NCBI RefSeq assembly: GCF_900631615.1
Contig: NZ_LR131273.1
Span: forward strand, 3,442,850 to 3,506,849
DNA length: 64,000 nucleotides
DNA from: Tsukamurella paurometabola
GTDB taxonomy: Bacteria; Actinomycetota; Actinomycetes; Mycobacteriales; Mycobacteriaceae
Reading direction: 5' to 3'
Both the position numbers and the translations under genes were made by a program. Shown in pieces: positions 1-64,000 of this stretch (positions are counted from its first letter, which is position 1; the number at the start of each line of letters is the position of its first letter). The notes under the pieces are model-generated. The model was not told the origin of the DNA. It did not search any database and saw nothing but the letters and a program-made list of their open reading frames with translations.

Positions 1-418
1 CGAGCTCGAAGTGCCACCACTCGTTGTCGAAGGTGCGGCACAGGCCCCACCGGTTCCCGGTCGCGTGCAGCCACGACGCGCCCTGCCACGGGCCGACGTC
101 GACGGCTTCGCCGCTGACGTGGGTCGACTCGTCCGGCGGCAGTACCCACCGGCGCGCGGCGGGCGGGGAGCCGTACCGCGCGAGCGCGTCCTCCCACAGC
201 CACTGCTGTTGCGCCCGGGACCGCTTCCCGGACGTGATGCTGAGCACCACCCCGTTCGCGGCGGCCGCCCGGTACGCCGCCGAGTACGCCTCCGCGAGGG
301 CGGGATCGAGGCCGGCGGTGCCGGGCACCGTGTCCGCCGACGCCGCCGGAGCCACCAGCGCGGACGTGGCCACGGCGAGCGCGGCGGAGGTCAGGGAGGC
401 GGTGCGGCGGAGGGACAC
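1..418 (-). CDS. M15-family D-Ala-D-Ala carboxypeptidase (partial)
   Basis: Predicted secreted zinc peptidase acting on peptidoglycan stem peptides (VanY/DacY-like M15 family). The visible 139 codons start with a signal peptide (basic SLRRT, hydrophobic alanine-rich core, cleavage after APAASA). The zinc motif STHVSGEAVDVGP (SxHxxGxAxD) and the second motif EWWHFEL (WHxE) are both present, so the catalytic core is nearly complete; the C-terminus runs off the window edge. The GTG at 418 is chosen because a TAGAGT -10 box sits exactly seven bases upstream, which implies a leaderless transcript. It diverges from rapZ. The family call is firm; the exact substrate is inferred. Confidence 0.85.
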   Translation of the reverse strand, partial: MSLRRTASLTSAALAVATSALVAPAASADTVPGTAGLDPALAEAYSAAYRAAAANGVVLSITSGKRSRAQQQWLWEDALARYGSPPAARRWVLPPDESTHVSGEAVDVGPWQGASWLHATGNRWGLCRTFDNEWWHFEL

Positions 419-425
419 GGGAACG

Positions 426-431
426 ACTCTA
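426..431 (-). promoter_or_regulatory. -10 box (TAGAGT) of the M15 peptidase gene
   Basis: TAGAGT fits TANNNT and ends seven bases before the GTG at 418, so transcription is predicted to start at the start codon itself. Confidence 0.55.
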
Positions 432-492
432 GGCGGTTCGCCGGATGGGAGCACCGGCGGTCGAGACCACCGCGAGAACCGTTCGCGATGGC

Positions 493-498
493 TAGGCT
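493..498 (+). promoter_or_regulatory. -10 box (TAGGCT) upstream of rapZ
   Basis: TAGGCT fits TANNNT and lies 32 bases before the rapZ GTG. This leaves a short leader that carries the AGGAGG ribosome-binding site at about 519-525. Confidence 0.45.
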
Positions 499-530
499 GA
501 AGCCGTACCGACGAGCCAGGAGGAGGGTCC

Positions 531-1460
531 GTGCGCCCGACCGGGAATCCGGACGACCGAGCCGAGGAGCGGACCGTCGGCGAACACCGCAGCGATGGAC
601 CGATGGACGTGCTCCTGGTGACGGGCCTGTCCGGGGCGGGCCGTGGCACCGCGGCCAAGGTGCTCGAGGACCTCGGCTGGTACGTCGCCGACAATCTGCC
701 GCCGGCCCTGATCAGCAACATGGTGGACATCTCGCTCGCCGACGAGTCGCGGATCCACCGCCTGTGCATCGTGACCGACGTGCGCAGTCGCACCTTCACC
801 GGCGACTTCGCGAACATCCGGCGCGAACTGGCGGAGAAGGACATCGAGCCCCGCGTGCTCTTCCTCGACGCGTCCGACGAGACCCTGATCCGCCGGTTCG
901 AGCAGGTGCGGCGCAAACACCCGCTGCAGGGGAGCGGGACACTCGCCGAGGGCATCGCCGCGGAGCGCCGCATCCTGCAGCCCATCCGCTCGACGGCGGA
1001 CCTGGTGCTCGATACCTCCACCCTCTCGGTGGCGCGGCTGCGGGAGACGATCGAGAACTCCTTCCGCACGCTGCGCTCGGGGACGATCACCGTCACCGTC
1101 GAGTCCTTCGGCTTCAAGAACGGCATCCTGCTCGACGCGGACATGGTGCTCGACGTGCGTTTCCTGCCGAACCCGTTCTGGGTGCCCGAGCTGCGCCCGC
1201 TCAACGGGCTCACCGAGGAGGTCTCCGGATACGTGCTGGGGCAGCCCGGCGCCTCCGACTTCCTCGACACGTACGCCCAACTGCTCGACCCGCTCCTCGC
1301 GGGGTACCGGCGCGAGGGCAAGACCTACCTCACCGTGGGCATCGGCTGCACCGGCGGCAAACACCGCAGCGTCGCCATGACCGAAGAGCTGGTGCGCCGG
1401 CTCGCGGGCCGACCCGGCATCGAAGTGCGTGCGGCGCACCGGGATCTGGGGCTCGAATGA
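531..1460 (+). CDS. rapZ: RapZ/YvcJ-family nucleotide-binding protein
   Basis: P-loop ATP/GTP-binding protein of the RapZ (YvcJ) family; in enterobacteria RapZ is an RNA-binding adaptor controlling glmS mRNA turnover, while the actinobacterial role is unsettled. The 309-residue product has a Walker A-like GLSGAGRGTAAK near residues 32-43, the family DNLPP motif, and the C-terminal GIGCTGGKHRS motif. The Walker lysine is replaced by Arg-Gly, which from memory is normal in mycobacterial members. The GTG start has a strong AGGAGG site. The stop overlaps the yvcK start (ATGA), so the two are translationally coupled, as in the conserved rapZ-yvcK-whiA cluster. Confidence 0.93.
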   Translation: MRPTGNPDDRAEERTVGEHRSDGPMDVLLVTGLSGAGRGTAAKVLEDLGWYVADNLPPALISNMVDISLADESRIHRLCIVTDVRSRTFTGDFANIRRELAEKDIEPRVLFLDASDETLIRRFEQVRRKHPLQGSGTLAEGIAAERRILQPIRSTADLVLDTSTLSVARLRETIENSFRTLRSGTITVTVESFGFKNGILLDADMVLDVRFLPNPFWVPELRPLNGLTEEVSGYVLGQPGASDFLDTYAQLLDPLLAGYRREGKTYLTVGIGCTGGKHRSVAMTEELVRRLAGRPGIEVRAAHRDLGLE

Positions 1461-2419
1461 CGGGCCCGAAGATCGCCTCCCTCGGAGGGGGCCACGGACT
1501 GTTCGCGACGCTGCGCGCGGGCCGCGCGCTCGGTGCCGACATCACGGCGATCGTCACCGTCGCCGACGACGGCGGATCCTCGGGCCGGCTCCGCAGTGAG
1601 CTCGGCATCATCCCGCCCGGCGACCTGCGGATGGCGCTCGCGGCGCTCATGCCCGACGACGACCGCGGGGAGTTCTGGGCGGGGATCCTGCAGCACCGCT
1701 TCGGTGGCGGCGGTGCGATGGCCGGCCACCCCGTCGGGAACCTGCTCCTCGCCGGGCTGTGCGAGGTCCTGGGTGACCCGGTCGACGCGTTGGACGCGAT
1801 CGCCGACCGGTTCGGCGTGCAGGGGCGTGTGCTGCCGATGGTGCCGGGGCCCTTGCGGATCGAGGCCGATGTGACCGGACTCGAGGACGACCCGCGGCTG
1901 TCGCGCGTGATCCGGGGACAGGTGGCCGTGGCGGTCACGCCGGGGCAGGTGCGCCGGGTGCGCCTCCTGCCCGCGCATCCGGAGGCGTGCGCCGACGCGG
2001 TCGAGGCGATCATGGCGGCGGACGTCGTGACGCTGGGCCCGGGATCGTGGTTCAGCTCCGTCATCCCGCACGTCCTCGTGCCCGAGCAGGTGGACGCGCT
2101 GCGCCGCACGAACGCCCGGCGGGTGCTGATCCTCAACCTGGCTCCCGAGCCCGAGGAGACCGGGGGCTATTCGCCCGAGCGGCACCTGCACGTGCTGGCC
2201 GCGCACGCGGACGGGCTGCGCTTCGACGACGTCCTGGTCGACGCCCGCACGGTGCCCCCGGGCGCCGAGCGCGAGCACCTCATCCGTGCCACCGCACTGC
2301 TGGGTGCGACGCCCCACTTCGTGGACGTCGGCGTGCCCGGGACGCATCAGCACGACCCCGAGGCACTGGCAGCCGCGATCGCGAAAGTGGCCTACAGTGA
2401 ACTCTCGGACCGCGAATAG
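1457..2419 (+). CDS. yvcK: YvcK/CofD-like gluconeogenesis factor
   Basis: CofD-fold protein that binds UDP-sugars and supports growth and cell-wall synthesis on gluconeogenic carbon sources (known for Bacillus YvcK and mycobacterial CuvA). The 320-residue protein begins IASLGGGHGLFATLR (glycine-rich binding loop), followed by TVADDGGSSGRLR and PPGDLRMALAAL, and has a VTLGPGSWFSSVIPHVLV segment in the second half; all are hallmarks of the family. The ATG overlaps the rapZ stop. whiA follows after 57 bases. No membrane segment, so it is cytoplasmic. Confidence 0.93.
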   Translation: MTGPKIASLGGGHGLFATLRAGRALGADITAIVTVADDGGSSGRLRSELGIIPPGDLRMALAALMPDDDRGEFWAGILQHRFGGGGAMAGHPVGNLLLAGLCEVLGDPVDALDAIADRFGVQGRVLPMVPGPLRIEADVTGLEDDPRLSRVIRGQVAVAVTPGQVRRVRLLPAHPEACADAVEAIMAADVVTLGPGSWFSSVIPHVLVPEQVDALRRTNARRVLILNLAPEPEETGGYSPERHLHVLAAHADGLRFDDVLVDARTVPPGAEREHLIRATALLGATPHFVDVGVPGTHQHDPEALAAAIAKVAYSELSDRE

Positions 2420-2476
2420 CCAACCTTTTCCTTTCCCATCCGATGTAGTCGATATTTTCCCTAGGAGGGTCCAGCT

Positions 2477-3460
2477 GTGGCGCTGACATCCCAGGTCAAG
2501 GACGAGCTGAGCAGGCTCTCCATCACCCAGGTGAGCGCGCGCCGCGCCGAGGTCGCCTCGTTGCTGCGCTTCGCGGGCGGCCTTCACATCCAGGGCGGCC
2601 GGGTGATCGTCGAGGCCGAGGTCGACATGGGGATCACGGCTCGTCGGCTCCGCAAGGAGATCCTCGATCTCTACGGCTACAACTCGGACGTGCACGTGCT
2701 CAGCGCGGGTGGCCTGCGCAAGGCGGCCCGGTACATCGTCCGCGTGGTCAAGGACGGGGAGGCCCTCGCCCGGCAGACGGGGCTGCTCGACATGCGTGGA
2801 CGCCCCGTGGTCGGGCTCCCGTCGCAGATCGTCGGAGGGTCCGTGCATGACGCGGAGGCCGCGTGGCGCGGTGCCTTCCTCGCGCACGGCTCGCTGACCG
2901 AACCGGGTCGTTCGAGTGCGCTCGAGGTCTCCTGCCCCGGCCCCGAGGTCGCGCTCGCCCTCGTCGGGTGTGCGCGTAGGCTCGGTGTGACCGCCAAGGC
3001 CCGCGAGGTGCGCGGTGCCGACCGGGTGGTCGTCCGGGACGGCGAGGCGATCGGTGCTCTGCTCACCCGGATGGGTGCCAACGACACGCGGCTCGTGTGG
3101 GAGGAGCGCCGCATGCGGCGCGAGGTGCGGGCCACCGCGAACCGCCTGGCGAACTTCGATGACGCCAACCTCCGGCGCTCCGCTCGGGCCGCCGTCGCCG
3201 CCGCGGCGCGCGTGGAGCGGGCGCTGGAGATCCTCGGTTCGGACGTGCCCGAGCACCTCGCGCAGGCGGGCTCGCTGCGCGTGCAGCATCGTCAGGCCTC
3301 GCTCGAGGAACTCGGGCAGCTGGCCGACCCGCCCATGACGAAGGACGCCGTCGCGGGGCGGATCCGGCGGCTGCTGTCGATGGCGGATAAGCGCGCCGCC
3401 GCCGACGGGGTGCCGGACACCGAGTCCGCCGTCACGGCCGACATGCTCGACGAGGGCTGA
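2477..3460 (+). CDS. whiA: DNA-binding protein WhiA
   Basis: Sporulation/cell-division regulator family; in Streptomyces WhiA works with WhiB to activate division genes. At 327 residues it has the usual length, with an N-terminal degenerate LAGLIDADG-like region (from VKDELSRL to about residue 220) and a C-terminal helix-turn-helix (about 270-315; [24 protein letters not shown]). The GTG start at 2477 follows AGGAGGGT at 2463-2470. Third gene of the rapZ-yvcK-whiA cluster. In non-sporulating Mycobacteriales the targets are less well known. Confidence 0.94.
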
Positions 3461-3494
3461 TAAGGACACTGCACTCAGAATCCACGTAAGCGGA

Positions 3495-3500
3495 TAGTAT
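3495..3500 (+). promoter_or_regulatory. -10 box (TAGTAT) of the 3508 membrane protein gene
   Basis: TAGTAT fits TANNNT with exactly seven bases to the GTG at 3508; no Shine-Dalgarno sequence is present, so a leaderless transcript is predicted. Confidence 0.55.
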
Positions 3501-3507
3501 CGTCGGC

Positions 3508-4170
3508 GTGGACGATCCGAGTGGGCAATCCGGCGTCGAGGAGGCCGCGCACGGCGACATCGGCTGGCGCTGGTATCTCGCCCTGGTCCTCGGATTCCTG
3601 ATCCTGGTGGCGATGACCCTCGCTGTTGCGTGGGCTCCTGACCTGCACAGCGCGGCGCAACGGATCCGTGAGCCGGGCGGAATGTGGTTCGGCCGCACCT
3701 GGCCGGGCTGGTTCACCACGAGCGTGTGGTCGGTCACTGCGGTCTTGGCCGTGGTGCAGCTGTTCGCGCTGGCCGTCATCTACGGCCACGCGCTGATGGC
3801 GTCGGTGCGCCGGCTCTACTGGTGTGCGCACCGGCGCCGAGCGGTACGTCGCTGGCGGCCCATCGCGGCCACTGCGGGAATCGGGCTGGTGCGGCGATGG
3901 CTGGCGCTGCGGGCCGGGACCAACGAGCCGACCAAGAGATCGATCCGGCGGCTGTGGTCCGCGCGGACGCCGAGGTGGTTGGGCCGCGGTCTGTTCCTGC
4001 TCGGCTTCGTCGCCACGCTCGGGGCGTGGGTCTCCATGGGCGCTGACCTGACGTCCATGCCCTCGGACCTGTTCATCTTCGTCCTGGTGGCGCACGTGTA
4101 TCTGTCGGACGACCGCGCGCCGAGCGTCTTCGTCTCGCGCACCGTCGGGCGGCACGTGAAAGCCGACTGA
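3508..4170 (+). CDS. Multi-pass membrane protein of unknown function
   Basis: I do not recognise a family. The 220-residue product has an acidic N-terminus (DDPSGQSGVEEA), hydrophobic segments at about 20-43, 68-95, 155-175 and 182-200, and a very basic loop in between ([12 protein letters not shown] and RSIRRLWSARTPRW). The basic loops suggest a cytoplasmic central region. The GTG start follows a -10 box at seven bases. It sits alone between whiA and gap, with a 106-base gap before gap. Confidence 0.7.
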   Translation: MDDPSGQSGVEEAAHGDIGWRWYLALVLGFLILVAMTLAVAWAPDLHSAAQRIREPGGMWFGRTWPGWFTTSVWSVTAVLAVVQLFALAVIYGHALMASVRRLYWCAHRRRAVRRWRPIAATAGIGLVRRWLALRAGTNEPTKRSIRRLWSARTPRWLGRGLFLLGFVATLGAWVSMGADLTSMPSDLFIFVLVAHVYLSDDRAPSVFVSRTVGRHVKAD

Positions 4171-4225
4171 ACGGGCATGATCGGCGCCAAGCGCAGAACT
4201 GGTAATAACCAAGCGGGAGTGGTGA

Positions 4226-5292
<1,067 letters not shown>

Positions 5293-5293
<1 letters not shown>

Positions 5294-6531
5294 TGACCGT
5301 TTCCACTCTTTCCGACCTGCTGTCCGAGGGCGTCGAGGGACGCACCGTACTGGTCCGCAGCGACCTCAACGTGCCGCTCGACGATGCCGGCGCCATCACC
5401 GATCCGGGCCGCATCATCGCCTCGGTGCCCACGCTCAAGGCGCTCGCCGAGGCCGGCGCGAAGGTGATCGTCACCGCACACCTGGGCCGCCCGAAGGGCG
5501 AGGCCGACCCGAAGTTCTCGCTCGCGCCCGTCGCGAAGGAGCTGGGGGAGCGCCTGGGGCGCAACGTCCAACTCGCCGGCGACGTCGTGGGCCAGGACGC
5601 GCTGGCCCGCGCCGAGGGCCTCACCGACGGTGACGTGCTCCTCCTGGAGAACGTGCGGTTCGACCCGCGCGAGACGAGTAAGGACGACGCCGAGCGCGAG
5701 GCGCTCGCGCGGGACCTCGCCGAGCTCGTCGACGTCTCCTCCCACGCCGGCGAGGGCGCATTCGTCTCCGACGGCTTCGGCGTCGTCCATCGGAAGCAGG
5801 CCTCCGTCTTCGACGTCGCGAAGCTGCTCCCGGCGTACGCCGGTGGCCTCGTCGACGCCGAGGTGCGCGTCCTCGCGCAGCTGACCGAGAACCCGTCGCG
5901 GCCCTACGCGGTGGTGCTCGGCGGCTCCAAGGTCTCCGACAAGCTCGGCGTCATCCGCGCGCTCGCGCCCAAGGTCGACACGCTCGTCATCGGCGGCGGC
6001 ATGGCCTTCACCTTCCTCGCCGCGCAGGGTTACTCCGTGGGTGACTCGCTGCTGCAGGAGGACCAGATCGACACGTGCAAGCAGCTGCTCGAGGAGTTCG
6101 GCGACGTCCTGCACCTGCCGATCGACGTCGTGGTGGCCGACGCCTTCGCGGCCGATGCCGCGTCGAAGACCGTCTCCGCCGACGCGATCGAGGACGGCTG
6201 GATGGGACTCGACATCGGCCCCGAGTCCGCGCAGCGCTTCGGCGCTGTGCTGACCCAGGCCAAGACGGTCTTCTGGAACGGCCCCATGGGCGTCTTCGAG
6301 TTCCCCGCCTTCGCGGCCGGCACGAAGGCCGTCGCGGAGTCGGTCATCAGGGCGACCAGCAACGGTGCCTTCACCGTCGTGGGCGGCGGCGACTCGGCCG
6401 CGGCCGTCCGTACCCTGGGGCTCGACGAGGACGGCTTCAGCCACATCTCCACCGGTGGCGGCGCCTCGCTGGAGTACCTGGAGGGCAAGGAGCTCCCCGG
6501 GTTGACGGTGCTCGACAGGGGGGACGCATGA
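5293..6531 (+). CDS. pgk: Phosphoglycerate kinase
   Basis: Transfers phosphate between 1,3-bisphosphoglycerate and ADP. The 412-residue product has the N-terminal [11 protein letters not shown] substrate-binding motif, the HLGRPKGE loop, the [11 protein letters not shown] hinge region and the C-terminal nucleotide loop [11 protein letters not shown]. The ATG overlaps the gap stop by one base, and its own stop overlaps tpiA (ATGA). Full length, no anomaly. Confidence 0.97.
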
Positions 6532-7310
6532 GCCGCAAGCCGCTGATCGCCGGCAACTGGAAGATGAACCTCAACCACCTCGAGGCGATCGCGGTGGTGC
6601 AGAAGCTCGCTTTCGCGTTGCCGGACAAGTACTTCGCTCACGTCGACGTCACGGTGATCCCGCCGTTCACGGACCTGCGCTCGGTGCAGACGGCCGTCGA
6701 CGGCGACGACCTGAAGATCACCTACGGCGCGCAGGACCTCTCGCCGCACGACGCCGGCGCGTACACCGGTGACATCTCCGGTGCGTTCCTCGCGAAGCTC
6801 GGCTGCACCTACGTCGTCGTCGGCCACAGCGAGCGGCGCACGATCCACGGCGAGACCAACGAGATCGTGCTGGCCAAGACGAAGGCCGCGCTGCGTCACG
6901 GCCTGACGCCGATCGTGTGCATCGGCGAGGGGCTGGACGTCCGCGAACAGGGCACGCAGGTCGAGTACAACGTCGAGCAGCTCAAGGGTTCGCTCGCCGG
7001 GCTCACGGCCGAGGAACTGTCCAAGACGGTCATCGCGTACGAGCCCGTTTGGGCGATCGGCACGGGCAAGGTGGCGACCCCGCAGGACGCGCAGGAGGTC
7101 TGCGCCGCGGTCCGTGCCACCGTCGCCGAGCTGGGCGGTGCCGACGTCGCCGCCGGCATTCGGGTGCTCTACGGCGGCTCGGTGTCCAGCAAGAACGTCG
7201 GCGAGCTCGTCGCGCAGCCGGACGTGGACGGCGGTCTCGTGGGCGGCGCCTCACTCAAGCCCGACGAGTTCGCCGCACTCAGCGCCATCGCCGCCGGCGG
7301 ACCGCTCTGA
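6528..7310 (+). CDS. tpiA: Triosephosphate isomerase
   Basis: Interconverts dihydroxyacetone phosphate and glyceraldehyde 3-phosphate. The 260-residue TIM barrel shows the AGNWKMN lysine motif, the catalytic histidine in VVGHSERR, the catalytic glutamate in [12 protein letters not shown] and the phosphate-binding YGGSVSSKN. The start overlaps the pgk stop. Last enzyme of the gap-pgk-tpiA operon. Confidence 0.97.
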
Positions 7311-7379
7311 ACCGCGGCGACCTGCCGCTGCGGCCCGACGCGCACCGCACGCCCTGAACGACCGACGCCGACCGGAAGG

Positions 7380-7385
7380 TACACT
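7380..7385 (+). promoter_or_regulatory. -10 box (TACACT) of secG
   Basis: TACACT fits TANNNT and lies eight bases before the secG GTG. The only purine-rich stretch (GGAAGG at about 7373) is too far upstream to act as a ribosome-binding site, so leaderless expression of secG is likely. Confidence 0.45.
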
Positions 7386-7393
7386 GGATCCTC

Positions 7394-7639
7394 GTGGAAA
7401 CATTGCAGCTGGTGCTGAAGATCGCCATCCTCGTGCTGAGCCTGCTGCTGGTGGTGCTCGTCCTGCTCCACCGCGGTAAGGGCGGCGGCCTGTCGTCGCT
7501 GTTCGGCGGTGGCGTGCAGTCGTCGCTCTCCGGCTCGTCGGTGGTGGAGAAGAACCTCGACCGGGTGACGATCTTCGTCGGCATCATCTGGACGGTGTGC
7601 ATCGTCGGCGTTACGCTGAGCATCAAGTTGACGTCCTAG
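7394..7639 (+). CDS. secG: Preprotein translocase subunit SecG
   Basis: Small accessory subunit of the SecYEG channel. The 81-residue protein has two membrane segments (about 3-24 and 56-77) joined by a glycine/serine-rich cytoplasmic loop (HRGKGGGLSSLFGGG), the standard SecG topology. The GTG start is supported by a -10 box eight bases upstream. The tpiA-secG-ppc neighbourhood matches that of M. tuberculosis. A long hairpin follows the stop. Confidence 0.93.
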   Translation: METLQLVLKIAILVLSLLLVVLVLLHRGKGGGLSSLFGGGVQSSLSGSSVVEKNLDRVTIFVGIIWTVCIVGVTLSIKLTS

Positions 7640-7658
7640 ACGTCGCCAACGGACGCAA

Positions 7659-7695
7659 CGAGGCGCCCCGGACCCACAGGGTTCGGGGCGCCTCG
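7659..7695 (+). terminator. Rho-independent-type hairpin after secG
   Basis: A perfect 12-bp stem (arms CGAGGCGCCCCG and its complement) is extended by five more pairs, one of them G-U, to a three-base ACA loop. No T-run follows, as is usual in high-GC actinobacteria. It closes the gap-pgk-tpiA-secG unit before ppc. Confidence 0.8.
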
Positions 7696-7781
7696 CCGTT
7701 GGTGGGCTGTGCATCCGGAACAGGTGCGCGCCCATATGGGCGCCGACTCCCATACGACGGGCATACCGCCGTTTGACTGGG

Positions 7782-7787
7782 CATACT
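7782..7787 (+). promoter_or_regulatory. Possible -10 box (CATACT) of ppc
   Basis: CATACT lies exactly seven bases before the ppc ATG. The first base deviates from TANNNT, so the call is weaker than the other leaderless promoters in the window. Confidence 0.3.
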
Positions 7788-7794
7788 GCATATT

Positions 7795-10548
7795 ATGACC
7801 AGTGACCCGGGCCGCGCCGCCACAGAACCACTCCGCGACGACATCCGGCTCCTCGGCGGGATCCTCGGCGACACCATCCGCGAACAGGCCGGGCCGCAGA
7901 TCTTCGACCTCGTCGAGCGGGCCCGGCAGGAATCGTTCGCCGTGCGGCGGTCCGAGCTGGATCGCGAGCAGCTCGCCGCCCTGTTCGCCGACGTCCCCAC
8001 CGCCGAGGCGGTGCCGGTCATCCGCGCCTTCTCACACTTCGCCCTCCTGGCCAACCTCGCCGAGGACCTGCACCGCGAGCGGCGCCGGGCGATTCACGTC
8101 CGGGCGGGCGAGCCGCCGCAGGCCTCGTCGCTGGCGCACACCTACGGGCTGCTGGCGGAGGCCGCGCTCGACGGCACCGAGGTCGCAGCGGCCCTCCGGC
8201 ATGCGCTCGTCGTGCCGGTGATCACCGCGCACCCGACCGAGACGCGGCGCCGCACCGTGTTCGATACCCAGCATCGGATCACCGAGCTCATGCGCTACCG
8301 CGACCGGACCCAGCTGGACCCGCGCGAGGAGGAACAGGTGCAGGTCGGGCTCCGGCGGCAGATCCTCACACTCTGGGACACCGCCCTGGTCCGGCTGGAG
8401 CGGCTGCGCATCCAGGACGAGATCGAGAACGGCCTGCGCTACTTCGACGCCGCCTTCCTCCAGGTGATGCCGGCCATCAACCGCGAGGCACGCACCCGAT
8501 TGCGTGAGCTGTACCCGGGGACCGCCCTGCTGTCCGAGCCGATCGTGCGGCCGGGATCGTGGATCGGCGGCGACCGCGACGGCAATCCCTACGTCACCGC
8601 CGAGGTGGTCACCATGGCGTCGCGGCGGGCCGCTGCGACGGCCATCGGGCATTACCTGCGCGAATTGCTGCAGCTGGAACAGGAACTCGCCCTCAGCTCC
8701 CGTCTCACCACGGTCGCCGACGATCTGCTCGCGCTCGCCGCGTGGGACGACTCGCCCAAACGGGCCGACGAGCCCTACCGGCGCGCTCTGCACGGCATCC
8801 GCGGCCGCCTGTCCGCGACCGCCGACGCCCTCCTGGACGAGCAGCTGGACGCGCGCACGGACATCGGCGCCGAGCCGTACGGCGCACCGTCGGAACTCCT
8901 GGCGGACCTGGGTGTCGTCGATGCCTCGCTCCGAGCCGGAGGGGACGGCCTCATCGCCGACGACCGCCTGCAGGCTCTGCGGGAGGCCGTGAACACCTTC
9001 GGTTTCCACCTCTCCGGCCTCGACATGCGGCAGAACTCCGATGTGCACGAGGAGACGATCGCGGAACTCTTCGCCTGGGCCGGCGTGCACCCCGACTACG
9101 CCTCCCTCGACGAGGACGAACGAGTCCGGCTCCTCACCGCCGAGCTGCGCCTGCGCCGGCCGCTCGTGGGGCCCGGTGCCGAGTTCACGGATCAGACGAC
9201 GAAGGAGCTCGGCGTGCTCCATGCCGCGACGCGCGCCGTGGACTCCCTGGGGGCCGGGGCAGTTCCGAACTACATCATCTCCATGTGCACGTCCGTCTCG
9301 GATCTGCTCGAGGCCGCAGTGCTGCTCAAGGAGGCGGGGCTGCTGCGGCCCGACACCGACGGCGGCGCCGAGTGCCCCGTGAACATCGTGCCGCTCTTCG
9401 AGACCATCGAGGACCTGCAGCAGGGTGCCGCGACGATGCGCGCCGCGCTGGCCGTCCCCGCCTACCGGTCGCTGGTCGACGGCAAGGGCGGGCTGCAGGA
9501 GATCATGCTGGGCTACAGCGATTCCAACAAGGACGGCGGCTACCTCGCCGCCAACTGGGCGCTCTACCGCGCCGAGCTCGACCTCGTCGCGATGGCCCGT
9601 GACACGGGGATCACGTTGCGGCTCTTCCACGGTCGCGGTGGCACCGTCGGGCGCGGCGGCGGGCCGAGCTACGACGCCATCCTCGCCCAGCCGCCGGGCG
9701 CGGTCCGCGGCACGCTGCGGCTCACCGAGCAGGGCGAGATCATCGCCGCCAAGTACGCCGAACCCGCGCTGGCGGTACGGAACCTGGAATCGCTGGTGGC
9801 GGCGACGCTGGAGTCCACGCTGCTCGACGTCGAGGGCCTCGGTGACGAGGCCGAGGATGCCTACGCCGTTCTCGATGAGCTGGCGGCGCTCGCGCGGGAC
9901 GCCTACGGCGACCTCGTGCACCGTACGGACGGCTTCGTCGAGTACTTCAAGACCTCCACGCCCGTCGAGGAGATCGGCTCGCTGAACATCGGTTCGCGGC
10001 CCAGTTCCCGCAAGCAGACGTCGAAGATCTCGGACCTGCGTGCGATTCCCTGGGTGATGGCGTGGTCGCTCTCACGCGTCATGCTTCCCGGGTTCTACGG
10101 CACGGGAACGGCGTTCGAGACATGGATCGGTGGCGACCCGGCACGGCTGGATCGCCTGCGCGAGCTGTACCGGCGGTGGCCCTTCTTCCGTTCGGTGCTC
10201 TCCAACATGGCGCAGGTCCTCGCCAAATCCGACCTCGGATTGGCCGCCCGCTACGCGGATCTCGTACCCGACGTCGCGCTGCGCGAGCGCGTCTTCGGCA
10301 AGATCGCCGACGAGCACCGCCGCACGATCGAGATGTACTACGCGATCACGGAGACCGACGATCTGCTCGCCGACAACCCCGCCCTGAAGCGTTCCGTGTT
10401 CAACCGTTTCCCGTACCTCGAGCCGCTCAACCACCTCCAGGTGGAACTGCTGCGCCGGTACCGCTCGGGTGACGAGGACCCGCTGGTGCAGCGCGGCATT
10501 CTGCTGACCATGAACGGCCTCGCGACCGCGCTGCGCAACTCGGGCTAG
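7795..10548 (+). CDS. ppc: Phosphoenolpyruvate carboxylase
   Basis: Anaplerotic enzyme making oxaloacetate from phosphoenolpyruvate and bicarbonate. The 917-residue protein is full length. Catalytic His146 lies in [12 protein letters not shown], and the second signature [19 protein letters not shown] holds His612. The C-terminus ends in RNSG, matching the family's conserved tail (usually RNTG). It is monocistronic: a terminator precedes it, and the next gene has its own promoter. Confidence 0.97.
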
Positions 10549-10589
10549 ATCTCCGTCCCAGGGCGGAGGACGGGGCGGCCGCACGGCGG

Positions 10590-10595
10590 TAGCCT
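10590..10595 (+). promoter_or_regulatory. -10 box (TAGCCT) of the 10603 gene
   Basis: TAGCCT fits TANNNT with seven bases to the ATG at 10603; a leaderless transcript is predicted. Confidence 0.55.
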
Positions 10596-10602
10596 CGGCC
10601 GC

Positions 10603-11046
10603 ATGACTGACGTGGTGGTACAGGACGAACAGGCGACGGTATTGACCTTCCTCGCCGATATGCAGGACGGCCGGGCGGCGGAGGCGGTGGCCGCGTTCGA
10701 CGAGGACGTGGTCTACACGAACGTGGGGCTCGCCACCCTGCGCGGCCGGAACCGCGCGGGCCGGGTGATCCGGCTCCTCGCGCTGCCCGCCCTCGGTTTC
10801 GGCGTCGAGGTCACCTCCATCGCATCCGACGGTGCCGTCGTCCTCACCGAGCGCATCGACGAGCTGCGGGTCGGTCCGCTGCGCGTGCGGTTCTGGGTGT
10901 GTGGCCGGTTCGACGTGCGGGATGGTCGCATCGCGCTGTGGCGGGACTACTTCGACAACCTCGACATCGCTAAGGGCGTCCTGCGCGGCGTGCTCGCGCT
11001 GGCGATCCCCGCCGCACAGCGGAAGATGACGCCCCTGCAGCGCTAG
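10603..11046 (+). CDS. Limonene-1,2-epoxide hydrolase-like protein (EphG type)
   Basis: Small alpha+beta-barrel (NTF2/SnoaL-like) protein of the limonene-epoxide hydrolase family. In the 147-residue product Tyr38, Asn40, Arg84 and Asp86 fall at the same spacing as the known catalytic Tyr-Asn-Arg-Asp set, and WRDYFD (113-118) supplies the last aspartate, either Asp115 or Asp118. M. tuberculosis EphG, which takes cholesterol epoxide, has this architecture; the substrate here is unknown. Its stop is nine bases from the convergent kinase gene, with no obvious terminator between them. Confidence 0.75.
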   Translation: MTDVVVQDEQATVLTFLADMQDGRAAEAVAAFDEDVVYTNVGLATLRGRNRAGRVIRLLALPALGFGVEVTSIASDGAVVLTERIDELRVGPLRVRFWVCGRFDVRDGRIALWRDYFDNLDIAKGVLRGVLALAIPAAQRKMTPLQR

Positions 11047-11055
11047 GCCCTCTCC

Positions 11056-12729
11056 TCAGGGATAGGCGGTCGTGTATGCGGGGCCCATCGTGTCCGACAC
11101 CAGTTTCGCAGCGCACCTGTCCTTGTTCAGGTTCTGCTGGCGGCACCACGCGACGGCGGGCGCGGACTCGGTGAACGCGTAGGCCGCGAGAACCGGCACC
11201 CACGAGGACTTTCCGTCGAAGACGGGCCATTCGCCGCTGTACAGGAGTTTGACCGGGCCGTATCTGCTCTCGAAGTAATTGATCTCGCCGAGAATGTCTG
11301 CTTCGAACCACTGCCGGCCGTCGTCGGTCACGCCTGCGTACTTCGATGCCAGTTGCACGACCCAGCGGTTGTTCATGGTGGCGAGGACGTACGGTTTGTC
11401 CGCGGCCGCCCGGGCCTGCAGGGCGGCGAGCGGGTTCGGTGCGGCGGACGTCGTCGCGGCAGGCGGAACGTCGGTGGTCGTCGGCGCGGTCGCCGTCGCG
11501 GTGACGGTCGCCGTCGCCGTCATGCCTGCGGTCTGCGCCGCGGGAGCGGTCCTGCGATCCGACAGCGCGACGTAGCCCAGCACGGCAGTGGCCCCGATGA
11601 GCACGGCGGCGACCACCGCGAGGATCGGCACTGCCCGGCTCTTCGCGGGTGGCGCTGCCTGGTGGAATGCCGGAGCCACCGGGTACGACGGCGCGGCCGG
11701 GTACGAGGGGGCGGCTGGATAGGACGGGGCCGGTGGCGAGCGCCGTGCCTGTGAGAACGAGGCCGGTGACGGCTGCGAGACGACCGTGGGGCCGGAATCC
11801 GTCGGTGGACTCGGCTGCGAGATCACGGTCGGGTCGGACGGCTGCGCGAGCGGCCGGATCAGCGTCTGCTCGTACGCTGGCGAGGGGAGCGGCACGTCGA
11901 CACTGCGTCCGGCGAGCGCCTCCCGTGCAGCACGGGCCAGCTCCCCGCAGCTGCCGAACCGGTCGGCCGGATCCTTCGCCATACCTCGCGCGATCACGGT
12001 GTCCATCGCCGGCGGGACCGACGTCTCCGCGCTCGGCGAAGGGATCGGGGAGGTGAGGTGCTGCTTGAGCATCGCGCCCAGACTCTCTCCCCGGTACGGG
12101 GCGTGCCCGGTGAGTGCTTCGAAGAGGACGCAGGTCAGCGAGTAGACGTCGCTCGCGACGGTGGCCGAGTCACCGTCGAACCGCTCGGGTGCCGCGTAGG
12201 CCTGCGAGCCCACGAACATGCCCGCCGACGTCATCCGGGACTGCGTGTCGGCGACCGCGAGCCCGAAGTCGAGCAAGTACGGGAATCCCGACTCGGTGAG
12301 TTCGATGTTGGCGGGCTTCACGTCCCGGTGCACCAGGCCCTTGGCGTGCGCCGCGTCGAGAGCTCCCGCCACCTGCTCGACGAGAGCGACGGCGCGGTCC
12401 GGGGACAGCGGACCGTCGTGCAGCACCTCCGCGAGATTGCGGCCCTCGACGAGCCGCATGTCGATGAACAGCACCCCGTCGATCTCCCCGAAATCGTGGA
12501 TCGGGATGACGTGCGGGTCCGCGAGCCGGGCGACGGTCTGCGATTCGCGGGTGAAGCGCTCGCGGAACTGCGGATCCTGCGCGGCCGAGGCGTGCAGCAC
12601 CTTCAGCGCCACGTCCCGATCGCGTTGCGCGTCGTGCGCCAGATACACCTCACCCATCCCACCGCGGCCGAGCAGGCGGCCGATCTCGTACGGCCCCAGC
12701 GTGCTCCCGCTCCGCGTTCCCTCGTCCAT
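11056..12729 (-). CDS. Transmembrane serine/threonine protein kinase
   Basis: PknB/PknE-type Hanks kinase, 557 residues. The cytoplasmic kinase domain spans about 12-275: GRGGMGEVY loop (21-29), Lys43, HRDVKPANI with Asp136, DFG at 154-156 and the APE motif around 180. A proline-rich linker with three SYPxAP repeats (336-353) leads to one membrane segment (366-388), a Thr/Ala-rich stalk and an extracellular domain of about 110 residues with two cysteines near the end (WCRQQNLNKDRC). The ATG follows a GGGGAGGGG site. The external ligand is unknown. It is not placed beside pbp or stp genes, so it is probably not the housekeeping PknA/PknB pair. Confidence 0.88.
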   Translation of the reverse strand: MDEGTRSGSTLGPYEIGRLLGRGGMGEVYLAHDAQRDRDVALKVLHASAAQDPQFRERFTRESQTVARLADPHVIPIHDFGEIDGVLFIDMRLVEGRNLAEVLHDGPLSPDRAVALVEQVAGALDAAHAKGLVHRDVKPANIELTESGFPYLLDFGLAVADTQSRMTSAGMFVGSQAYAAPERFDGDSATVASDVYSLTCVLFEALTGHAPYRGESLGAMLKQHLTSPIPSPSAETSVPPAMDTVIARGMAKDPADRFGSCGELARAAREALAGRSVDVPLPSPAYEQTLIRPLAQPSDPTVISQPSPPTDSGPTVVSQPSPASFSQARRSPPAPSYPAAPSYPAAPSYPVAPAFHQAAPPAKSRAVPILAVVAAVLIGATAVLGYVALSDRRTAPAAQTAGMTATATVTATATAPTTTDVPPAATTSAAPNPLAALQARAAADKPYVLATMNNRWVVQLASKYAGVTDDGRQWFEADILGEINYFESRYGPVKLLYSGEWPVFDGKSSWVPVLAAYAFTESAPAVAWCRQQNLNKDRCAAKLVSDTMGPAYTTAYP

Positions 12730-12757
12730 GGACGTCCCCTCCCCACTGCGTGAGGCG

Positions 12758-12763
12758 ATCGTA
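12758..12763 (-). promoter_or_regulatory. -10 box (TACGAT) upstream of the kinase gene
   Basis: TACGAT on the minus strand, 28 bases upstream of the ATG. The predicted leader of about 20 bases contains the GGGGAGGGG ribosome-binding site. Confidence 0.4.
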
Positions 12764-12823
12764 GCGGGATCGGCCGACGGGAATGGGAACAGTTCGTGAC
12801 GAACCGGACTCCGGAGACGAGAA

Positions 12824-12859
12824 CGCCCGGGTGTCGTCCGTTCGGACGACACCCGGGCG
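12824..12859 (-). terminator. Hairpin terminator after the acyl-CoA dehydrogenase gene
   Basis: Perfect inverted repeat with 17-base arms (starting CGCCCGGGTGTCG) and almost no loop. It lies 16 bases beyond the stop of the minus-strand acyl-CoA dehydrogenase and upstream of the kinase promoter, so it separates the two units. Confidence 0.8.
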
Positions 12860-12875
12860 CGGGGACATCGGACGC

Positions 12876-14024
12876 TCAGAGCGTGCGCGCGATGATCTCC
12901 TTCATGATCTCGTTGGTGCCGGCGTAGATCATCTGGACGCGGTTGTCGACCCAGAAGCGCGCCGCCGGGTACTCGGCCATGTAGCCGTAGCCGCCGAACA
13001 GCTGCAGGCACTCGGACGCGACCTGCTGGGCGCGGTCCGAGGTCCACCACTTCGCCATGGCGACCGTGGGGATGTCCAGTTCGCCCTTCACGTGCTTCTC
13101 GATGCAGTCGTCCACGAAGACCCGCGCGATCGTGGTCTCGGTGAGCGCCTCGGCGAGCTTGAACTTGGTGTTCTGGAACCCGAAGATGGGGCGGCCGAAG
13201 GCCTCGCGCTCCTTGGTGTAGCGCAGGGTCTCCTCGAAGATGACCTCCATGCCCGCGACGCAGGCCTGGCCGATGATGAGGCGCTCCTGCGGCAGCTGCT
13301 GCATGAGCTGGTAGAACCCCTGGCCCTCCTGGGTGCCGAGGAGGTTCTCGACGGGCACGTGCACGTCGTCGAAGAACAGCTCGGAGGTGTCCTGGCCCTT
13401 CTGGCCGATCTTGTTGAGGATGTTGCCCTTGCGGAAGCCCTCGCGGTCGGCCTCGACCAGGATCAGGGAGATGCCGGCCGCGCCCTGATCGGGGTCGGTC
13501 TTGCAGACGAGGACGACGATGTCGGCCTGCTGGCCGTTCGTGATGAAGGTCTTGCTGCCGTTGATGACGTACTCGCCGCCGGTCTTGATGGCGCGGGTCT
13601 TCACGTTCTGCAGGTCCGAACCGGTGCCGGGCTCGGTCATCGCGATGGCGCCCACGGCCTCGCCGGAGGCCATCTTCGGCAGCCAGGTCTGCTTCTGCTC
13701 CTCGGTGCCGTACGCGAGGATGTAGTGCGCGACGATGCCGTTGTGCAGCGAGACGCCCCAGCTGGTGTCGAACGCCTGCGCCTGCGCGGCGATGAGCACC
13801 GACTCGTGGCGGAAGTCGCCGCCACCGCCGCCGTACTCCTCGGGGATGGACAGGCACAGCAGGCCCAGCTCGCCGGCCTTGTTCCACAGGTCGCGGTCGA
13901 CGTGGTGCTGCTCGGCGAACTTCTCGATGTTGGGGGTGAGTTCCTTCGCCAGGAACTTGTCCGCGAGGTCGCGGAGGGCGTCGAGCTCGTCGTTCATCCA
14001 GCTCGAGCGGCGGCGTGCGGCCAT
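12876..14024 (-). CDS. Acyl-CoA dehydrogenase
   Basis: FAD enzyme introducing the alpha-beta double bond in acyl-CoA (beta-oxidation or branched-chain breakdown). The 382-residue protein has the FAD/substrate loop AMTEPGTGSD, the middle-domain FITNGQQAD segment, the YTKEREAFGRPI helix and the C-terminal QLFGGYGYMAEYPAARFWVD and MIYAGTNEI signatures. The YEGT-type catalytic glutamate position is alanine (IYAGTNEI), as in long-chain and isovaleryl-CoA enzymes where the base comes from another helix. The start has an AAAGGTGGT site. Exact chain length is not determinable. Confidence 0.9.
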   Translation of the reverse strand: MAARRRSSWMNDELDALRDLADKFLAKELTPNIEKFAEQHHVDRDLWNKAGELGLLCLSIPEEYGGGGGDFRHESVLIAAQAQAFDTSWGVSLHNGIVAHYILAYGTEEQKQTWLPKMASGEAVGAIAMTEPGTGSDLQNVKTRAIKTGGEYVINGSKTFITNGQQADIVVLVCKTDPDQGAAGISLILVEADREGFRKGNILNKIGQKGQDTSELFFDDVHVPVENLLGTQEGQGFYQLMQQLPQERLIIGQACVAGMEVIFEETLRYTKEREAFGRPIFGFQNTKFKLAEALTETTIARVFVDDCIEKHVKGELDIPTVAMAKWWTSDRAQQVASECLQLFGGYGYMAEYPAARFWVDNRVQMIYAGTNEIMKEIIARTL

Positions 14025-14236
14025 GGGGTGACCACCTTTCTGCGGAGGGTTGCCGCACTACTAAATCAGAATCGCCTCGACGAAAACAAGCACGGGTGCA
14101 GGATTCGGTGCTTCTTTCCAGCTCAGTGCCATCGTTCGGCGTGCCCCGGCCCAGTGTGAAAAATCTTCGGAACCGTTCGCGGAGCCGGTGCGTCTAATTG
14201 ATGCGGAGGAAAAACCAACGAGATCGGGGGAGCGAG

Positions 14237-14572
14237 TTGGACACGACACCGCAGTTCTGGTCGGACGCCGCAGGGGCGGATAAGACGTTCGAGCAGGCAC
14301 ACGAGGTCCGTGAGCGATTGGCCCGAGTTTCGGGCACCGGGACGGCGGCGCGGGGGGACGTGCGGGTCACCGTCGGGATGGGGGGACGGCTCACGGGCGT
14401 GGTGATCGCGGGCCGCGCGATGGAGTACTCGGGGGAGGCTCTGAGCGCGGAGATCATGACGGCGGCCTCCCTGGCCGAGAAAGCTGCGGCCAGGGAGGTC
14501 CACTCGATCGCCACCGAGTTCTATCCGGACCTGGAGATCTGGGCCGAATACACGGGGGAGGCGGAGCGATGA
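14237..14572 (+). CDS. YbaB/EbfC-like protein of a type VII secretion cassette
   Basis: YbaB/EbfC-fold protein, related to EspL-type partners of ESX systems. Core: GDVRVTVGMGGRLTGVVI, then AMEYSGEALSAEIMTAASLAEKAAAREV. I chose TTG 14237 (111 residues, preceded by GGGGGAG) because a TCTAAT -10-like element at 14193-14198 would place the transcript start downstream of the only other good start, ATG 14201; that longer form (MRRKNQRDRG...) cannot be excluded. Its stop overlaps the next ATG, so the three-gene cassette is translationally coupled. DNA binding is not implied by the fold alone. Confidence 0.75.
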   Translation: MDTTPQFWSDAAGADKTFEQAHEVRERLARVSGTGTAARGDVRVTVGMGGRLTGVVIAGRAMEYSGEALSAEIMTAASLAEKAAAREVHSIATEFYPDLEIWAEYTGEAER

Positions 14573-14877
14573 CGGACGACTGCGTGGTCGATCCCGTGAC
14601 GGTCGAAGCACAGTCCAAGGCGCTCGCCGATATCGCGAGCGCCGTGAGCGCAGTGGGCTCCGCCGCGTCGCTCCGCGTGGGCGACGGCGACTACGGTGCG
14701 GCCTTCGGGTGGTTCGCGTCCATCGTCAACAAGCAGCTCGCCAGCACCGAGGAGGTCATCAAACGCCACGGTGGTGAGATCGAGACGCACTTGGACGAAT
14801 TCCGCAAGAACATCAGCGCGACGCGTCGGACCGATCAGAGCGGTGCGACCGCACTCACGGAGACGAGCGAGCGATGA
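14569..14877 (+). CDS. EspC-like type VII secretion target (DUF2580)
   Basis: Small helical protein, 102 residues, of the EspC/DUF2580 type: N-terminal DPVTVEAQSKALADIASAVSAV followed by a central FGWFASIVNKQLASTEEVIKRH helix. Such proteins are WXG100-like ESX export substrates or partners. It overlaps the genes on both sides by four bases (ATGA). No signal peptide and no catalytic motif. The secretion role is inferred from family and neighbours. Confidence 0.75.
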   Translation: MTDDCVVDPVTVEAQSKALADIASAVSAVGSAASLRVGDGDYGAAFGWFASIVNKQLASTEEVIKRHGGEIETHLDEFRKNISATRRTDQSGATALTETSER

Positions 14878-15839
14878 GCGACGAGGACGGTGTGCTCGCG
14901 ACCGTCGAACGGGGCGTCGCGGGCATCCCGATCGCAGAATCGGCCGTCGATCTGGTGAGCGCCTCCGCGGACGCGCTGGACAGGGAGGCGAGCGGTCTGA
15001 ACGGGGTGGCGGCGGTCGTCGGCATCGGCGCCGAGGTCTCATCGGCGGCCGCGGACCCGGTCGGATACTTCGCCGCCGCGGGCATGGGCTGGGTCATCGA
15101 ACACGTCCCACCGCTCAAGTGGTCGCTGGACGCCGTCTCGGGCGATCCGGAAGAGATCAAGAAGGTCACCAAAGCGTGGACCGAGACGGTGGGAAAGCCG
15201 ATGGCCACGGTTGCCGAGAAGGTACGAGACGCCGCGTCGGCGACGACATCGGGTTGGTCCGGCTCGGACGCAGATGCGTATCGCAAGGCCACGACATCGT
15301 TGTCCACGATTAGCGACGTCCTCGGGAAGGCCGCCACCAGGAGTGCGAGCGGGCTCGCGACGGCGGGTGCGCTCGTCGTCGAGGTACGCAACACCATCCG
15401 TGACGAGTTGGCGCAGTTGTGTACGTGGGGCTTGGCGATGATGACCGTGGCCTCCGCCGCGTCCGTTCCCACCGGGGGAGGATCCGTGGTCACCGCGATG
15501 AACACGATTCTGATGCGGGCCGGGATGCTGGCACAGAGATTCGCCGCACTGCTGCAGCGGCTGACGACGAAACTCGAGTCCCTCGCCGACAAGTTCTCCG
15601 CCTTGGGGACCGCCGCGCAGGCGCTGCGCCGCGCGAGCACGAGCATCGACGGTGTCGGGACGACCGTCACGTCCGCCGTCGCCGACGGCGCCACGGTCCG
15701 GACGGCGCTGTCGATCCTCGACTCGGCCCCGGTCACGACGTCTGCGACCGAGTGGGGCTCGACTGCAGTCGTCAGCGCGCTGAAGGTGGCCGGCGATAAC
15801 TGGAAGGCGACAGCGGCCACGACGCCGCAACAGTCGTGA
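14874..15839 (+). CDS. Large WXG100-like type VII secretion-associated protein
   Basis: The 321-residue alanine/serine/threonine-rich, mostly helical protein carries a WXG turn (SGWSGSDADAYRKA, about 125-138) followed by a long helical region with hydrophobic stretches (about 180-225). It resembles the EspE/EspA or PPE-like large partners encoded with EspC-like proteins. I see no toxin or enzyme domain at the C-terminus, and no clear YxxxD/E export signal after the WXG helix. Translationally coupled to the EspC-like gene. No ESX core genes (eccA-E, mycP) are in the window, so the secretion machine must be encoded elsewhere. Confidence 0.65.
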   Translation: MSDEDGVLATVERGVAGIPIAESAVDLVSASADALDREASGLNGVAAVVGIGAEVSSAAADPVGYFAAAGMGWVIEHVPPLKWSLDAVSGDPEEIKKVTKAWTETVGKPMATVAEKVRDAASATTSGWSGSDADAYRKATTSLSTISDVLGKAATRSASGLATAGALVVEVRNTIRDELAQLCTWGLAMMTVASAASVPTGGGSVVTAMNTILMRAGMLAQRFAALLQRLTTKLESLADKFSALGTAAQALRRASTSIDGVGTTVTSAVADGATVRTALSILDSAPVTTSATEWGSTAVVSALKVAGDNWKATAATTPQQS

Positions 15840-15856
15840 TGGTGCAGGATGGCGGG

Positions 15857-16549
15857 GTGACTTACGCAGCTGCACGTGACCTGGTCATCCTCGATGTACC
15901 GGCCGGGGCGCGGGCCGCCCACGCGCGGCTCCTCGATTCCGAGCCGACAGAGATCCACACCGCTGGCGCCATCGACGTCGCTGTCGGTGCACCGTCGTGG
16001 GCGGGCGCCTCGGGCCTCCTCGTCGCGGCGGACGACGCGGCCGCGGCGGCGAAGCTCGTCGAGCGACGCGGACTGCCGCTGACGGGAGCGGAGGGCGGAT
16101 TCGCCGGTGTCGCAGACGGACTCGTGCTCGGCCTCGCCGCGCCTGCCTCGCCCGGCGTCGCACCGGGCGCGGAGATCACCGGCGTCGACCACGTCGTCCT
16201 CACCTCGCCGAACCGCGACCGGATCATCGCCACCCTGTGCGGCCGGCTCGACTTCGACCTCCGCCTGGACCGCGTGCAGTCCTGGGGGGTGCACCAGCTC
16301 TTCTTCCGCCGCGGCGATCTGCTCGTCGAGGTCGTGCTGCAGGAGGGCGAGGGCGTTGACCCCGCCGGCCCGGACGCGCTGTGGGGGCTCGCCTGGCGCA
16401 CCGTCGACGCGGACGCGACGCACGCCCGCCTGACCGAGCAGGGCATCACCGTGAGCGAGGTGCGGCGCGGCGCGAAGCCGGGCACGCGGGTCGCCACGGT
16501 CAAGGATCCGGCGCTGGGGGTCCCGACGATCGTGCTGGAGCAGTCCTAG
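15857..16549 (+). CDS. VOC-family (glyoxalase/bleomycin-resistance fold) protein
   Basis: Two tandem beta-alpha-beta-beta-beta modules; the second is clear: VDHVVL (metal-type His), then WGVHQLFFRRGDLLVEVVLQE, and a C-terminal PTIVLEQ with Glu. No substrate is evident. GTG 15857 is preferred over GTG 15836 or ATG 15839, which overlap the previous stop, because GATGGCGGG lies just ahead; a start of 15839 would add six residues. Its TAG stop and the TAG stop of the convergent pgl share one CTAG tetramer at 16546-16549. Confidence 0.75.
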   Translation: MTYAAARDLVILDVPAGARAAHARLLDSEPTEIHTAGAIDVAVGAPSWAGASGLLVAADDAAAAAKLVERRGLPLTGAEGGFAGVADGLVLGLAAPASPGVAPGAEITGVDHVVLTSPNRDRIIATLCGRLDFDLRLDRVQSWGVHQLFFRRGDLLVEVVLQEGEGVDPAGPDALWGLAWRTVDADATHARLTEQGITVSEVRRGAKPGTRVATVKDPALGVPTIVLEQS

Positions 16550-17304
16550 CCGAGCTGCGACGCGGCGGCACCGTCGACGTACCAGACCGTCTCCTCGGAA
16601 CCGTGCGCGCCGGCGCAGGGCCAGTCCTCGGGCGAAGCGCCACCGACCCCGGCGGCCACGGCCTCGGCCTTCTCGGCACCGGACACGAGAAGCCACACAC
16701 GGCGCGCGGCGCCGACCGCCGGCAGCGTCAGCGTGAGGCGGCGCGGCGGCGGCTTCGGGGAGTCGCGCACCGAGACCACGACGGCGTCGGTCTCGCGGAC
16801 CGCGTCGGTGTCGGGGAAGAGCGAGTTGATGTGGCCCTCGCCGCCCATGCCGAGCAGGTGCACATCGAATCGGGGTACCGTGCCCTCGCCGGCGGCAATT
16901 GCGTTGCCGCGGGCGGCGGCGTTGTCCGCCAGGCGCTTCGCGTACACACGGGCGGCCAGCGCACCGTCGCCGCTGAACTCGTCCGAGGCGGGGAAGCGGT
17001 AGACGTTCGCGTCCGGGATCGGCACGTGGGCGAGCAGCGCCTCCTCGGCCTGCAGCACGTTGCGGTCCGGGTCGTCGCCCGCGACGAAGCGCTCGTCGCC
17101 GAAGAAGACGTCGATGCGCGACCAGTCGATCACCTTGTCCCGCAGGGCCGCCGAGAGCGCGTTGCCGTTGGTGCCGCCGGTCAGCACGATCGAGGCGAAG
17201 CCGCGCTCGGCCTGCGCCTGCTCGATCACGGTGACCAGGTCGTCGGCGGCCGCCGCGACGAGGGCGGGGGCATCGTCGAACCTGCGGACGGTGGGCTCGG
17301 TCAT
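16546..17304 (-). CDS. pgl: 6-phosphogluconolactonase
   Basis: Hydrolyses 6-phosphoglucono-delta-lactone in the oxidative pentose phosphate pathway. The 252-residue protein has VLTGGTNGNAL near the N-terminus, VDVFFGDERFV, and LLGMGGEGHINSLFPDT, the signatures of the DevB/Pgl family. The ATG overlaps the opcA stop by one base, so it ends the tkt-tal-zwf-opcA-pgl operon. Confidence 0.95.
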   Translation of the reverse strand: MTEPTVRRFDDAPALVAAAADDLVTVIEQAQAERGFASIVLTGGTNGNALSAALRDKVIDWSRIDVFFGDERFVAGDDPDRNVLQAEEALLAHVPIPDANVYRFPASDEFSGDGALAARVYAKRLADNAAARGNAIAAGEGTVPRFDVHLLGMGGEGHINSLFPDTDAVRETDAVVVSVRDSPKPPPRRLTLTLPAVGAARRVWLLVSGAEKAEAVAAGVGGASPEDWPCAGAHGSEETVWYVDGAAASQLG

Positions 17305-18218
17305 CAGGGCATCTCCGATCGGTCCACGTCGGCGACTCCGCCCAACGCCGTGTAGTAGATGTCGTCGTCGTCGAGGCGACGCAGTTCCTCCGCGAGGCAG
17401 TCAGCCACGTCGCGCCGCCGGATCGCGACGCGGCCGTCGGGCTGTCCGGGACGTACGAGGACGGCGGTGGAGTTCTGGTCGAACTCCAGGCGCAGCGGCC
17501 CGCTGGCCCGGTCGAGCTGTACCTCGAAGCTGCCCGCCCGGCGCCGCACGGGAACATCGAGCTGGGCGCGCAGCCAGCCCGCCAGCAGGTCGATGCCGGG
17601 GCTGTTCGCCGGCCCCGTCACCACCGCGGACGTGATGGCCTCGAACGGGGCCTGGTCCAGGGCGGAGGCCAGCAGTGCCCTCCACGGCGTGATCCGCGAC
17701 CAGGCGAGGTCCGAGTCGCCGGGGGCGAAGCCGTCGCGGCGGCGGGCGAGCACGGCGACGGAATCGTCGGACGCCGTGGCATCCGTGATGCGGCGCGAAG
17801 CCAGTGCGCCCACCTTGTCGGCCGAGGGGACAGCGGGTGCGGCTCCGGGCCACCAGGCCACGACGGGCGTGTCCGGCAGCAGGAACGGAACGATGACGGA
17901 GGCGCCGTGGTCGGCCAGCTCGCCGAACAGGCGCAGCACCACCACCTCCGACGCGCCGGCGTCGCCACCCACGCGGATCTGCGCGTCGAGCCGCGTGCGC
18001 TCGGCACGCGGGCCGCGCGCCACCACGATCACGCGGCAGGGGTGCTCGCGCGACGCGGCGTTGGTCGCTTCGATGGCGCTCTCGGTGGCCTCGCCCTCCT
18101 CGGCGGAGATGATGAGCGTGAGCACGCGGCCCAGGGTGACCGCGCCGCCCGACTCGCGCAGGCGCACGAGCTGCTTCGAGACGTCCTGGGTGGAGGTGTC
18201 CGGCAGATCGAGAATCAT
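17304..18218 (-). CDS. opcA: Glucose-6-phosphate dehydrogenase assembly protein OpcA
   Basis: OpcA allosterically supports or assembles glucose-6-phosphate dehydrogenase in cyanobacteria and actinobacteria. The 304-residue product begins MILDLPDTSTQDVSKQLVRL and contains the family block VIVPFLLPDTPVVAWWPG. ATG 18218 is used because it overlaps the zwf stop (ATGA); an upstream in-frame extension lies inside zwf. Genetic and physical pairing with zwf matches its role. Confidence 0.95.
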   Translation of the reverse strand: MILDLPDTSTQDVSKQLVRLRESGGAVTLGRVLTLIISAEEGEATESAIEATNAASREHPCRVIVVARGPRAERTRLDAQIRVGGDAGASEVVVLRLFGELADHGASVIVPFLLPDTPVVAWWPGAAPAVPSADKVGALASRRITDATASDDSVAVLARRRDGFAPGDSDLAWSRITPWRALLASALDQAPFEAITSAVVTGPANSPGIDLLAGWLRAQLDVPVRRRAGSFEVQLDRASGPLRLEFDQNSTAVLVRPGQPDGRVAIRRRDVADCLAEELRRLDDDDIYYTALGGVADVDRSEMP

Positions 18219-19735
18219 GGGCGCCGCCACGTCCTTCCGGTCCGGGCCAGCATCGCGTCGGCCGACGCCGGGCCCCACGACCCGGACTCGTACTCCTCAG
18301 GCCGGCCGCCCTCGGCCCACAGCGCGAGCACGGGGTCGAGGATCTTCCAGGACAGCTCCACCTCGGCGTTCACCGGGAACAGCGACGGCTCGCCGAGGAG
18401 CACGTCGAGGATCAGGCGCTCGTAGGCCTCGGGGGAGCTGACGGTGAAGGCCTCCCCGTAGCTGAAGTCCATGTTGACGTCGCGGACCTCCATGGAACTC
18501 CCCGGCACCTTGGAGCCGAACCGGAGCGTGACGCCCTCGTCGGGCTGCACGCGGATGACGAGGGCGTTCTGGCCCAATTCCTCGGTCATCGTGTCGTCGA
18601 AGGGCAGATGCGGTGCGCGCTTGAACATGAGCGCGATCTCCGTGACCCGGCGCCCCAGCCGCTTACCGGTCCGCAGGTAGAACGGCACACCGGCCCACCG
18701 CCGGGAGGCGATCTCGACGGTGATCGCGGCGTACGTCTCGGTGGTGGACGTCTCGCTGAAGCCCTCCTCCTGGAGCAGGCCCACGACTTTCTCGCTGCCC
18801 TGCCAGCCCGGCCCGTACTGGCCCCGCGCCGAGGTCTCGGCGAGCGGCTCGACGGGGGAGGTCGCGGACAGGACCTTGATCTTCTCGGCCTGCAGCTCGG
18901 CCGGGTGGAAGCTGGTCGGCTCCTCCATCGCGACGAGTGCCATGAGCTGCAGCAGGTGGTTCTGGATCACGTCCCGCGCGGCACCGATGCCGTCGTAGTA
19001 GCCGGCGCGGCCGCCGAGGCCGATGTCCTCGGCCATGGTGATCTGGACGCTGTCCACGTAGTGGCTGTTCCACGTCGGCTCGAACAACTGGTTCGCGAAG
19101 CGCAGCGCCAGGATGTTCTGCACCGTCTCCTTACCGAGGTAGTGATCGATCCGGAAGACGGAATCCTCTGCGAAGACGTCGTTGACCACGGCGTTCAGCT
19201 TCTGCGCGGACTCGAGGTCGTGCCCGAAGGGCTTCTCGATGACCACGCGCCGCCAGCCCTCGGACTGGTCGGCCAGGCCCGAGCGCTTGAGCTGCTCGCA
19301 CACGGTGGGGAAGGCGTCCGGCGGGATGGAGAGGTAGAAGGCGGTGTTGCCGCCGGTGCCGCGCTCCGCGTCCAGGTCGGCCAGCGTCGCCGAGAGCCGG
19401 TCGAACGAGTCGTCGTCGTCGAAGGCGCCCTGTACGAACCGGATGCCCTCGGCCAGGCGCTCCCAGACGTCGTTGCGGAACTCGGTGCGCGAGTGCGCCT
19501 TCGCGGCCTCCCGCACGGTCGCGGCGAAGTCCTCGTCGGTCCACGGGCGGCGGCCGAAGCCCACCAACGAGAAGCCCGGCGGCAGCAGGCCGCGGTTCGC
19601 CAGGTCGTAGACGGCGGGCATCAGCTTGCGCCGGGACAGGTCGCCGGTGACGCCGAAGATCACCAGGGACGAGGGCCCCGCGATCCTCGGCAACCGACGA
19701 TCGCGGGGATCCCTGAGCGGATTCGTCCAGGACAC
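18215..19735 (-). CDS. zwf: Glucose-6-phosphate 1-dehydrogenase
   Basis: First step of the oxidative pentose phosphate pathway, giving NADPH. The 506-residue protein has the nucleotide-binding VIFGVTGDLSRRKLMPA and the substrate site RIDHYLGKETVQNIL near residue 200. GTG 19735 lies six bases after the tal stop. Overlaps opcA by four bases. Full length. Confidence 0.97.
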   Translation of the reverse strand: MSWTNPLRDPRDRRLPRIAGPSSLVIFGVTGDLSRRKLMPAVYDLANRGLLPPGFSLVGFGRRPWTDEDFAATVREAAKAHSRTEFRNDVWERLAEGIRFVQGAFDDDDSFDRLSATLADLDAERGTGGNTAFYLSIPPDAFPTVCEQLKRSGLADQSEGWRRVVIEKPFGHDLESAQKLNAVVNDVFAEDSVFRIDHYLGKETVQNILALRFANQLFEPTWNSHYVDSVQITMAEDIGLGGRAGYYDGIGAARDVIQNHLLQLMALVAMEEPTSFHPAELQAEKIKVLSATSPVEPLAETSARGQYGPGWQGSEKVVGLLQEEGFSETSTTETYAAITVEIASRRWAGVPFYLRTGKRLGRRVTEIALMFKRAPHLPFDDTMTEELGQNALVIRVQPDEGVTLRFGSKVPGSSMEVRDVNMDFSYGEAFTVSSPEAYERLILDVLLGEPSLFPVNAEVELSWKILDPVLALWAEGGRPEEYESGSWGPASADAMLARTGRTWRRP

Positions 19736-19741
19736 CGGGTG

Positions 19742-20848
19742 TTAGGCCCCGGCCTTGAGCTGCTCGGCGGTCGCGTCGAGCAGCTGCTTCCAGGCCTGCT
19801 CGAACTTCTCCACGCCCTCGGTCTCGAGGAGCTCGAAGACGGCGGGCAGGTCGACGCCCGCACCCTCGAGGTCGCCGAAGACCTGCGCGGACTCCTCGGC
19901 GCGGCCGATGATCGTTCCGTCGGTGACGGTCCCGTGGTCGGCGAACGCCGCCATCGTGGCACCGGGCATGGTGTTGACGGTGTTCGGCGCGATCAGCTCG
20001 GCGACGTAGAGGGTGTCGGGGTAGGCCGGGTTCTTCACGCCCGTCGACGCCCACAGCGGGCGCTGCACATTGGCACCGTCGATCGCGGCGAACCGGGCGG
20101 CACCGAAGATCTCCTCGTACGCCGCGTAGGCCAGGCGCGCGTTGGCGAGACCGGCCTTGCCGCGCAGGGCGAGCGCCGCGTCGGTACCGATGGCCTCGAG
20201 TCGCTTGTCGATCTCCGTGTCCACGCGGGAGACGAAGAACGAGGCGACCGAGTAGATCTCGGAGACGTTCCGGCCGGCCGCGGCGGCCTGCTCGATGCCG
20301 TCGAGGTAGGCGTCCATGACCTGGCGGTGGCGCTCCACGGAGAAGATGAGCGTCACGTTCACCGAGATGCCCTCGGCGATGACGCGCGTGATCGCGGGCA
20401 GGCCGGCCAGCGTCGCCGGGATCTTGATGAGTACGTTCGGCCGGTCGACGATCTTGTGCAGCTCGATGGCCTGCGCGACGGTGCCCTCGGTGTCGTGCGC
20501 GAGGCGCGGGTCGACCTCGATCGACACGCGGCCGTCGACGCCGCCGGTCCGCTCGAAGACGGGCGCCAGGACGTCGCACGCCGCGCGCACGTCGTCGGTG
20601 GTGACGGTGCGGATCGTCTGATCGACATCGGCGCCGCGGGCGGCGAGCTCGCGCACCTGCGCGTCGTACTCGGTGCCCTTCGACAGTGCGGCCTGGAAGA
20701 TCGCCGGGTTCGTGGTGACACCGGTGACGGAGTCCGTCTCCGGGAGCTCCGCGAGCTTGCCGGACTGGATGAGGCCGCGCGAGAGGTCGTCGAGCCAGAC
20801 GGAGACGCCCGCCTCGTAGAGCGCGGCGAGATTCGGGTTCTGAGCCAT
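19742..20848 (-). CDS. tal: Transaldolase
   Basis: Transfers dihydroxyacetone units between sugar phosphates. The 368-residue protein has [13 protein letters not shown], the Schiff-base lysine in VLIKIPAT, and [18 protein letters not shown], of the long actinobacterial TalB-like type. Seven bases separate it from the tkt stop and six from zwf, consistent with one transcript. Confidence 0.97.
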
Positions 20849-20855
20849 GGTGTGG

Positions 20856-22955
20856 TTATCCCTTCAGGTTGGCGAGGGACTGCTCGGCCTTCTGGGCCAC
20901 GTTCTCGCCGGTGAATCCGTACTTAGCGAACAGGACCTTGTCGGAGGCGGACTCGCCGAAGTGCTCGAGCGAGACGACCTCGCCGAAGCCGCCGACGATG
21001 CGCCACCAGGACTGGGCGATGCCGGCCTCGACGGCGACGCGCGCCTTGACCGCGGGCGGCAGCACGCTGTCCTGGTACGCCTGGTCCTGGGCGTGGAACC
21101 ACTCGACCGAGGGCATCGAGACGACCCGTGCCGCAATGCCCTTCGCGGCGAGGATGTCGGCGGCCTGCAGGGCCAGCTGGACCTCCGAGCCGGTGCCGAT
21201 GATGATCACGTCGGGGGTGGCCCCGTCCGCGTCCTTGAGGATGTAGCCGCCCCGCGCGACGCCCTCGGCGGACGTTCCGGGCAGGATCGGCACGCCCTGT
21301 CGGGTGAGGATCAGGCCGGTCGGGCCGTTGCCCCCCGTGCGCTCGAGGGTGGCCTTCCACGCCGCCACGGTCTCGTTGGCGTCGGCGGGGCGGACCACGT
21401 TGAGGCCCGGGATGGCGCGCAGCGCGGAGAGGTGCTCGACGGGCTGGTGCGTGGGGCCGTCCTCGCCGAGGCCGACAGAGTCGTGCGTCCAGACGTAGAT
21501 CGGATCGATGTCCATGAGGGCGGCGAGCCGGACGGCGGGGCGCATGTAGTCCGCGAACTGCAGGAACGTACCGGCGTAGGGGCGGGTCTTGCCGTGCAGG
21601 ACGATGCCGTTGAGGATCGAGCCCATGGCGTGCTCGCGGATGCCGAAGTGCAGGGTGCGGCCGTAGGGCTGCGCGTTCCAGTCCTCGGTGGAGATCGACG
21701 TGGGCCCGAAGGAATCGGCGCCCTTGATCGTGGTGTTGTTGGAGCCCGCGAGGTCGGCGGAGCCACCCCACAGCTCGGGCAGGGTCTGGCCGGCGGCCGC
21801 GAGGAACGCGCCCGACGCGGCGCGGGTGGCGATGGCCTTGTCGTCGACGCTCCAGGTGGGCAGGTCGGCGTCCCAGCCCTCGGGCAGGGTGCCGGCCTCG
21901 AGGCGGTCGAGCAGGGCCTTGCGCTCGGGGTTCGCCGCCGCCCACGCCTCGAAGCGCACGTTCCACGCCTCGTGCTCGGCCTGGCCGCGCTTGACCAGCT
22001 CGCGCGAGTGCGCGATGACCTCGGGCGCGACGTCGAAGTTCTTGGCAGGATCGAAGCCGAGGATCTCCTTGACGGCGACGACCTCGTCGGCGCCCAGCGC
22101 CGAGCCGTGCACGCCGCCCGTGTTCATCTTGTTCGGGGCGGGGAAACCGATGATCGTGCGCAGGACGATGATCGACGGCTTGTCGGTGACCGCCTTGGCC
22201 GCCGCGACGGCCTCCTCGATCGCGGTGACGTTCTCGCCGCCCTCGACGTACTGCACGTGCCAGCCGTAGGCCTCGTACCGCTTGGCCACGTCCTCCGACA
22301 GGGCGATGTCGGTGTTGTGCTCGATGGAGATCTTGTTGTCGTCGTAGAAGACGATCAGGTTGCCCAGCTGCTGGGTCCCGGCGAGCGACGACGCCTCGGA
22401 GGTGACGCCCTCCTCGATGTCGCCGTCCGACGCGATCACGTAGACGAAGTGATCGAACGGGCTGGTGCCCTGTGCCGCATCCGGGTCGAAGAGGCCGCGC
22501 TCATAGCGCGAGGCCATCGCCATGCCGACGGCCGAGGCCAGGCCCTGGCCCAGCGGACCGGTGGTGATCTCGACGCCCTTCGTGTGGCCGTACTCGGGGT
22601 GGCCGGGGGTCAACGAGCCCTCGGTGCGCAGTGCCTCGATGTCGCCGAGCTCCAGGCCGAACCCACCCAGGTAGAGCTGCAGGTACAGGGTGAGGCTCGA
22701 GTGACCGCAGGACAGCACGAAGCGGTCGCGGCCGATCCAGTGCGTGTCCGACGGGTCGTGCACCATGACCTTCTGGAACAACGTGTACGCCAGGGGAGCG
22801 AGGCTCATCGCGGTGCCGGGGTGGCCGTTGCCGACCTTCTGCACCGCGTCGGCCGCCAGCACTCGGGCGGTGTCCACCGCACGCGTGTCGAGATCGGTCC
22901 AGTCTGCGGGGTGGTGCGGCGTGGTGAGGGCTTGGATCTCGGCGGTGCTGGTCAC
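20856..22955 (-). CDS. tkt: Transketolase
   Basis: Thiamine-diphosphate enzyme transferring two-carbon ketol units. The 699-residue product has [16 protein letters not shown], the thiamine-diphosphate loop [14 protein letters not shown] and the pyrimidine-domain [17 protein letters not shown] 22955 is preferred over in-frame upstream starts because GGAGAG lies 10 bases before it and the protein then begins [15 protein letters not shown], like its relatives. First gene of the pentose phosphate operon. Confidence 0.96.
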
Positions 22956-23002
22956 GGCTGGCGGACTCTCCTGGTCGTGTGGGCGTGCGTGCTCAATTGT
23001 GA

Positions 23003-23008
23003 ACCCTA
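23003..23008 (-). promoter_or_regulatory. -10 box (TAGGGT) upstream of tkt
   Basis: TAGGGT fits TANNNT on the minus strand, 47 bases upstream of the tkt GTG. The implied leader of about 40 bases contains the GGAGAG site. Confidence 0.4.
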
Positions 23009-23114
23009 CTCGGCGCCGACGCACGGTCTGCGGAAACCGCCGGGTAGGTCGACCGGTGCGCTCGGCGACGGTTCGCGGTGGCGAACCCGATTCGGTCGTG
23101 CGGGGCCGGAGGTC

Positions 23115-23120
23115 TACCAT
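23115..23120 (+). promoter_or_regulatory. Possible -10 box (TACCAT) upstream of ctaB
   Basis: TACCAT fits TANNNT, with a weak TTCGGT -35-like element 18 bases upstream. It would give ctaB a leader of about 130 bases. Confidence 0.3.
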
Positions 23121-23259
23121 GGCTCGTAGTAGATGGGGTCGGCGCCGGTCGCGGACCCGCGGCGGGGCAGCTGTCCCACCGCCCGCGGTCGGTCAGCCCC
23201 GGCCGGGGAGGAAGTGAGTCCGGCTGCGCCCGGACCCGTCAGAAGAGAGTGCGGCACAG

Positions 23260-24240
23260 ATGGTTTTCAAGGGCGGGCACGGGACCAACACCCCTGACGC
23301 TCGCTCGGCGGCCGCGCCGGTCCCCACCTCCTTCGCGGGGCGCGCCGGCCAGACGGTGCTCGCGTACATCGCGCTGACCAAGCCCAAGGTGATCGAGCTG
23401 TTGCTCGTCGCCACCATCCCCGTGATGCTGCTGGCCGACCGGGGCCACGTGAACCTGCCGCTCATCCTGTCCACGCTGTTCGGCGGCTGGCTCGGGGCCG
23501 CGTCGGCGAACACGCTCAACATGGTCGCGGACGCCGACATCGATCAGAAGATGAAGCGCACCGAGCGCCGCCCGCTGGCGCGGCACGCGGTGCCCGTCCG
23601 GCACGCCCTGATCTTCGGCATCGTGCTGGCGGGGGCCTCCTTCGCCTGGCTGTGGTGGCGCGCCAACCTACTGGCCGCCGTGCTCGTGCTGGTCACGATC
23701 GCGTTCTACCTGTTCGTCTACACGATGCTGCTCAAGCGGCGCACCTCCCAGAACGTGGTCTGGGGCGGGGCCGCGGGCTGCATGCCCACCCTGGTGGGCT
23801 GGGCGGCCGCAACCGGCACCATCGAGTGGCCGGCGATCGTGCTCTTCCTGGTGATCTTCTTCTGGACGCCGCCGCACACCTGGGCGCTCGCGATGCGCTA
23901 CAAGGAGGACTACAAGGCCGCCGGCGTGCCGATGCTGCCCGTCGTGGCGCCGGAGACCACCGTCGCGCGGCAGATGGTCTGGTACACCTGGGCCACCGTC
24001 ATCACCACGCTCGTGCTGATCCCCGCCGCGGGCCTGGTGTACGCCGTCGCCGCCGCGCTGTGCGGCGGCTGGTTCCTCTACGCGGTGCACAAGCTGTACT
24101 CGCAGACCAAGGCCGGGCAGGAGATCAAGCCGCTCAAGGTCTTCCTGCAGTCGAACAACTACCTGGCCGTGCTGTTCTGCGCGCTCTCGGTGGACTCGAT
24201 CCTCGACTACAGCACTGTCTGGCAGTTGCTCGGTCACTGA
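23260..24240 (+). CDS. ctaB: Protoheme IX farnesyltransferase (heme O synthase)
   Basis: Membrane prenyltransferase adding farnesyl to heme b to form heme O, the precursor of heme A for cytochrome aa3 oxidase. The 326-residue protein has an N-terminal soluble tail, about nine membrane segments, the Mg-diphosphate motif [20 protein letters not shown], and [20 protein letters not shown]. The heme A synthase gene ctaA is about 4 kb downstream. The ATG overlaps nothing upstream; its own stop overlaps the next gene's ATG. Confidence 0.95.
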
Positions 24241-24881
24241 TGACCGCCCCGTCGCGCGACGTCTGGCCGCTGATCTTCGCGGAGCGCGCCGCGCTCGCGG
24301 AGGACCTCGCCGCCCTCCCGGTCGAGCAGTGGAGCGAGCAGTGGAGCACGCCGTCGCTGTGCGCGGGCCTGACGGTGCGCGAGGTCCTCGCCCATCTGAC
24401 CGCCGGGGCGTCCGACAATCCGGTCGTCTGGTTCGCCGGCGCGCTGCGCAACCGCTTCGACTTCGACGCGAACGTCGCGCAGCGACTCGCGAAGCGCCTG
24501 GGTGACGGTCCGGCGGACACCCTGCGGCAGTTCCGCGCGGTGCGGACCAGTCGGACCAAGGCGCCGATCCCCGTCGTCGCGATGCTCGGGGAGATCATCG
24601 TCCACGGCGAGGACATCCGGCGGCCGCTCGGCATCGAACACGCGTACCCGGCGGGCGCGCTCGAGCGCGTCGCGGCGTTCTACGCCGGATCGGACCTGAT
24701 GCTGCCGTCGGCGACCCGGGCCCGCGGCCTGCGGCTCCGCGCGACCGACGGTGCCTTCGCCGCCGGCGACGGCCCGGAGGTGGCGGGAACCACCATCGCG
24801 CTGGTCATGGCGCTCACCGGACGCGACGACTACCTCGCCGAGCTGATCGGCCCGGGCCTGGCCGAGTTCGCCTCCCGCTGA
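24240..24881 (+). CDS. Maleylpyruvate isomerase/DinB-type mycothiol-dependent protein
   Basis: TIGR03086/MDMPI-N family: four-helix DinB-like fold with a metal site, often linked to mycothiol-dependent enzymes. The 213-residue protein has the family block WSTPSLCAGLTVREVLAHLTAG (histidine as likely zinc ligand) and a second histidine in GEIIVHGEDIRRPLG. The ATG overlaps the ctaB stop, so it is co-translated with heme O synthase. No substrate is known. It converges with a TetR gene 12 bases away. Confidence 0.8.
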   Translation: MTAPSRDVWPLIFAERAALAEDLAALPVEQWSEQWSTPSLCAGLTVREVLAHLTAGASDNPVVWFAGALRNRFDFDANVAQRLAKRLGDGPADTLRQFRAVRTSRTKAPIPVVAMLGEIIVHGEDIRRPLGIEHAYPAGALERVAAFYAGSDLMLPSATRARGLRLRATDGAFAAGDGPEVAGTTIALVMALTGRDDYLAELIGPGLAEFASR

Positions 24882-24893
24882 GCCGCCCGGCGA

Positions 24894-25472
24894 TCAGGCC
24901 TGCGCGATCCCCAGCGCGGCGGTGACCGTCGCGCGGACGCGGCGGTGCACCTCCTCCGGCGACGAGGCGTCGAACTTGCCGTCGAGGTGCAGGAACGCCA
25001 GACCGTGCACCAGCGCCCACACCGCCGTCGCGGTGTCCTCGGAATCGGCCGTCGCCCCCTCCAGCGTCTGCTGGATGAGCCCCGTCAGGTAGGCCTTGAT
25101 CGCCTCGACGGCCTCGACGCGGTCGGGTTCCGTGCCGCAGGGCTCGGCGAACATCGCGCGGAACAGGCCGGTGCGATGCAGTGCGAAGTCCACGTAGGCG
25201 ATCGCGATGTCGGCCAGGTCGTCGCGGCCGGACGGGGCCGGGCACGCGGCGGTCAGCGCGGCCGCGAGCTCGCGGTAGCCGACCGCGGCGACGGAGGAGA
25301 TCAGCGCACCGCGGTCGGGGAAGTGACGGTAGGGCGCCGCCGTGGAGACCCCGGCGCGCCGGGCCACGGCGCGCAGCGACAGGTCGTTGGCGCCGCCCTC
25401 CTCGTCGAGGATCTCAACGGCGGCCGTGACCAGCGCGCCGGGGAGGTCGCCGTGGTGGTACGTCGTGCTCAT
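24894..25472 (-). CDS. TetR-family transcriptional regulator
   Basis: 192 residues with an N-terminal helix-turn-helix (about 30-58; SLRAVARRAGVSTAAPYRHFPDRGAL) and the TetR_C_33-like ligand domain beyond it. ATG 25472 has a TAGATT -10 box six bases upstream, so it can be transcribed leaderless and independently of the quinone reductase gene located 59 bases upstream on the same strand. It probably controls that neighbour and itself, but the ligand is unknown. Confidence 0.88.
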   Translation of the reverse strand: MSTTYHHGDLPGALVTAAVEILDEEGGANDLSLRAVARRAGVSTAAPYRHFPDRGALISSVAAVGYRELAAALTAACPAPSGRDDLADIAIAYVDFALHRTGLFRAMFAEPCGTEPDRVEAVEAIKAYLTGLIQQTLEGATADSEDTATAVWALVHGLAFLHLDGKFDASSPEEVHRRVRATVTAALGIAQA

Positions 25473-25478
25473 GCGATC

Positions 25479-25484
25479 AATCTA
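25479..25484 (-). promoter_or_regulatory. -10 box (TAGATT) of the TetR gene
   Basis: TAGATT fits TANNNT with six bases to the ATG. A small inverted repeat GTGT-TG-ACAC at 25490-25499 lies in the upstream spacer and could be part of an autoregulatory operator. Confidence 0.45.
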
Positions 25485-25531
25485 CCGCAGTGTTGACACC
25501 GCTCACATCGCTGACGGGGCCGCGTCCGGCC

Positions 25532-26497
25532 TCAGGGGATCAGCGCGACCGAACCGGTGGTGCGGCGCGCCTGCAGGTCGGTGTGGGCGCGTGCGGCCTC
25601 CGCCAGCGGGTACGTCGCGCCCACGGTGAACCGCAGCGATCCATCGCGCAGGCCGTCGAGCACCGCGCCGCTGCGGCGCCCGAAGTCCTCGGCGGTCGCG
25701 ACGTGGTGCGCGAGGGTGGGGCGCTGCACGAACAGTGAGCCGAGTGGGTTGAGGCGTTGCAGGTCGAACGGCGGCACCGGGCCCGAGGCGGCACCGAACA
25801 GCACGACGATGCCCTTGTGCCGGGTCGCGAGCAGCGAGGCCTCGAACGTGTCCTTGCCCACGCCGTCGTACACGGCGGCCACGCCCTCGCCGTCGGTCAG
25901 TTCGCGCACCCGGGTGGCGACGTCCTCGTCGTAGCGCAGCACCTGCCAGGCACCCGCGTCGCGCGAGAGCCGTTCCTTCGCGTCGGTCGACACCGTCGTG
26001 ATGACGCGGGCGCCCAGCGCCGTCGCCATCTGCGTGACCAGCAGGCCGGTGCCGCCGGCGCCGGCGTGCACGAGGACGGTGTCGCCGGCCCGGACCGGGT
26101 GCGAGTCGTGCGTCAGGTAGTGGGCCGTCATGCCCTGCAGGAGGACGGACGCCGCGACCTCGGGCGCGACCCCGTCGGGCACGACGACGGTGCGGTCCGC
26201 CGGCACGGCGACGAGCTCGGCGTACGAGCCGGGCCCGTCGCACCAGGCGACCACATCGCCCACGGCGCGGTGGGTGACGCCCTCGCCGAGCGCGACGACG
26301 GCGCCGGATCCCTCGCTGCCCGGGACGTAGGGCAGGGCGGTGGGATACATGCCCTCGCGGAAGTAGGTGTCGATGAAGTTGACCCCGATCGCGCTGGTGC
26401 GGACCAGCACCTGGCCGGGGCCCGGCACCGGATCCGGAACCTCGCCGTAGGTCAGGACCTCCGGGCCGCCGTGTTCTGTCACCGTGATCGCGCGCAT
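25532..26497 (-). CDS. qor: NADPH:quinone reductase (zinc-independent MDR family)
   Basis: Medium-chain dehydrogenase/reductase acting on quinones with NADPH. The 321-residue protein begins MRAITVTEHGGPEVLTYGEV, has the PYVPGSEGSGAVVALGEGV segment and the cofactor loop VLVHAGAGGTGLLVTQMA, and lacks zinc-ligand cysteines, as in the QOR subgroup. M. tuberculosis carries qor (Rv1454c) in the same neighbourhood. Two-electron quinone reduction is the family role; the native substrate is unknown. Confidence 0.9.
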   Translation of the reverse strand: MRAITVTEHGGPEVLTYGEVPDPVPGPGQVLVRTSAIGVNFIDTYFREGMYPTALPYVPGSEGSGAVVALGEGVTHRAVGDVVAWCDGPGSYAELVAVPADRTVVVPDGVAPEVAASVLLQGMTAHYLTHDSHPVRAGDTVLVHAGAGGTGLLVTQMATALGARVITTVSTDAKERLSRDAGAWQVLRYDEDVATRVRELTDGEGVAAVYDGVGKDTFEASLLATRHKGIVVLFGAASGPVPPFDLQRLNPLGSLFVQRPTLAHHVATAEDFGRRSGAVLDGLRDGSLRFTVGATYPLAEAARAHTDLQARRTTGSVALIP

Positions 26498-26584
26498 GAC
26501 TCATCTCTACCGCACGGGGTGTGGCAGGGTCGACGGGGCTGCAGAATCCGGCCGGGCATTCCCGACGACCAAGGAGTCACCCTC

Positions 26585-27154
26585 GTGCGTTCACTCGTGT
26601 ACTACGTCGCCGTCTCGCTCGACGGCCGGATCGCGGGCCCCGAGGGCCAGTACGACTTCTACCCCGTCGACGAGGAGTACTCGCGACAGATGAACGAGGA
26701 GTGGGGCGACGGCTTGCCGACGGGGCTGCACGAGGCGCTGGGCATCACGCCGCCGCTCACCAAGTGGGACACCGTCGTCATGGGCACCGCGACGTACCGG
26801 ATCGGCGCCGACATGGGCGTCACCGACCCGTACTCGCACCTGCGCACGATCGTCTACTCGCGGTCGCTGGCACCGTCGGACTTCCCGGACGTCGAGGTGG
26901 TGGCCGACGACCCCGTCGCGCACATGCGCGCACTCAAACAGGAGGACGGCGGCGACATCTGGCTGTGCGGCGGCGGGAAGCTGGCCGCCACGCTCGCGCC
27001 CGAGGTCGACAGGCTGGCGCTGAAGATCTACCCGGTGACCGCGGGCGACGGGATCCCGTTGTTCGCGGGCGGGTTCGCCCCGCAGCAGTGGAAGCTGGTC
27101 TCGCACCGCGCGTTCGACATCGGCGTGATCCTGGCGCAGTACGAACGCGCCTGA
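26585..27154 (+). CDS. Dihydrofolate reductase-fold (RibD C-terminal domain) protein
   Basis: 189-residue protein of the RibD_C/YyaP family: VYYVAVSLDGRIAGPEG at the N-terminus, VVMGTATYRIG, and the nucleotide-binding IWLCGGGKLAATL. Likely an NADPH-dependent reductase of unknown substrate rather than the folate enzyme, because the folate-site aspartate/tryptophan pattern is not evident. GTG 26585 follows AAGGAG at about 26570. Convergent with the 97-residue gene that follows. Confidence 0.8.
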   Translation: MRSLVYYVAVSLDGRIAGPEGQYDFYPVDEEYSRQMNEEWGDGLPTGLHEALGITPPLTKWDTVVMGTATYRIGADMGVTDPYSHLRTIVYSRSLAPSDFPDVEVVADDPVAHMRALKQEDGGDIWLCGGGKLAATLAPEVDRLALKIYPVTAGDGIPLFAGGFAPQQWKLVSHRAFDIGVILAQYERA

Positions 27155-27176
27155 CCGGGCCGGTCGGTGGCAGAAC

Positions 27177-27470
27177 CTAGCGGGACGTCGCCCGGTAGCC
27201 GGCCATCCGCTCGTGGTGGCCGGGCTCCGTGGTGGCCTTGCTGACCAGGTCGCGGTCCCACTCGGAGGTGTCGAGGCCGGCCTTCTCCGCAGCGTCCTTG
27301 GCCTGCGCGGGGTTCGCGACGATCTGGTCGCCCATGATCCCGTCGCCGCCGACGAGGGTGATGCGCACGCCCTCCTCGCCCATGTTCTGCAGCACGGCGG
27401 TCGCCCCGTCGTGCTGGGCGGCGAAGCGCTTCAGGCGGGAGACGACGTTGCCGGGTGCCTGGTCAGTCAT
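27177..27470 (-). CDS. Small conserved hypothetical protein coupled to ctaA
   Basis: I do not recognise a family. The 97-residue product is soluble, mixed-charge and without cysteines (GNVVSRLKRFAAQHDGATAV, then GEEGVRITLVGGDGIMGDQIV and a C-terminal helix ending in HHERMAGYRATSR). Its ATG overlaps the ctaA stop (ATGA), so its expression is tied to heme A synthase. A role near cytochrome oxidase biogenesis is only guilt by association. Confidence 0.65.
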   Translation of the reverse strand: MTDQAPGNVVSRLKRFAAQHDGATAVLQNMGEEGVRITLVGGDGIMGDQIVANPAQAKDAAEKAGLDTSEWDRDLVSKATTEPGHHERMAGYRATSR

Positions 27471-28438
27471 GCCGCCAGCTTATCGCTCGTGACGTCGGAG
27501 GCGCGCAGCACCCGCGCCTGCATGAGCCGGTAGAGGATCGCGGTCTCGGCGATCACCGACATGGCGCCCGCCACGTGCAGCACGACGAGCAGTGCGGGGA
27601 CGCCGGTGAAGTACTGGACGACGCCGATGAGCGACTGCGCCGCCACCACCGCGAAGACGATCTTCAGGCGACGCCGGACCGCCTCGCTCGACGGTCCGCG
27701 GACGACGAGCACCGCGGCCCACACGAGGATCGCGACGTACAGCGCCACCAGGAGCCCGTGGGTGAGCGACAGCGCGGGGATGGACACGTCGAGGCGGTCG
27801 ATCGCCTTCGGGTTGGTGCGGTCGCCGGCGTGCGGCCCGGCGGCGGTGACGACGACGCCCGCGGCGAGCACGAAGGCCATGACGACCGCGGAGAGCGCGA
27901 CCAGCCGGCGGGCCCCCGCGGGCGCCGCCTCGATCTCGACGCCGTCGTCGGGCTCGCCGACCTTGGCGTACAGCGTCGCCGCGATCCACACCATCGCGCA
28001 GGAGACCAGCATGTGCGCACCGACGACCCACCAGCGCAGGCCGGTGAGCACGGTGATCCCGCCGAGGATGCCCTGCGCGAAGGTCGAGAACGGCAGGATC
28101 CAGGCGTAGACCAGGATCTCCCGACGGCGCCGGGCGCGGGTCACCGCCAGCACGACGGCGATCGACGTGGTGACCACGATCCAGACCGCGATCTGCCGGT
28201 TGCCGAACTCGATGGCCTGGTGCCACCACGGGACCTCGTCCTGCGGGATCGGCAGCAGCGAATCGTCGAAGCACTTGGGCCACGTCGGGCAGCCCAGCCC
28301 GGAGCCGGTCACGCGCACCACCGAGCCGGTGACGGCGATGAGCGCCTGGGAGAGCAGCGCGGCGAGCGCGAACCGTTGCTGCGCCTTCACGCTGGGGAGC
28401 GGCAGGCGGTCGACGAGGCGCAGGAAGAGCTGGTACAC
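27467..28438 (-). CDS. ctaA: Heme A synthase
   Basis: Membrane monooxygenase converting heme O to heme A for cytochrome aa3. About eight membrane segments; the extracytoplasmic Cys pair CPTWPKC after VTGSGLG and heme-ligand type histidines (HQAIEFGNRQIAVW, VGAHMLVSCAMVW) are all present. I place the start at GTG 28438 (323 residues, VYQLFLRLVDRL) because the -10 box TACGAT at 28446-28451 lies exactly seven bases before it; the ATG at 28447 overlaps that box and would lie upstream of the transcript start. Coupled to the 97-residue gene downstream. Confidence 0.93.
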   Translation of the reverse strand: MYQLFLRLVDRLPLPSVKAQQRFALAALLSQALIAVTGSVVRVTGSGLGCPTWPKCFDDSLLPIPQDEVPWWHQAIEFGNRQIAVWIVVTTSIAVVLAVTRARRRREILVYAWILPFSTFAQGILGGITVLTGLRWWVVGAHMLVSCAMVWIAATLYAKVGEPDDGVEIEAAPAGARRLVALSAVVMAFVLAAGVVVTAAGPHAGDRTNPKAIDRLDVSIPALSLTHGLLVALYVAILVWAAVLVVRGPSSEAVRRRLKIVFAVVAAQSLIGVVQYFTGVPALLVVLHVAGAMSVIAETAILYRLMQARVLRASDVTSDKLAA

Positions 28439-28445
28439 GCCGATC

Positions 28446-28451
28446 ATCGTA
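28446..28451 (-). promoter_or_regulatory. -10 box (TACGAT) of ctaA
   Basis: TACGAT fits TANNNT with seven bases to GTG 28438; it decides the start-codon choice for ctaA. Confidence 0.55.
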
Positions 28452-28486
28452 CGTGGGCGCCCCAGAGCTACTACGACCTGTAGTGG

Positions 28487-29272
28487 TTAACCGGTGAAGC
28501 GGAAGAGGCGCACGGCGGCTGCGGAGCCGACGACGCCCCACGCCGCGAGCACCGCGAGTCCGAACCAGTCCGGGGTGCCCGACACCGCCGCGCGCGTGAG
28601 CGCCTCGGTCAGCGCACCCGACGGGGACAGCCGCGCGACGACGAGCACGGCGTCGGGCACGTGCTCCCGCACGACGACGAGCGAGGCGATCGCACCCATG
28701 ACGAACCACAGCAGGTTCGCCAGCGCGAGCACGACCTCCGCCTTGAGTGTGCCGCCCAGCAGCAGGCCGAGCGAGGCGAACGCGAACACGCCCACCGCGA
28801 GGATCGGTACCCACAGCAGCAACCCGACGGGCTCCGGCCGCCAGTCCAGCGCGAGGCCGATCCCGCCGAGGATCACGGCCTGCAGGATGACGACGAGCAC
28901 CACCGCGAGGGTCTTGCCGCCGATGACGCCCCAGCGGGGCAGCGGGGTGGCCCCGAGGCGCTTGAGCGCGCCGTACCGGCGATCGAAGCCGACGGCGATG
29001 GCCTGGCCGGTGAATGCGGTCGACATCACCGCCACCGCCATCACGGCGGGAACCAGCGCGTCGATGCGGGTCGCGTCGCCGCCGATGGGCAGCACCGCGA
29101 AGCCGACGAGCAGCGCGATGGGGATGAACATGGTGAGCAGCAGCTGCTCGCCGTTGCGGAGCAGGAGCGTGAGCTCCATGCGGGTCTGCGCGGCGAGCAT
29201 CGCCGCGGGGCGCGCCGCCTCGGGGTTGGGCAGGAAGGTGCCGGGGGCGAATCGGGGCTCGGTTCGGGTCAC
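28487..29272 (-). CDS. ABC-2 type transporter permease
   Basis: 261-residue membrane protein with six hydrophobic segments and the ABC-2 topology (long first loop, QLLLTMFIPIALLVGFAVLP, then paired helices up to the C-terminus). Partner of the ATPase gene one base upstream. GTG 29272 is used; the ATG just before it is followed at once by a stop in its frame. In M. tuberculosis Rv1456c-Rv1458c occupy this place beside mptB. The exported substrate is unknown; lipids or drugs are typical for the class. Confidence 0.88.
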   Translation of the reverse strand: MTRTEPRFAPGTFLPNPEAARPAAMLAAQTRMELTLLLRNGEQLLLTMFIPIALLVGFAVLPIGGDATRIDALVPAVMAVAVMSTAFTGQAIAVGFDRRYGALKRLGATPLPRWGVIGGKTLAVVLVVILQAVILGGIGLALDWRPEPVGLLLWVPILAVGVFAFASLGLLLGGTLKAEVVLALANLLWFVMGAIASLVVVREHVPDAVLVVARLSPSGALTEALTRAAVSGTPDWFGLAVLAAWGVVGSAAAVRLFRFTG

Positions 29273-29273
29273 G

Positions 29274-30206
<933 letters not shown>

Positions 30207-30212
30207 GGGAGA

Positions 30213-32009
30213 TCAGACTACTCGGCCGCTCCGCCGCCGCCGTTCGCGGTGGCGCGGCAGCTCGAAGGCCAGGTAGACGGCGAGCGCGACGATCACGACG
30301 GTCGACATCCCGGCTTTGGCGATCACGTAGGGCTCGATCTCGCCGCCGTTGGGCATGAGCATCACCGAGATCACGCTCGAGACGATGACGGCGGCCAGCC
30401 GGAATCCGGGCGCGGTGGCCCAGGCGGCCAGCGGCACGATCGCCCACAGCAGGTACCAGGGTTGCACGACCGGGAACAGCAGCACCAGTGCCGCCATCGA
30501 GATGCCGAGCGAGCCGACGGGGTGGATCCGGCCGGACAGCGTGGCGATGAGCATGCGCAGCACGATCACGGCGGCGAGGGCGGCGGCGATCGGCCGGGTG
30601 ATGGCGAGGATCGCCGTGGTGTGGTCGCCGAGGCCCAGGAGTACGCCGACCTGCCCGGTGCCGAGGCCCAGCACCGTCGGGATGGAGAGCCAGGACCGGA
30701 CCTTGTTGGCGGTGCCGAGGGTGCCGGCGTCGAGCCAGCCGTAGCCGAGACCCGTCGTCTGGCACACCGCGACGACCACGATGACCAGCACGACCACGAG
30801 GAAGCCCGCGGACGTCGCGAGCGCGACGAGGGTGCGTCCCGCGTTCGGCCGCCATTCGGCGAGCGCGGTGCGCCAGTCGCGCAGGCGGCCGCCGATGTTG
30901 GGGAAGCTGCCACCCAGGCGCCGGGCGAGCGCCATGCCGATGAAGCCGAGTGCGAGCACCGAGGTGATCTTGATGAGGCCGGAGAGCGCGATCATGGCGG
31001 CCCCGGCGGTGAGGAGTCCGCCCGTGCGGGTGGGGGTGAATCCGTCGAGGAACGGGTGCCCCGAGTCGATGGCGCGCAACGCCCACTCCATGCCGACGAG
31101 CATCATGCCGAGCATGAGCGCTTCGTTGTGGATGCCCGCGATGAGGTGGAAGATGACCAGCGGATTCGCGGCGCCGAGCCACAGCGCGGCCACCTCGTTG
31201 ACGCCGCAGCGGCGGGCGAGCCGGGGGAGCGCCCACACGATCATCGCCACGCCGGCCAGGGCGAGCACGCGGTGCAGCACCACCCCGGCCACGACGTTCT
31301 CGCCGGTCAGCCACGTGATACCGCGGCCGAGGTAGAGGAACAGCGGTCCGTACGGCGCCGGGGTGTCGCGCCAGATGTTGGGCACCGAGCGCGTGAAGAC
31401 GTGATCGATGCCGAGTGCTGCGGCCGGCCCGATCTTGTACGGGTCCAGCCCGCGCGCGGTGATCTCCGACTGCGCCAGATACGAGTAGACGTCCTTGCTG
31501 AACATCGGCGGTGCGAACAGGAAGGGCAGCACCCACAGCGCGAGGATCCGGTCGAAGCCGCGGCGGGTCAGCCGCCGCGGCGGGGCGGGCTCGGCGTGCG
31601 CGTTCGGGTTGAGGTAGCCGATGGTGTACCGGCGCAGCAGCACCCACGCGATCATCAGCATCGCGGTGCCGACCATGGTCACTGTGAGGGCCGTGGACTG
31701 CATGCGGAACATGAGGCCGATCAGCCGGCGCCCGGCGATCGGGTTCTGCACCACGGGGAAGGAGCCCACGCCCAGCGCGCCGAAGGCGATGAGCACGGCG
31801 CCGACGCCGCCGAAGGTCGCGATCGTGCGGACCGTCCGCTTCTCCTGCGCGTTGAGGTCCGGGTACTGCTGCTCGTCGGTGTGCAGCCGGTTCACGGTGC
31901 CGCCGGGGCCGTTCGCCGCGATGCCCGACGGTGCCCCTCCGGGCTTGGTCAGGCCGAGGTAATCCGCGAACGTGCGCACGGGAGCGGGGAGAGAAGGGGT
32001 AGCGCGCAC
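30213..32009 (-). CDS. mptB: Alpha-(1->6)-mannopyranosyltransferase MptB-like
   Basis: GT-C glycosyltransferase using polyprenyl-phosphate mannose to start the mannan core of lipomannan/lipoarabinomannan. The 598-residue protein has about 13 membrane segments and the acidic GT-C loop motif FSKDVYSYLAQ after PPMF; FALGGSWLxE-type repeats are absent. GTG 32009 has a TACTCT box seven bases upstream. M. tuberculosis mptB (Rv1459c) is in the same place next to sufR. Genus-typical envelope gene. Confidence 0.9.
   Translation of the reverse strand: MRATPSLPAPVRTFADYLGLTKPGGAPSGIAANGPGGTVNRLHTDEQQYPDLNAQEKRTVRTIATFGGVGAVLIAFGALGVGSFPVVQNPIAGRRLIGLMFRMQSTALTVTMVGTAMLMIAWVLLRRYTIGYLNPNAHAEPAPPRRLTRRGFDRILALWVLPFLFAPPMFSKDVYSYLAQSEITARGLDPYKIGPAAALGIDHVFTRSVPNIWRDTPAPYGPLFLYLGRGITWLTGENVVAGVVLHRVLALAGVAMIVWALPRLARRCGVNEVAALWLGAANPLVIFHLIAGIHNEALMLGMMLVGMEWALRAIDSGHPFLDGFTPTRTGGLLTAGAAMIALSGLIKITSVLALGFIGMALARRLGGSFPNIGGRLRDWRTALAEWRPNAGRTLVALATSAGFLVVVLVIVVVAVCQTTGLGYGWLDAGTLGTANKVRSWLSIPTVLGLGTGQVGVLLGLGDHTTAILAITRPIAAALAAVIVLRMLIATLSGRIHPVGSLGISMAALVLLFPVVQPWYLLWAIVPLAAWATAPGFRLAAVIVSSVISVMLMPNGGEIEPYVIAKAGMSTVVIVALAVYLAFELPRHRERRRRSGRVV
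30215..30220 (-). promoter_or_regulatory. -10 box (TAGTCT) of the ABC ATPase gene
   Basis: TAGTCT fits TANNNT with eight bases to GTG 30206, placed over the last codons of mptB. Confidence 0.4.
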
Positions 32010-32016
32010 GTCCGCA

Positions 32017-32022
32017 AGAGTA
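32017..32022 (-). promoter_or_regulatory. -10 box (TACTCT) of mptB
   Basis: TACTCT fits TANNNT with exactly seven bases to GTG 32009; no ribosome-binding site is seen, so a leaderless transcript is predicted. Confidence 0.55.
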
Positions 32023-32057
32023 GACGGTGCCCGCTCCGCCGCGTGTGCCGTAGGGCA

Positions 32058-32076
32058 TGAGCTTAGCCTGACCTTG
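32058..32076 (+). promoter_or_regulatory. Candidate IdeR/DtxR iron box upstream of sufR
   Basis: The 19-base stretch TGAGCTTAGCCTGACCTTG matches 14 of 19 positions of the mycobacterial IdeR consensus (TTAGGTTAGSCTAACCTAA), including the whole central TTAGSCT-ACCT core except one base. It lies 37 bases before the sufR GTG, between sufR and mptB. Iron control of suf by DtxR is known in Corynebacterium. Confidence 0.5.
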
Positions 32077-32112
32077 CTGGAAGTGCCGCCCGAATTAAGA
32101 AACAATCGTGTT

Positions 32113-32817
32113 GTGAAATACGAGCAGCACGAGGCGCACGCCTCAACGGCCCAGCGTGACGGGGACACCCGCGACGCCGTGGTCGGGCTGCTCATGAACC
32201 GGGGCCAGGCCACCGCGGCCGATATCGGCGAGGCCCTGGGGATCACGACGACCGCCGTGCGCCGCCACCTCGACAATCTGCTCGAGGCGGGGGACGTGAC
32301 GGTCGCGCCACCGTCGGGCCTGGGCGGCCGGGGGCGGGGACGTCCCGCGAAGGAGTTCCTGCTCACGCCCTCCGGGCGGCGGCGCCTCGGCCAGGGCTAC
32401 GACGCCCTGGCGGTCGACGCCCTCCGCGCCCTGCGCGAGGTCGGCGGCGAGGAGGCGGTGCGCACCTTCGCGCGGCGCCGGGCCGAGCAGGCCATCGGCA
32501 CCATCAGCCCCACCGAGTCCGCGGACCCGGTGGACGGTGCCCGTAGGATCGCGGCGTCGCTCTCGGACGCCGGATTCTCCGCCGATGCCCGAGAAGTGGG
32601 CAACGGCGTCCAGATCTGCCAACACCACTGCCCGGTGTCGGAGGTCGCATCCGAGTTCCCCGAATTGTGCGAGGCCGAAATTTCGGCGATCGAACAGGCG
32701 TTGGGAACTCATGTACAGCGTTTGGCCACCATCGCCAATGGTGACCGCGCCTGCACCACCCACGTGCCCCTCGAGCGCGTGGTACCGCGAGCAACACCCG
32801 CTAAGGAGCTTCGATGA
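32113..32817 (+). CDS. sufR: Fe-S responsive repressor SufR
   Basis: ArsR/DeoR-type winged-helix regulator (234 residues) that senses Fe-S status and controls the suf operon. HTH at about 31-62 ([21 protein letters not shown]). Four cysteines at 169, 173, 186 and 214 have the spacing C-X3-C-X12-C-X27-C, which from memory matches the cluster ligands of M. tuberculosis SufR. GTG 32113; an imperfect inverted repeat AACA-N4-TGTT sits immediately before it. Stop overlaps the sufB ATG. Confidence 0.93.
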
Positions 32818-34244
32818 CAACGGTCGAGAACGGCCCGCTGTCCCAGGAGGAGACGATCGCCTCCCTGGGCACCTACGGCTACGGCTGGCACGACTCCGAC
32901 GCCGCCGGCGCGTCGGCCCAGCGCGGACTCTCCGAGGCCGTGGTCGCGGACATCTCTGCGAAGAAGAACGAGTCCGAGTGGATGCTGCAGCAGCGCCTCA
33001 AGGCCCTCAGCATCTTCGAGAAGAAGCCGATGCCCACCTGGGGCAGCGACCTCGACGGCATCGACTTCGACAACATCAAGTACTTCGTGCGCTCGTCCGA
33101 GAAGCAGGCCGAGAGCTGGGAGGACCTGCCCGAGGACATCAAGAACACGTACGACAAGCTCGGCATCCCCGAGGCGGAGAAGCAGCGCCTCGTCGCGGGC
33201 GTCGCCGCGCAGTACGAGTCCGAGGTCGTCTACCACTCGATCCGCCAGGACCTGGAGGAGAAGGGTGTCATCTTCATGGACACCGACACCGGGCTGCGTG
33301 AGCACCCGGAGCTCTTCGAGGAGTACTTCGGCTCGGTGATCCCCGCGGGCGACAACAAGTTCTCCGCGCTGAACACCGCCGTGTGGTCGGGCGGTTCGTT
33401 CATCTACGTGCCCAAGGGCGTCCACGTGGACATCCCGCTCCAGGCCTACTTCCGGATCAACACCGAGAACATGGGCCAGTTCGAGCGCACCCTGATCATC
33501 GTCGACGAGGACGCCTACGTGCACTACGTCGAGGGCTGCACCGCGCCGATCTACAAGTCGGACTCGCTGCACTCCGCGGTCGTCGAGATCATCGTCAAGA
33601 AGGGCGGCCGCTGCCGCTACACGACCATCCAGAACTGGTCGAACAACGTCTACAACCTGGTCACCAAGCGGGCCAAGGCCGAGGCCGGCGCCACCATGGA
33701 GTGGATCGACGGCAACATCGGCTCCAAGGTCACGATGAAGTACCCGGCCGTGTGGATGATGGGCGAGCACGCCAAGGGCGAGGTGCTCTCCGTGGCGTTC
33801 GCCGGCGAGGGCCAGCACCAGGACACCGGCTCGAAGATGGTGCACTTCGCGCCGAACACGTCGAGCAACATCGTCAGCAAGTCGGTCGCCCGTGGCGGCG
33901 GCCGGGCCAGCTACCGCGGCCTGATCCAGATCAACAAGGGCGCGCACGGCAGCCGGTCCACTGTGAAGTGCGACGCGCTGCTGGTGGACACGATCTCCCG
34001 GTCGGACACGTATCCGTACGTCGACATCCGCGAGGACGACGTGACGATGGGCCACGAGGCCACCGTCTCGAAGGTCTCCGACGACCAGCTCTTCTACCTG
34101 ATGAGCCGCGGTCTCACCGAGGACGAGGCCATGGCGATGGTGGTGCGCGGCTTCGTCGAGCCCATCGCCAAGGAACTGCCGATGGAGTACGCGCTCGAGC
34201 TGAACCGCCTGATCGAGCTGCAGATGGAAGGGTCCGTGGGCTGA
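32814..34244 (+). CDS. sufB: Fe-S cluster scaffold subunit SufB
   Basis: Core of the SufBC2D scaffold on which clusters are built. 476 residues, the normal length without the intein that interrupts M. tuberculosis SufB. Conserved blocks: [28 protein letters not shown] split across 125-190, [10 protein letters not shown], and [20 protein letters not shown]. The C-terminus shares the [21 protein letters not shown] motif with SufD. Preceded by AAGGAG; coupled to sufR and sufD by overlapping stop/start codons. Confidence 0.97.
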
Positions 34245-35419
34245 TGACGAACACTCTCAACGAGGCCGTCGAGGCCCACCCCGTCGCGAACAAGGGTGAG
34301 CTGTTCACCTCGTTCGACGCCGCGGCCTTCGAGGTCCCCAGTCACCGCGACGAGGCGTGGCGGTTCACGCCGCTGCGCCGCCTGCGCGGCCTGCACGACG
34401 GGTCCGCCCAGGCCGACGGTGCCGTGACCGCGACCGTCGACGCGGCGCCCGAGGGCGTGACGTTCGAGACCGTCGCCAAGGGCGACGAGCGCCTCGGTCA
34501 GGGCGGCACGCCGTTCGACCGCGTCGCGGCGCAGGCCTTCACCTCCATGACGGAGGCGTTCGTGCTGACCGTCGCCAAGGAGGCCGAGGTCGCGGAGCCC
34601 GTCTTCGTCCGCATCGCCGGCCCCGGCGAGGGGAAGACCGCGTTCACGCACATCCAGGTGCGGCTCGAGCGGCACGCCCGCGCCGTCGTCGTGCTCGACC
34701 ACACCGGCTCGGGCACGGTCGCCGAGAACGTCGAGGTCATCCTCGGCGACGGCGCACACCTCCAGATCATCGACGCGCAGGACTTCGCGGATGACGCCGT
34801 GTGGGTGACCCAGCACCACGTGCGCGTGGGCCGCGACGCCCACGTCCGGCATTTCGCCGTGCAGCTCGGCGGCGAACTGGTCCGCATGACGCCCCGCGTG
34901 CAGTTCGACGCCCCGGGCGGCAACGCCGAGCTGTTCGGCCTCTACTTCGCAGACGACGGGCAGCACCTCGAGCAGCGCCTGCTGGTCGATCACGCGGTGC
35001 CGCACTGCAAGTCGAACGTCGTCTACAAGGGGGCGCTGCAGGGCGACCCGTCCTCGAAGCTTCCCGACGCGCACACGGTGTGGGTCGGCGACGTGCTGAT
35101 CCGGGCGGAAGCCGAGGGCACCGACACCTTCGAGCTGAACCGGAACCTGGTCCTCACCGACGGTGCCCGCGCCGACTCGGTGCCGAACCTGGAGATCGAG
35201 ACCGGCGAGATCGAGGGCGCGGGCCACGCCAGCGCCACCGGTCGCTTCGACGACGAGCAGCTGTTCTACCTGCGCTCGCGCGGCATCGAAGAGGCCGAGG
35301 CCCGTCGCCTGGTCGTGCGCGGCTTCTTCCAGGAGCTGATCGACCGGATCTCCGTCCCCGAGCTGCGCGAGCGGCTCTCCGCAGCCATCGAGAACGAACT
35401 CGCCACCGCCGGCGTCTAA
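34244..35419 (+). CDS. sufD: Fe-S cluster assembly protein SufD
   Basis: SufB-paralogous partner in the SufBCD complex. 391 residues; N-terminal SHRDEAWRFTPLRRLRGL, beta-helix core, and the shared C-terminal FYLRSRGIEEAEARRLVVRGFFQE. ATG overlaps the sufB stop. TTG-started sufC follows after 18 bases. Confidence 0.95.
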   Translation: MTNTLNEAVEAHPVANKGELFTSFDAAAFEVPSHRDEAWRFTPLRRLRGLHDGSAQADGAVTATVDAAPEGVTFETVAKGDERLGQGGTPFDRVAAQAFTSMTEAFVLTVAKEAEVAEPVFVRIAGPGEGKTAFTHIQVRLERHARAVVVLDHTGSGTVAENVEVILGDGAHLQIIDAQDFADDAVWVTQHHVRVGRDAHVRHFAVQLGGELVRMTPRVQFDAPGGNAELFGLYFADDGQHLEQRLLVDHAVPHCKSNVVYKGALQGDPSSKLPDAHTVWVGDVLIRAEAEGTDTFELNRNLVLTDGARADSVPNLEIETGEIEGAGHASATGRFDDEQLFYLRSRGIEEAEARRLVVRGFFQELIDRISVPELRERLSAAIENELATAGV

Positions 35420-35437
35420 GACTGATAGGGAATCATT

Positions 35438-37475
<2,038 letters not shown>

Positions 37476-37476
<1 letters not shown>

Positions 37477-37934
37477 TGCGCATGGAGCAGATGTACCAGG
37501 ACGTGATCCTGGACCACTACAAGCACCCGCACGGCCGCGGGCTGCGCGAACCCTTCGAGGCCGAGGTGCACCACGTCAACCCGACGTGCGGTGACGAGGT
37601 GACCCTGCGGGTGCACCTGTCCGACGATCACGAGACCGTCGTCGACGTCTCGTACGACGGCCAGGGCTGCTCGATCTCGCAGGCCTCCACCTCGGTCCTC
37701 ACCGACCAGGTGATCGGCGAACCCGTCGGCGAGGCCCTGAAGATGCTGCAGGCGTACACGGAGATGCTGCAGTCCCGGGGCCAGGTCGAGGGCGACGAGG
37801 ACCTCATCGGCGACGGCATCGCGTTCGCCGGCGTCTCGAAGTACCCCGCGCGCGTGAAGTGCGCGCTGCTCGGGTGGATGGCGTTCAAGGACGCGCTGTC
37901 CCAGATCATCGACTCGGAGGAGAAGACGGCATGA
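37476..37934 (+). CDS. sufU: SufU zinc-dependent sulfurtransferase
   Basis: Accepts persulfide sulfur from SufS. 152 residues with the zinc/catalytic set Cys38 and Asp40 (NPTCGDE), Cys65 (GQGCSIS) and Cys129 (VKCALL), plus the about 18-residue insertion (LQSRGQVEGDEDLIG) that separates SufU from IscU. Coupled to sufS; stop overlaps sufT. Confidence 0.95.
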
Positions 37935-38317
37935 GCGAGAACACTGCTGAGGCCGCCGGCACTGCGGCCGACCCGGCGCAGGCCGGCGACAACCCGCTGA
38001 ACCTGCCCACCCTGTTCGACGTCGAGGAAGCCATGCGCGACGTGGTCGATCCCGAGCTCGGCATCAACGTGGTCGACCTGGGCCTCGTCTACGACCTCAA
38101 GGTCGAGGACGACGCCTCGGTCATCATCGACATGACTCTGACCTCCGCGGCCTGCCCGCTGACCGACGTCATCGAGGACCAGACCCGCGCCGCGCTGGTC
38201 TCGTCCGGTCTCGCCACCGACGCCAAGATCAACTGGGTCTGGATGCCCCCGTGGGGCCCGGACAAGATCACCGACGACGGCCGCGAGCAGCTGCGCGCCC
38301 TCGGGTTCACGGTCTAG
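37931..38317 (+). CDS. sufT: SufT/MIP18-family (DUF59) Fe-S maturation factor
   Basis: Last gene of the suf operon. 128 residues: an alanine-rich N-terminal tail of about 30 residues, then the DUF59 core DVVDPELGINVVDLGLVYDL, TSAACPLTDVIEDQ with the conserved cysteine, and WMPPWGPDKITDDGREQLRALGF. Needed for Fe-S maturation in several bacteria. ATGA overlap with sufU. Confidence 0.93.
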   Translation: MSENTAEAAGTAADPAQAGDNPLNLPTLFDVEEAMRDVVDPELGINVVDLGLVYDLKVEDDASVIIDMTLTSAACPLTDVIEDQTRAALVSSGLATDAKINWVWMPPWGPDKITDDGREQLRALGFTV

Positions 38318-38328
38318 GAGTCATGTAC

Positions 38329-38343
38329 GCCCGTCTGGCGGGC
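38329..38343 (+). terminator. Possible weak hairpin after the suf operon
   Basis: GCCCG-TCTGG-CGGGC, a five-pair GC stem 11 bases after the sufT stop, without a T-run. Short, so termination here is uncertain. The rest of 38318-38557 shows nothing else I can support. Confidence 0.3.
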
Positions 38344-38557
38344 CGTGTCGCTGGACTGGTTCGGCACGGCACCGTCAGCCGGGGTACAGGCGGTGGAAGT
38401 GGTGCCGCCTTGCGTCACGGGAGACGTGTCAGGGCCGAAGCCGTCGTTGTAGCGCTGCGACCGAGTTGGGCCGGTTCTCGGTGGTGCTTCTGAGATTCGC
38501 ATAGGGATGCTGAACTGCGCGGGTAACGCGCTGAGGCGCGTTCCCGATGTCGAAAGT

Positions 38558-39037
38558 ATGGCTATGCAAACAGTATCTCGAAGCACCGGATCCGCCGTCT
38601 GCGTCGCCGCCCTGGCAGCGCTCGCGGTGAACGTCGGAACAGCGTCCGCCGATACTCTCGGCGATTCGCAGCGACACGACTGTCCCAGTTTCGCCAGCCC
38701 GAACTTCGGGGAGAGGTACGGGCTCTCCCTCTCCACTTCGCAGATCGTCGAGCCGGCACCAGGTAAGGATGTCGGAATCATGGTCCAGCACTCCAAGACC
38801 TTCCAGCAGCCCTTTCGTGTCACCGGCGCCATGACGTGGAAGAACGAGGCCACCGGCAGGACCGGATCCGTCCCGATCAACACCTCGGTGGAGAAGCGTC
38901 AGCTGTTCCAGCCGCATGTCAGCGTCGCTGCCGCTACCAACGTGCAGCCGGGGCCGGGCACGCTCGTCGTCACCGTCAAGGTCAAGCCGGGGACGGCGCC
39001 CGAAGCCGTGTGCACCGGGCGATTCCAGATTCGCTGA
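38558..39037 (+). CDS. Small secreted protein of unknown function
   Basis: I do not recognise a family. 159 residues from ATG 38558 (a second ATG lies two codons later). Signal peptide: TVSRSTGSAVCVAALAALAV with cleavage after TASA. The mature part of about 130 residues has two cysteines (HDCPSF near the start, AVCTGRF near the end) that could pair, and beta-rich segments (GTLVVTVKVKPG). No neighbour shares its strand closely. Extracellular location is inferred from the signal peptide. Confidence 0.65.
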   Translation: MAMQTVSRSTGSAVCVAALAALAVNVGTASADTLGDSQRHDCPSFASPNFGERYGLSLSTSQIVEPAPGKDVGIMVQHSKTFQQPFRVTGAMTWKNEATGRTGSVPINTSVEKRQLFQPHVSVAAATNVQPGPGTLVVTVKVKPGTAPEAVCTGRFQIR

Positions 39038-39117
39038 GCGACGTCCACCACGCGAACGGCGCCGGCTGTCCGAACAACCCGTTCGACGCCCGGTGAACCG
39101 GGAGAATCGGCGCCGCG

Positions 39118-41802
39118 TCAGTCGGCAGCCGCCAGGGCCAGCCGCGCGTGCGCGCGCACGTCCGCGTCGGAATCCTCCAGTGCCGCGGTGAGTGCGGCGG
39201 CGACCGCCGGCACCTCCGGCCACGTCCGCAGCGTCACGACGGCGGCCTTGCGCACATCGAGGTGCGGGTCCGTCAGGGCCGATTCCAGGGCCGCGACCGC
39301 ACCGTCGGGTCCGAGGGCGACGGTGCCGCGCGCGGCGCCCTGGCGCACCTGCCACGCCCGGTCCTTGAGTCCGGCGGCGAGCAGGTCGAGGTCGGTGGCA
39401 TCGCCGAGCACGCCCAGGGCCTCGAGAGCCGCGGCCCGGACGAGCGGGTCGTGGTCGGCGGCCAGGGTGCGCGCCGCGTCGACGCCTCCGCGGCCCACGG
39501 TCGCCAGGCCCGTGGCCGCGGCGATCCGCACCTCCCGGTTCCCATCCGCGGTCGTCCGCGCCAGCGCCTCCCAATCGTCGTGCGCGACCAACCCGCTCAC
39601 GCCCACGACCCGCACCCGGTGATCCGGGTCGGTGCTCAGCGCGGCGAACTGCGCCGGCGTCCCCGCCTTGAGCGAGCGCAGGAGGTTCCCGACGGCCGCC
39701 CGCACCACGGCGTCGGCCGAGCCGAGGTGGTCGGCCAGCCCGTCCGCCGACGGCAGAACTTCCACCAGCTCGATCAGCCCCGCCGCGGCCGCGCGCCGGA
39801 CCAGGGCGTCCGCGTCGCCGAGTGCGGCGACGAGGGGAGCGAGGAAGCCGTCGGGCGCGCCCTCTACGAGGAACGTGACGGCGGTCCGCCGGACCGTCGT
39901 GTCCGGATCGGACAGGAATCGCGAGAGTTCCTCCACGGCAGGCCCGTCCAGCGCGAGCAGCTCCCGCAACCGCGGCGAGACCGCGGGTACCGCAGCCGCA
40001 CGCGGCGCCGCCGCGGGAAGCGCGCCGATCGGCGCCACCGCCAGCGGACCGAGCACCTCGACCGACGACGCGGATCCCGGGATGTGGTCGAACTCGTCCA
40101 CCGCGACCAGGTACGGCGCCACCGGCCGGGTCAGGAACTCCATCTCGCCGTCGGGACCCAGGCGCAGGTTCAGGTGCCGGCCCCATCGCTCGTCGTCGCG
40201 CTCGGGCAGGTCGGGGCGGTCGTGGTAGAGCCCCCAGCGGGATTCGGTGCGCGCCAGCGACGCCTTCGCCGCCATCTCCGCGCAGTCCCGGATGAACGAC
40301 ACCTCCACGCAGCGCATCAGCTCGTGCGGCGTCCGCGCGCCCAGCCCGCCGACCTCGCTGCGCATCCGCTCGAAGGTCTCGATCGCGATGGTCAGCTTCG
40401 GCGCCGTCTTCGGCGGGGCGATGTAGTCGTTGACGAAGCGCCGCAGTTTGTACTCGACCTGGGGCTGCGGCGGACCATCGGGCCTGCGCGCCGGACCGTA
40501 GATCAGCTCGTGCGCCGCCGCGATCTGCGACTCCAACCCCACGGACACGGCCGACACCGTGCGCGCGTGCCGCACCGCGTCCGCCCCGGCCAGCTCGCCG
40601 AAGACGAAGGCGCCGATCATGTAGTTGTGCGGCACGCACGCCAGATCGCCCGCCGCGTACAGGCCGGGCACGGTGGTGCGCGCGTTCTCGTCGACCCACA
40701 CCCCGGATGCGGAATGCCCACCGCACAGGCCGATCTCGGAGACGTGCATCTCGATGTCGTGGGTGCGGTAGTCGTGCCCGCGGTTCGCGTGGAAGGTGCC
40801 GCGGGTGGGTCGCTCGGTGGTGTGCAGGATCGACTCCAGCTCGCCGAGCGTCTCCTCCGGCAGGTGGGAGACCTTCAGGTAGATCGGCCCGCGGGCGGAA
40901 TCGATCTCGGAGCGCACCTCGGCGATCATCTGCCCGGACCAGTAGTCCGAGTCCACGAACCGTTCGCCCAGCGCGTTCACCTGGTAGCCGCCGAACGGGT
41001 TGGCCACGTAGGCGCACGCCGGTCCGTTGTAGTCCTTGATCAGCGGGTTGATCTGGAAGCACTCGATGCCGCTGAGCTCGGCGCCCGCGTGGTAGGCCAT
41101 GGCGTAGCCGTCCCCGGCGTTCGCCGGGTTCTCGTACGTGCCGTAGAGGTAGCCCGACGCGGGCAGCCCGAGGCGGCCGCACGGCCCCGTCGCCAGCACC
41201 ACCGCGCCGGCCCGGATCTCGACGAACTCGCCCGTGCGCGTGTTGAAGGCGACCGCACCCACGGCCCGCCGGTCCTCCCCGGAACCGGTCGTGAGCACGC
41301 GGACCGGCATCACCCGGTTCTCGATCCGGATGCGCTCGCGCATCTTCTTCTGGCGCAGCACGCGGTACAGCGCCTTCTTCACGTCCTTGCCCTCGGGCAT
41401 CGGCAGCACGTACGAGCCGGAACGGTGCACGCGGCGGACGGCGTACTCGCCGTACTCGTCCTTCTCGAATTTCACTCCGTACCGCTCGAGGCGCTGAATC
41501 ATCGCGAAGCCGCGGGTCGCGGTCTGGTAGACGGTCCGCTGGTCGACGATGCCGTCGTTGGCGCGGGTGATCTCGGCGACGTAGTCCTCGGGCTCCGCCT
41601 TGCCGGGGATGACGGCGTTGTTCACGCCGTCCATCCCCATCGCCAGCGCGCCCGAGTGGCGTACGTGCGACTTGTCGAGCAGCAGCACGTCGGCGCCGGC
41701 CTCGGCCGCGGTGAGCGCGGCCATCGTGCCCGCGGTACCGCCGCCGATCACGAGCACGTCGCAGGTCAGACGGGTGCGGTCGGCGATCTCGGGGATGTCC
41801 AT
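39118..41802 (-). CDS. AprA-like flavoprotein fused to HEAT-like repeats
   Basis: FAD oxidoreductase of the fumarate reductase/succinate dehydrogenase/adenylylsulfate reductase superfamily, 894 residues. FAD loop DVLVIGGGTAGTMAAL (15-30), then KSHVRHSGALAMGMDGVNN, closest in pattern to AprA (RSGAxAxGxxxxN), and SEIGLCGGHSASGVWVD in the second half, again AprA-like. From about residue 612 to the end are nine units of about 31 residues, each with a D-x4-VR signature (for example DPHLDVRK, DSDADVRA), that is, HEAT-like repeats. ATG 41802 follows AGGAG. Last gene of the operon with a matching AprB-like ferredoxin and an ABC importer. A sulfur-compound redox role is inferred; simple annotation as fumarate reductase is possible but unlikely without SdhB/C/D partners. 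Confidence 0.8.
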   Translation of the reverse strand: MDIPEIADRTRLTCDVLVIGGGTAGTMAALTAAEAGADVLLLDKSHVRHSGALAMGMDGVNNAVIPGKAEPEDYVAEITRANDGIVDQRTVYQTATRGFAMIQRLERYGVKFEKDEYGEYAVRRVHRSGSYVLPMPEGKDVKKALYRVLRQKKMRERIRIENRVMPVRVLTTGSGEDRRAVGAVAFNTRTGEFVEIRAGAVVLATGPCGRLGLPASGYLYGTYENPANAGDGYAMAYHAGAELSGIECFQINPLIKDYNGPACAYVANPFGGYQVNALGERFVDSDYWSGQMIAEVRSEIDSARGPIYLKVSHLPEETLGELESILHTTERPTRGTFHANRGHDYRTHDIEMHVSEIGLCGGHSASGVWVDENARTTVPGLYAAGDLACVPHNYMIGAFVFGELAGADAVRHARTVSAVSVGLESQIAAAHELIYGPARRPDGPPQPQVEYKLRRFVNDYIAPPKTAPKLTIAIETFERMRSEVGGLGARTPHELMRCVEVSFIRDCAEMAAKASLARTESRWGLYHDRPDLPERDDERWGRHLNLRLGPDGEMEFLTRPVAPYLVAVDEFDHIPGSASSVEVLGPLAVAPIGALPAAAPRAAAVPAVSPRLRELLALDGPAVEELSRFLSDPDTTVRRTAVTFLVEGAPDGFLAPLVAALGDADALVRRAAAAGLIELVEVLPSADGLADHLGSADAVVRAAVGNLLRSLKAGTPAQFAALSTDPDHRVRVVGVSGLVAHDDWEALARTTADGNREVRIAAATGLATVGRGGVDAARTLAADHDPLVRAAALEALGVLGDATDLDLLAAGLKDRAWQVRQGAARGTVALGPDGAVAALESALTDPHLDVRKAAVVTLRTWPEVPAVAAALTAALEDSDADVRAHARLALAAAD

Positions 41803-41819
41803 GGAACTCCTGAAGCTGG

Positions 41820-42572
41820 TCAGCGGTCGGTGAGGGCGTCGACGACACCCGCGCGCAGGGCGGAGGCCGACGGTGCGCGGCGCACGTCGAAGGCCGCGCG
41901 GACGGGCGCGCCGCGGCGGCCCAGCACGACGATGCGGTCGCCGAGGAGGATCGCCTCGTCCACGTCGTGGGTCACGAAGACGACGGTGGCGGGGTGGGCG
42001 TCGAGCGTGCGCAGCAGCAGCCGCTGCATGTCGCCGCGGGTCTGCGCGTCGAGGGCGCCGAAGGGCTCGTCCATGAGCACGGCCCGGGGCGCACCCGCGA
42101 GGCCGCGGGCGAGCTGGACCCGCTGCCGCATGCCGCCGGACAGCTCGCGGGGCAGGTGCTTCGCGTAGGCCGTCAGCCCGACCTCGGCGAGCCACCGCCG
42201 GGCCTCGTCGGCGCGACGGTGCCGTGCCACGCCCCGCAGCGCGAGCGCGAGCCGCACGTTGTTCTCGACGGTGCGCCACGGCAGCAGGGCGTCCTCCTGG
42301 AAGACCATGGCGCGGTCGCGATCCGGGCCGGTCACGGGCGCACCGTCGGCGAGGACGACACCGGAATCGGCGCGGAGCAGCCCGGCGAACGCGCGCAGCA
42401 CCGTCGACTTGCCGCAGCCCGACGGGCCCGTCAGGACCAGGCGTTCGCCGGGCTCGACGGTGAGGTCGAGCGCGCGCACGGCGGGCGTGCCGCGGTACCC
42501 GAGATCGACGGCGTCGAGTTTCAGCCGCAGCCCGTCGCGCTGCGCGGGCGGGCTGACCGTCGGCGCGCTCAT
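41820..42572 (-). CDS. SsuB/TauB/NrtD-type ABC importer ATPase
   Basis: 250-residue ATPase of the nitrate/sulfonate/taurine importer class. Walker A LTGPSGCGKSTVL (about 37-49), signature ELSGGMRQRVQLARGLAG, Walker B AVLMDEPFGALDAQT, switch histidine in VFVTHDVDEAI. ATG overlaps the permease stop; 17 bases separate its stop from the flavoprotein ATG. The substrate is not readable from the ATPase. Confidence 0.93.
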   Translation of the reverse strand: MSAPTVSPPAQRDGLRLKLDAVDLGYRGTPAVRALDLTVEPGERLVLTGPSGCGKSTVLRAFAGLLRADSGVVLADGAPVTGPDRDRAMVFQEDALLPWRTVENNVRLALALRGVARHRRADEARRWLAEVGLTAYAKHLPRELSGGMRQRVQLARGLAGAPRAVLMDEPFGALDAQTRGDMQRLLLRTLDAHPATVVFVTHDVDEAILLGDRIVVLGRRGAPVRAAFDVRRAPSASALRAGVVDALTDR

Positions 42573-43408
42573 CGGTCACCCCGCGGCAGCCAGCGGGTGA
42601 CCCTCCGGCCGGCCAGTTCGATGACGGCGGAGGTGAGGAAGCCCAGCACGCCGATCGTCAGCATGCCGACGAAGACCGCGGGGTAGTCGACGAGCGTGTA
42701 CGACTGCCACGTGCGGTAGCCCACGCCGAGGCGCCCGGAGATCATCTCGGCGGAGACGAGGCAGATCCACGCGACGCCCACGCCCACCGACAGCCCGGAG
42801 AAGACGCCGGGCAGCGAGCCGGGGAGCACGACCCGCCACAGCACCGCGAAGTCGCCGCCGCCCTGCGTGCGCACCGAGTCCTCCCAGACCGTCGGGAGCG
42901 CGCGGACGGCGTGCCGCACGCTCACCGCGATGGGGAAGAACGCGGCCGTCGCGGTGATCGCGACCATGCCCGCCTCGGAGGAGGGGAGTAGCAGGATCAT
43001 CACCGGGACCAGGGCGATCGCGGGAATGGGTCGGACCAGCTCGAGCAGCGTGCCGACGGTCAGCTCGGCGGCGCGCGAGCGGCCCAGCGCGACGCCGGCG
43101 GCGATGCCGAGCGCGGAGGCGACAGCGAAGCCGGTGCCGATGCGGATCAGCGACTGTGCGAGGTCCAGCCAGAACTCGCCGGTGCGGACCGACTGCGCGA
43201 ACCGCTCGGCGATGGCGCTCGCCGAGGGGAGCGTGTCGAACCGGATCCAGCCGAGTGCGACGTGCTGGGTGGTGAGCAGCTGCCAGACGCCGATCGCGGC
43301 GGCGACCACCGCGATCCGGACCGGCCACGCCGGGAGCACGGCCCGGCGGGCGGGGGCGGCGGCCGGCCGCCGGAGCGCCGCGGCGGGGAGCGAGTCGAGG
43401 GCGGTCAT
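42569..43408 (-). CDS. SsuC/TauC-type ABC importer permease
   Basis: 279 residues with six membrane segments and the binding-protein-dependent EAA-type loop (EDSVRTQGGGDFAVLWRVVLPGSLPGVFSG). Typical of sulfonate/nitrate/taurine importers. Both ends overlap neighbours (ATGA), so binding protein, permease and ATPase are co-translated. Confidence 0.93.
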   Translation of the reverse strand: MTALDSLPAAALRRPAAAPARRAVLPAWPVRIAVVAAAIGVWQLLTTQHVALGWIRFDTLPSASAIAERFAQSVRTGEFWLDLAQSLIRIGTGFAVASALGIAAGVALGRSRAAELTVGTLLELVRPIPAIALVPVMILLLPSSEAGMVAITATAAFFPIAVSVRHAVRALPTVWEDSVRTQGGGDFAVLWRVVLPGSLPGVFSGLSVGVGVAWICLVSAEMISGRLGVGYRTWQSYTLVDYPAVFVGMLTIGVLGFLTSAVIELAGRRVTRWLPRGDR

Positions 43409-44745
43409 CGTCGGGCCTCCTCGAGGAGGGCGCGGTACTCGACGGGGACGGCGCCGGGGTTCTCCGCGCGGTAGCGGTCGCGGGCGTCGGGGCCCGCGAA
43501 GGGTACGAGCGCCGCGCCGTCGCGCAGCCACAGCGATTGATCTGCGTACCAGCGGGTTCCGGTGAGGGCGTCCGAGACGTAGGCGGCGCGGACCTTCCGG
43601 TCGGTCGTGGCGAGCGTACGGATCAGCGCCGTCGCGTCGGGCGCGGTCTCGGTGGCGTCGGCGCCGTCGAACCAGATCTCCGCGGACGGCCTCGGCGCGG
43701 GCGTGGCGGCGTCGTACTGGAAGCCGCCGCGCGCGGTCTGGGCCGCTGCCAGGGGCTTCGGGTCGACGAACCGGTCGACGTCGAGCGGCGTGCCGAACTG
43801 GCCGATCGACTGCAGGTACCCGATGTCGCCCTTGAGTGCTCCGATGAGCGGGGCGGAGAGCGTCGGATTCGGGTCGGTGCCGCCCGGCCCGTTGTACTGG
43901 TACACGACCTCGGCGGGGAGGCCGCTGGCCTTCGCGACGTCCTGTGCGGCCTCGAGCGGGTGCTCGCGCTGGAAGTCGGTGGCGTCGAGCTGCGCCTGGA
44001 GGAAGGCGCGCACCACGTCCGGGTGCGACGCCGCATACTTCCGGTTGGCGACGACCCCGTGCAGGGTGGGCGTGTTCAGCTCGCCGCCGTCGTAGAGCAG
44101 TCGCGCCTTGCCCTGGCGCACGAGGAGGCCGGGCCAGGCGACGAACTGCGCCAGCGCCTGGACCTGGCCGGATTCGAGCGCGCTCGCCCCGACCTGCGGC
44201 TGCTGGTTCACCACGGTGACGTCGCCGGTGCCGATGCCCGCGCGGCTCAGCGCGGCGACGAGGGTGCCGTGCCCGGCGGAGCCGACCGATGCGGAGACCT
44301 GCGTGCCCCGCAGGTCGGCCAGGGAGCGCAGCGGGGAGCCGGTAGCGACCACCACCGAATTGAGGGCGCCCCGAGCGCTAGACCCGGTCACCGAGAGCAG
44401 TGCTGTCGCGGTGTCGGGACTGGACTGCGCTCGGGATCCATTGATGAGTAGGGGGTAGTCGCCCATCGAGCCGATCTGGATCTTGCCGGCGAGCATCCCG
44501 CTCGTGATCGGGGCGCCGGTGTCGAAGTCCTGCCAGTCGATGCGGAACTTCCCGACGGCGGCGAGGCGCTTCTCGAGGAAGCCCTTGGCTCGCAGCAGGG
44601 TGCCGGCGGTGACGGTGTTGATGGTCTTGGACTGGTAGCCCACCACCAGGGTCTGGGTGGACTCGTCGGCCGCGGGTTCGAGGGAGCAGGACGCGAGGGC
44701 GGCGGTCGCGGCGACGACGGCGACCGCGCGCAGGGCGGATGTCAT
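43405..44745 (-). CDS. ABC importer substrate-binding lipoprotein
   Basis: 446 residues. Lipoprotein signal with lipobox ALASC, then an SsuA/TauA/NMT1-like binding fold (VVGYQSKTINTVTAGTLL, IGSMGDYPLL, VSASVGSAGHGTLVAALSRAGI). It is about 100 residues longer than usual binding proteins; the extra C-terminal part (AAYVSDALTGTRWYADQSLW) weakly recalls NosL-type periplasmic domains. Anchored outside the membrane; ligand probably a small sulfonate-like anion by family, unproven. Overlaps the permease start. Confidence 0.88.
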   Translation of the reverse strand: MTSALRAVAVVAATAALASCSLEPAADESTQTLVVGYQSKTINTVTAGTLLRAKGFLEKRLAAVGKFRIDWQDFDTGAPITSGMLAGKIQIGSMGDYPLLINGSRAQSSPDTATALLSVTGSSARGALNSVVVATGSPLRSLADLRGTQVSASVGSAGHGTLVAALSRAGIGTGDVTVVNQQPQVGASALESGQVQALAQFVAWPGLLVRQGKARLLYDGGELNTPTLHGVVANRKYAASHPDVVRAFLQAQLDATDFQREHPLEAAQDVAKASGLPAEVVYQYNGPGGTDPNPTLSAPLIGALKGDIGYLQSIGQFGTPLDVDRFVDPKPLAAAQTARGGFQYDAATPAPRPSAEIWFDGADATETAPDATALIRTLATTDRKVRAAYVSDALTGTRWYADQSLWLRDGAALVPFAGPDARDRYRAENPGAVPVEYRALLEEARR

Positions 44746-44771
44746 GGCGGGGTTCTCCGGGGAAGGGCGGG

Positions 44772-44999
44772 CTAGCGCAGGAGGTAGGGCATGTTGACGG
44801 TGACGGCGCCCGTCGGGCAGCGCGCGGCACACGGCCCGCAGTACCAGCACTCGTCGACGTACATGTGGGCGCGGTTGGTGCTCGGGTCGAGCGCGAGCGA
44901 GTCGAGGGGGCAGGCCTCGATGCAGATGTTGCAGCCCTCGATGCAGAGGGAGGCGTCGATGGTGACGGGGACGTCGACGCGCTGTTCGACCTGTGCCAT
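44772..44999 (-). CDS. AprB-like 2[4Fe-4S] ferredoxin
   Basis: 75 residues with two cluster motifs: Cys19, 23, 26, 30 (C-X3-C-X2-C-X3-CP) and Cys51, 54, 57, 61 (C-X2-C-X2-C-X3-CP). The ECWYCGPCAARCPTGAVTV segment, with the conserved tryptophan, and the tail PYLLR resemble the N-terminal cluster domain of AprB (ECWECYSCVKICPQGAI). Probable electron partner of the AprA-like flavoprotein at the other end of this operon. Located 26 bases upstream of the binding-protein gene. Confidence 0.85.
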   Translation of the reverse strand: MAQVEQRVDVPVTIDASLCIEGCNICIEACPLDSLALDPSTNRAHMYVDECWYCGPCAARCPTGAVTVNMPYLLR

Positions 45000-45026
45000 G
45001 GGTGTGTGTTCCTCCGTGTCGGGGCG

Positions 45027-45752
45027 TCAGTCGCGGTGCAGGGTGCCGCGCAGGGTGATCCGGTCGGATCGGATGCGGATGTACTCGAGGTCGACGGGGC
45101 GGCCGCCCTCGAGGTGGGTGAGGCGCTCGTAGAGCAGGAGCGGCGAGCCGGTGGCGATCTCCAGGTTCGCGGCGGTGTGCGGATCGGCCGCCGCGGCGGT
45201 CAGGCAGTAGTCGCTGGTGCCGAGGCGATGACCCGTGACGGCCTCGATCAGCGGGAAGACGTCCTCGTTCTCGAGATCCTGTTCCAGCAGGAGATCACCG
45301 ATGTCGGCCACGAGGTAGGTCAGGTCGAGGCTCACGGGCTCGTCGTTGAGGTACCGCAGCCGTTCGAGGTACACGGCCTCGGCGCCGCGGGGGACTCCGA
45401 GCTTCTCGGCGACGATCGGGGGCGGCACGAGCCGGGTGGCGGTCCGCACGCGATTGCGGACCTCGCCGTGCAGCGCGAGCGTCTCCCGCAGGCCGCGGAG
45501 GCTGTCGAGGCTGTGGTCGACGGTGCGGGCGATCACCTCGGTGCCGACGCGCGGTCCCCGGCGGATCCAGCCCTCGGCGCGCAGGATCGACAGGGCCTCG
45601 CGGACGGTGCCCCGGGAGACGGAGAACTGGTCGCCGAGGTCGTCCTCGCCGGGCAGGGTCCCGCGGTAGGTGCCGTCGTGGATCGCCTGGCGCAGGACGT
45701 CGGCGACGATGCGCGCGGAATCGGCGCGGATCGGGCGGTCGGTCGCTGGCAT
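45027..45752 (-). CDS. GntR/HutC-family regulator
   Basis: 241 residues: N-terminal winged helix (about 15-75; LPGEDDLGDQFSVSRGTVREALSILRAEGWI) and a C-terminal UTRA effector domain (YLERLRYLNDEPVSLDLTYLV ... SPLLLYERLTHLEG). First gene of the operon, with a leaderless-type TATCGT promoter overlapped by a palindrome, so autorepression and effector-dependent control of the importer/AprBA-like genes are likely. The effector is probably the imported compound or a derivative (inference). Confidence 0.88.
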   Translation of the reverse strand: MPATDRPIRADSARIVADVLRQAIHDGTYRGTLPGEDDLGDQFSVSRGTVREALSILRAEGWIRRGPRVGTEVIARTVDHSLDSLRGLRETLALHGEVRNRVRTATRLVPPPIVAEKLGVPRGAEAVYLERLRYLNDEPVSLDLTYLVADIGDLLLEQDLENEDVFPLIEAVTGHRLGTSDYCLTAAAADPHTAANLEIATGSPLLLYERLTHLEGGRPVDLEYIRIRSDRITLRGTLHRD

Positions 45753-45758
45753 GCGGCA

Positions 45759-45764
45759 ACGATA
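45759..45764 (-). promoter_or_regulatory. -10 box (TATCGT) of the gntR operon
   Basis: TATCGT fits TANNNT with six bases to the ATG at 45752. Confidence 0.5.
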
Positions 45765-45771
45765 GGAACAG

Positions 45772-45791
45772 GTCGGCCGGGTCCGGCCGAC
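45772..45791. promoter_or_regulatory. Palindromic candidate operator of the GntR regulator
   Basis: Nine-base arms GTCGGCCGG and CCGGCCGAC around a GT centre. It covers the spacer and -35 region of the predicted gntR promoter, a place where binding would block transcription. GC-only arms lower the confidence. Confidence 0.45.
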
Positions 45792-45880
45792 GTCGGAAGG
45801 GTGCCTCGGCGAAGGACCGGCGTCGGCGCGGGATTCCGCCGGTCGGCCCGCGCTCGCGGGGGCTCCGAACTGGGACTTCC

Positions 45881-45911
45881 CGGCGGTGGGCCGCTATTGC
45901 GCCACCCGCCG
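45881..45911 (-). terminator. Possible hairpin after the MarR-GNAT gene
   Basis: CGGCGGTGG pairs with CCACCCGCCG with one bulged C across a 12-base loop, on the downstream side of the minus-strand gene ending at 45986. The rest of 45792-45985 shows no gene I can support. Confidence 0.3.
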
Positions 45912-45985
45912 GAGCGCGCCGCGGATTTGAATCTCGCTGATCGACTGGTTCGGCGTCCGGGCCCTCGTGGGCGCTCGGACGGTCG

Positions 45986-46870
45986 TCAGAGCTCCTTGGC
46001 GAACCAGTGCTGCGCGTACGGGTTGTCGTTGTACCGCTCGATCTCGCGGTAGCCGAGCTTCCGGTAGAGCGCGATCGCCTCGGTGAGGTTGCCGTTGGTG
46101 TCCAGTCGAAGGGCCCGCACGCCCGCGGCGCGGGCGCGGTCCTCGAGGTCGGCCATGAGCCGCCGGCCGAGACCGAGACCTCGTACCGAGGGCGCCGCCC
46201 AGACGCGTTTGACCTCGGCGAAGCCGTCGTCCTGGAAGGTGAGCGCGCCGCAGCCGACGGTCTCCTCGCGCAGCGTCGCCACCAGCAGCAGCCCCGCGGG
46301 CGGCGTGATCGCCGCGTCGCGGATCGCGCCGCCCACGCTCGGGTCGAAGCCGTCTCGCAGTCGGTCGCCGAGTTCGGCGTAGTACGCCCGGGACGCGAAC
46401 CGCGCGGCGGGCGACTGCGCGTCCGCCTCCTCGACCCGCACCAGCGAGGCCACGAGCAGCCGCTCCACCTCCGCCATCGCCGTGACGAGCCGCCCGCGCT
46501 GCCCGTCCGAGAGCGGATCGAGCAGCGCGTGCGCGGCATCCTCCGACCTGGTTTCGAGCTCGGCGTACTCCGCGGCGCCCGCGGCGGTGACCCGCGCGGT
46601 CCGGACGCGGCCGTCACCGTCGTCCTTCCCGACGGTGACCAGCCCGTCCGCCTCGAGCGCGCGCAGGAGCCGGCTGAGGTAGCCCGAGTCGAGGTCGAGG
46701 CGGGTGCGAAGGTCCCGCACGTCGACCCCGCCGTCGGCGCGGCCGATCTCCCACAGCAGCCGCGCCTGCCCCAGCGGCCGGTCCCGCGCGAGGTAGCGGT
46801 CCTGCAGGACGCCCAGCCGCTGGGTGACCGCCCGGTTGAACCGCCGTACCTGCGCGACATCCTCCGTCAT
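45986..46870 (-). CDS. MarR-GNAT fusion: winged-helix regulator with acetyltransferase
   Basis: 294 residues. N-terminal MarR winged helix (about 1-145; LDLDSGYLSRLLRALEADGLV and the KDDGDGRVRTARVT wing) fused to a GNAT acetyltransferase (about 150-294) with the acetyl-CoA loop RGLGLGRRLMADLEDRARAAG and LYRKLGYREIERYNDNPYAQHWF. ATG 46870 is chosen because the -10 box TATGGT lies seven bases before it, within a perfect palindrome. Such fusions often regulate their own gene; the acetyl acceptor is unknown. Divergent from an aldo/keto reductase gene. Confidence 0.88.
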   Translation of the reverse strand: MTEDVAQVRRFNRAVTQRLGVLQDRYLARDRPLGQARLLWEIGRADGGVDVRDLRTRLDLDSGYLSRLLRALEADGLVTVGKDDGDGRVRTARVTAAGAAEYAELETRSEDAAHALLDPLSDGQRGRLVTAMAEVERLLVASLVRVEEADAQSPAARFASRAYYAELGDRLRDGFDPSVGGAIRDAAITPPAGLLLVATLREETVGCGALTFQDDGFAEVKRVWAAPSVRGLGLGRRLMADLEDRARAAGVRALRLDTNGNLTEAIALYRKLGYREIERYNDNPYAQHWFAKEL

Positions 46871-46895
46871 ATCTCTGACCATAGTCAGAGATATG
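46868..46895. promoter_or_regulatory. Perfect 12-bp-arm palindrome, candidate MarR operator
   Basis: Arms CATATCTCTGAC and GTCAGAGATATG around a CATA spacer. It covers the minus-strand -10 box (TATGGT, 46878-46883) and the start codon of the MarR-GNAT gene, and lies 31 bases upstream of the aldo/keto reductase -10 box, so one site could control both divergent genes. Confidence 0.75.
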
Positions 46896-46926
46896 ACCGC
46901 GGGGCAACGGTCGAGCGAGAACTGCG

Positions 46927-46932
46927 TACCGT
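46927..46932 (+). promoter_or_regulatory. -10 box (TACCGT) of the aldo/keto reductase gene
   Basis: TACCGT fits TANNNT with seven bases to GTG 46940. Confidence 0.5.
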
Positions 46933-46939
46933 GGTCGGC

Positions 46940-47905
46940 GTGCGCTACCAACCACTCGGACCCAGCGGCCTCATCGTCTCCACACTCGGCGTGGGCTGCA
47001 ACGCCTTCGGTCGCCGAATCGACCAGCGCGCCACCGACGAGGTGGTCAACGCTGCCATCGACGCGGGCATCACCCTCTTCGACACCGCCGACAGCTACGG
47101 CTCCGGTGCGAGCGAGGAACTGCTCGGGCGGGCGCTCGGATCGCGCCGCGACCAGGTGGTCGTCGCGACGAAGTTCGGCATGGACACGCAGGGCCTTTAC
47201 GGCGAGGACCACGGCGTCCGCGCGAGCCGCACCTACATCCACAAGGCGGTCGAGGGCAGCCTGCGCCGCCTCGGCACCGACTACATCGACCTGTATCAGC
47301 TGCACACGCCCGACCGGATCACGCCGCTGGAGGAGACGCTCGAGACCCTCGCCGATCTGGTGACGGCGGGCAAGGTCCGCTACATCGGCTGCTCGAACTT
47401 CACCGCCTGGGAGGTCGTCGGCGCCGACTGGCTCGCCGAGACCCTGGGGACGCCGCACTTCATCACCGCCCAGAACGAGTACTCGCTCTACAACCGCAGC
47501 GCCGAGACGGAACTCGTGCCGGCGCTCGAGAGCGTTGGGATGAGCCTGCTCCCGTACTTCCCCCTGGCTTACGGACTGCTCACCGGGAAGTACCGGCGCG
47601 ACCAGGCTGCGCCCGAGGGCACGCGCCTCGCGCAGGAGACGCATCGGCTCGAGGGCGCCGACTTCGACGTCATCGAGGGCCTGCAGGCGTTCGCGGACGA
47701 CCGCGGCGTCTCGCTCCTCGAGGTCGCGATCGGCGGACTCGCGGCGCAGCCCGCCGTCGGGTCGGTGATCTCCGGCGTCAGCCGCGCCGAGCAGATCGCC
47801 GCCAACGTCGCGGCCGTCGCATGGGAGCCCACCCTCGAGGACCTCGCCGCGATCGACGAGATCGTCTCCGCCCGCCCCACCGGGTACACCACCTTCGCGT
47901 TCTGA
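46940..47905 (+). CDS. Aldo/keto reductase
   Basis: NADPH-dependent carbonyl reductase, 321 residues, of the potassium-channel beta-subunit-like/YhdN group. VRYQPLGPSGLIVSTLGVGCNAFG start, the catalytic Asp/Tyr in FDTADSYGSGASEELLGRAL, the lysine in VVATKFGMD and the histidine in LYQLHTPD are all present. GTG 46940 is chosen from the -10 spacing. Divergent from, and probably regulated by, the MarR-GNAT fusion. Substrate unknown. Confidence 0.9.
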   Translation: MRYQPLGPSGLIVSTLGVGCNAFGRRIDQRATDEVVNAAIDAGITLFDTADSYGSGASEELLGRALGSRRDQVVVATKFGMDTQGLYGEDHGVRASRTYIHKAVEGSLRRLGTDYIDLYQLHTPDRITPLEETLETLADLVTAGKVRYIGCSNFTAWEVVGADWLAETLGTPHFITAQNEYSLYNRSAETELVPALESVGMSLLPYFPLAYGLLTGKYRRDQAAPEGTRLAQETHRLEGADFDVIEGLQAFADDRGVSLLEVAIGGLAAQPAVGSVISGVSRAEQIAANVAAVAWEPTLEDLAAIDEIVSARPTGYTTFAF

Positions 47906-47928
47906 CCCCGGAGGTTTCGGCCCGCACG

Positions 47929-47934
47929 TAGCCT
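47929..47934 (+). promoter_or_regulatory. -10 box (TAGCCT) of the acyl-CoA synthetase gene
   Basis: TAGCCT fits TANNNT with seven bases to ATG 47942. Confidence 0.55.
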
Positions 47935-47941
47935 GACGGGC

Positions 47942-49471
47942 ATGTTCGTGAATCTGGGCGTACGCGACTTCCTCGACCGGGCCGAGGTCGTCTATCCCGA
48001 TCGCATCGGGATGGTCGACGAGCCGGACCAGCCGGCCCCGTCGTGGGGAGAGAAGACCTACGCCGAGATGGCGGCCCTGGCTCGCGGGCAGGCCGCTCGG
48101 CTCGACGAGCTGGGCGTGCCCGTCGGCGGTCGCGTCGCGATCGTCTCCCAGAACGCCGCGCGCCTGCTGACCTCGTTCTACGGCGTCTCCGGCTGGGGCA
48201 GGATCCTGGTGCCCGTCAACTTCCGGCTCGCGCCCGCCGAGGTCGAGTACATCGTCGAGGACTCGGGCGCCGAGGTCCTGCTGCTCGATCCCGAGGTCGA
48301 GCACCTCGCCGAGACCGTACGGGCGAAGCACGTCTTCGTGCTCGGCCGCGACGACGAGAAGATCTTCGGCCCGGCGGGCGCACCGTCGGAGCCGCAGCCC
48401 TGGGCCGGCGACGAGACCGCGACCGCCACCATCAATTACACCTCCGGCACCACTGCCCAGCCCAAGGGCGTGCAGCTCACGCACCGCAACCTGTGGCTCA
48501 ACGCGACGGTCTTCGGGTTGCACGTCGCGCTCACCGACAACGACGTGCTGCTGCACACCCTGCCGATGTTCCACGCCAACGGCTGGGGCATGCCATTCGC
48601 CGCGACCGGGGTGGGGATCAAGCACGTCGTGCTCCGCAAGGTCGACGGTGCCGAGATCCTCCGCCGCGTCCGGGATCAGGGCGTGACGATCATGTGCGCT
48701 GCGCCCGCCGTCGTCACCGCGGCGCTCGACGCCGCCGCGGAGTGGGACGGCCCGATCCCGGGCGCCGGGACCGTGCGCGTCATCTGCGCGGGCGCGCCGC
48801 CGCCGACGCGCGTGATCCACCGCGTGCGGTTCGAGTTGGGCTGGGAGTTCATCCAGATCTACGGCCTCACGGAGACCTCGCCGCTGATCACCGTGAACCG
48901 CGAGCGCGCCGAGTGGGCCGGCGACGACCCGATGGAGGTCGCCCGGCGGCTCGGTCGCGCCGGCGCACCCGCCCTCGGCGTGAAGCTGAAGATCGACGAG
49001 GACGGCGAGATCCTCACCCGCACCAATCACGCGCTCACCGCGTACTGGAACAAGCCGGCCGAGACCGCCGCGGCGCTCGAGGGCGACTGGTTCCACACCG
49101 GCGACCGGGGCACGTTCGAGGACGGCTACCTCACCATCGCCGACCGCAAGAAGGACGTGATCATCTCCGGCGGCGAGAACGTCACGTCGATCGAGGTCGA
49201 GGACGCGCTCGCGCTGCATCCAGCGGTGCGCGAGGTCGCGGTCATCGGTATCCCCGACGAGAAGTGGGGCGAGCTCGTCACGGCGATCGTCGTCGCGGAC
49301 GGGGTGACCGCCGAGGAGCTCATCGCGCACACCCGCGAGCACCTCGCCGGCTACAAGTGCCCGAAGCGGATCGACTTCGTCGACGCGCTGCCGCGCACCG
49401 CGACCGGCAAGATCCAGAAGTTCGTGCTGCGGGCGCCCTTCTGGGACGCGCTCGAACGCAAGGTGAACTGA
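47942..49471 (+). CDS. Fatty-acid--CoA ligase (FadD type)
   Basis: Adenylate-forming enzyme activating a carboxylic acid to its CoA ester. 509 residues: AMP loop INYTSGTTAQPKGVQLTH, IQIYGLTETSPLI, WFHTGDRGTFEDGYLTIADRKKDVIISGGENV and the C-terminal catalytic lysine in PRTATGKIQK. Slightly short, like the medium-chain/AMP-binding type rather than long-chain FadD15. Leaderless promoter. Converges with a MarR gene; an acyl-CoA dehydrogenase under a KstR-type box lies just beyond, so a shared catabolic role is possible. Confidence 0.92.
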   Translation: MFVNLGVRDFLDRAEVVYPDRIGMVDEPDQPAPSWGEKTYAEMAALARGQAARLDELGVPVGGRVAIVSQNAARLLTSFYGVSGWGRILVPVNFRLAPAEVEYIVEDSGAEVLLLDPEVEHLAETVRAKHVFVLGRDDEKIFGPAGAPSEPQPWAGDETATATINYTSGTTAQPKGVQLTHRNLWLNATVFGLHVALTDNDVLLHTLPMFHANGWGMPFAATGVGIKHVVLRKVDGAEILRRVRDQGVTIMCAAPAVVTAALDAAAEWDGPIPGAGTVRVICAGAPPPTRVIHRVRFELGWEFIQIYGLTETSPLITVNRERAEWAGDDPMEVARRLGRAGAPALGVKLKIDEDGEILTRTNHALTAYWNKPAETAAALEGDWFHTGDRGTFEDGYLTIADRKKDVIISGGENVTSIEVEDALALHPAVREVAVIGIPDEKWGELVTAIVVADGVTAEELIAHTREHLAGYKCPKRIDFVDALPRTATGKIQKFVLRAPFWDALERKVN

Positions 49472-49487
49472 CCGGTCGGCGGCCCGT

Positions 49488-49937
49488 TCAGGCGTGCCAG
49501 GCGGTCTCGCCGACGTTGTCGATCATCTGCTGCAGGGTGCGGATCGTGGTGATGTACTCCGCGTCCGTGACGCCCTCGCGGATGGTGGCGAGAGTGGCGC
49601 GGATGTCGGTCCACGTCTCCTCCCGGCGCCGTTGTCCCGCCGGGCTGACGGTGAGCGCGCCGTCCTGGTCGAGCAACAGGCCGGTGGCGACGAGGGCGAG
49701 GGTGTCCGGGCGCAGGGCGTCGTCGGTGTCGACGAAGCCGCGGTGGTACTCGACCACCTCGTCGACGGTCACCCCGTCCGGCCGGTCGGCGGCGTAGTTG
49801 AGCGTCCACCACTGCGGTTGGGTGAGGCCGTGACGTTCGAGGGTGGCGCGGATGTAGGTCACGACGGCGCGCCCCGCCATGCTTGCCCAGTAGCCGATCG
49901 GTTGTTCGAGGATGCGGTCGTCCGAGTAGGTCTCCAT
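49488..49937 (-). CDS. MarR-family transcriptional regulator
   Basis: 149 residues with a MarR winged-helix core (LTQPQWWTLNYAADRPDGVTVDEVVEYHRGF). ATG 49937 is chosen over GTG 49946 because the -10 box TAGCGT lies seven bases before it and would otherwise overlap the coding start. The promoter carries an 18-bp palindrome in an unusually long 19-bp spacer (separate entry). Divergent from the acyl-CoA dehydrogenase gene. Ligand unknown. Confidence 0.85.
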   Translation of the reverse strand: METYSDDRILEQPIGYWASMAGRAVVTYIRATLERHGLTQPQWWTLNYAADRPDGVTVDEVVEYHRGFVDTDDALRPDTLALVATGLLLDQDGALTVSPAGQRRREETWTDIRATLATIREGVTDAEYITTIRTLQQMIDNVGETAWHA

Positions 49938-49944
49938 ATCCGGC

Positions 49945-49975
49945 ACGCTATTTCCTCAAGGTTGCTTGAGGTCAA
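49945..49975 (-). promoter_or_regulatory. MarR-gene promoter with SoxR-box-like palindrome in a 19-bp spacer
   Basis: -35 TTGACC (70-75 of this stretch, 49970-49975) and -10 TAGCGT (49945-49950) are 19 bases apart. Between them lies the perfect palindrome CCTCAAG-GTTG-CTTGAGG (49954-49971). This equals the SoxR box (CCTCAAG-TTAA-CTTGAGG) in both arms, and the long spacer is the arrangement used by MerR/SoxR activators. It could also be the MarR protein's own operator. Confidence 0.65.
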
Positions 49976-50031
49976 GGGCTTTCCGGGGGTTCGTGCACAT
50001 CGGCTCGGTGGGAGTGCGAGGATGGAGCATA

Positions 50032-50045
50032 TAGAACATGTTCTA
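50032..50045. promoter_or_regulatory. KstR-type operator (TAGAACATGTTCTA)
   Basis: A perfect 14-bp palindrome fitting the KstR motif TNNAACNNGTTNNA at every fixed position, 17 bases before the acyl-CoA dehydrogenase GTG. KstR is the TetR-type repressor of cholesterol-breakdown genes in mycobacteria and rhodococci. Confidence 0.65.
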
Positions 50046-50062
50046 CCGCCTGAGGAGGTCCG

Positions 50063-51286
50063 GTGTTCGAGTGGTCCGAGGAAGACCTGATGGTGCGCGA
50101 CGCTCTCCGTGCGTTCATCGACAAGGAGGTGCGCCCGCACGTCGATGAACTCGAGACCGGCGCGCTCCCGCCGTACGACATCACCCGGAAGATGCTGCAG
50201 ACCTTCGGCATCGACCAGGTCAACCGCGAGAACCTCGAGGCGGAATTGGCCGCGGAGGAGGCGGGGGACAAGCCCGAATCCGGCGGCTCGAGCACGCTCG
50301 GCTCGTCGATGTTCCTCATCCTCAACGTCGAGATGGCCGGGGTGAGCCTGGGGCTCATCGGCTCGATGGGCGTCTCGATGGGCCTGACGGTGTCCACCAT
50401 CAAGTCGCGCGGCACCCTCGCGCAGAAGAAGCGCTGGCTCCCCGAGCTGGTCACGATGGAGAAGGTCGGTGCGTGGGCGATCACCGAGCCGGACAGCGGT
50501 TCGGACGCCCTCGGCGGCATGAAGACGACGGTGCGCCGCGACGGCTCCGGTGGTTACATCCTCAAGGGCCAGAAGACGTTCATCACCAACGGTCCGCACG
50601 CCGACACGATCGTGGTCTTCGCCAAGCTCGACGAGGGCGACGGGACGCCGCTGCGCGACCGCAAGGTGCTCACGTTCGTTCTCGACAAGGGCATGGAGGG
50701 GCTCACGCAGGGCAGGGCCTTCAAGAAGATGGGCATGATGAGCTCGCCCACCGGCGAGCTGTTCTTCGACGACGTGCGTCTCGGCCCGGACCGACTGCTG
50801 GGGGAGACCGAGGAGACGCCCGGCGGAGGCGGGGCATCCGCGAAGGCCGGATTCACCGCGGAGCGCATCGGCATCGCGGCTCTGAGTCTGGGCATCATCA
50901 ACGAGGCGCAGCGGCTGTCGATCGAGTACGCGCGCTCGCGCACCCTGTGGGGCCAGGAGATCGGTAAGTTCCAGCTGATCCAGCTCAAGCTCGCCGAGAT
51001 GGAGATCGCGCGGATCAACGTGCAGAACATGCTGTTCACCGCGATCGAGGCCTCCCGTGCGGGTAAGCCGCCGACGCTGGCGCAGGCCTCGGCGATGAAG
51101 CTGTACAGCTCGCGGGCGGCGACCGAGGTGGCGATGGAGGCCGTGCAGTTGTTCGGCGGCAACGGGTACATGGCGGAGTACCGCGTGGAGCAGCTCGCGC
51201 GCGATGCGAAGTCGTTGATGATCTACGCCGGCAGCAACGAGATCCAGGTGACGCACGTGGCGAAGGGGTTGTTGCGCGGCGAATGA
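50063..51286 (+). CDS. Acyl-CoA dehydrogenase, likely KstR-regulated
   Basis: 407 residues. FAD/substrate loop AITEPDSGSDALGGMKT, FITNGPHADTIVVFAKLDEG, helix IEYARSRTLWGQEIG, and C-terminal AVQLFGGNGYMAEYRVEQLARDAKSLMIYAGSNEI. The YEGT-type glutamate is alanine here, so the catalytic base must come from elsewhere, as in some long-chain/steroid enzymes. GTG 50063 follows GAGGAGG. The KstR-type box in its promoter points to steroid or cholesterol-derived acyl-CoA substrates (inference). Single gene, followed by the small 51399 gene's promoter. Confidence 0.9.
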   Translation: MFEWSEEDLMVRDALRAFIDKEVRPHVDELETGALPPYDITRKMLQTFGIDQVNRENLEAELAAEEAGDKPESGGSSTLGSSMFLILNVEMAGVSLGLIGSMGVSMGLTVSTIKSRGTLAQKKRWLPELVTMEKVGAWAITEPDSGSDALGGMKTTVRRDGSGGYILKGQKTFITNGPHADTIVVFAKLDEGDGTPLRDRKVLTFVLDKGMEGLTQGRAFKKMGMMSSPTGELFFDDVRLGPDRLLGETEETPGGGGASAKAGFTAERIGIAALSLGIINEAQRLSIEYARSRTLWGQEIGKFQLIQLKLAEMEIARINVQNMLFTAIEASRAGKPPTLAQASAMKLYSSRAATEVAMEAVQLFGGNGYMAEYRVEQLARDAKSLMIYAGSNEIQVTHVAKGLLRGE

Positions 51287-51326
51287 GGCGTTGCGTGATC
51301 GATACGCGGCCTTAACGCGACAAGCG

Positions 51327-51356
51327 TTGCGCGCCTGAATCGTTCGGTTCGATACT
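51327..51356 (+). promoter_or_regulatory. Predicted promoter of the 43-codon gene
   Basis: TTGCGC at 51327-51332 and GATACT at 51351-51356 with an 18-base spacer. It would give a leader of about 35 bases that contains AAGGA before ATG 51399. Confidence 0.45.
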
Positions 51357-51398
51357 CGAGTCGGGTCGCATCAGCGCCCTGTCGAGAAGGAACGCATC

Positions 51399-51530
51399 AT
51401 GCTCGGATTAGCCCATCGTCTGCACGCCCGCTGGACCATGACGCCGCAGGAGCGGCACAACCTGCGCCTGGCGAGTTCGCCGCTCGCCGTGGTGTCGGCG
51501 TCCCTCGGTTGCCATCCCCGGACCCGGTGA
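51399..51530 (+). CDS. Small unknown protein (43 residues)
   Basis: ATG 51399 follows GAGAAGGA at proper distance. Product: LGLAHRLHARWTMTPQERHN, then LRLASSPLAVVSASLGCHPR; basic, with four histidines and one cysteine, no clear membrane segment. Promoter, ribosome-binding site, stop and an immediate strong terminator form a complete stand-alone unit, which is the main evidence that it is real. No family recognised. Confidence 0.55.
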   Translation: MLGLAHRLHARWTMTPQERHNLRLASSPLAVVSASLGCHPRTR

Positions 51531-51540
51531 CGCTGCCGCA

Positions 51541-51588
51541 ACGAGAACGGCCCGCGACTCGCGCGGGCGAGTAGCGGGCCGTTCTCGT
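51541..51588. terminator. Bidirectional hairpin terminator
   Basis: Perfect 15-bp stem (arm ACGAGAACGGCCCGC) whose loop holds a second 6-bp hairpin (ACTCGC-GCGG-GCGAGT). It lies between the convergent 43-codon gene and the lectin-LysM gene and can serve both. Confidence 0.8.
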
Positions 51589-51611
51589 GGATCAAGGCGT
51601 GATCAGGGCGA

Positions 51612-52181
51612 TCAGGGGATGGTGATGACCTGGCCCACGTTGATCAGGTCCGGGTTCGCGATGCCGTTGAGCTGCGCGATCTCCGTGTAGCGGTTGCCGT
51701 CGCCCAGGTACTGCTCGGCGATGGCCCACAGAGTGTCGCCGGAGACGACGGTGTGGGTGCGCGGCGCGGGCGCGGCCGGGGCGGCCGGCGCCTCGGCGGC
51801 GACGGGCTCGGGCTCCGCGGCGCCGCGGGGCGGTGCGGGCTGGTCGGTGGCCGTGTTGGAGGCCCACTTGTCGGCGTCGCCGGCGTAGACGACGAGATTC
51901 CGGTCGTCCTGCAGGACGATGCGGTCGGCGCCGCTGCCGTCGGTCTGGGTGGACCAGACGCCCTCACCGGCGCCGTTGTAGAGCACGAAGTTGCCGTCGG
52001 TCTGGAAGTTGGCCCGCTCGACACCCTTGCCGTCGGTGCCGCTGGCCCACACCACGGTGCCGGCGCCCTCGGTGAGCACGAGGTTGCCATCGCTCTGCAG
52101 GGTCAGCGTGTAGCCGCCGTTGAGGGAGTCCAGGGTCTCCCCGAGGCCGAGCTGGTTACCTGCGCGAAGCACGTCGGTCAT
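51612..52181 (-). CDS. B-lectin plus LysM protein
   Basis: 189 residues. N-terminal bulb-type (mannose-binding) lectin domain (about 1-110) with three repeats carrying the QxDxNxVxY-type pockets (QSDGNLVLT, QTDGNFVLY, QDDRNLVVY); a Pro/Ala linker; a C-terminal LysM peptidoglycan-binding domain (HTVVSGDTLWAIAEQYLGDGN to VITIP, about 140-189). There is no signal peptide, so the route to the cell wall is unclear. ATG follows AAGGGG. A 16-bp palindrome sits 17 bases upstream. Divergent from a thioredoxin gene. Confidence 0.85.
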   Translation of the reverse strand: MTDVLRAGNQLGLGETLDSLNGGYTLTLQSDGNLVLTEGAGTVVWASGTDGKGVERANFQTDGNFVLYNGAGEGVWSTQTDGSGADRIVLQDDRNLVVYAGDADKWASNTATDQPAPPRGAAEPEPVAAEAPAAPAAPAPRTHTVVSGDTLWAIAEQYLGDGNRYTEIAQLNGIANPDLINVGQVITIP

Positions 52182-52198
52182 GTGTATCCCCTTAGTAG

Positions 52199-52214
52199 AT
52201 GTACTCGAGTACAT
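52199..52214. promoter_or_regulatory. Perfect 16-bp palindrome upstream of the lectin-LysM gene
   Basis: ATGTACTCGAGTACAT, self-complementary over all 16 bases, in the 129-base divergent region between the lectin-LysM gene and the thioredoxin gene, close to the former. Likely a repressor site; the regulator is not identified. Confidence 0.6.
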
Positions 52215-52310
52215 GCGGCGCGCGGGTGCGCGCCCGAGTAGACAATAGCGATCGCATCCGACATTTTGGCGAATGGGAATCATGGAGTCGGCAAAATCGT
52301 TGGAGGGGGT

Positions 52311-52679
52311 ATGGCGACAGTTGAATTGACCGCAGACAAGTTCGATCAGACCGTGACCGGCAACGATATCGTGCTGGTCGACTTCTGGGCCTCGTGGTGC
52401 GGCCCCTGTCGCGCGTTCGCGCCGACGTTTGAGAAGGCATCCGAGACCCATCCCGATGTGGTTTTCGCGAAGGTGGACACCGAGGCCGAGCAGAGCCTCG
52501 CGGCCGCCGCGAACATCCGCTCCATCCCCACGCTCATGGTCTTCAAGAAGGGCAATCTCGTCTACAACGAGGCCGGTGCGCTCCCGCCCGCCGCGCTCGA
52601 GGACCTGATCGGCCAGGCCCGCGCGCTCGACATCGAGCAGGCGGACTTCAGCGGCGCCGGCGAGAGGCCGGCGGAGTAA
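52311..52679 (+). CDS. Thioredoxin
   Basis: 122-residue thiol-disulfide reductase. Active site FWASWCGPCR with Cys30 and Cys33, cis-proline in RSIPTLMVFKKG. C-terminal tail about 15 residues longer than usual (DIEQADFSGAGERPAE). ATG 52311 follows GGAGGGGG; an upstream in-frame ATG lacks a site. The last 32 bases overlap the convergent lycopene cyclase gene. Confidence 0.92.
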   Translation: MATVELTADKFDQTVTGNDIVLVDFWASWCGPCRAFAPTFEKASETHPDVVFAKVDTEAEQSLAAAANIRSIPTLMVFKKGNLVYNEAGALPPAALEDLIGQARALDIEQADFSGAGERPAE

Positions 52680-53715
52680 CGCCCCGCGCCAGGCGCCGGC
52701 GCAGCCCCCACGGCGCCGCCGCGAACGCCGCAGCCATCGCTGCGGCGGTCGCGGTCGTTCCGGACCAGCACGAGAGAAAGGCTCTCACGTGGCGGTCCGG
52801 CAGCCCGAAGAACACCTCGAAGAAGGCGCGCTGCTCGACCGGGGGCATCGTCAACAGTGCGCGCAGGCCGGCCAGCCGCAGCCGGTGGGCGGTCACCGCG
52901 TCCGTCGTCACCGGGTTCCGGCCCGCCGCCACCGCGGCCACCGCGGCGTCGGCGAAGGCCAGCGACCCGGCGATCGAGTAGCCCGTGGCCGGGTGCAGCG
53001 TCGTCCCGCGCGCGCCGATCCCGCACCAGCCGCGTCCCCGCCGCGGTCCGGGACTGGACAGCGGGAAGTCGACGCGTTCGTACAACGCGCCGGCCTCGAT
53101 GTCGCGCGCCGCGAGGCGCGCCCGCAGCCGCACCTCCAACTCGTCGACGGCGACCGCCGGCGTTCCCGCCAGACAGGTCTCCTCCAGCAGCACCGCGTCG
53201 CCGGAGACCCGCACCGCGTAGAGGAACGAGGCCGGTGCGTGGTCGGGCACCCCGGGGGCCGGCCGCCAGTCCATCCAGAGCTCCTCGTGCGCGCCGGCCG
53301 GTAGCAGTACCCCTGCCGCGGTCTGCCGGGGGACATCGAGCGGCGCCGACGGTGCGGGCCCGCGCGCGTCGATCACGAACGCCGCGCCGTGACCCGCACG
53401 CGCGGCGCGCTCGGTGCGGACCTCGACGCCGTCGAGAGTCATCGCGTCCTGCAGGGCGTCCACGTCGAGCATCGCGTACTCCCGCCGCAGGTCGTGCCGG
53501 GTCCGCGCGATCACCTGCGGAGTCGACACCGCCGCGACCACATCGGCCGGAAGCCACTCCGGCAACTCGTCGGCCCACAGCCCGAAGGTGCGTCGCCAGC
53601 GCGCGTCCGGTGCGGGGTCGAAGGCCCGCACCACCATCCCCGCCGCGGCCGCGCGGTGCGCGACCGCGCGGCCCGCCGGGCCGAGCCCCAGCACCACCAC
53701 GTCCGGCGCGGTCAC
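52648..53715 (-). CDS. Lycopene cyclase family protein
   Basis: FAD-dependent cyclase (CrtL/CrtY type), 355 residues. VVVLGLGPAGRAVAHRAAAAG nucleotide fold at the N-terminus, FLYAVRVSGDAVLLEETCL, HPATGYSIAGSLAFADAAV and a C-terminal FFEVFFGLPDRHVRAFL region. Makes cyclic end groups of carotenoids; no crtB/crtI genes are in the window. GTG 53715 overlaps the response-regulator stop by four bases, so it is co-expressed with the two-component genes. Confidence 0.82.
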   Translation of the reverse strand: MTAPDVVVLGLGPAGRAVAHRAAAAGMVVRAFDPAPDARWRRTFGLWADELPEWLPADVVAAVSTPQVIARTRHDLRREYAMLDVDALQDAMTLDGVEVRTERAARAGHGAAFVIDARGPAPSAPLDVPRQTAAGVLLPAGAHEELWMDWRPAPGVPDHAPASFLYAVRVSGDAVLLEETCLAGTPAVAVDELEVRLRARLAARDIEAGALYERVDFPLSSPGPRRGRGWCGIGARGTTLHPATGYSIAGSLAFADAAVAAVAAGRNPVTTDAVTAHRLRLAGLRALLTMPPVEQRAFFEVFFGLPDRHVRAFLSCWSGTTATAAAMAAAFAAAPWGLRRRLARGVTPPASRRRR

Positions 53716-54341
53716 AGCGCCGCCCCGAGCAGCGCGAGCTGTGTGCGGTTCGCGCAGTCCAACCGCGTCATGAGCGCCGAGACGTAGCCCTTGACCGTGG
53801 ACTCGGCGAGGAAGAGGCGCGCCGCGATCTCCGCGTTCGAGGCGCCCGTCGCCAGCTCGCGGAGCACGTCGCGGTCCCGCTCGCCGAGCGCGTCGATCCT
53901 CGGGTCGCGCCGCGGCCGGTCGCCGGCGAGGTGCACGAGGCGGGCCAGCGCGTCGGGGGAGAGCAGCGAGCCGCCGGTCGCCGCGGTGCGCACCGCGGAC
54001 GCCAGCAGCGCCGGCTCGGCGGTCTTCACCACGAAGCCCGCTGCGCCCGCGGCGAGCCCGTCGACCAGCACCGCATCGGTGTCCAGCGTCGTGATGAGGA
54101 CGACCGCCACCGGCGGATCGAGGTCCCGCAGCGCGCGGGTCGCGACGATCCCGTCGACGCCCGGCATCCGCACATCGAGCAACGCGACGTCCGGGGCGTG
54201 CGCGATGGCCGCCTCGACCGCGGCCGCGCCGTCGCCGGCCATCGCCACCACGTCGAGTGCGGCCTCCGCCGAGAGCACGGATCGCAGGTACTCCCGCACG
54301 AGCGGGTCGTCGTCGGCGACCAGCACGCGCACCGCCGTCAT
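53712..54341 (-). CDS. NarL/LuxR-type response regulator
   Basis: 209 residues: receiver domain with acidic pocket ADDD (9-12) and phospho-acceptor Asp56 (LLDVRMPG), then a LuxR helix-turn-helix at about 145-205 (LATGASNAEIAARLFLAESTVKGYVSALMTRL). Overlaps the histidine kinase gene upstream and the lycopene cyclase gene downstream, so all three are one unit. Probable targets include its own operon. Confidence 0.92.
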   Translation of the reverse strand: MTAVRVLVADDDPLVREYLRSVLSAEAALDVVAMAGDGAAAVEAAIAHAPDVALLDVRMPGVDGIVATRALRDLDPPVAVVLITTLDTDAVLVDGLAAGAAGFVVKTAEPALLASAVRTAATGGSLLSPDALARLVHLAGDRPRRDPRIDALGERDRDVLRELATGASNAEIAARLFLAESTVKGYVSALMTRLDCANRTQLALLGAAL

Positions 54342-55435
54342 CGGGCGGCCGCCGGGAACTCGGCCTGGAGCGTCCAGCCACCGTCGGGCGACGGGCCGTG
54401 ACGGAGCGTGCCCCCGACGAGTGCGGTGCGGGCGGCGAGGCCCCGCAGCCCGGTGCCGCTACCGGTCGCCGCGAGCGCCGGGTCGGCGGCGCCGGACGAG
54501 TTGTGCACGCGCACGCCCCGGTCGGTGACCTCGACGTCGACCGCCGCACCCGCCGCATGCTTGCGGGCGTTCGCGAGACCCTCCTCGAGCACACGGGCCA
54601 GGCAGTCCGCGGTCGCGCGGGGGAGCGGCGCGGAGACGCCGCCGGCGAACTCCACGCGCTGTCCGGCGTCCCGCGCCCGGCCCACCGCCTCGGCGATCGT
54701 GCCGTCGATCTCACCGGAGGCGACGAGGCCGCCGGTCGTCAGCGGCACCGCCGGCGCCTCCGCGGTGCGCAGCCCGACCACCACGCGGCGCAGATCGGCG
54801 AGCGCGGCCTGCGCGTCCTCCTCGATGCCGGGCTGCCCGGCCGTGCGCGCGGCGAGCACGATCCGGGTCAACCGGGCGGTCGCCAGGTCGTGCAGCTGCG
54901 CCGCCAACGCGAGCCGTTCGTCGGCCCGGGCCTGCCGCGCCGCGAGCGCGCGCCGCTCGCGCTGAGCGGTCCGCAGCCGGACGCCGAGCCCGAAGGTCGT
55001 GCCGCCGAGCACGGGAGCGAGGGAGCCGAGGGCGCCCCACACGGAGTGCGACGACGCCGCGACCGCGACCGCGAACACCACGAACGGCGCGAAGGCGATG
55101 ACGGCCTCGCGGCGGTCCCGCGCGGTCTGCGCGGCCGCCGAGGCGACGAGCGAGGAGGCGACCGCGACCCAGAACGCCGCGCCGGACGCCGTCGCCTCCG
55201 ACCACGGGCCGAGGACGAGATAGCAGCCGACCGCCGCGACGAGCGGAGCTGCCGTCACCGGACGCAGCAGTCCGACCGCGGCGGAAGCAGCGACCATCGC
55301 CGCCGCGCCCAGCCACAGCCCGGCCCCCCGGAAGCCGGGGAACAGCACGAGTACCAGTGCGACGGTGCCCGCCGCCGACGCCACCAGCAGGCCCGCCTGA
55401 GCGGCGCGGGCGCGGGGGCCGGGTTCGGAGGGCAT
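54338..55435 (-). CDS. DesK/NarX-type sensor histidine kinase
   Basis: 365 residues. Five or six membrane helices in the first 150 residues with almost no external loop, a HisKA_3 dimerisation helix with phospho-accepting His182 (AAQLHDLATARLTRI), and a HATPase domain (EEGLANARKHA, GTGLRGLAARTALVGG). The membrane-embedded sensor suggests lipid or membrane-state sensing. A TACGAT -10 box six bases before the ATG gives a leaderless transcript. Cognate regulator is the overlapping NarL-type gene. Confidence 0.92.
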   Translation of the reverse strand: MPSEPGPRARAAQAGLLVASAAGTVALVLVLFPGFRGAGLWLGAAAMVAASAAVGLLRPVTAAPLVAAVGCYLVLGPWSEATASGAAFWVAVASSLVASAAAQTARDRREAVIAFAPFVVFAVAVAASSHSVWGALGSLAPVLGGTTFGLGVRLRTAQRERRALAARQARADERLALAAQLHDLATARLTRIVLAARTAGQPGIEEDAQAALADLRRVVVGLRTAEAPAVPLTTGGLVASGEIDGTIAEAVGRARDAGQRVEFAGGVSAPLPRATADCLARVLEEGLANARKHAAGAAVDVEVTDRGVRVHNSSGAADPALAATGSGTGLRGLAARTALVGGTLRHGPSPDGGWTLQAEFPAAAR

Positions 55436-55441
55436 GCAGCC

Positions 55442-55447
55442 ATCGTA
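55442..55447 (-). promoter_or_regulatory. -10 box (TACGAT) of the histidine kinase operon
   Basis: TACGAT fits TANNNT with six bases to the ATG at 55435. Confidence 0.5.
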
Positions 55448-55543
55448 GGGAGGGGCCCGACGCTGCCGGTACCTCCTTTCGTCGGTCGGTCCGCCGCCGA
55501 ACGGCGCTACCGGGATCGCGCGCGACCGGGGACCGTCGACGTC

Positions 55544-57064
55544 ATGACTACGCAGCTCACCGGCCCGGGCTTCCGTCCGGCCCCTGATACCGATGCGCTA
55601 CCGCGGCCGGCGCGGGGGCCGCTCGCCCTCGTCGGCACCGTCGTCCTCGCGGTGATGCTGATCGGCAGCCGCAACTACGGCCACTTCTTCGACGAGGCGT
55701 ACTTCATCGTCGCCGGACGCGACCACCCCGCCGCGGGCTACTTCGACCAGCCGCCGCTGGTCCCGATGCTGGCTGCGGCACTCGATCATCTTGCGCACGG
55801 GAGCCTCGTCGTCCTGCGGCTCCCGGCGACGCTGGCGGTCGTGGCGATCACCCTGCTGGCCGGGCTGATCGCCCGTGAACTCGGCGGGCGCGCGTGGGCG
55901 CAGGCCTTCGCCGCCGCGGCCGTCGCGATGTCGCTCGTGAGCTCCGTCGGGCACTGGCTCGTGACCTACTCGCTCGATCCGCTGTGGTGGACGATCATCC
56001 TGTACCTCCTGGTCCGGTGGGTCCGCACCCGCGACGACCGGCTGCTGCTCCTGGCGGGCGCCGTCACCGCGCTCTCGCTGCTCACCAAGTTCCTCGTGCC
56101 CGCGCTGTGGATCGCGGTGGCGATCGGCGCCCTGGCCTGTGGTCCGCGGCGGCTGGTCACGCGGCCGGCGCTGTGGGCCGGCGGCGCCATCGCGGTCGTC
56201 GCGATCACGCCGACGCTGTGGTGGCAGGCCGGACACGACTGGGCGTACACCCGGATGGGCGCCGTCGTCAGGGCGGAGTGGCCCGGCGGCGCAGAGTTCG
56301 CGCTCGTCGGTCTGTTCGGTGCGGGCCTGCTCATCGGGCTGCCGCTGCTGGTGACCGGCACCGCCGCGCTGCTGCGCTCGCGCGACCTCCGGCCGTACCG
56401 ATTCCTCGGCGTCGCTCTGCTTCTGGTGGTGGCGGCGATCGTGCTCACGCACGGCCGCGCGTACTACCTGGCCTCGGTGTACCCGCTACCGATGGCCGCG
56501 GGCGCCGTCGTCGCCGAGCGGTGGCTGTCGCGCCGCGGGCGCCTGACGCACCGCATCCTGCGGGCAGTCGCTGTGATCGCGCTGCTCGGCTCGACCGCCA
56601 GCTGGATCGCCGGCTCCCCGGTGTGGTCACCCGGCACGGCGGAGCGGATCGGTGCGCCCCCGCTGCGGGCGCCCGCCAGCATGCTCGTCGACGGCGACAC
56701 CCTCCTGCAGAAGCTGTCGGGGACGGTCGTCGCCGCCTACCGCACCCTGCCGCCCGCCGACCGCGACGGTGCCGTCATCGTCGCCGAGAGTTACCCCTTC
56801 GCCGCCGCCGTCGACTTCTTCGGGCGCGACGAGGGCCTGCCCCGCGCTTACAGCGGGCATCGCGCGTACTACTACTTCGGTCGCCCGCCGGACGACGCGC
56901 GGACCGTGCTGTGGATCGGCGAACCGTCGCCCGTGCTCGACCGGGCTTTCACGCACCGTCGGGCCGTGCCCGCGCCCGGCGACGACGCCGACCCGGTGGT
57001 CCAGCTCTACAGCGGTCGCACCGTCGCCTGGCCCGAGCTGTGGGAGCGGCTGCGCTCGCAGTGA
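55544..57064 (+). CDS. GT39/ArnT-like membrane glycosyltransferase
   Basis: 506-residue GT-C enzyme. The acidic DE motif in the first loop (NYGHFFDEAYFIVAGRDHP) and QPPLVPMLAA are typical of ArnT/protein-mannosyltransferase relatives; about ten membrane helices follow, then a C-terminal external domain of about 100 residues. Uses polyprenyl-phosphate sugars; acceptor unknown. Divergent from the histidine kinase; no clear -10 at leaderless distance and only a weak ribosome-binding site. Confidence 0.82.
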   Translation: MTTQLTGPGFRPAPDTDALPRPARGPLALVGTVVLAVMLIGSRNYGHFFDEAYFIVAGRDHPAAGYFDQPPLVPMLAAALDHLAHGSLVVLRLPATLAVVAITLLAGLIARELGGRAWAQAFAAAAVAMSLVSSVGHWLVTYSLDPLWWTIILYLLVRWVRTRDDRLLLLAGAVTALSLLTKFLVPALWIAVAIGALACGPRRLVTRPALWAGGAIAVVAITPTLWWQAGHDWAYTRMGAVVRAEWPGGAEFALVGLFGAGLLIGLPLLVTGTAALLRSRDLRPYRFLGVALLLVVAAIVLTHGRAYYLASVYPLPMAAGAVVAERWLSRRGRLTHRILRAVAVIALLGSTASWIAGSPVWSPGTAERIGAPPLRAPASMLVDGDTLLQKLSGTVVAAYRTLPPADRDGAVIVAESYPFAAAVDFFGRDEGLPRAYSGHRAYYYFGRPPDDARTVLWIGEPSPVLDRAFTHRRAVPAPGDDADPVVQLYSGRTVAWPELWERLRSQ

Positions 57065-57084
57065 CGCACCGCGCGTGCGGTCAG

Positions 57085-57090
57085 TAGGGT
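57085..57090 (+). promoter_or_regulatory. -10 box (TAGGGT) of lgt
   Basis: TAGGGT fits TANNNT with seven bases to GTG 57098; it decides between that start and the in-frame GTG 57089, which overlaps the box. Confidence 0.55.
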
Positions 57091-57097
57091 GACGGGC

Positions 57098-58147
57098 GTG
57101 ATCCTCGCGAGCATTCCGAGCCCCGCCCAGGGCGTCTGGCACCTCGGGCCCGTCCCGATCCGCGCGTACGCGCTGTGCATCATCGTCGGCATCGTCGTCG
57201 CCTGCTGGTGGGGCGACCGCCGCTGGGTGGCCCGCGGCGGCAAGCCCGGCCAGGTCCTCGACGTGGCGGTCTGGGCCGTGCCGTTCGGCCTCATCGGCGG
57301 CCGGCTCTACCACGTGCTGACCGACTTCAGCACCTACTTCGGCCCCAACGGCCGCGGCCTCGGTGCCGTCTTCCGCATCTGGGACGGCGGCCTCGGCATC
57401 TGGGGCGCGGTCGCCCTCGGCGGTGTCGGCGCCGCGATCGGCTGCCGGAAGATGGGCATCAAGCTCGGCCCCTTCGCCGACGCCATCGCGCCCGCGATCA
57501 TCGTCGCCCAGGCCATCGGCCGGCTCGGCAACTGGTTCAATCAGGAGCTCTACGGTGCGCCGACGACGCTGCCCTGGGGGCTCGAGATCTTCGAGCGGGC
57601 CAACGACGTCGGCCAGCGCGGCCCCGATGTGCTCGACGGGCGCAGCACCGGCGTCGTGCTCGCCGTCGTGCAGCCCACGTTCCTGTACGAGCTGATCTGG
57701 AACCTACTGGTCGCGGCCTTCCTCGTGACCGTCGACCGCCGCTTCCGCATCGGCCACGGCCGACTCTTCGCCCTGTACGTCGCCGGCTACTGCCTCGGCC
57801 GGTTCTTCATCGAGATCATGCGCGACGACCACGCGACACTGATCTTCGGCGTCCGGATCAACGTCTTCACCGCAGCGCTCGTGTTCGCCGGCGCCGTCGC
57901 GTACTTCGTCCTCGCCCCCAAGGGCCGCGAGGACTCGGTGTTCGTGGACGAGCCGGCGGCGCCATCGCCGGCCGCACCCGCGGAGGACGGCGTGGACGCC
58001 GCCCCCACGGAGGACGGCGCCACGGCGGCCGATGGCCCCGCAGCCCTCGACGACGAGGGCGAGGACCCCGGCGAGGGGGCTGATGTTCGCCCGCTGGAAA
58101 CCCGCGGGTTAGCGGGAGACTCCACAGAGCGGAATAAGGAGGACTAA
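57098..58147 (+). CDS. lgt: Prolipoprotein diacylglyceryl transferase
   Basis: Membrane enzyme adding diacylglycerol to the lipobox cysteine of prolipoproteins. 349 residues from GTG 57098 (ILASIPSPAQGVWHLGPV), seven membrane segments, the Lgt signature AIGRLGNWFNQELYGAPT with key Arg/Asn/Glu, and an acidic Ala/Pro-rich cytoplasmic tail of about 75 residues, as in mycobacterial Lgt. The tail coding region contains a hairpin and the pyk ribosome-binding site. Confidence 0.95.
   Translation: MILASIPSPAQGVWHLGPVPIRAYALCIIVGIVVACWWGDRRWVARGGKPGQVLDVAVWAVPFGLIGGRLYHVLTDFSTYFGPNGRGLGAVFRIWDGGLGIWGAVALGGVGAAIGCRKMGIKLGPFADAIAPAIIVAQAIGRLGNWFNQELYGAPTTLPWGLEIFERANDVGQRGPDVLDGRSTGVVLAVVQPTFLYELIWNLLVAAFLVTVDRRFRIGHGRLFALYVAGYCLGRFFIEIMRDDHATLIFGVRINVFTAALVFAGAVAYFVLAPKGREDSVFVDEPAAPSPAAPAEDGVDAAPTEDGATAADGPAALDDEGEDPGEGADVRPLETRGLAGDSTERNKED
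58090..58116 (+). promoter_or_regulatory. Hairpin in the lgt tail just upstream of pyk
   Basis: CCCGCT (58090-58095) pairs with AGCGGG (58111-58116); the loop contains the self-complementary AACCCGCGGGTT. It ends about 20 bases before the pyk ribosome-binding site, so it could act in processing or attenuation, or be neutral. Confidence 0.3.
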
Positions 58148-58148
58148 C

Positions 58149-59579
58149 GTGGACGCCGTGACTCGTCGAACCAAGATCGTCTGCACCCTGGGCCCCGCCG
58201 TCGGAACCGATGAGAAGGTCCTCGCCCTCGTCGAGGAGGGCATGGATGTTGCGCGCCTGAATTTCAGCCATGGCGAACACGCCGACCATGCGGTGAACTA
58301 CAACCGCGTGCGCGCCGCGTCGGATAGGACCGGCCGGGCTGTCGGGATCCTCGCTGATCTGCAGGGCCCGAAGATCCGGCTGGGTCGGTTCGCCGGCGAC
58401 GGCCGGACCGTGTGGGAGACGGGTGAGACGGTGCGGATCACCGTCGAGGATGTGGTCGGTACGCATGATCGGGTGTCGACCACGTACAAGGAGTTGGCGC
58501 AGGACGCGCGTCCGGGTGATCGGTTGTTGGTCGATGACGGGAAGGTCGGCCTGAAGGTCGTCTCTGTCGACGGCAATGATGTGGTGTGTGAGGTCACTGA
58601 GGGTGGCCCCGTTTCCAACAACAAGGGTGTGTCCCTGCCGGGGATGAACGTGTCGGTGCCGGCGCTCAGTGAGAAGGACATCGAGGATCTGGAGTTCGCG
58701 CTCGGGTTGGGTGTGGATTTCATTGCGCTGTCGTTCGTGCGGTCGCCGGCGGATATCGAGCGGGTGCATGCGGTGATGGACCGGGTGGGTCGGCGGATTC
58801 CGGTGATCGCGAAGTTGGAGAAGCCGGAGGCGATCGAGAATCTGGAGGCCGTGATTCTGGCGTTCGATGCGGTGATGGTCGCGCGTGGTGATCTGGGCGT
58901 GGAGTTGCCGCTGGAGGAGGTGCCGCTGGTGCAGAAGCGTGCGATTCAGATCGCGCGGGAGAACGCCAAGCCGGTGATCGTGGCGACGCAGATGTTGGAG
59001 TCGATGATCGAGAACAGCCGTCCCACGCGGGCGGAGGCCTCGGATGTGGCGAATGCGGTGCTCGACGGTGCGGACGCGGTGATGCTCTCGGGTGAGGTGT
59101 CGGTGGGCAAGTATCCGATCGAGACGGTGCGCACGATGGGCAAGATCGTGCAGGCCGTCGAGGACGGCGGACCGTCGGTGCCGCCGCTCAACCACGTGCC
59201 GCGCACCAAGCGCGGCATCATCTCCTACGCCGCCCGCGATATCGGGGAGCGGCTCAACGCCAAGGCCCTCGTCGCGTTCACCCAGTCCGGTGACACGGTG
59301 CGCCGGCTGGCGCGCCTGCACACGCGGCTGCCGCTGCTGGCGTTCACGCCGCTGCCCGAGGTCCGCAGCCAGCTCGCCCTGTCCTGGGGTACGGAGACCT
59401 TCCTCGTCGACGGTGCCGACAGCACCGACGCCATGATCCGGCAGGTGGACCACTCGCTCGAGGGCATCGGCCGCTACTCCAAGGGCGATCAGGTCGTGAT
59501 CGTCGCCGGCGCGCCCCCCGGCACGATCGGCTCGACCAACCTCATCCAGGTGCACCGCATCGGCGAAGACGATCACTGA
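58149..59579 (+). CDS. pyk: Pyruvate kinase
   Basis: Final glycolytic step, PEP + ADP to pyruvate + ATP. 476 residues: TKIVCTLGPAVG, ADLQGPKIRLG, catalytic VIAKLEKPEAIEN and MVARGDLGVELPLEEVP, and the regulatory C domain. GTG 58149 follows AAGGAGG by six bases, one base after the lgt stop. The codon pattern changes inside the gene: from about 58320 to 59130 third positions favour G and T, while both ends favour C like the neighbours. Confidence 0.96.
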   Translation: MDAVTRRTKIVCTLGPAVGTDEKVLALVEEGMDVARLNFSHGEHADHAVNYNRVRAASDRTGRAVGILADLQGPKIRLGRFAGDGRTVWETGETVRITVEDVVGTHDRVSTTYKELAQDARPGDRLLVDDGKVGLKVVSVDGNDVVCEVTEGGPVSNNKGVSLPGMNVSVPALSEKDIEDLEFALGLGVDFIALSFVRSPADIERVHAVMDRVGRRIPVIAKLEKPEAIENLEAVILAFDAVMVARGDLGVELPLEEVPLVQKRAIQIARENAKPVIVATQMLESMIENSRPTRAEASDVANAVLDGADAVMLSGEVSVGKYPIETVRTMGKIVQAVEDGGPSVPPLNHVPRTKRGIISYAARDIGERLNAKALVAFTQSGDTVRRLARLHTRLPLLAFTPLPEVRSQLALSWGTETFLVDGADSTDAMIRQVDHSLEGIGRYSKGDQVVIVAGAPPGTIGSTNLIQVHRIGEDDH

Positions 59580-59605
59580 CGGCGAACCGTCGAACCGGCT
59601 AGCAG

Positions 59606-59611
59606 TACTCT
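59606..59611 (+). promoter_or_regulatory. -10 box (TACTCT) of the thioesterase gene
   Basis: TACTCT fits TANNNT with seven bases to ATG 59619. Confidence 0.55.
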
Positions 59612-59618
59612 CGTCCTC

Positions 59619-60509
59619 ATGACGGAGACACTCACCGATTTCGACGAGTTCCTCGGCACCCTGGATCTCGCGGAGGCGGGGGAGGACCGCTACCTCGGTC
59701 GGCACCCCGCCAAGACCGCGTCCCGCACGTTCGGCGGCCAGATCCTCTCGCAGGCGATCGTCGCCTCGGGCAACACGGTTCCGGGTGCCCGGGATTCGCT
59801 GTTCCTGCACGCCGCGCACACGCACTTCATCAACGGCGGGGAGACGAACGCCGATCTCGAGTTCGTGGTGCGGCGCCTGCGGGACACCCGGAACGTCGCG
59901 AACCGCCTCGTGTCCGTGGAGCAGGGCGGTACCGTGCTCGCCCTGATGCAGCTCGCGTACCAGACCGACGGCCGGAACCCCCTGGTGCACAGCGATCCTG
60001 CGCCCGACGTGCCGGGCCCCGAGGACCTGCCGAACATCCAGGACACCCTCGCCGGGTACGAGGACGTGGTCACGATGTTCGTCGACGCGCCCCAGCCGAT
60101 GGACATGCGCTTCACCAACGATCCGGCGTGGATCGCCAAGGGCAAGGGACTGATCCAGGAGGACAACAACGTCTGGATCCGCACCGCCGGGCCTCTCCCG
60201 GAGGACCAGGTGATCCACGACGCGGCGCTCGCCTACGCGTCGGACACCACAATCCTCGACTCGATCATCACCCGGCACGGCCTGTCGTGGGGATTCGACC
60301 GCATCATGGCCGTGACCCTCAACCAGTCCCTGTGGTTCCACCGCCGCGTCCGATTCGATCAGTACAACCTGTATTCGTCGCATTCGACGGTGGCCGACGG
60401 CGGTCGCGGTATGTCGAACGGGCAATTCTTCGATTCGGAGGGCATTCTGGTAGCAAGCACAACCCAGGAGGGTGTGCTCAAGTACTTCCCGTCGAAGGGG
60501 GCGAAGTGA
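59619..60509 (+). CDS. tesB: Acyl-CoA thioesterase II
   Basis: Double-hotdog TesB thioesterase, 296 residues, hydrolysing acyl-CoA to free acid and CoA. First domain: RTFGGQILSQAIVASGNTV and FLHAAHTHFINGG; second domain: GLSWGFDRIMAVTLNQSLWFHRRVRFDQYNLY and GRGMSNGQFFDSEGILVAS, including the catalytic Asp/Thr/Gln type positions. Neighbour of pyk as in M. tuberculosis (Rv1617-Rv1618). Stop overlaps the next GTG. Confidence 0.93.
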   Translation: MTETLTDFDEFLGTLDLAEAGEDRYLGRHPAKTASRTFGGQILSQAIVASGNTVPGARDSLFLHAAHTHFINGGETNADLEFVVRRLRDTRNVANRLVSVEQGGTVLALMQLAYQTDGRNPLVHSDPAPDVPGPEDLPNIQDTLAGYEDVVTMFVDAPQPMDMRFTNDPAWIAKGKGLIQEDNNVWIRTAGPLPEDQVIHDAALAYASDTTILDSIITRHGLSWGFDRIMAVTLNQSLWFHRRVRFDQYNLYSSHSTVADGGRGMSNGQFFDSEGILVASTTQEGVLKYFPSKGAK

Positions 60510-61057
60510 CCAGCCAGGACACGCAGCAGCGTCCGATCCCGAACGTGCCCGAGGGCACGCCCGGCCGCGATTGGCGTGCCGACCTGCCCGCAGCGCTCCC
60601 GCAGGGCGCGCAGCAGCCGTGGCGTCGACACGGCCCGGGCTCGCGCACCTGGGTCGCGATCCTCACGGCGATCGTCCTCGTGGTGATGGCGATCGCCGGC
60701 ATCTTCGCCCTGTCCTTCGGGTTCGCCACCACCGCCTTCGAGCGCCAGGGCGCCGTTGTGCTGACTCCGTCCGAGTACGCCGCGACCTCCACGTCGTGTT
60801 CGGGCGCCCGCAACGCCGCGGGGGTCAAGGAGGACGCGCGGATCGAGTTCGTGAACGGCTCCGACACCTTCGGTGCGTCCCTCGGCAAGGGAGTGCTGCG
60901 CTCCGGCCGTTGCGTCTTCCCGTTCACGCTGTCGTCCGTGCACGCGGACCCCGACGTGAACTACGCGGTGACGGTGGGTGACAGCCCGGCCACCCCGGTG
61001 TCGGGGAGCGAGCTCGCCTCGACCTCGGGCACCCTCATGGTGTACCTCGCGGACTAG
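60506..61057 (+). CDS. Single-pass membrane protein with external domain, unknown
   Basis: 183 residues: proline/glutamine-rich cytoplasmic N-terminus (about 1-48), one membrane helix (about 49-72; VAILTAIVLVVMAIAGIFAL), then an external beta-rich domain of about 110 residues with two cysteines (STSCSGAR and SGRCVFPF) likely to pair. Coupled by GTGA overlap to the thioesterase gene and eight bases before the rhomboid gene, suggesting one transcript. No family recognised. Confidence 0.7.
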   Translation: MTSQDTQQRPIPNVPEGTPGRDWRADLPAALPQGAQQPWRRHGPGSRTWVAILTAIVLVVMAIAGIFALSFGFATTAFERQGAVVLTPSEYAATSTSCSGARNAAGVKEDARIEFVNGSDTFGASLGKGVLRSGRCVFPFTLSSVHADPDVNYAVTVGDSPATPVSGSELASTSGTLMVYLAD

Positions 61058-61065
61058 CCGTCTCC

Positions 61066-61800
61066 GTGACCGCACTCGGAACCGGGACCACCACCCGGCG
61101 GGACTGGCAGCCCGTCGTGACCTACTCGCTGATCGCCGTCAACGTGATCGTCTTCGCGTTCAGCGCGAAGCAGACCGGCAGCATCGAGAACAACATGGCC
61201 TCGTACGAGGTCGCGAGGTTCGCACTGTCCGAACCCGCCACCGCGAACGGCTGGTGGTGGACGGCGGTCACCTCGGGCTTCCTTCACTTCGGGCCGATCC
61301 ACCTGCTGGTCAACATGTTCTCGCTGTACGTCTTCGGCCGCAACGTCGAGCAGGCGCTCGGCCGGGCGCGGTTCGGTGCGATCTACGCGCTGTCGCTGCT
61401 CGGTGGCAGCGCCGCCGTGCTCTGGTTCGGGCTCGAGAGGACGATCACCGTCGGTGCGTCCGGCGCGATCTTCGGCCTGATCGGTGCTGCGCTGGTGCTC
61501 TTCCTGAAATTCCGGCTGAATCCCACGTCGCTGCTCCTGATCATCGGGGTCAACGTCGTCGCCTCGTTCACGTTCTCCAGCATCTCGTGGCTCGGCCACC
61601 TCGGCGGCTTCATCCTGGGCACCCTGGTCGCCGCGGGCTTCGTCTACGTGCCGGAGTTGCTGCCCCGCGACAGGCGCACCCGGCAGCAGGTCGAGGGACT
61701 CGGCTGGGCGTGTGCCGGCGTCCTGGCCGCCGTCGTCGTCGCGGCGATCGCGATCCGCTTCGGCACCTACCCGGGTGCGCAGGTGTACTCCGTGCGGTAG
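61066..61800 (+). CDS. Rhomboid-family intramembrane serine protease
   Basis: 244 residues, six to seven membrane helices. Catalytic Ser132 in the GASGAIFG motif and His178 in SWLGHLGGF; helix HFGPIHLLVNMFSLYVFG carries the conserved HxxxN. Likely cleaves membrane proteins within the bilayer. The neighbouring single-pass protein upstream is a conceivable substrate (speculation). Converges with the CtaG-like gene. Confidence 0.92.
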   Translation: MTALGTGTTTRRDWQPVVTYSLIAVNVIVFAFSAKQTGSIENNMASYEVARFALSEPATANGWWWTAVTSGFLHFGPIHLLVNMFSLYVFGRNVEQALGRARFGAIYALSLLGGSAAVLWFGLERTITVGASGAIFGLIGAALVLFLKFRLNPTSLLLIIGVNVVASFTFSSISWLGHLGGFILGTLVAAGFVYVPELLPRDRRTRQQVEGLGWACAGVLAAVVVAAIAIRFGTYPGAQVYSVR

Positions 61801-61849
61801 CCCTCAGCACGGTGATCCGGCCTGGGGAAGGCCTCCGAACGGCGGGGCG

Positions 61850-62821
61850 TCAGTGGCCCCGGTTCATCTCCCGGAGCCGGGCGTTGTAGGCGGCGAGTGC
61901 CGCCTCGTCGTCGTCCACGTCGACGTCCGCCCCGTCCTCGCCCATGAGCTGTCCACGGCGGGCGGAGTCGAGCCAGGAGCCCATGCCCCCGCCGCGTTTG
62001 CCGGTGGCCTCCGCGGTGATCCACTGGAACGCCACCACGAGCAGCAGGATCATCATGAGGCCGTCGCCGCCGAACCACATGATGGCGCCGGCCGCCGACT
62101 GGTCCTCGAGCCCGGTGGGGCCCCAGCCCAGTCGCGACGCGGCGTACCCGGGCGCCAGCTCCGTGGTGGTCATCATCAGCGTGACGCCCACCAGGGTGTC
62201 CGGGCCCATCGCCAGCAGGAACGAGGCGAAGCGCAGCGGGTGCGACAGTTTGGTGGGGCCGCACAGCTCGTTGCCGATGAGCGGGAGCATGAAGATCCAG
62301 CCGACCACGAAGTAGCCGGTGTACTCGAGCTGCTTGAGCCACGGATTGTCGAGGGCGAGATCCTGGAAGCCGGTGAGGTGGGTACTGATCAGCGCGAACG
62401 CGTACAGCGGCAGGCCGACGACCGGGCTGGTGATCAGGCGGACCACCCGGTTGCCCAGCACAGCGCGCACGCGGCGGTCGCCCGTCTCACCGGTCGCCGT
62501 CGCGAGCAGCCGGATCGGTTCCGCGAGCACGAGGAACATCGGCACCACCGTGATGAGCACGAGGTGCACCACCATGTGCGCCCAGAACAGGTGCTTGGCG
62601 AGCTCCGCCATCACGGTGTTGACCGAGAACACCAGGAGCGCCATGGCTACGAACCACGAGAGAAGACGCGAGATGGGCCACGCGACTCCGGCGCGCCGCG
62701 CGCGGATCGTGCCGTACACGTAGAGGATGGAGGCGACGACCATGAGCCCCGTCACCACAGGGGTGAAAACCCAGGTATGGAGCACATCCGGCGACGTGGT
62801 CGCCACAGCTGAGGGATACAT
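61850..62821 (-). CDS. CtaG-like cytochrome c oxidase assembly protein
   Basis: caa3_CtaG/DUF1404 membrane family, 323 residues with about seven helices, ELAKHLFWAHMVVHLVLITVVPM (histidines typical for copper or heme handling), and an acidic C-terminal tail (GEDGADVDVDDDEAALAAYNARLREMNRGH). Related proteins assist copper insertion into cytochrome oxidase. ATG 62821 fits MYPSAVATTSPDVL; longer forms upstream lack support. The 135 bases to the divergent 62957 gene hold both promoters, which I could not define. Confidence 0.82.
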   Translation of the reverse strand: MYPSAVATTSPDVLHTWVFTPVVTGLMVVASILYVYGTIRARRAGVAWPISRLLSWFVAMALLVFSVNTVMAELAKHLFWAHMVVHLVLITVVPMFLVLAEPIRLLATATGETGDRRVRAVLGNRVVRLITSPVVGLPLYAFALISTHLTGFQDLALDNPWLKQLEYTGYFVVGWIFMLPLIGNELCGPTKLSHPLRFASFLLAMGPDTLVGVTLMMTTTELAPGYAASRLGWGPTGLEDQSAAGAIMWFGGDGLMMILLLVVAFQWITAEATGKRGGGMGSWLDSARRGQLMGEDGADVDVDDDEAALAAYNARLREMNRGH

Positions 62822-62956
62822 CGATGCCCGTTGTACCACCCCTGGCAAACTAATCCAACCGGCGTGTAACAAACCACGGCCGACGGTCGATGTACGGTCG
62901 AACGCCCCTATCAGCCGCCTGGGTACCCGCCCCGGGCTAGAACTCACGGAGTAGAG

Positions 62957-63265
62957 ATGCCGAAGGTCCCCGAGCCCACGCCTCAAGAGGTCCGCGACTT
63001 CCTCAGCCCGATCTCGCACTGGTCGCACTTGAAGGCCAACGCGGAGGAGCAGTACCGCAAGACGATTCTCGCGGCCTACGCCGCGCGGATCCCGATCGTG
63101 CACATCGCGCGCTACACGGGCACCTCGCCCCAGGCCGTGAAGAAGGTCATCGATCGGCAGAACGACAAGGCCACGGGCGAGGCGCCGGCGTTCCAGAACA
63201 TGCCGCGCACCGGGTACTACCGGGGCCAGCAGCTGCCGCCGTCGCGGTCCGTCCGCGCGGTCTGA
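62957..63265 (+). CDS. Small protein with helix-turn-helix-like core, unknown
   Basis: 102 residues. The central segment AAYAARIPIVHIARYTGTSP with QAVKKVIDRQND (about 38-70) has the hydrophobic spacing of a helix-turn-helix of the resolvase/sigma type, preceded by a basic/aromatic N-terminus (FLSPISHWSHLKANAEEQYRK) and a flexible tail ending in PPSRSVRAV. GGAG precedes ATG 62957. DNA binding is suggested by pattern only; no family name recognised. Confidence 0.7.
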   Translation: MPKVPEPTPQEVRDFLSPISHWSHLKANAEEQYRKTILAAYAARIPIVHIARYTGTSPQAVKKVIDRQNDKATGEAPAFQNMPRTGYYRGQQLPPSRSVRAV

Positions 63266-63272
63266 TCGACCG

Positions 63273-63887
63273 CTAGGGCGCTCCCGCCGTGTCGGTGGGG
63301 GTGCCCAGGGTGTCGATCACCAGGTGTGCCACGGTGCGCATGTCGGTCCGGCGGTCCATCGCGGTCCGCTGGATCCACCGGAACGCCTCCGGTTCCGAGA
63401 CGCCGTGCGCCTGCATGAGGATGCTCTTCGCCCGGTCCACGAGCTTGCGGGTCTCGAGTTGGCCGGCAAGTGTGGTGACCTCCTTCTCCAGCGCCTTGAG
63501 CTCGGCGAATCGGCTGATCGCGATCTCGATGGCGGGGACCAGGTCGGCCTTGGTGAACGGTTTGACGAGGTAGGCCATCGCGCCGGCCTCGCGGGCCTTC
63601 TCGACGAACTCGCGTTGACCGAAGGCGGTGAGCATCACGACGGGGGCGATCCGCTCGCGTGCGATGTCCTGTGCGGCGTCGAGGCCGGTGCGAACCGGCA
63701 TCTTCACATCCATGATCACCAGGTCGGGCTGGAGTTCGCGGGCCTTCTCCAGGGCCACTTGGCCGTTCTCGGCCTCGCCGACCACGTCGTAGCCCTCCTC
63801 CCGCAGCATCTCGGTGAGGTCCATGCGGATGATCGCCTCGTCCTCGGCGACGAGGACGCGGTGCGGGGTGGGCTCGGTGTCTTTCAT
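63273..63887 (-). CDS. pdtaR: ANTAR-domain response regulator (PdtaR type)
   Basis: 204 residues: receiver domain with acidic Glu15/Asp16 and phospho-acceptor Asp60 (LVIMDVKMPV), then a coiled segment and a C-terminal ANTAR RNA-binding domain (about 140-200; LVDRAKSILMQAHGVSEPEAFRWIQRTAMDRRTDMRTVA). In mycobacteria PdtaR (Rv1626), driven by PdtaS, acts as an RNA-level antiterminator. ATG 63887 is chosen because the -10 box TAACGT lies eight bases upstream. No partner kinase gene adjacent. Confidence 0.93.
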   Translation of the reverse strand: MKDTEPTPHRVLVAEDEAIIRMDLTEMLREEGYDVVGEAENGQVALEKARELQPDLVIMDVKMPVRTGLDAAQDIARERIAPVVMLTAFGQREFVEKAREAGAMAYLVKPFTKADLVPAIEIAISRFAELKALEKEVTTLAGQLETRKLVDRAKSILMQAHGVSEPEAFRWIQRTAMDRRTDMRTVAHLVIDTLGTPTDTAGAP

Positions 63888-63895
63888 CAGGGGGT

Positions 63896-63901
63896 ACGTT
63901 A
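63896..63901 (-). promoter_or_regulatory. -10 box (TAACGT) of pdtaR
   Basis: TAACGT fits TANNNT with eight bases to ATG 63887. Confidence 0.45.
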
Positions 63902-63934
63902 CCGGGCGGTCGGGATCGGGCCCGCTGCGCGCGG

Positions 63935-63940
63935 TACTGT
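63935..63940 (+). promoter_or_regulatory. -10 box (TACTGT) of the gene truncated at the window end
   Basis: TACTGT fits TANNNT with exactly seven bases to ATG 63948. Confidence 0.5.
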
Positions 63941-63947
63941 AAGGCCC

Positions 63948-64000
63948 ATGAACGTATTGAGCCTGACTCAATTGCGCGAGCGTGCCGGCAATCTCTGGGC
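63948..64000 (+). CDS. Start of an unknown gene (truncated by window end)
   Basis: Only 17 codons are visible (MNVLSLTQLRERAGNLW). ATG 63948 with a -10 box seven bases upstream makes a real gene start likely; it diverges from pdtaR. No function can be given. Confidence 0.5.
   Translation, partial: MNVLSLTQLRERAGNLW

What the first reader, a model, noticed from the sequence alone, without database searches (positions are those of the whole stretch)
39118..45752. AprBA-like oxidoreductase encoded in one operon with a sulfonate-type ABC importer and a GntR switch
Six co-directional genes with overlapping or near-overlapping ends encode GntR, a 2[4Fe-4S] ferredoxin, a lipoprotein binding protein, permease, ATPase and a large flavoprotein. 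The ferredoxin (ECWYCGPCAARCPTGAV) and the flavoprotein (SGALAMGMDGVNN; SEIGLCGGHSASGVW) both resemble the two subunits of adenylylsulfate reductase rather than succinate dehydrogenase, and no SdhB/C/D genes are present. Linking such a pair to an SsuABC-like importer in an aerobic actinobacterium suggests an undescribed route that imports a sulfur compound and oxidises or reduces it. The reaction itself is unknown.
Basis: partly seen in the sequence, partly recalled or inferred. Interest (0 to 1): 0.8.

Follow-up and report, generated by a model that had tools for sequence, protein, structure and literature searches.

The report
APS-reductase-like enzyme with sulfonate importer
A soil-type bacterium carries a six-gene unit that appears to import an organic sulfur compound and hand it to a two-part enzyme related to sulfate-respiration enzymes; the unit occurs in three bacterial phyla under a misleading name, and its reaction is unknown but testable.

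Summary
In detail: six co-directional genes at 39118-45752 encode GntR/UTRA, a 2[4Fe-4S] ferredoxin, an SsuABC-type importer and a flavoprotein. NCBIfam already models the flavoprotein (NF010374, named fumarate reductase). Trees place it beside AprA and PAPS reductase, apart from SdhA/FrdA/NadB. It is not an APS or PAPS reductase: an Arg present in all four AprA/PAPSR-type reference rows shown is Leu in 94 of 94 family rows, and the curated AprA cut-offs are missed widely. The ferredoxin keeps the Trp reported for electron transfer in PAPS reductase but is far below the AprB cut-off. Gene order is conserved in 72 of 81 actinobacterial loci; ferredoxin and HEAT genes accompany the flavoprotein in 15 of 15 annotated loci read from Pseudomonadota and cyanobacteria. 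The binding protein keeps most sulfonate-holding residues. Best explanation: import of an organic sulfo compound and reductive release of sulfite by an AprA-type flavin (inferred, 0.45). Main rival: an actinobacterial form of the aryl-desulfonation cluster asf, alike in gene content but remote from the one asf-type pair I could compare. Structure prediction never ran.

The parts
45027..45752 (-). GntR/UTRA-type regulator, 241 aa
   Evidence: PF07702 UTRA 7e-33, PF00392 GntR 1.8e-14
44772..44999 (-). 2[4Fe-4S] ferredoxin, 75 aa; likely electron-carrying partner; W52 at the position of PAPS-reductase beta Trp42
   Evidence: Fer4_7 4e-9; alignment A3; Trp42 from PMC10322725 passages; AprB model only 25.8 bits
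43405..44745 (-). Lipoprotein SsuA-type substrate-binding protein, 446 aa
   Evidence: SsuA_fam 9e-43, 146.5 bits, below its cut-off of 163.5; PDB 2x26, 6ssy, 3e4r
43405..43710 (-). C-terminal NosL-like domain of the binding protein (approximate limits); Pfam finds NosL in homologues, not in the window copy by itself
   Evidence: NosL in homologues down to 1.3e-6, none in the window segment; alignment
42569..43408 (-). ABC permease, SsuC-type, 279 aa
   Evidence: PF00528; best NCBIfam SsuC 107.3 bits, below cut-off 347
41820..42572 (-). ABC ATPase, TauB/SsuB-type, 250 aa
   Evidence: PF00005; best NCBIfam TauB 215.6 bits, below cut-off 357
40069..41802 (-). AprA/PAPS-reductase-like flavin domain of the flavoprotein (aa 1-578)
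   Evidence: NF010374 1569.3 bits over cut-off 1196 for the whole protein; NF006131 851.7 over 587; tree
39118..40068 (-). HEAT-repeat domain fused to the flavoprotein (aa 579-894); a separate gene in the Pseudomonadota and cyanobacteria read
   Evidence: HEAT_2 4.3e-27; separate genes in 15 of 15 annotated loci
45833..45946 (-). Conserved upstream region: degenerate dyad (45926-45946), GGTGGCGCAAT (45896-45906), CCGGCGGAAT (45833-45842); putative operators
   Evidence: no RNA structure and no Rfam family

Best explanation
The operon is a sulfur-scavenging unit. An SsuA-type lipoprotein captures an organic compound bearing a sulfo group (a sulfonate, or an S-, N- or O-sulfo compound) and SsuBC-type proteins import it. 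The flavoprotein and the 2[4Fe-4S] ferredoxin form an AprAB-type complex. The ferredoxin passes electrons to FAD, the reduced flavin N5 attacks the sulfo sulfur as proposed for APS and PAPS reductases, the organic part leaves, and sulfite is released to the genome's ordinary sulfite reductase. The HEAT part is a docking or assembly scaffold. The GntR/UTRA protein senses the compound or a product. Shown here: gene content, order and conservation; kinship of the flavoprotein to AprA/PAPSR; an altered active site; the conserved ferredoxin Trp; mostly conserved sulfonate-holding residues; PAPS_reduct-family and sulfite-reductase-family genes elsewhere in the genome. Inferred: complex formation, electron flow, substrate class, direction of the reaction and sulfite as product.
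For: AprA/PAPSR side of the tree at 94/90 with all 37 rows and 100/100 without the two longest; phmmer 8a8o 4.9e-57 against AprA 4.6e-28 and SdhA 1.9e-21. In 94 of 94 rows: the Asn at AprA position 74, the active-site His, and the K-D and S-E pairs kept; the column of AprA Arg265 is Leu; a new set R331, H338, R341, R346 is invariant. Ferredoxin Trp kept in 8 of 8 family ferredoxins aligned and in the Ilyobacter beta subunit, not in the AsfB-like one. SBP: Gln 87/90, Gly 89/90, Gly 76/90 and an aromatic (Phe) 90/90 at sulfonate-contacting positions of X. citri SsuA. Importer trio within the stretch read in 12 of 15 annotated non-actinobacterial loci; genes labelled TauE/SafE sulfite exporter in 3 of 15, YeiH-type or putative sulfate exporter in 2 of 15. 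PF01507 and PF01077 matches lie side by side at 3.104-3.107 Mb.
Against: No reaction or ligand is shown. Loss of the AprA Arg could mean a different chemistry altogether. Carbon is a poor leaving group, so for simple alkanesulfonates the mechanism is chemically doubtful; an S-sulfo, N-sulfo or activated sulfonate would fit better. The ferredoxin is far below the AprB cut-off (25.8 against 135.65 bits) and its best PDB matches are other ferredoxins. No importer protein reaches a curated sulfonate or taurine cut-off, and SsuA Ser141 is Ala 78/90 or Thr 12/90. No structure could be predicted. NMT1-type binding proteins also take other ligands.
Confidence: 0.45

Rival explanations
1. It is the actinobacterial version of the asf (arylsulfonate desulfonation) cluster: the flavoprotein and ferredoxin carry electrons to a separate flavin monooxygenase of SsuD type, which cleaves imported aromatic sulfonates with oxygen.
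For: asf is described as a binding protein, an ABC transporter, a reductase/ferredoxin system and a regulator needed for aromatic sulfonates (PMC4267179, passages). Flavoprotein-ferredoxin-binding protein is the gene order in Cupriavidus, Aquabacterium, Paraburkholderia and Acinetobacter loci. Genera reported to carry asfA (PMC4267179 and PMC9694294, passages) include Variovorax, Cupriavidus, Paraburkholderia and Rhodococcus, which also hold this family. SsuD-like genes (E <= 1e-100) in 31 of 35 carriers against 79 of 116 non-carriers, p 0.017, not corrected for genome size or kinship.
Against: C. metallidurans CH34 is said to have AsfA/AsfB as Rmet_4334/5 (PMC2864759, passages). On its megaplasmid the only Fer4_7 match over cut-off, a 111-aa ferredoxin, sits beside a 549-aa flavoprotein that is 29% identical to the window protein over 239 residues; in the tree it falls with Sdh/Frd/NadB, but on a very long branch whose place is unsure. 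Its ferredoxin lacks the Trp. The regulator here is GntR, not LysR. 4 of 35 carriers lack an SsuD-like match at that threshold, and 0 of 151 genomes reach the SsuD model's own cut-off.
Confidence: 0.3
2. An oxidative, AprBA-like role: the complex oxidises sulfite, or another imported reduced sulfur oxyanion, and the importer brings its precursor.
For: Dissimilatory AprAB enzymes are reversible (PMC10322725, passages). Sulfite-exporter genes lie nearby in some cyanobacterial and betaproteobacterial loci.
Against: For the nearer relative, the methanogen PAPS reductase, the reverse reaction could not be measured (same passages). AprA Arg265 and Gln145 are not kept in any of 94 family rows (roles recalled). 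No sat, cysC or cysD gene is annotated in the stretches of the 15 loci read, whose gene tables are incomplete, unlike the Ilyobacter PAPSR-type cluster.
Confidence: 0.12
3. The substrate is not a sulfur compound; the unit imports and reduces or oxidises another oxyanion or carboxylate with an SdhA-like fold.
For: NMT1-type binding proteins have varied ligands; no importer protein reaches a curated sulfonate cut-off; one homologous binding protein is named nitrate ABC transporter in its record.
Against: Fumarate-site residues of SdhA/FrdA are absent (roles recalled). SBP positions that hold a sulfonate are mostly kept. Several neighbouring genes elsewhere carry sulfur-related names.
Confidence: 0.13

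Closest known systems
PAPS reductase of Methanothermococcus thermolithotrophicus (8a8o) and the Ilyobacter cysC-apr-like cluster
   Same: alpha flavoprotein of the fumarate-reductase fold with a small 2[4Fe-4S] beta subunit; active-site Asn and His and the ferredoxin Trp kept
   Different: Ilyobacter alpha 25% identical; Arg replaced by Leu; no sulfate-activation genes annotated beside it in the loci read; HEAT domain, importer and regulator added; ferredoxin 75 aa against 104
Dissimilatory adenylylsulfate reductase AprAB
   Same: flavoprotein on the same side of the tree; 2[4Fe-4S] partner
   Different: TIGR02061 128.8 bits against cut-off 641.75; TIGR02060 (AprB) 25.8 against 135.65; Arg265 and Gln145 lost
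asfRABC, aromatic sulfonate desulfonation
   Same: reductase + ferredoxin + binding protein/ABC importer + regulator in one cluster; shared genera
   Different: the CH34 asf-type pair is remote in sequence; GntR instead of LysR; HEAT part here; the asf biochemistry is itself unresolved in what I read
NF010374/PRK13800 and NF006131/PRK08275, named fumarate reductase/succinate dehydrogenase flavoprotein subunit
   Same: the window protein is a full member by score
   Different: the family name implies a fumarate/succinate reaction that the sequence does not support

Membership tests
NF010374 (PRK13800) | whole-protein score over curated cut-off 1196 bits | tested here: met
   1569.3 bits, profile positions 1-897 of 898
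Dissimilatory AprA | TIGR02061 score over 641.75 bits | tested here: not met
   128.8 bits
Dissimilatory AprA | active-site Arg265 (role recalled) and APS-side Gln145 (PMC10322725) | tested here: not met
   Leu in 94/94 and Val in 94/94. The Glu141 column is variable in the family, but the two AprA-like rows shown also have Ser there, so it says little
Dissimilatory AprB | TIGR02060 score over 135.65 bits | tested here: not met
   25.8 bits
PAPS-reductase type (NF005331) | score over 557 bits | tested here: not met
   268.2 bits
AprAB/PAPSR superfamily | flavoprotein groups with AprA/PAPSR, apart from SdhA/FrdA/NadB | tested here: met
   94/90 with all 37 rows, long-branch warnings printed; 100/100 with two long rows left out
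AprAB/PAPSR superfamily | 2[4Fe-4S] subunit with eight Cys and electron-transfer Trp | tested here: met
   Trp42 named in PMC10322725
Succinate dehydrogenase/fumarate reductase | TIGR01812 score over 567.3; fumarate-site His/Arg (recalled); B, C, D subunits | tested here: not met
   141.5 bits; residues differ; none among the six operon genes
SsuABC/TauABC importer | curated cut-offs of SsuA, TauA, SsuC and TauB models | tested here: not met
   best models are of these kinds, but all below cut-off
SsuABC/TauABC importer | sulfonate-holding residues Gln, Gly, Gly, Ser/Thr plus aromatic | tested here: inconclusive
   Gln, both Gly and an aromatic mostly kept; Ser141 is Ala 78/90 or Thr 12/90
asf cluster | reductase + ferredoxin + binding protein + regulator | tested here: met
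   gene content; the regulator is GntR, not LysR
asf cluster | orthology to a described AsfA/AsfB | tested here: inconclusive
   remote from the CH34 pair; papers with the S-313 system not held
asf cluster | needed for growth on aromatic sulfonates | not testable with these tools
   needs a mutant

The most novel reading that the evidence does not exclude
A third branch of the AprA superfamily, found in actinobacteria, Pseudomonadota and cyanobacteria, that reductively cleaves sulfo groups from imported organic compounds: an oxygen-independent route to sulfite carried out by a ferredoxin-fed flavin and coupled to its own importer with a NosL-like binding protein.
Probability: 0.33. Interest if true: 0.8.

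Novelty: new variant of a known kind. Interest (0 to 1): 0.55.

Why it matters
Sulfate esters and sulfonates are the major organic sulfur forms in soil (PMC4267179, abstract seen). For sulfonates, the bacterial route described there is a monooxygenase system, which uses oxygen. A widespread AprA-type complex tied to a sulfonate-type importer would be a different chemistry, would correct the reaction implied by the current family name for a large group of genes (587 relatives in one capped scan, of which 80 were kept), and would bear on the unresolved role of the reductase-ferredoxin pair in aromatic desulfonation.

Tried and rejected
First idea rejected in its simple form: the operon is asf. 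The CH34 reductase-ferredoxin pair turned out remote; kept as a rival because S-313 AsfA was not available.

Upstream element as a riboswitch: rejected. RNAalifold gave 0 pairs on 58 aligned copies, no convincing covarying helix was seen, and no Rfam match lies there (E up to 5). Kept as putative DNA operators. A regulon search with GGTGGCGCAAT gave 3 exact places in the genome, about what chance gives by my own estimate; up to one mismatch, 72 places against 60 for the pattern read backwards.

Neighbour clustering in 87 loci (81 actinobacterial, 6 plasmid loci) found no gene cluster outside the operon in more than 24 loci; I did not identify those clusters.

A paper search for the family names found one incidental mention of PRK13800 and none of PRK08275 or NF010374. 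In the listings of searches by gene content (1 paper; none; 15 of 21 listed; 30 of 53 listed) I saw no title on this unit. The library holds open-licence papers only.

Gordonia, Rhodococcus and Acinetobacter sulfur-source papers (PMC7661421, PMC8557817, PMC13352529; term searches and passages) do not contain the term fumarate reductase.

Bradyrhizobium bll6449-bll6455 as the same unit: not settled; the passages seen name a methyltransferase and a binding protein only.

Full report
Observation. The genome is 4.70 Mb in one contig; the nearest named relatives are Tsukamurella. Pfam and NCBIfam confirm each gene. Two things were missed. The flavoprotein is 894 aa, with a flavin part (1-578) and C-terminal HEAT repeats (HEAT_2 4e-27). 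The binding protein, 446 aa, is over 100 residues longer than the solved SsuA chains of 308 and 324 residues, and its tail is NosL-like: of seven long homologues scanned, all seven match PF05573 at E 1.3e-6 to 0.11 and three pass the Pfam cut-off; a shorter homologue (342 aa) and the window tail alone give no hit. The tail aligns across 90 sequences with an invariant Trp.

What family. NCBIfam holds the flavoprotein as NF010374 (1569.3 bits, cut-off 1196) and NF006131 (851.7, cut-off 587), named fumarate reductase/succinate dehydrogenase flavoprotein subunit. Against PDB the best match is the PAPS reductase alpha subunit of M. thermolithotrophicus (8a8o, 4.9e-57), then, apart from synthetic repeat proteins that match the HEAT part, AprA (4.6e-28) and SdhA (1.9e-21). 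In a maximum-likelihood tree of 37 rows the family and the AprA/PAPSR-like rows lie on one side (94/90). With the very long AsfA-like and TfrA-like rows left out, that split is 100/100 against SdhA, FrdA and NadB, and the family itself is one side of a branch at 97/98. Long-branch warnings were printed for both trees. For the ferredoxin the case is thinner: TIGR02060 (AprB) gives 25.8 bits against a cut-off of 135.65, and its best PDB matches are MvhB and formylmethanofuran-dehydrogenase ferredoxins, with AprB at 1.6e-6 and PAPSR beta at 6e-5.

Active site. I read columns from an alignment of 94 family rows with outgroups, eight of which were printed: two PAPSR-type, two AprA-like, SdhA, FrdA, NadB and the CH34 AsfA-like row. 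The AprA residue roles are recalled; the positions were read from the phmmer alignment to 1jnr, except His398, which I place by the PAPSR alignment. Kept in 94 of 94: Asn61 (AprA Asn74), His363 (AprA His398 as recalled), Lys256-Asp257 and Ser355-Glu356. Changed: AprA Trp234 is Tyr223 (94/94); Arg265 is Leu254 (94/94), while the four AprA/PAPSR rows printed have Arg; Gln145 is Val132 (94/94; the two AprA-like rows have Gln, the two PAPSR-type rows Ser and Asn). The column of Glu141 is variable, but the two AprA-like rows have Ser there too, so it says little. New and invariant: Cys248, Gln250, Asn252, Arg331, His338, Arg341, Arg346. The SdhA/FrdA motifs for fumarate are absent. The site is therefore probably built for something other than APS, PAPS or fumarate. 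The PAPS reductase paper proposes attack of flavin N5 on the sulfo sulfur and names Trp42 for electron transfer (PMC10322725, passages). In the Ilyobacter beta subunit Trp 42 aligns with W52 of the window ferredoxin; it is kept in all eight family ferredoxins of that alignment and absent from the AsfB-like protein of CH34.

Conservation. Of 81 actinobacterial loci (80 from one capped scan plus the Tsukamurella plasmid), 72 show GntR-ferredoxin-SBP-permease-ATPase-flavin-HEAT in that order. Identity of the flavin part to the window is 80-97% in the 80 scan loci; in the 25 rows printed, HEAT is 47-68% apart from the closest Tsukamurella (89%). In 151 genomes of the same family, drawn from a larger group, 35 pass the NF010374 cut-off, including 5 of 10 of the own genus, so the unit is patchy. 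Outside actinobacteria I read 15 annotated plasmid loci out of the 54 records that match (a sixteenth, Variovorax, has no annotation). A ferredoxin and a separate HEAT gene accompany the flavoprotein in 15 of 15, a full SBP-permease-ATPase set in 12, a DUF971/GBBH-like_N gene in 8, Mrp/NBP35 in 3, a TauE/SafE gene in 3, and a YeiH-type or putative sulfate exporter gene in 2. The plasmid gene tables are incomplete, so absences are weak. The HEAT fusion in actinobacteria against separate genes elsewhere suggests that the two parts act together.

Importer. The SBP is best matched by SsuA_fam, the permease by SsuC and the ATPase by TauB, all below curated cut-offs. At positions that contact the ligand in X. 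citri SsuA (Gln36, Gly68, Gly86, Ser141, Trp185; PMC3839906, passages) the family has Gln 87/90, Gly 89/90, Gly 76/90 (Ala 14), Ala 78/90 or Thr 12/90, and Phe 90/90. E. coli TauA uses a Gln, two Gly and a Thr (PMC6906117, passages). This favours a sulfo ligand without proving one. One homologous SBP is named nitrate ABC transporter in its record.

Relation to asf. The asf cluster is described as a binding protein, ABC transporter, reductase/ferredoxin and LysR regulator needed for aromatic sulfonates, complementing the ssu monooxygenase (PMC4267179, passages). The gene order flavoprotein-ferredoxin-SBP in several proteobacterial loci and the genera involved fit. Against it, CH34 is reported to have AsfA/AsfB as Rmet_4334/5 (PMC2864759, passages); the only Fer4_7 match over cut-off on its megaplasmid, a small ferredoxin, adjoins a flavoprotein that is remote from this family. 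The best match to that CH34 flavoprotein in the window's own genome is the window flavoprotein itself (29%, E 2e-10). SsuD-like genes at E <= 1e-100 occur in 31 of 35 carriers and 79 of 116 non-carriers (p 0.017, no correction for genome size or kinship); four carriers lack one at that threshold, one of the four being a genome whose flavoprotein is split over two frames; 0 of 151 genomes reach the SsuD model's own cut-off.

Mechanism. The genome also holds PF01507 (PAPS_reduct) and PF01077 (NIR_SIR) matches side by side at 3.104-3.107 Mb, so it need not use this complex for sulfate, and sulfite made by it could be assimilated. My preferred reading is reductive release of sulfite from an imported sulfo compound. 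A carbon leaving group is chemically hard; S-sulfo, N-sulfo or activated sulfonates would be easier. That step is inference.

Upstream region. The 8-mer ATTGCGCC, on either strand, occurs in 57 of 76 upstream stretches of about 200 bases, window included. In 58 aligned copies there is a dyad TTCCGATC-ACCGT-GATCGGAA, chosen as the best of 48 placements tried (mean 5.5 of 8 paired, against a mean of 2.2 and a maximum of 3.1 at other positions), followed by GGTGGCGCAAT and CCGGCGCAAT boxes roughly 55-65 bases apart. Re-pairing arms between sequences gives the same mean (5.4), so the dyad is conserved but does not covary. The window's own dyad is degenerate. No RNA structure is supported.

Verdict. 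Real, conserved, under a doubtful name in databases and of unproved function: a new variant of the AprAB/PAPSR kind, with asf as the nearest described system in design.

Noticed in passing
window 43405-43710: NosL-like C-terminal domain fused to an SsuA-type binding protein, without evident metal-binding Cys/Met/His conserved in the rows shown; seen in all seven long homologues scanned.
   Followed up: partly
window 45833-45946 (minus strand): Conserved upstream array (dyad plus two GGCG(C)AAT-type boxes) before GntR in most actinobacterial loci examined; no RNA structure found.
   Followed up: partly
window 36205-38317: A class-V aminotransferase (SufS-like by my reading) and an FeS_assembly_P gene lie just downstream on the other strand; the Tsukamurella plasmid copy has different genes there.
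   Followed up: partly
L029 14275-18561: Beside the plasmid copy in T. tyrosinosolvens: nucleotidyltransferase, ThiF-type, Mov34-type and SAVED-domain genes, which look (recalled) like a CBASS-type defence island.
   Followed up: no
L042 7882-11015: C. metallidurans reductase-ferredoxin pair next to an FA_desaturase-family gene, with ABC ATPase and permease genes nearby by eye; the desaturase-type protein might be a missing oxygenase of asf.
   Followed up: no
L156 7143-14035: Acidithiobacillus caldus plasmid pTcM1 carries flavoprotein, ferredoxin and HEAT without a full importer in the stretch seen, followed by FdxA and a 1153-aa FAD oxidoreductase.
   Followed up: no
window 45605-45651 (minus strand): Sub-threshold Guanidine-II match (20.7 bits, gathering 32) inside the GntR coding region; probably chance.
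   Followed up: no
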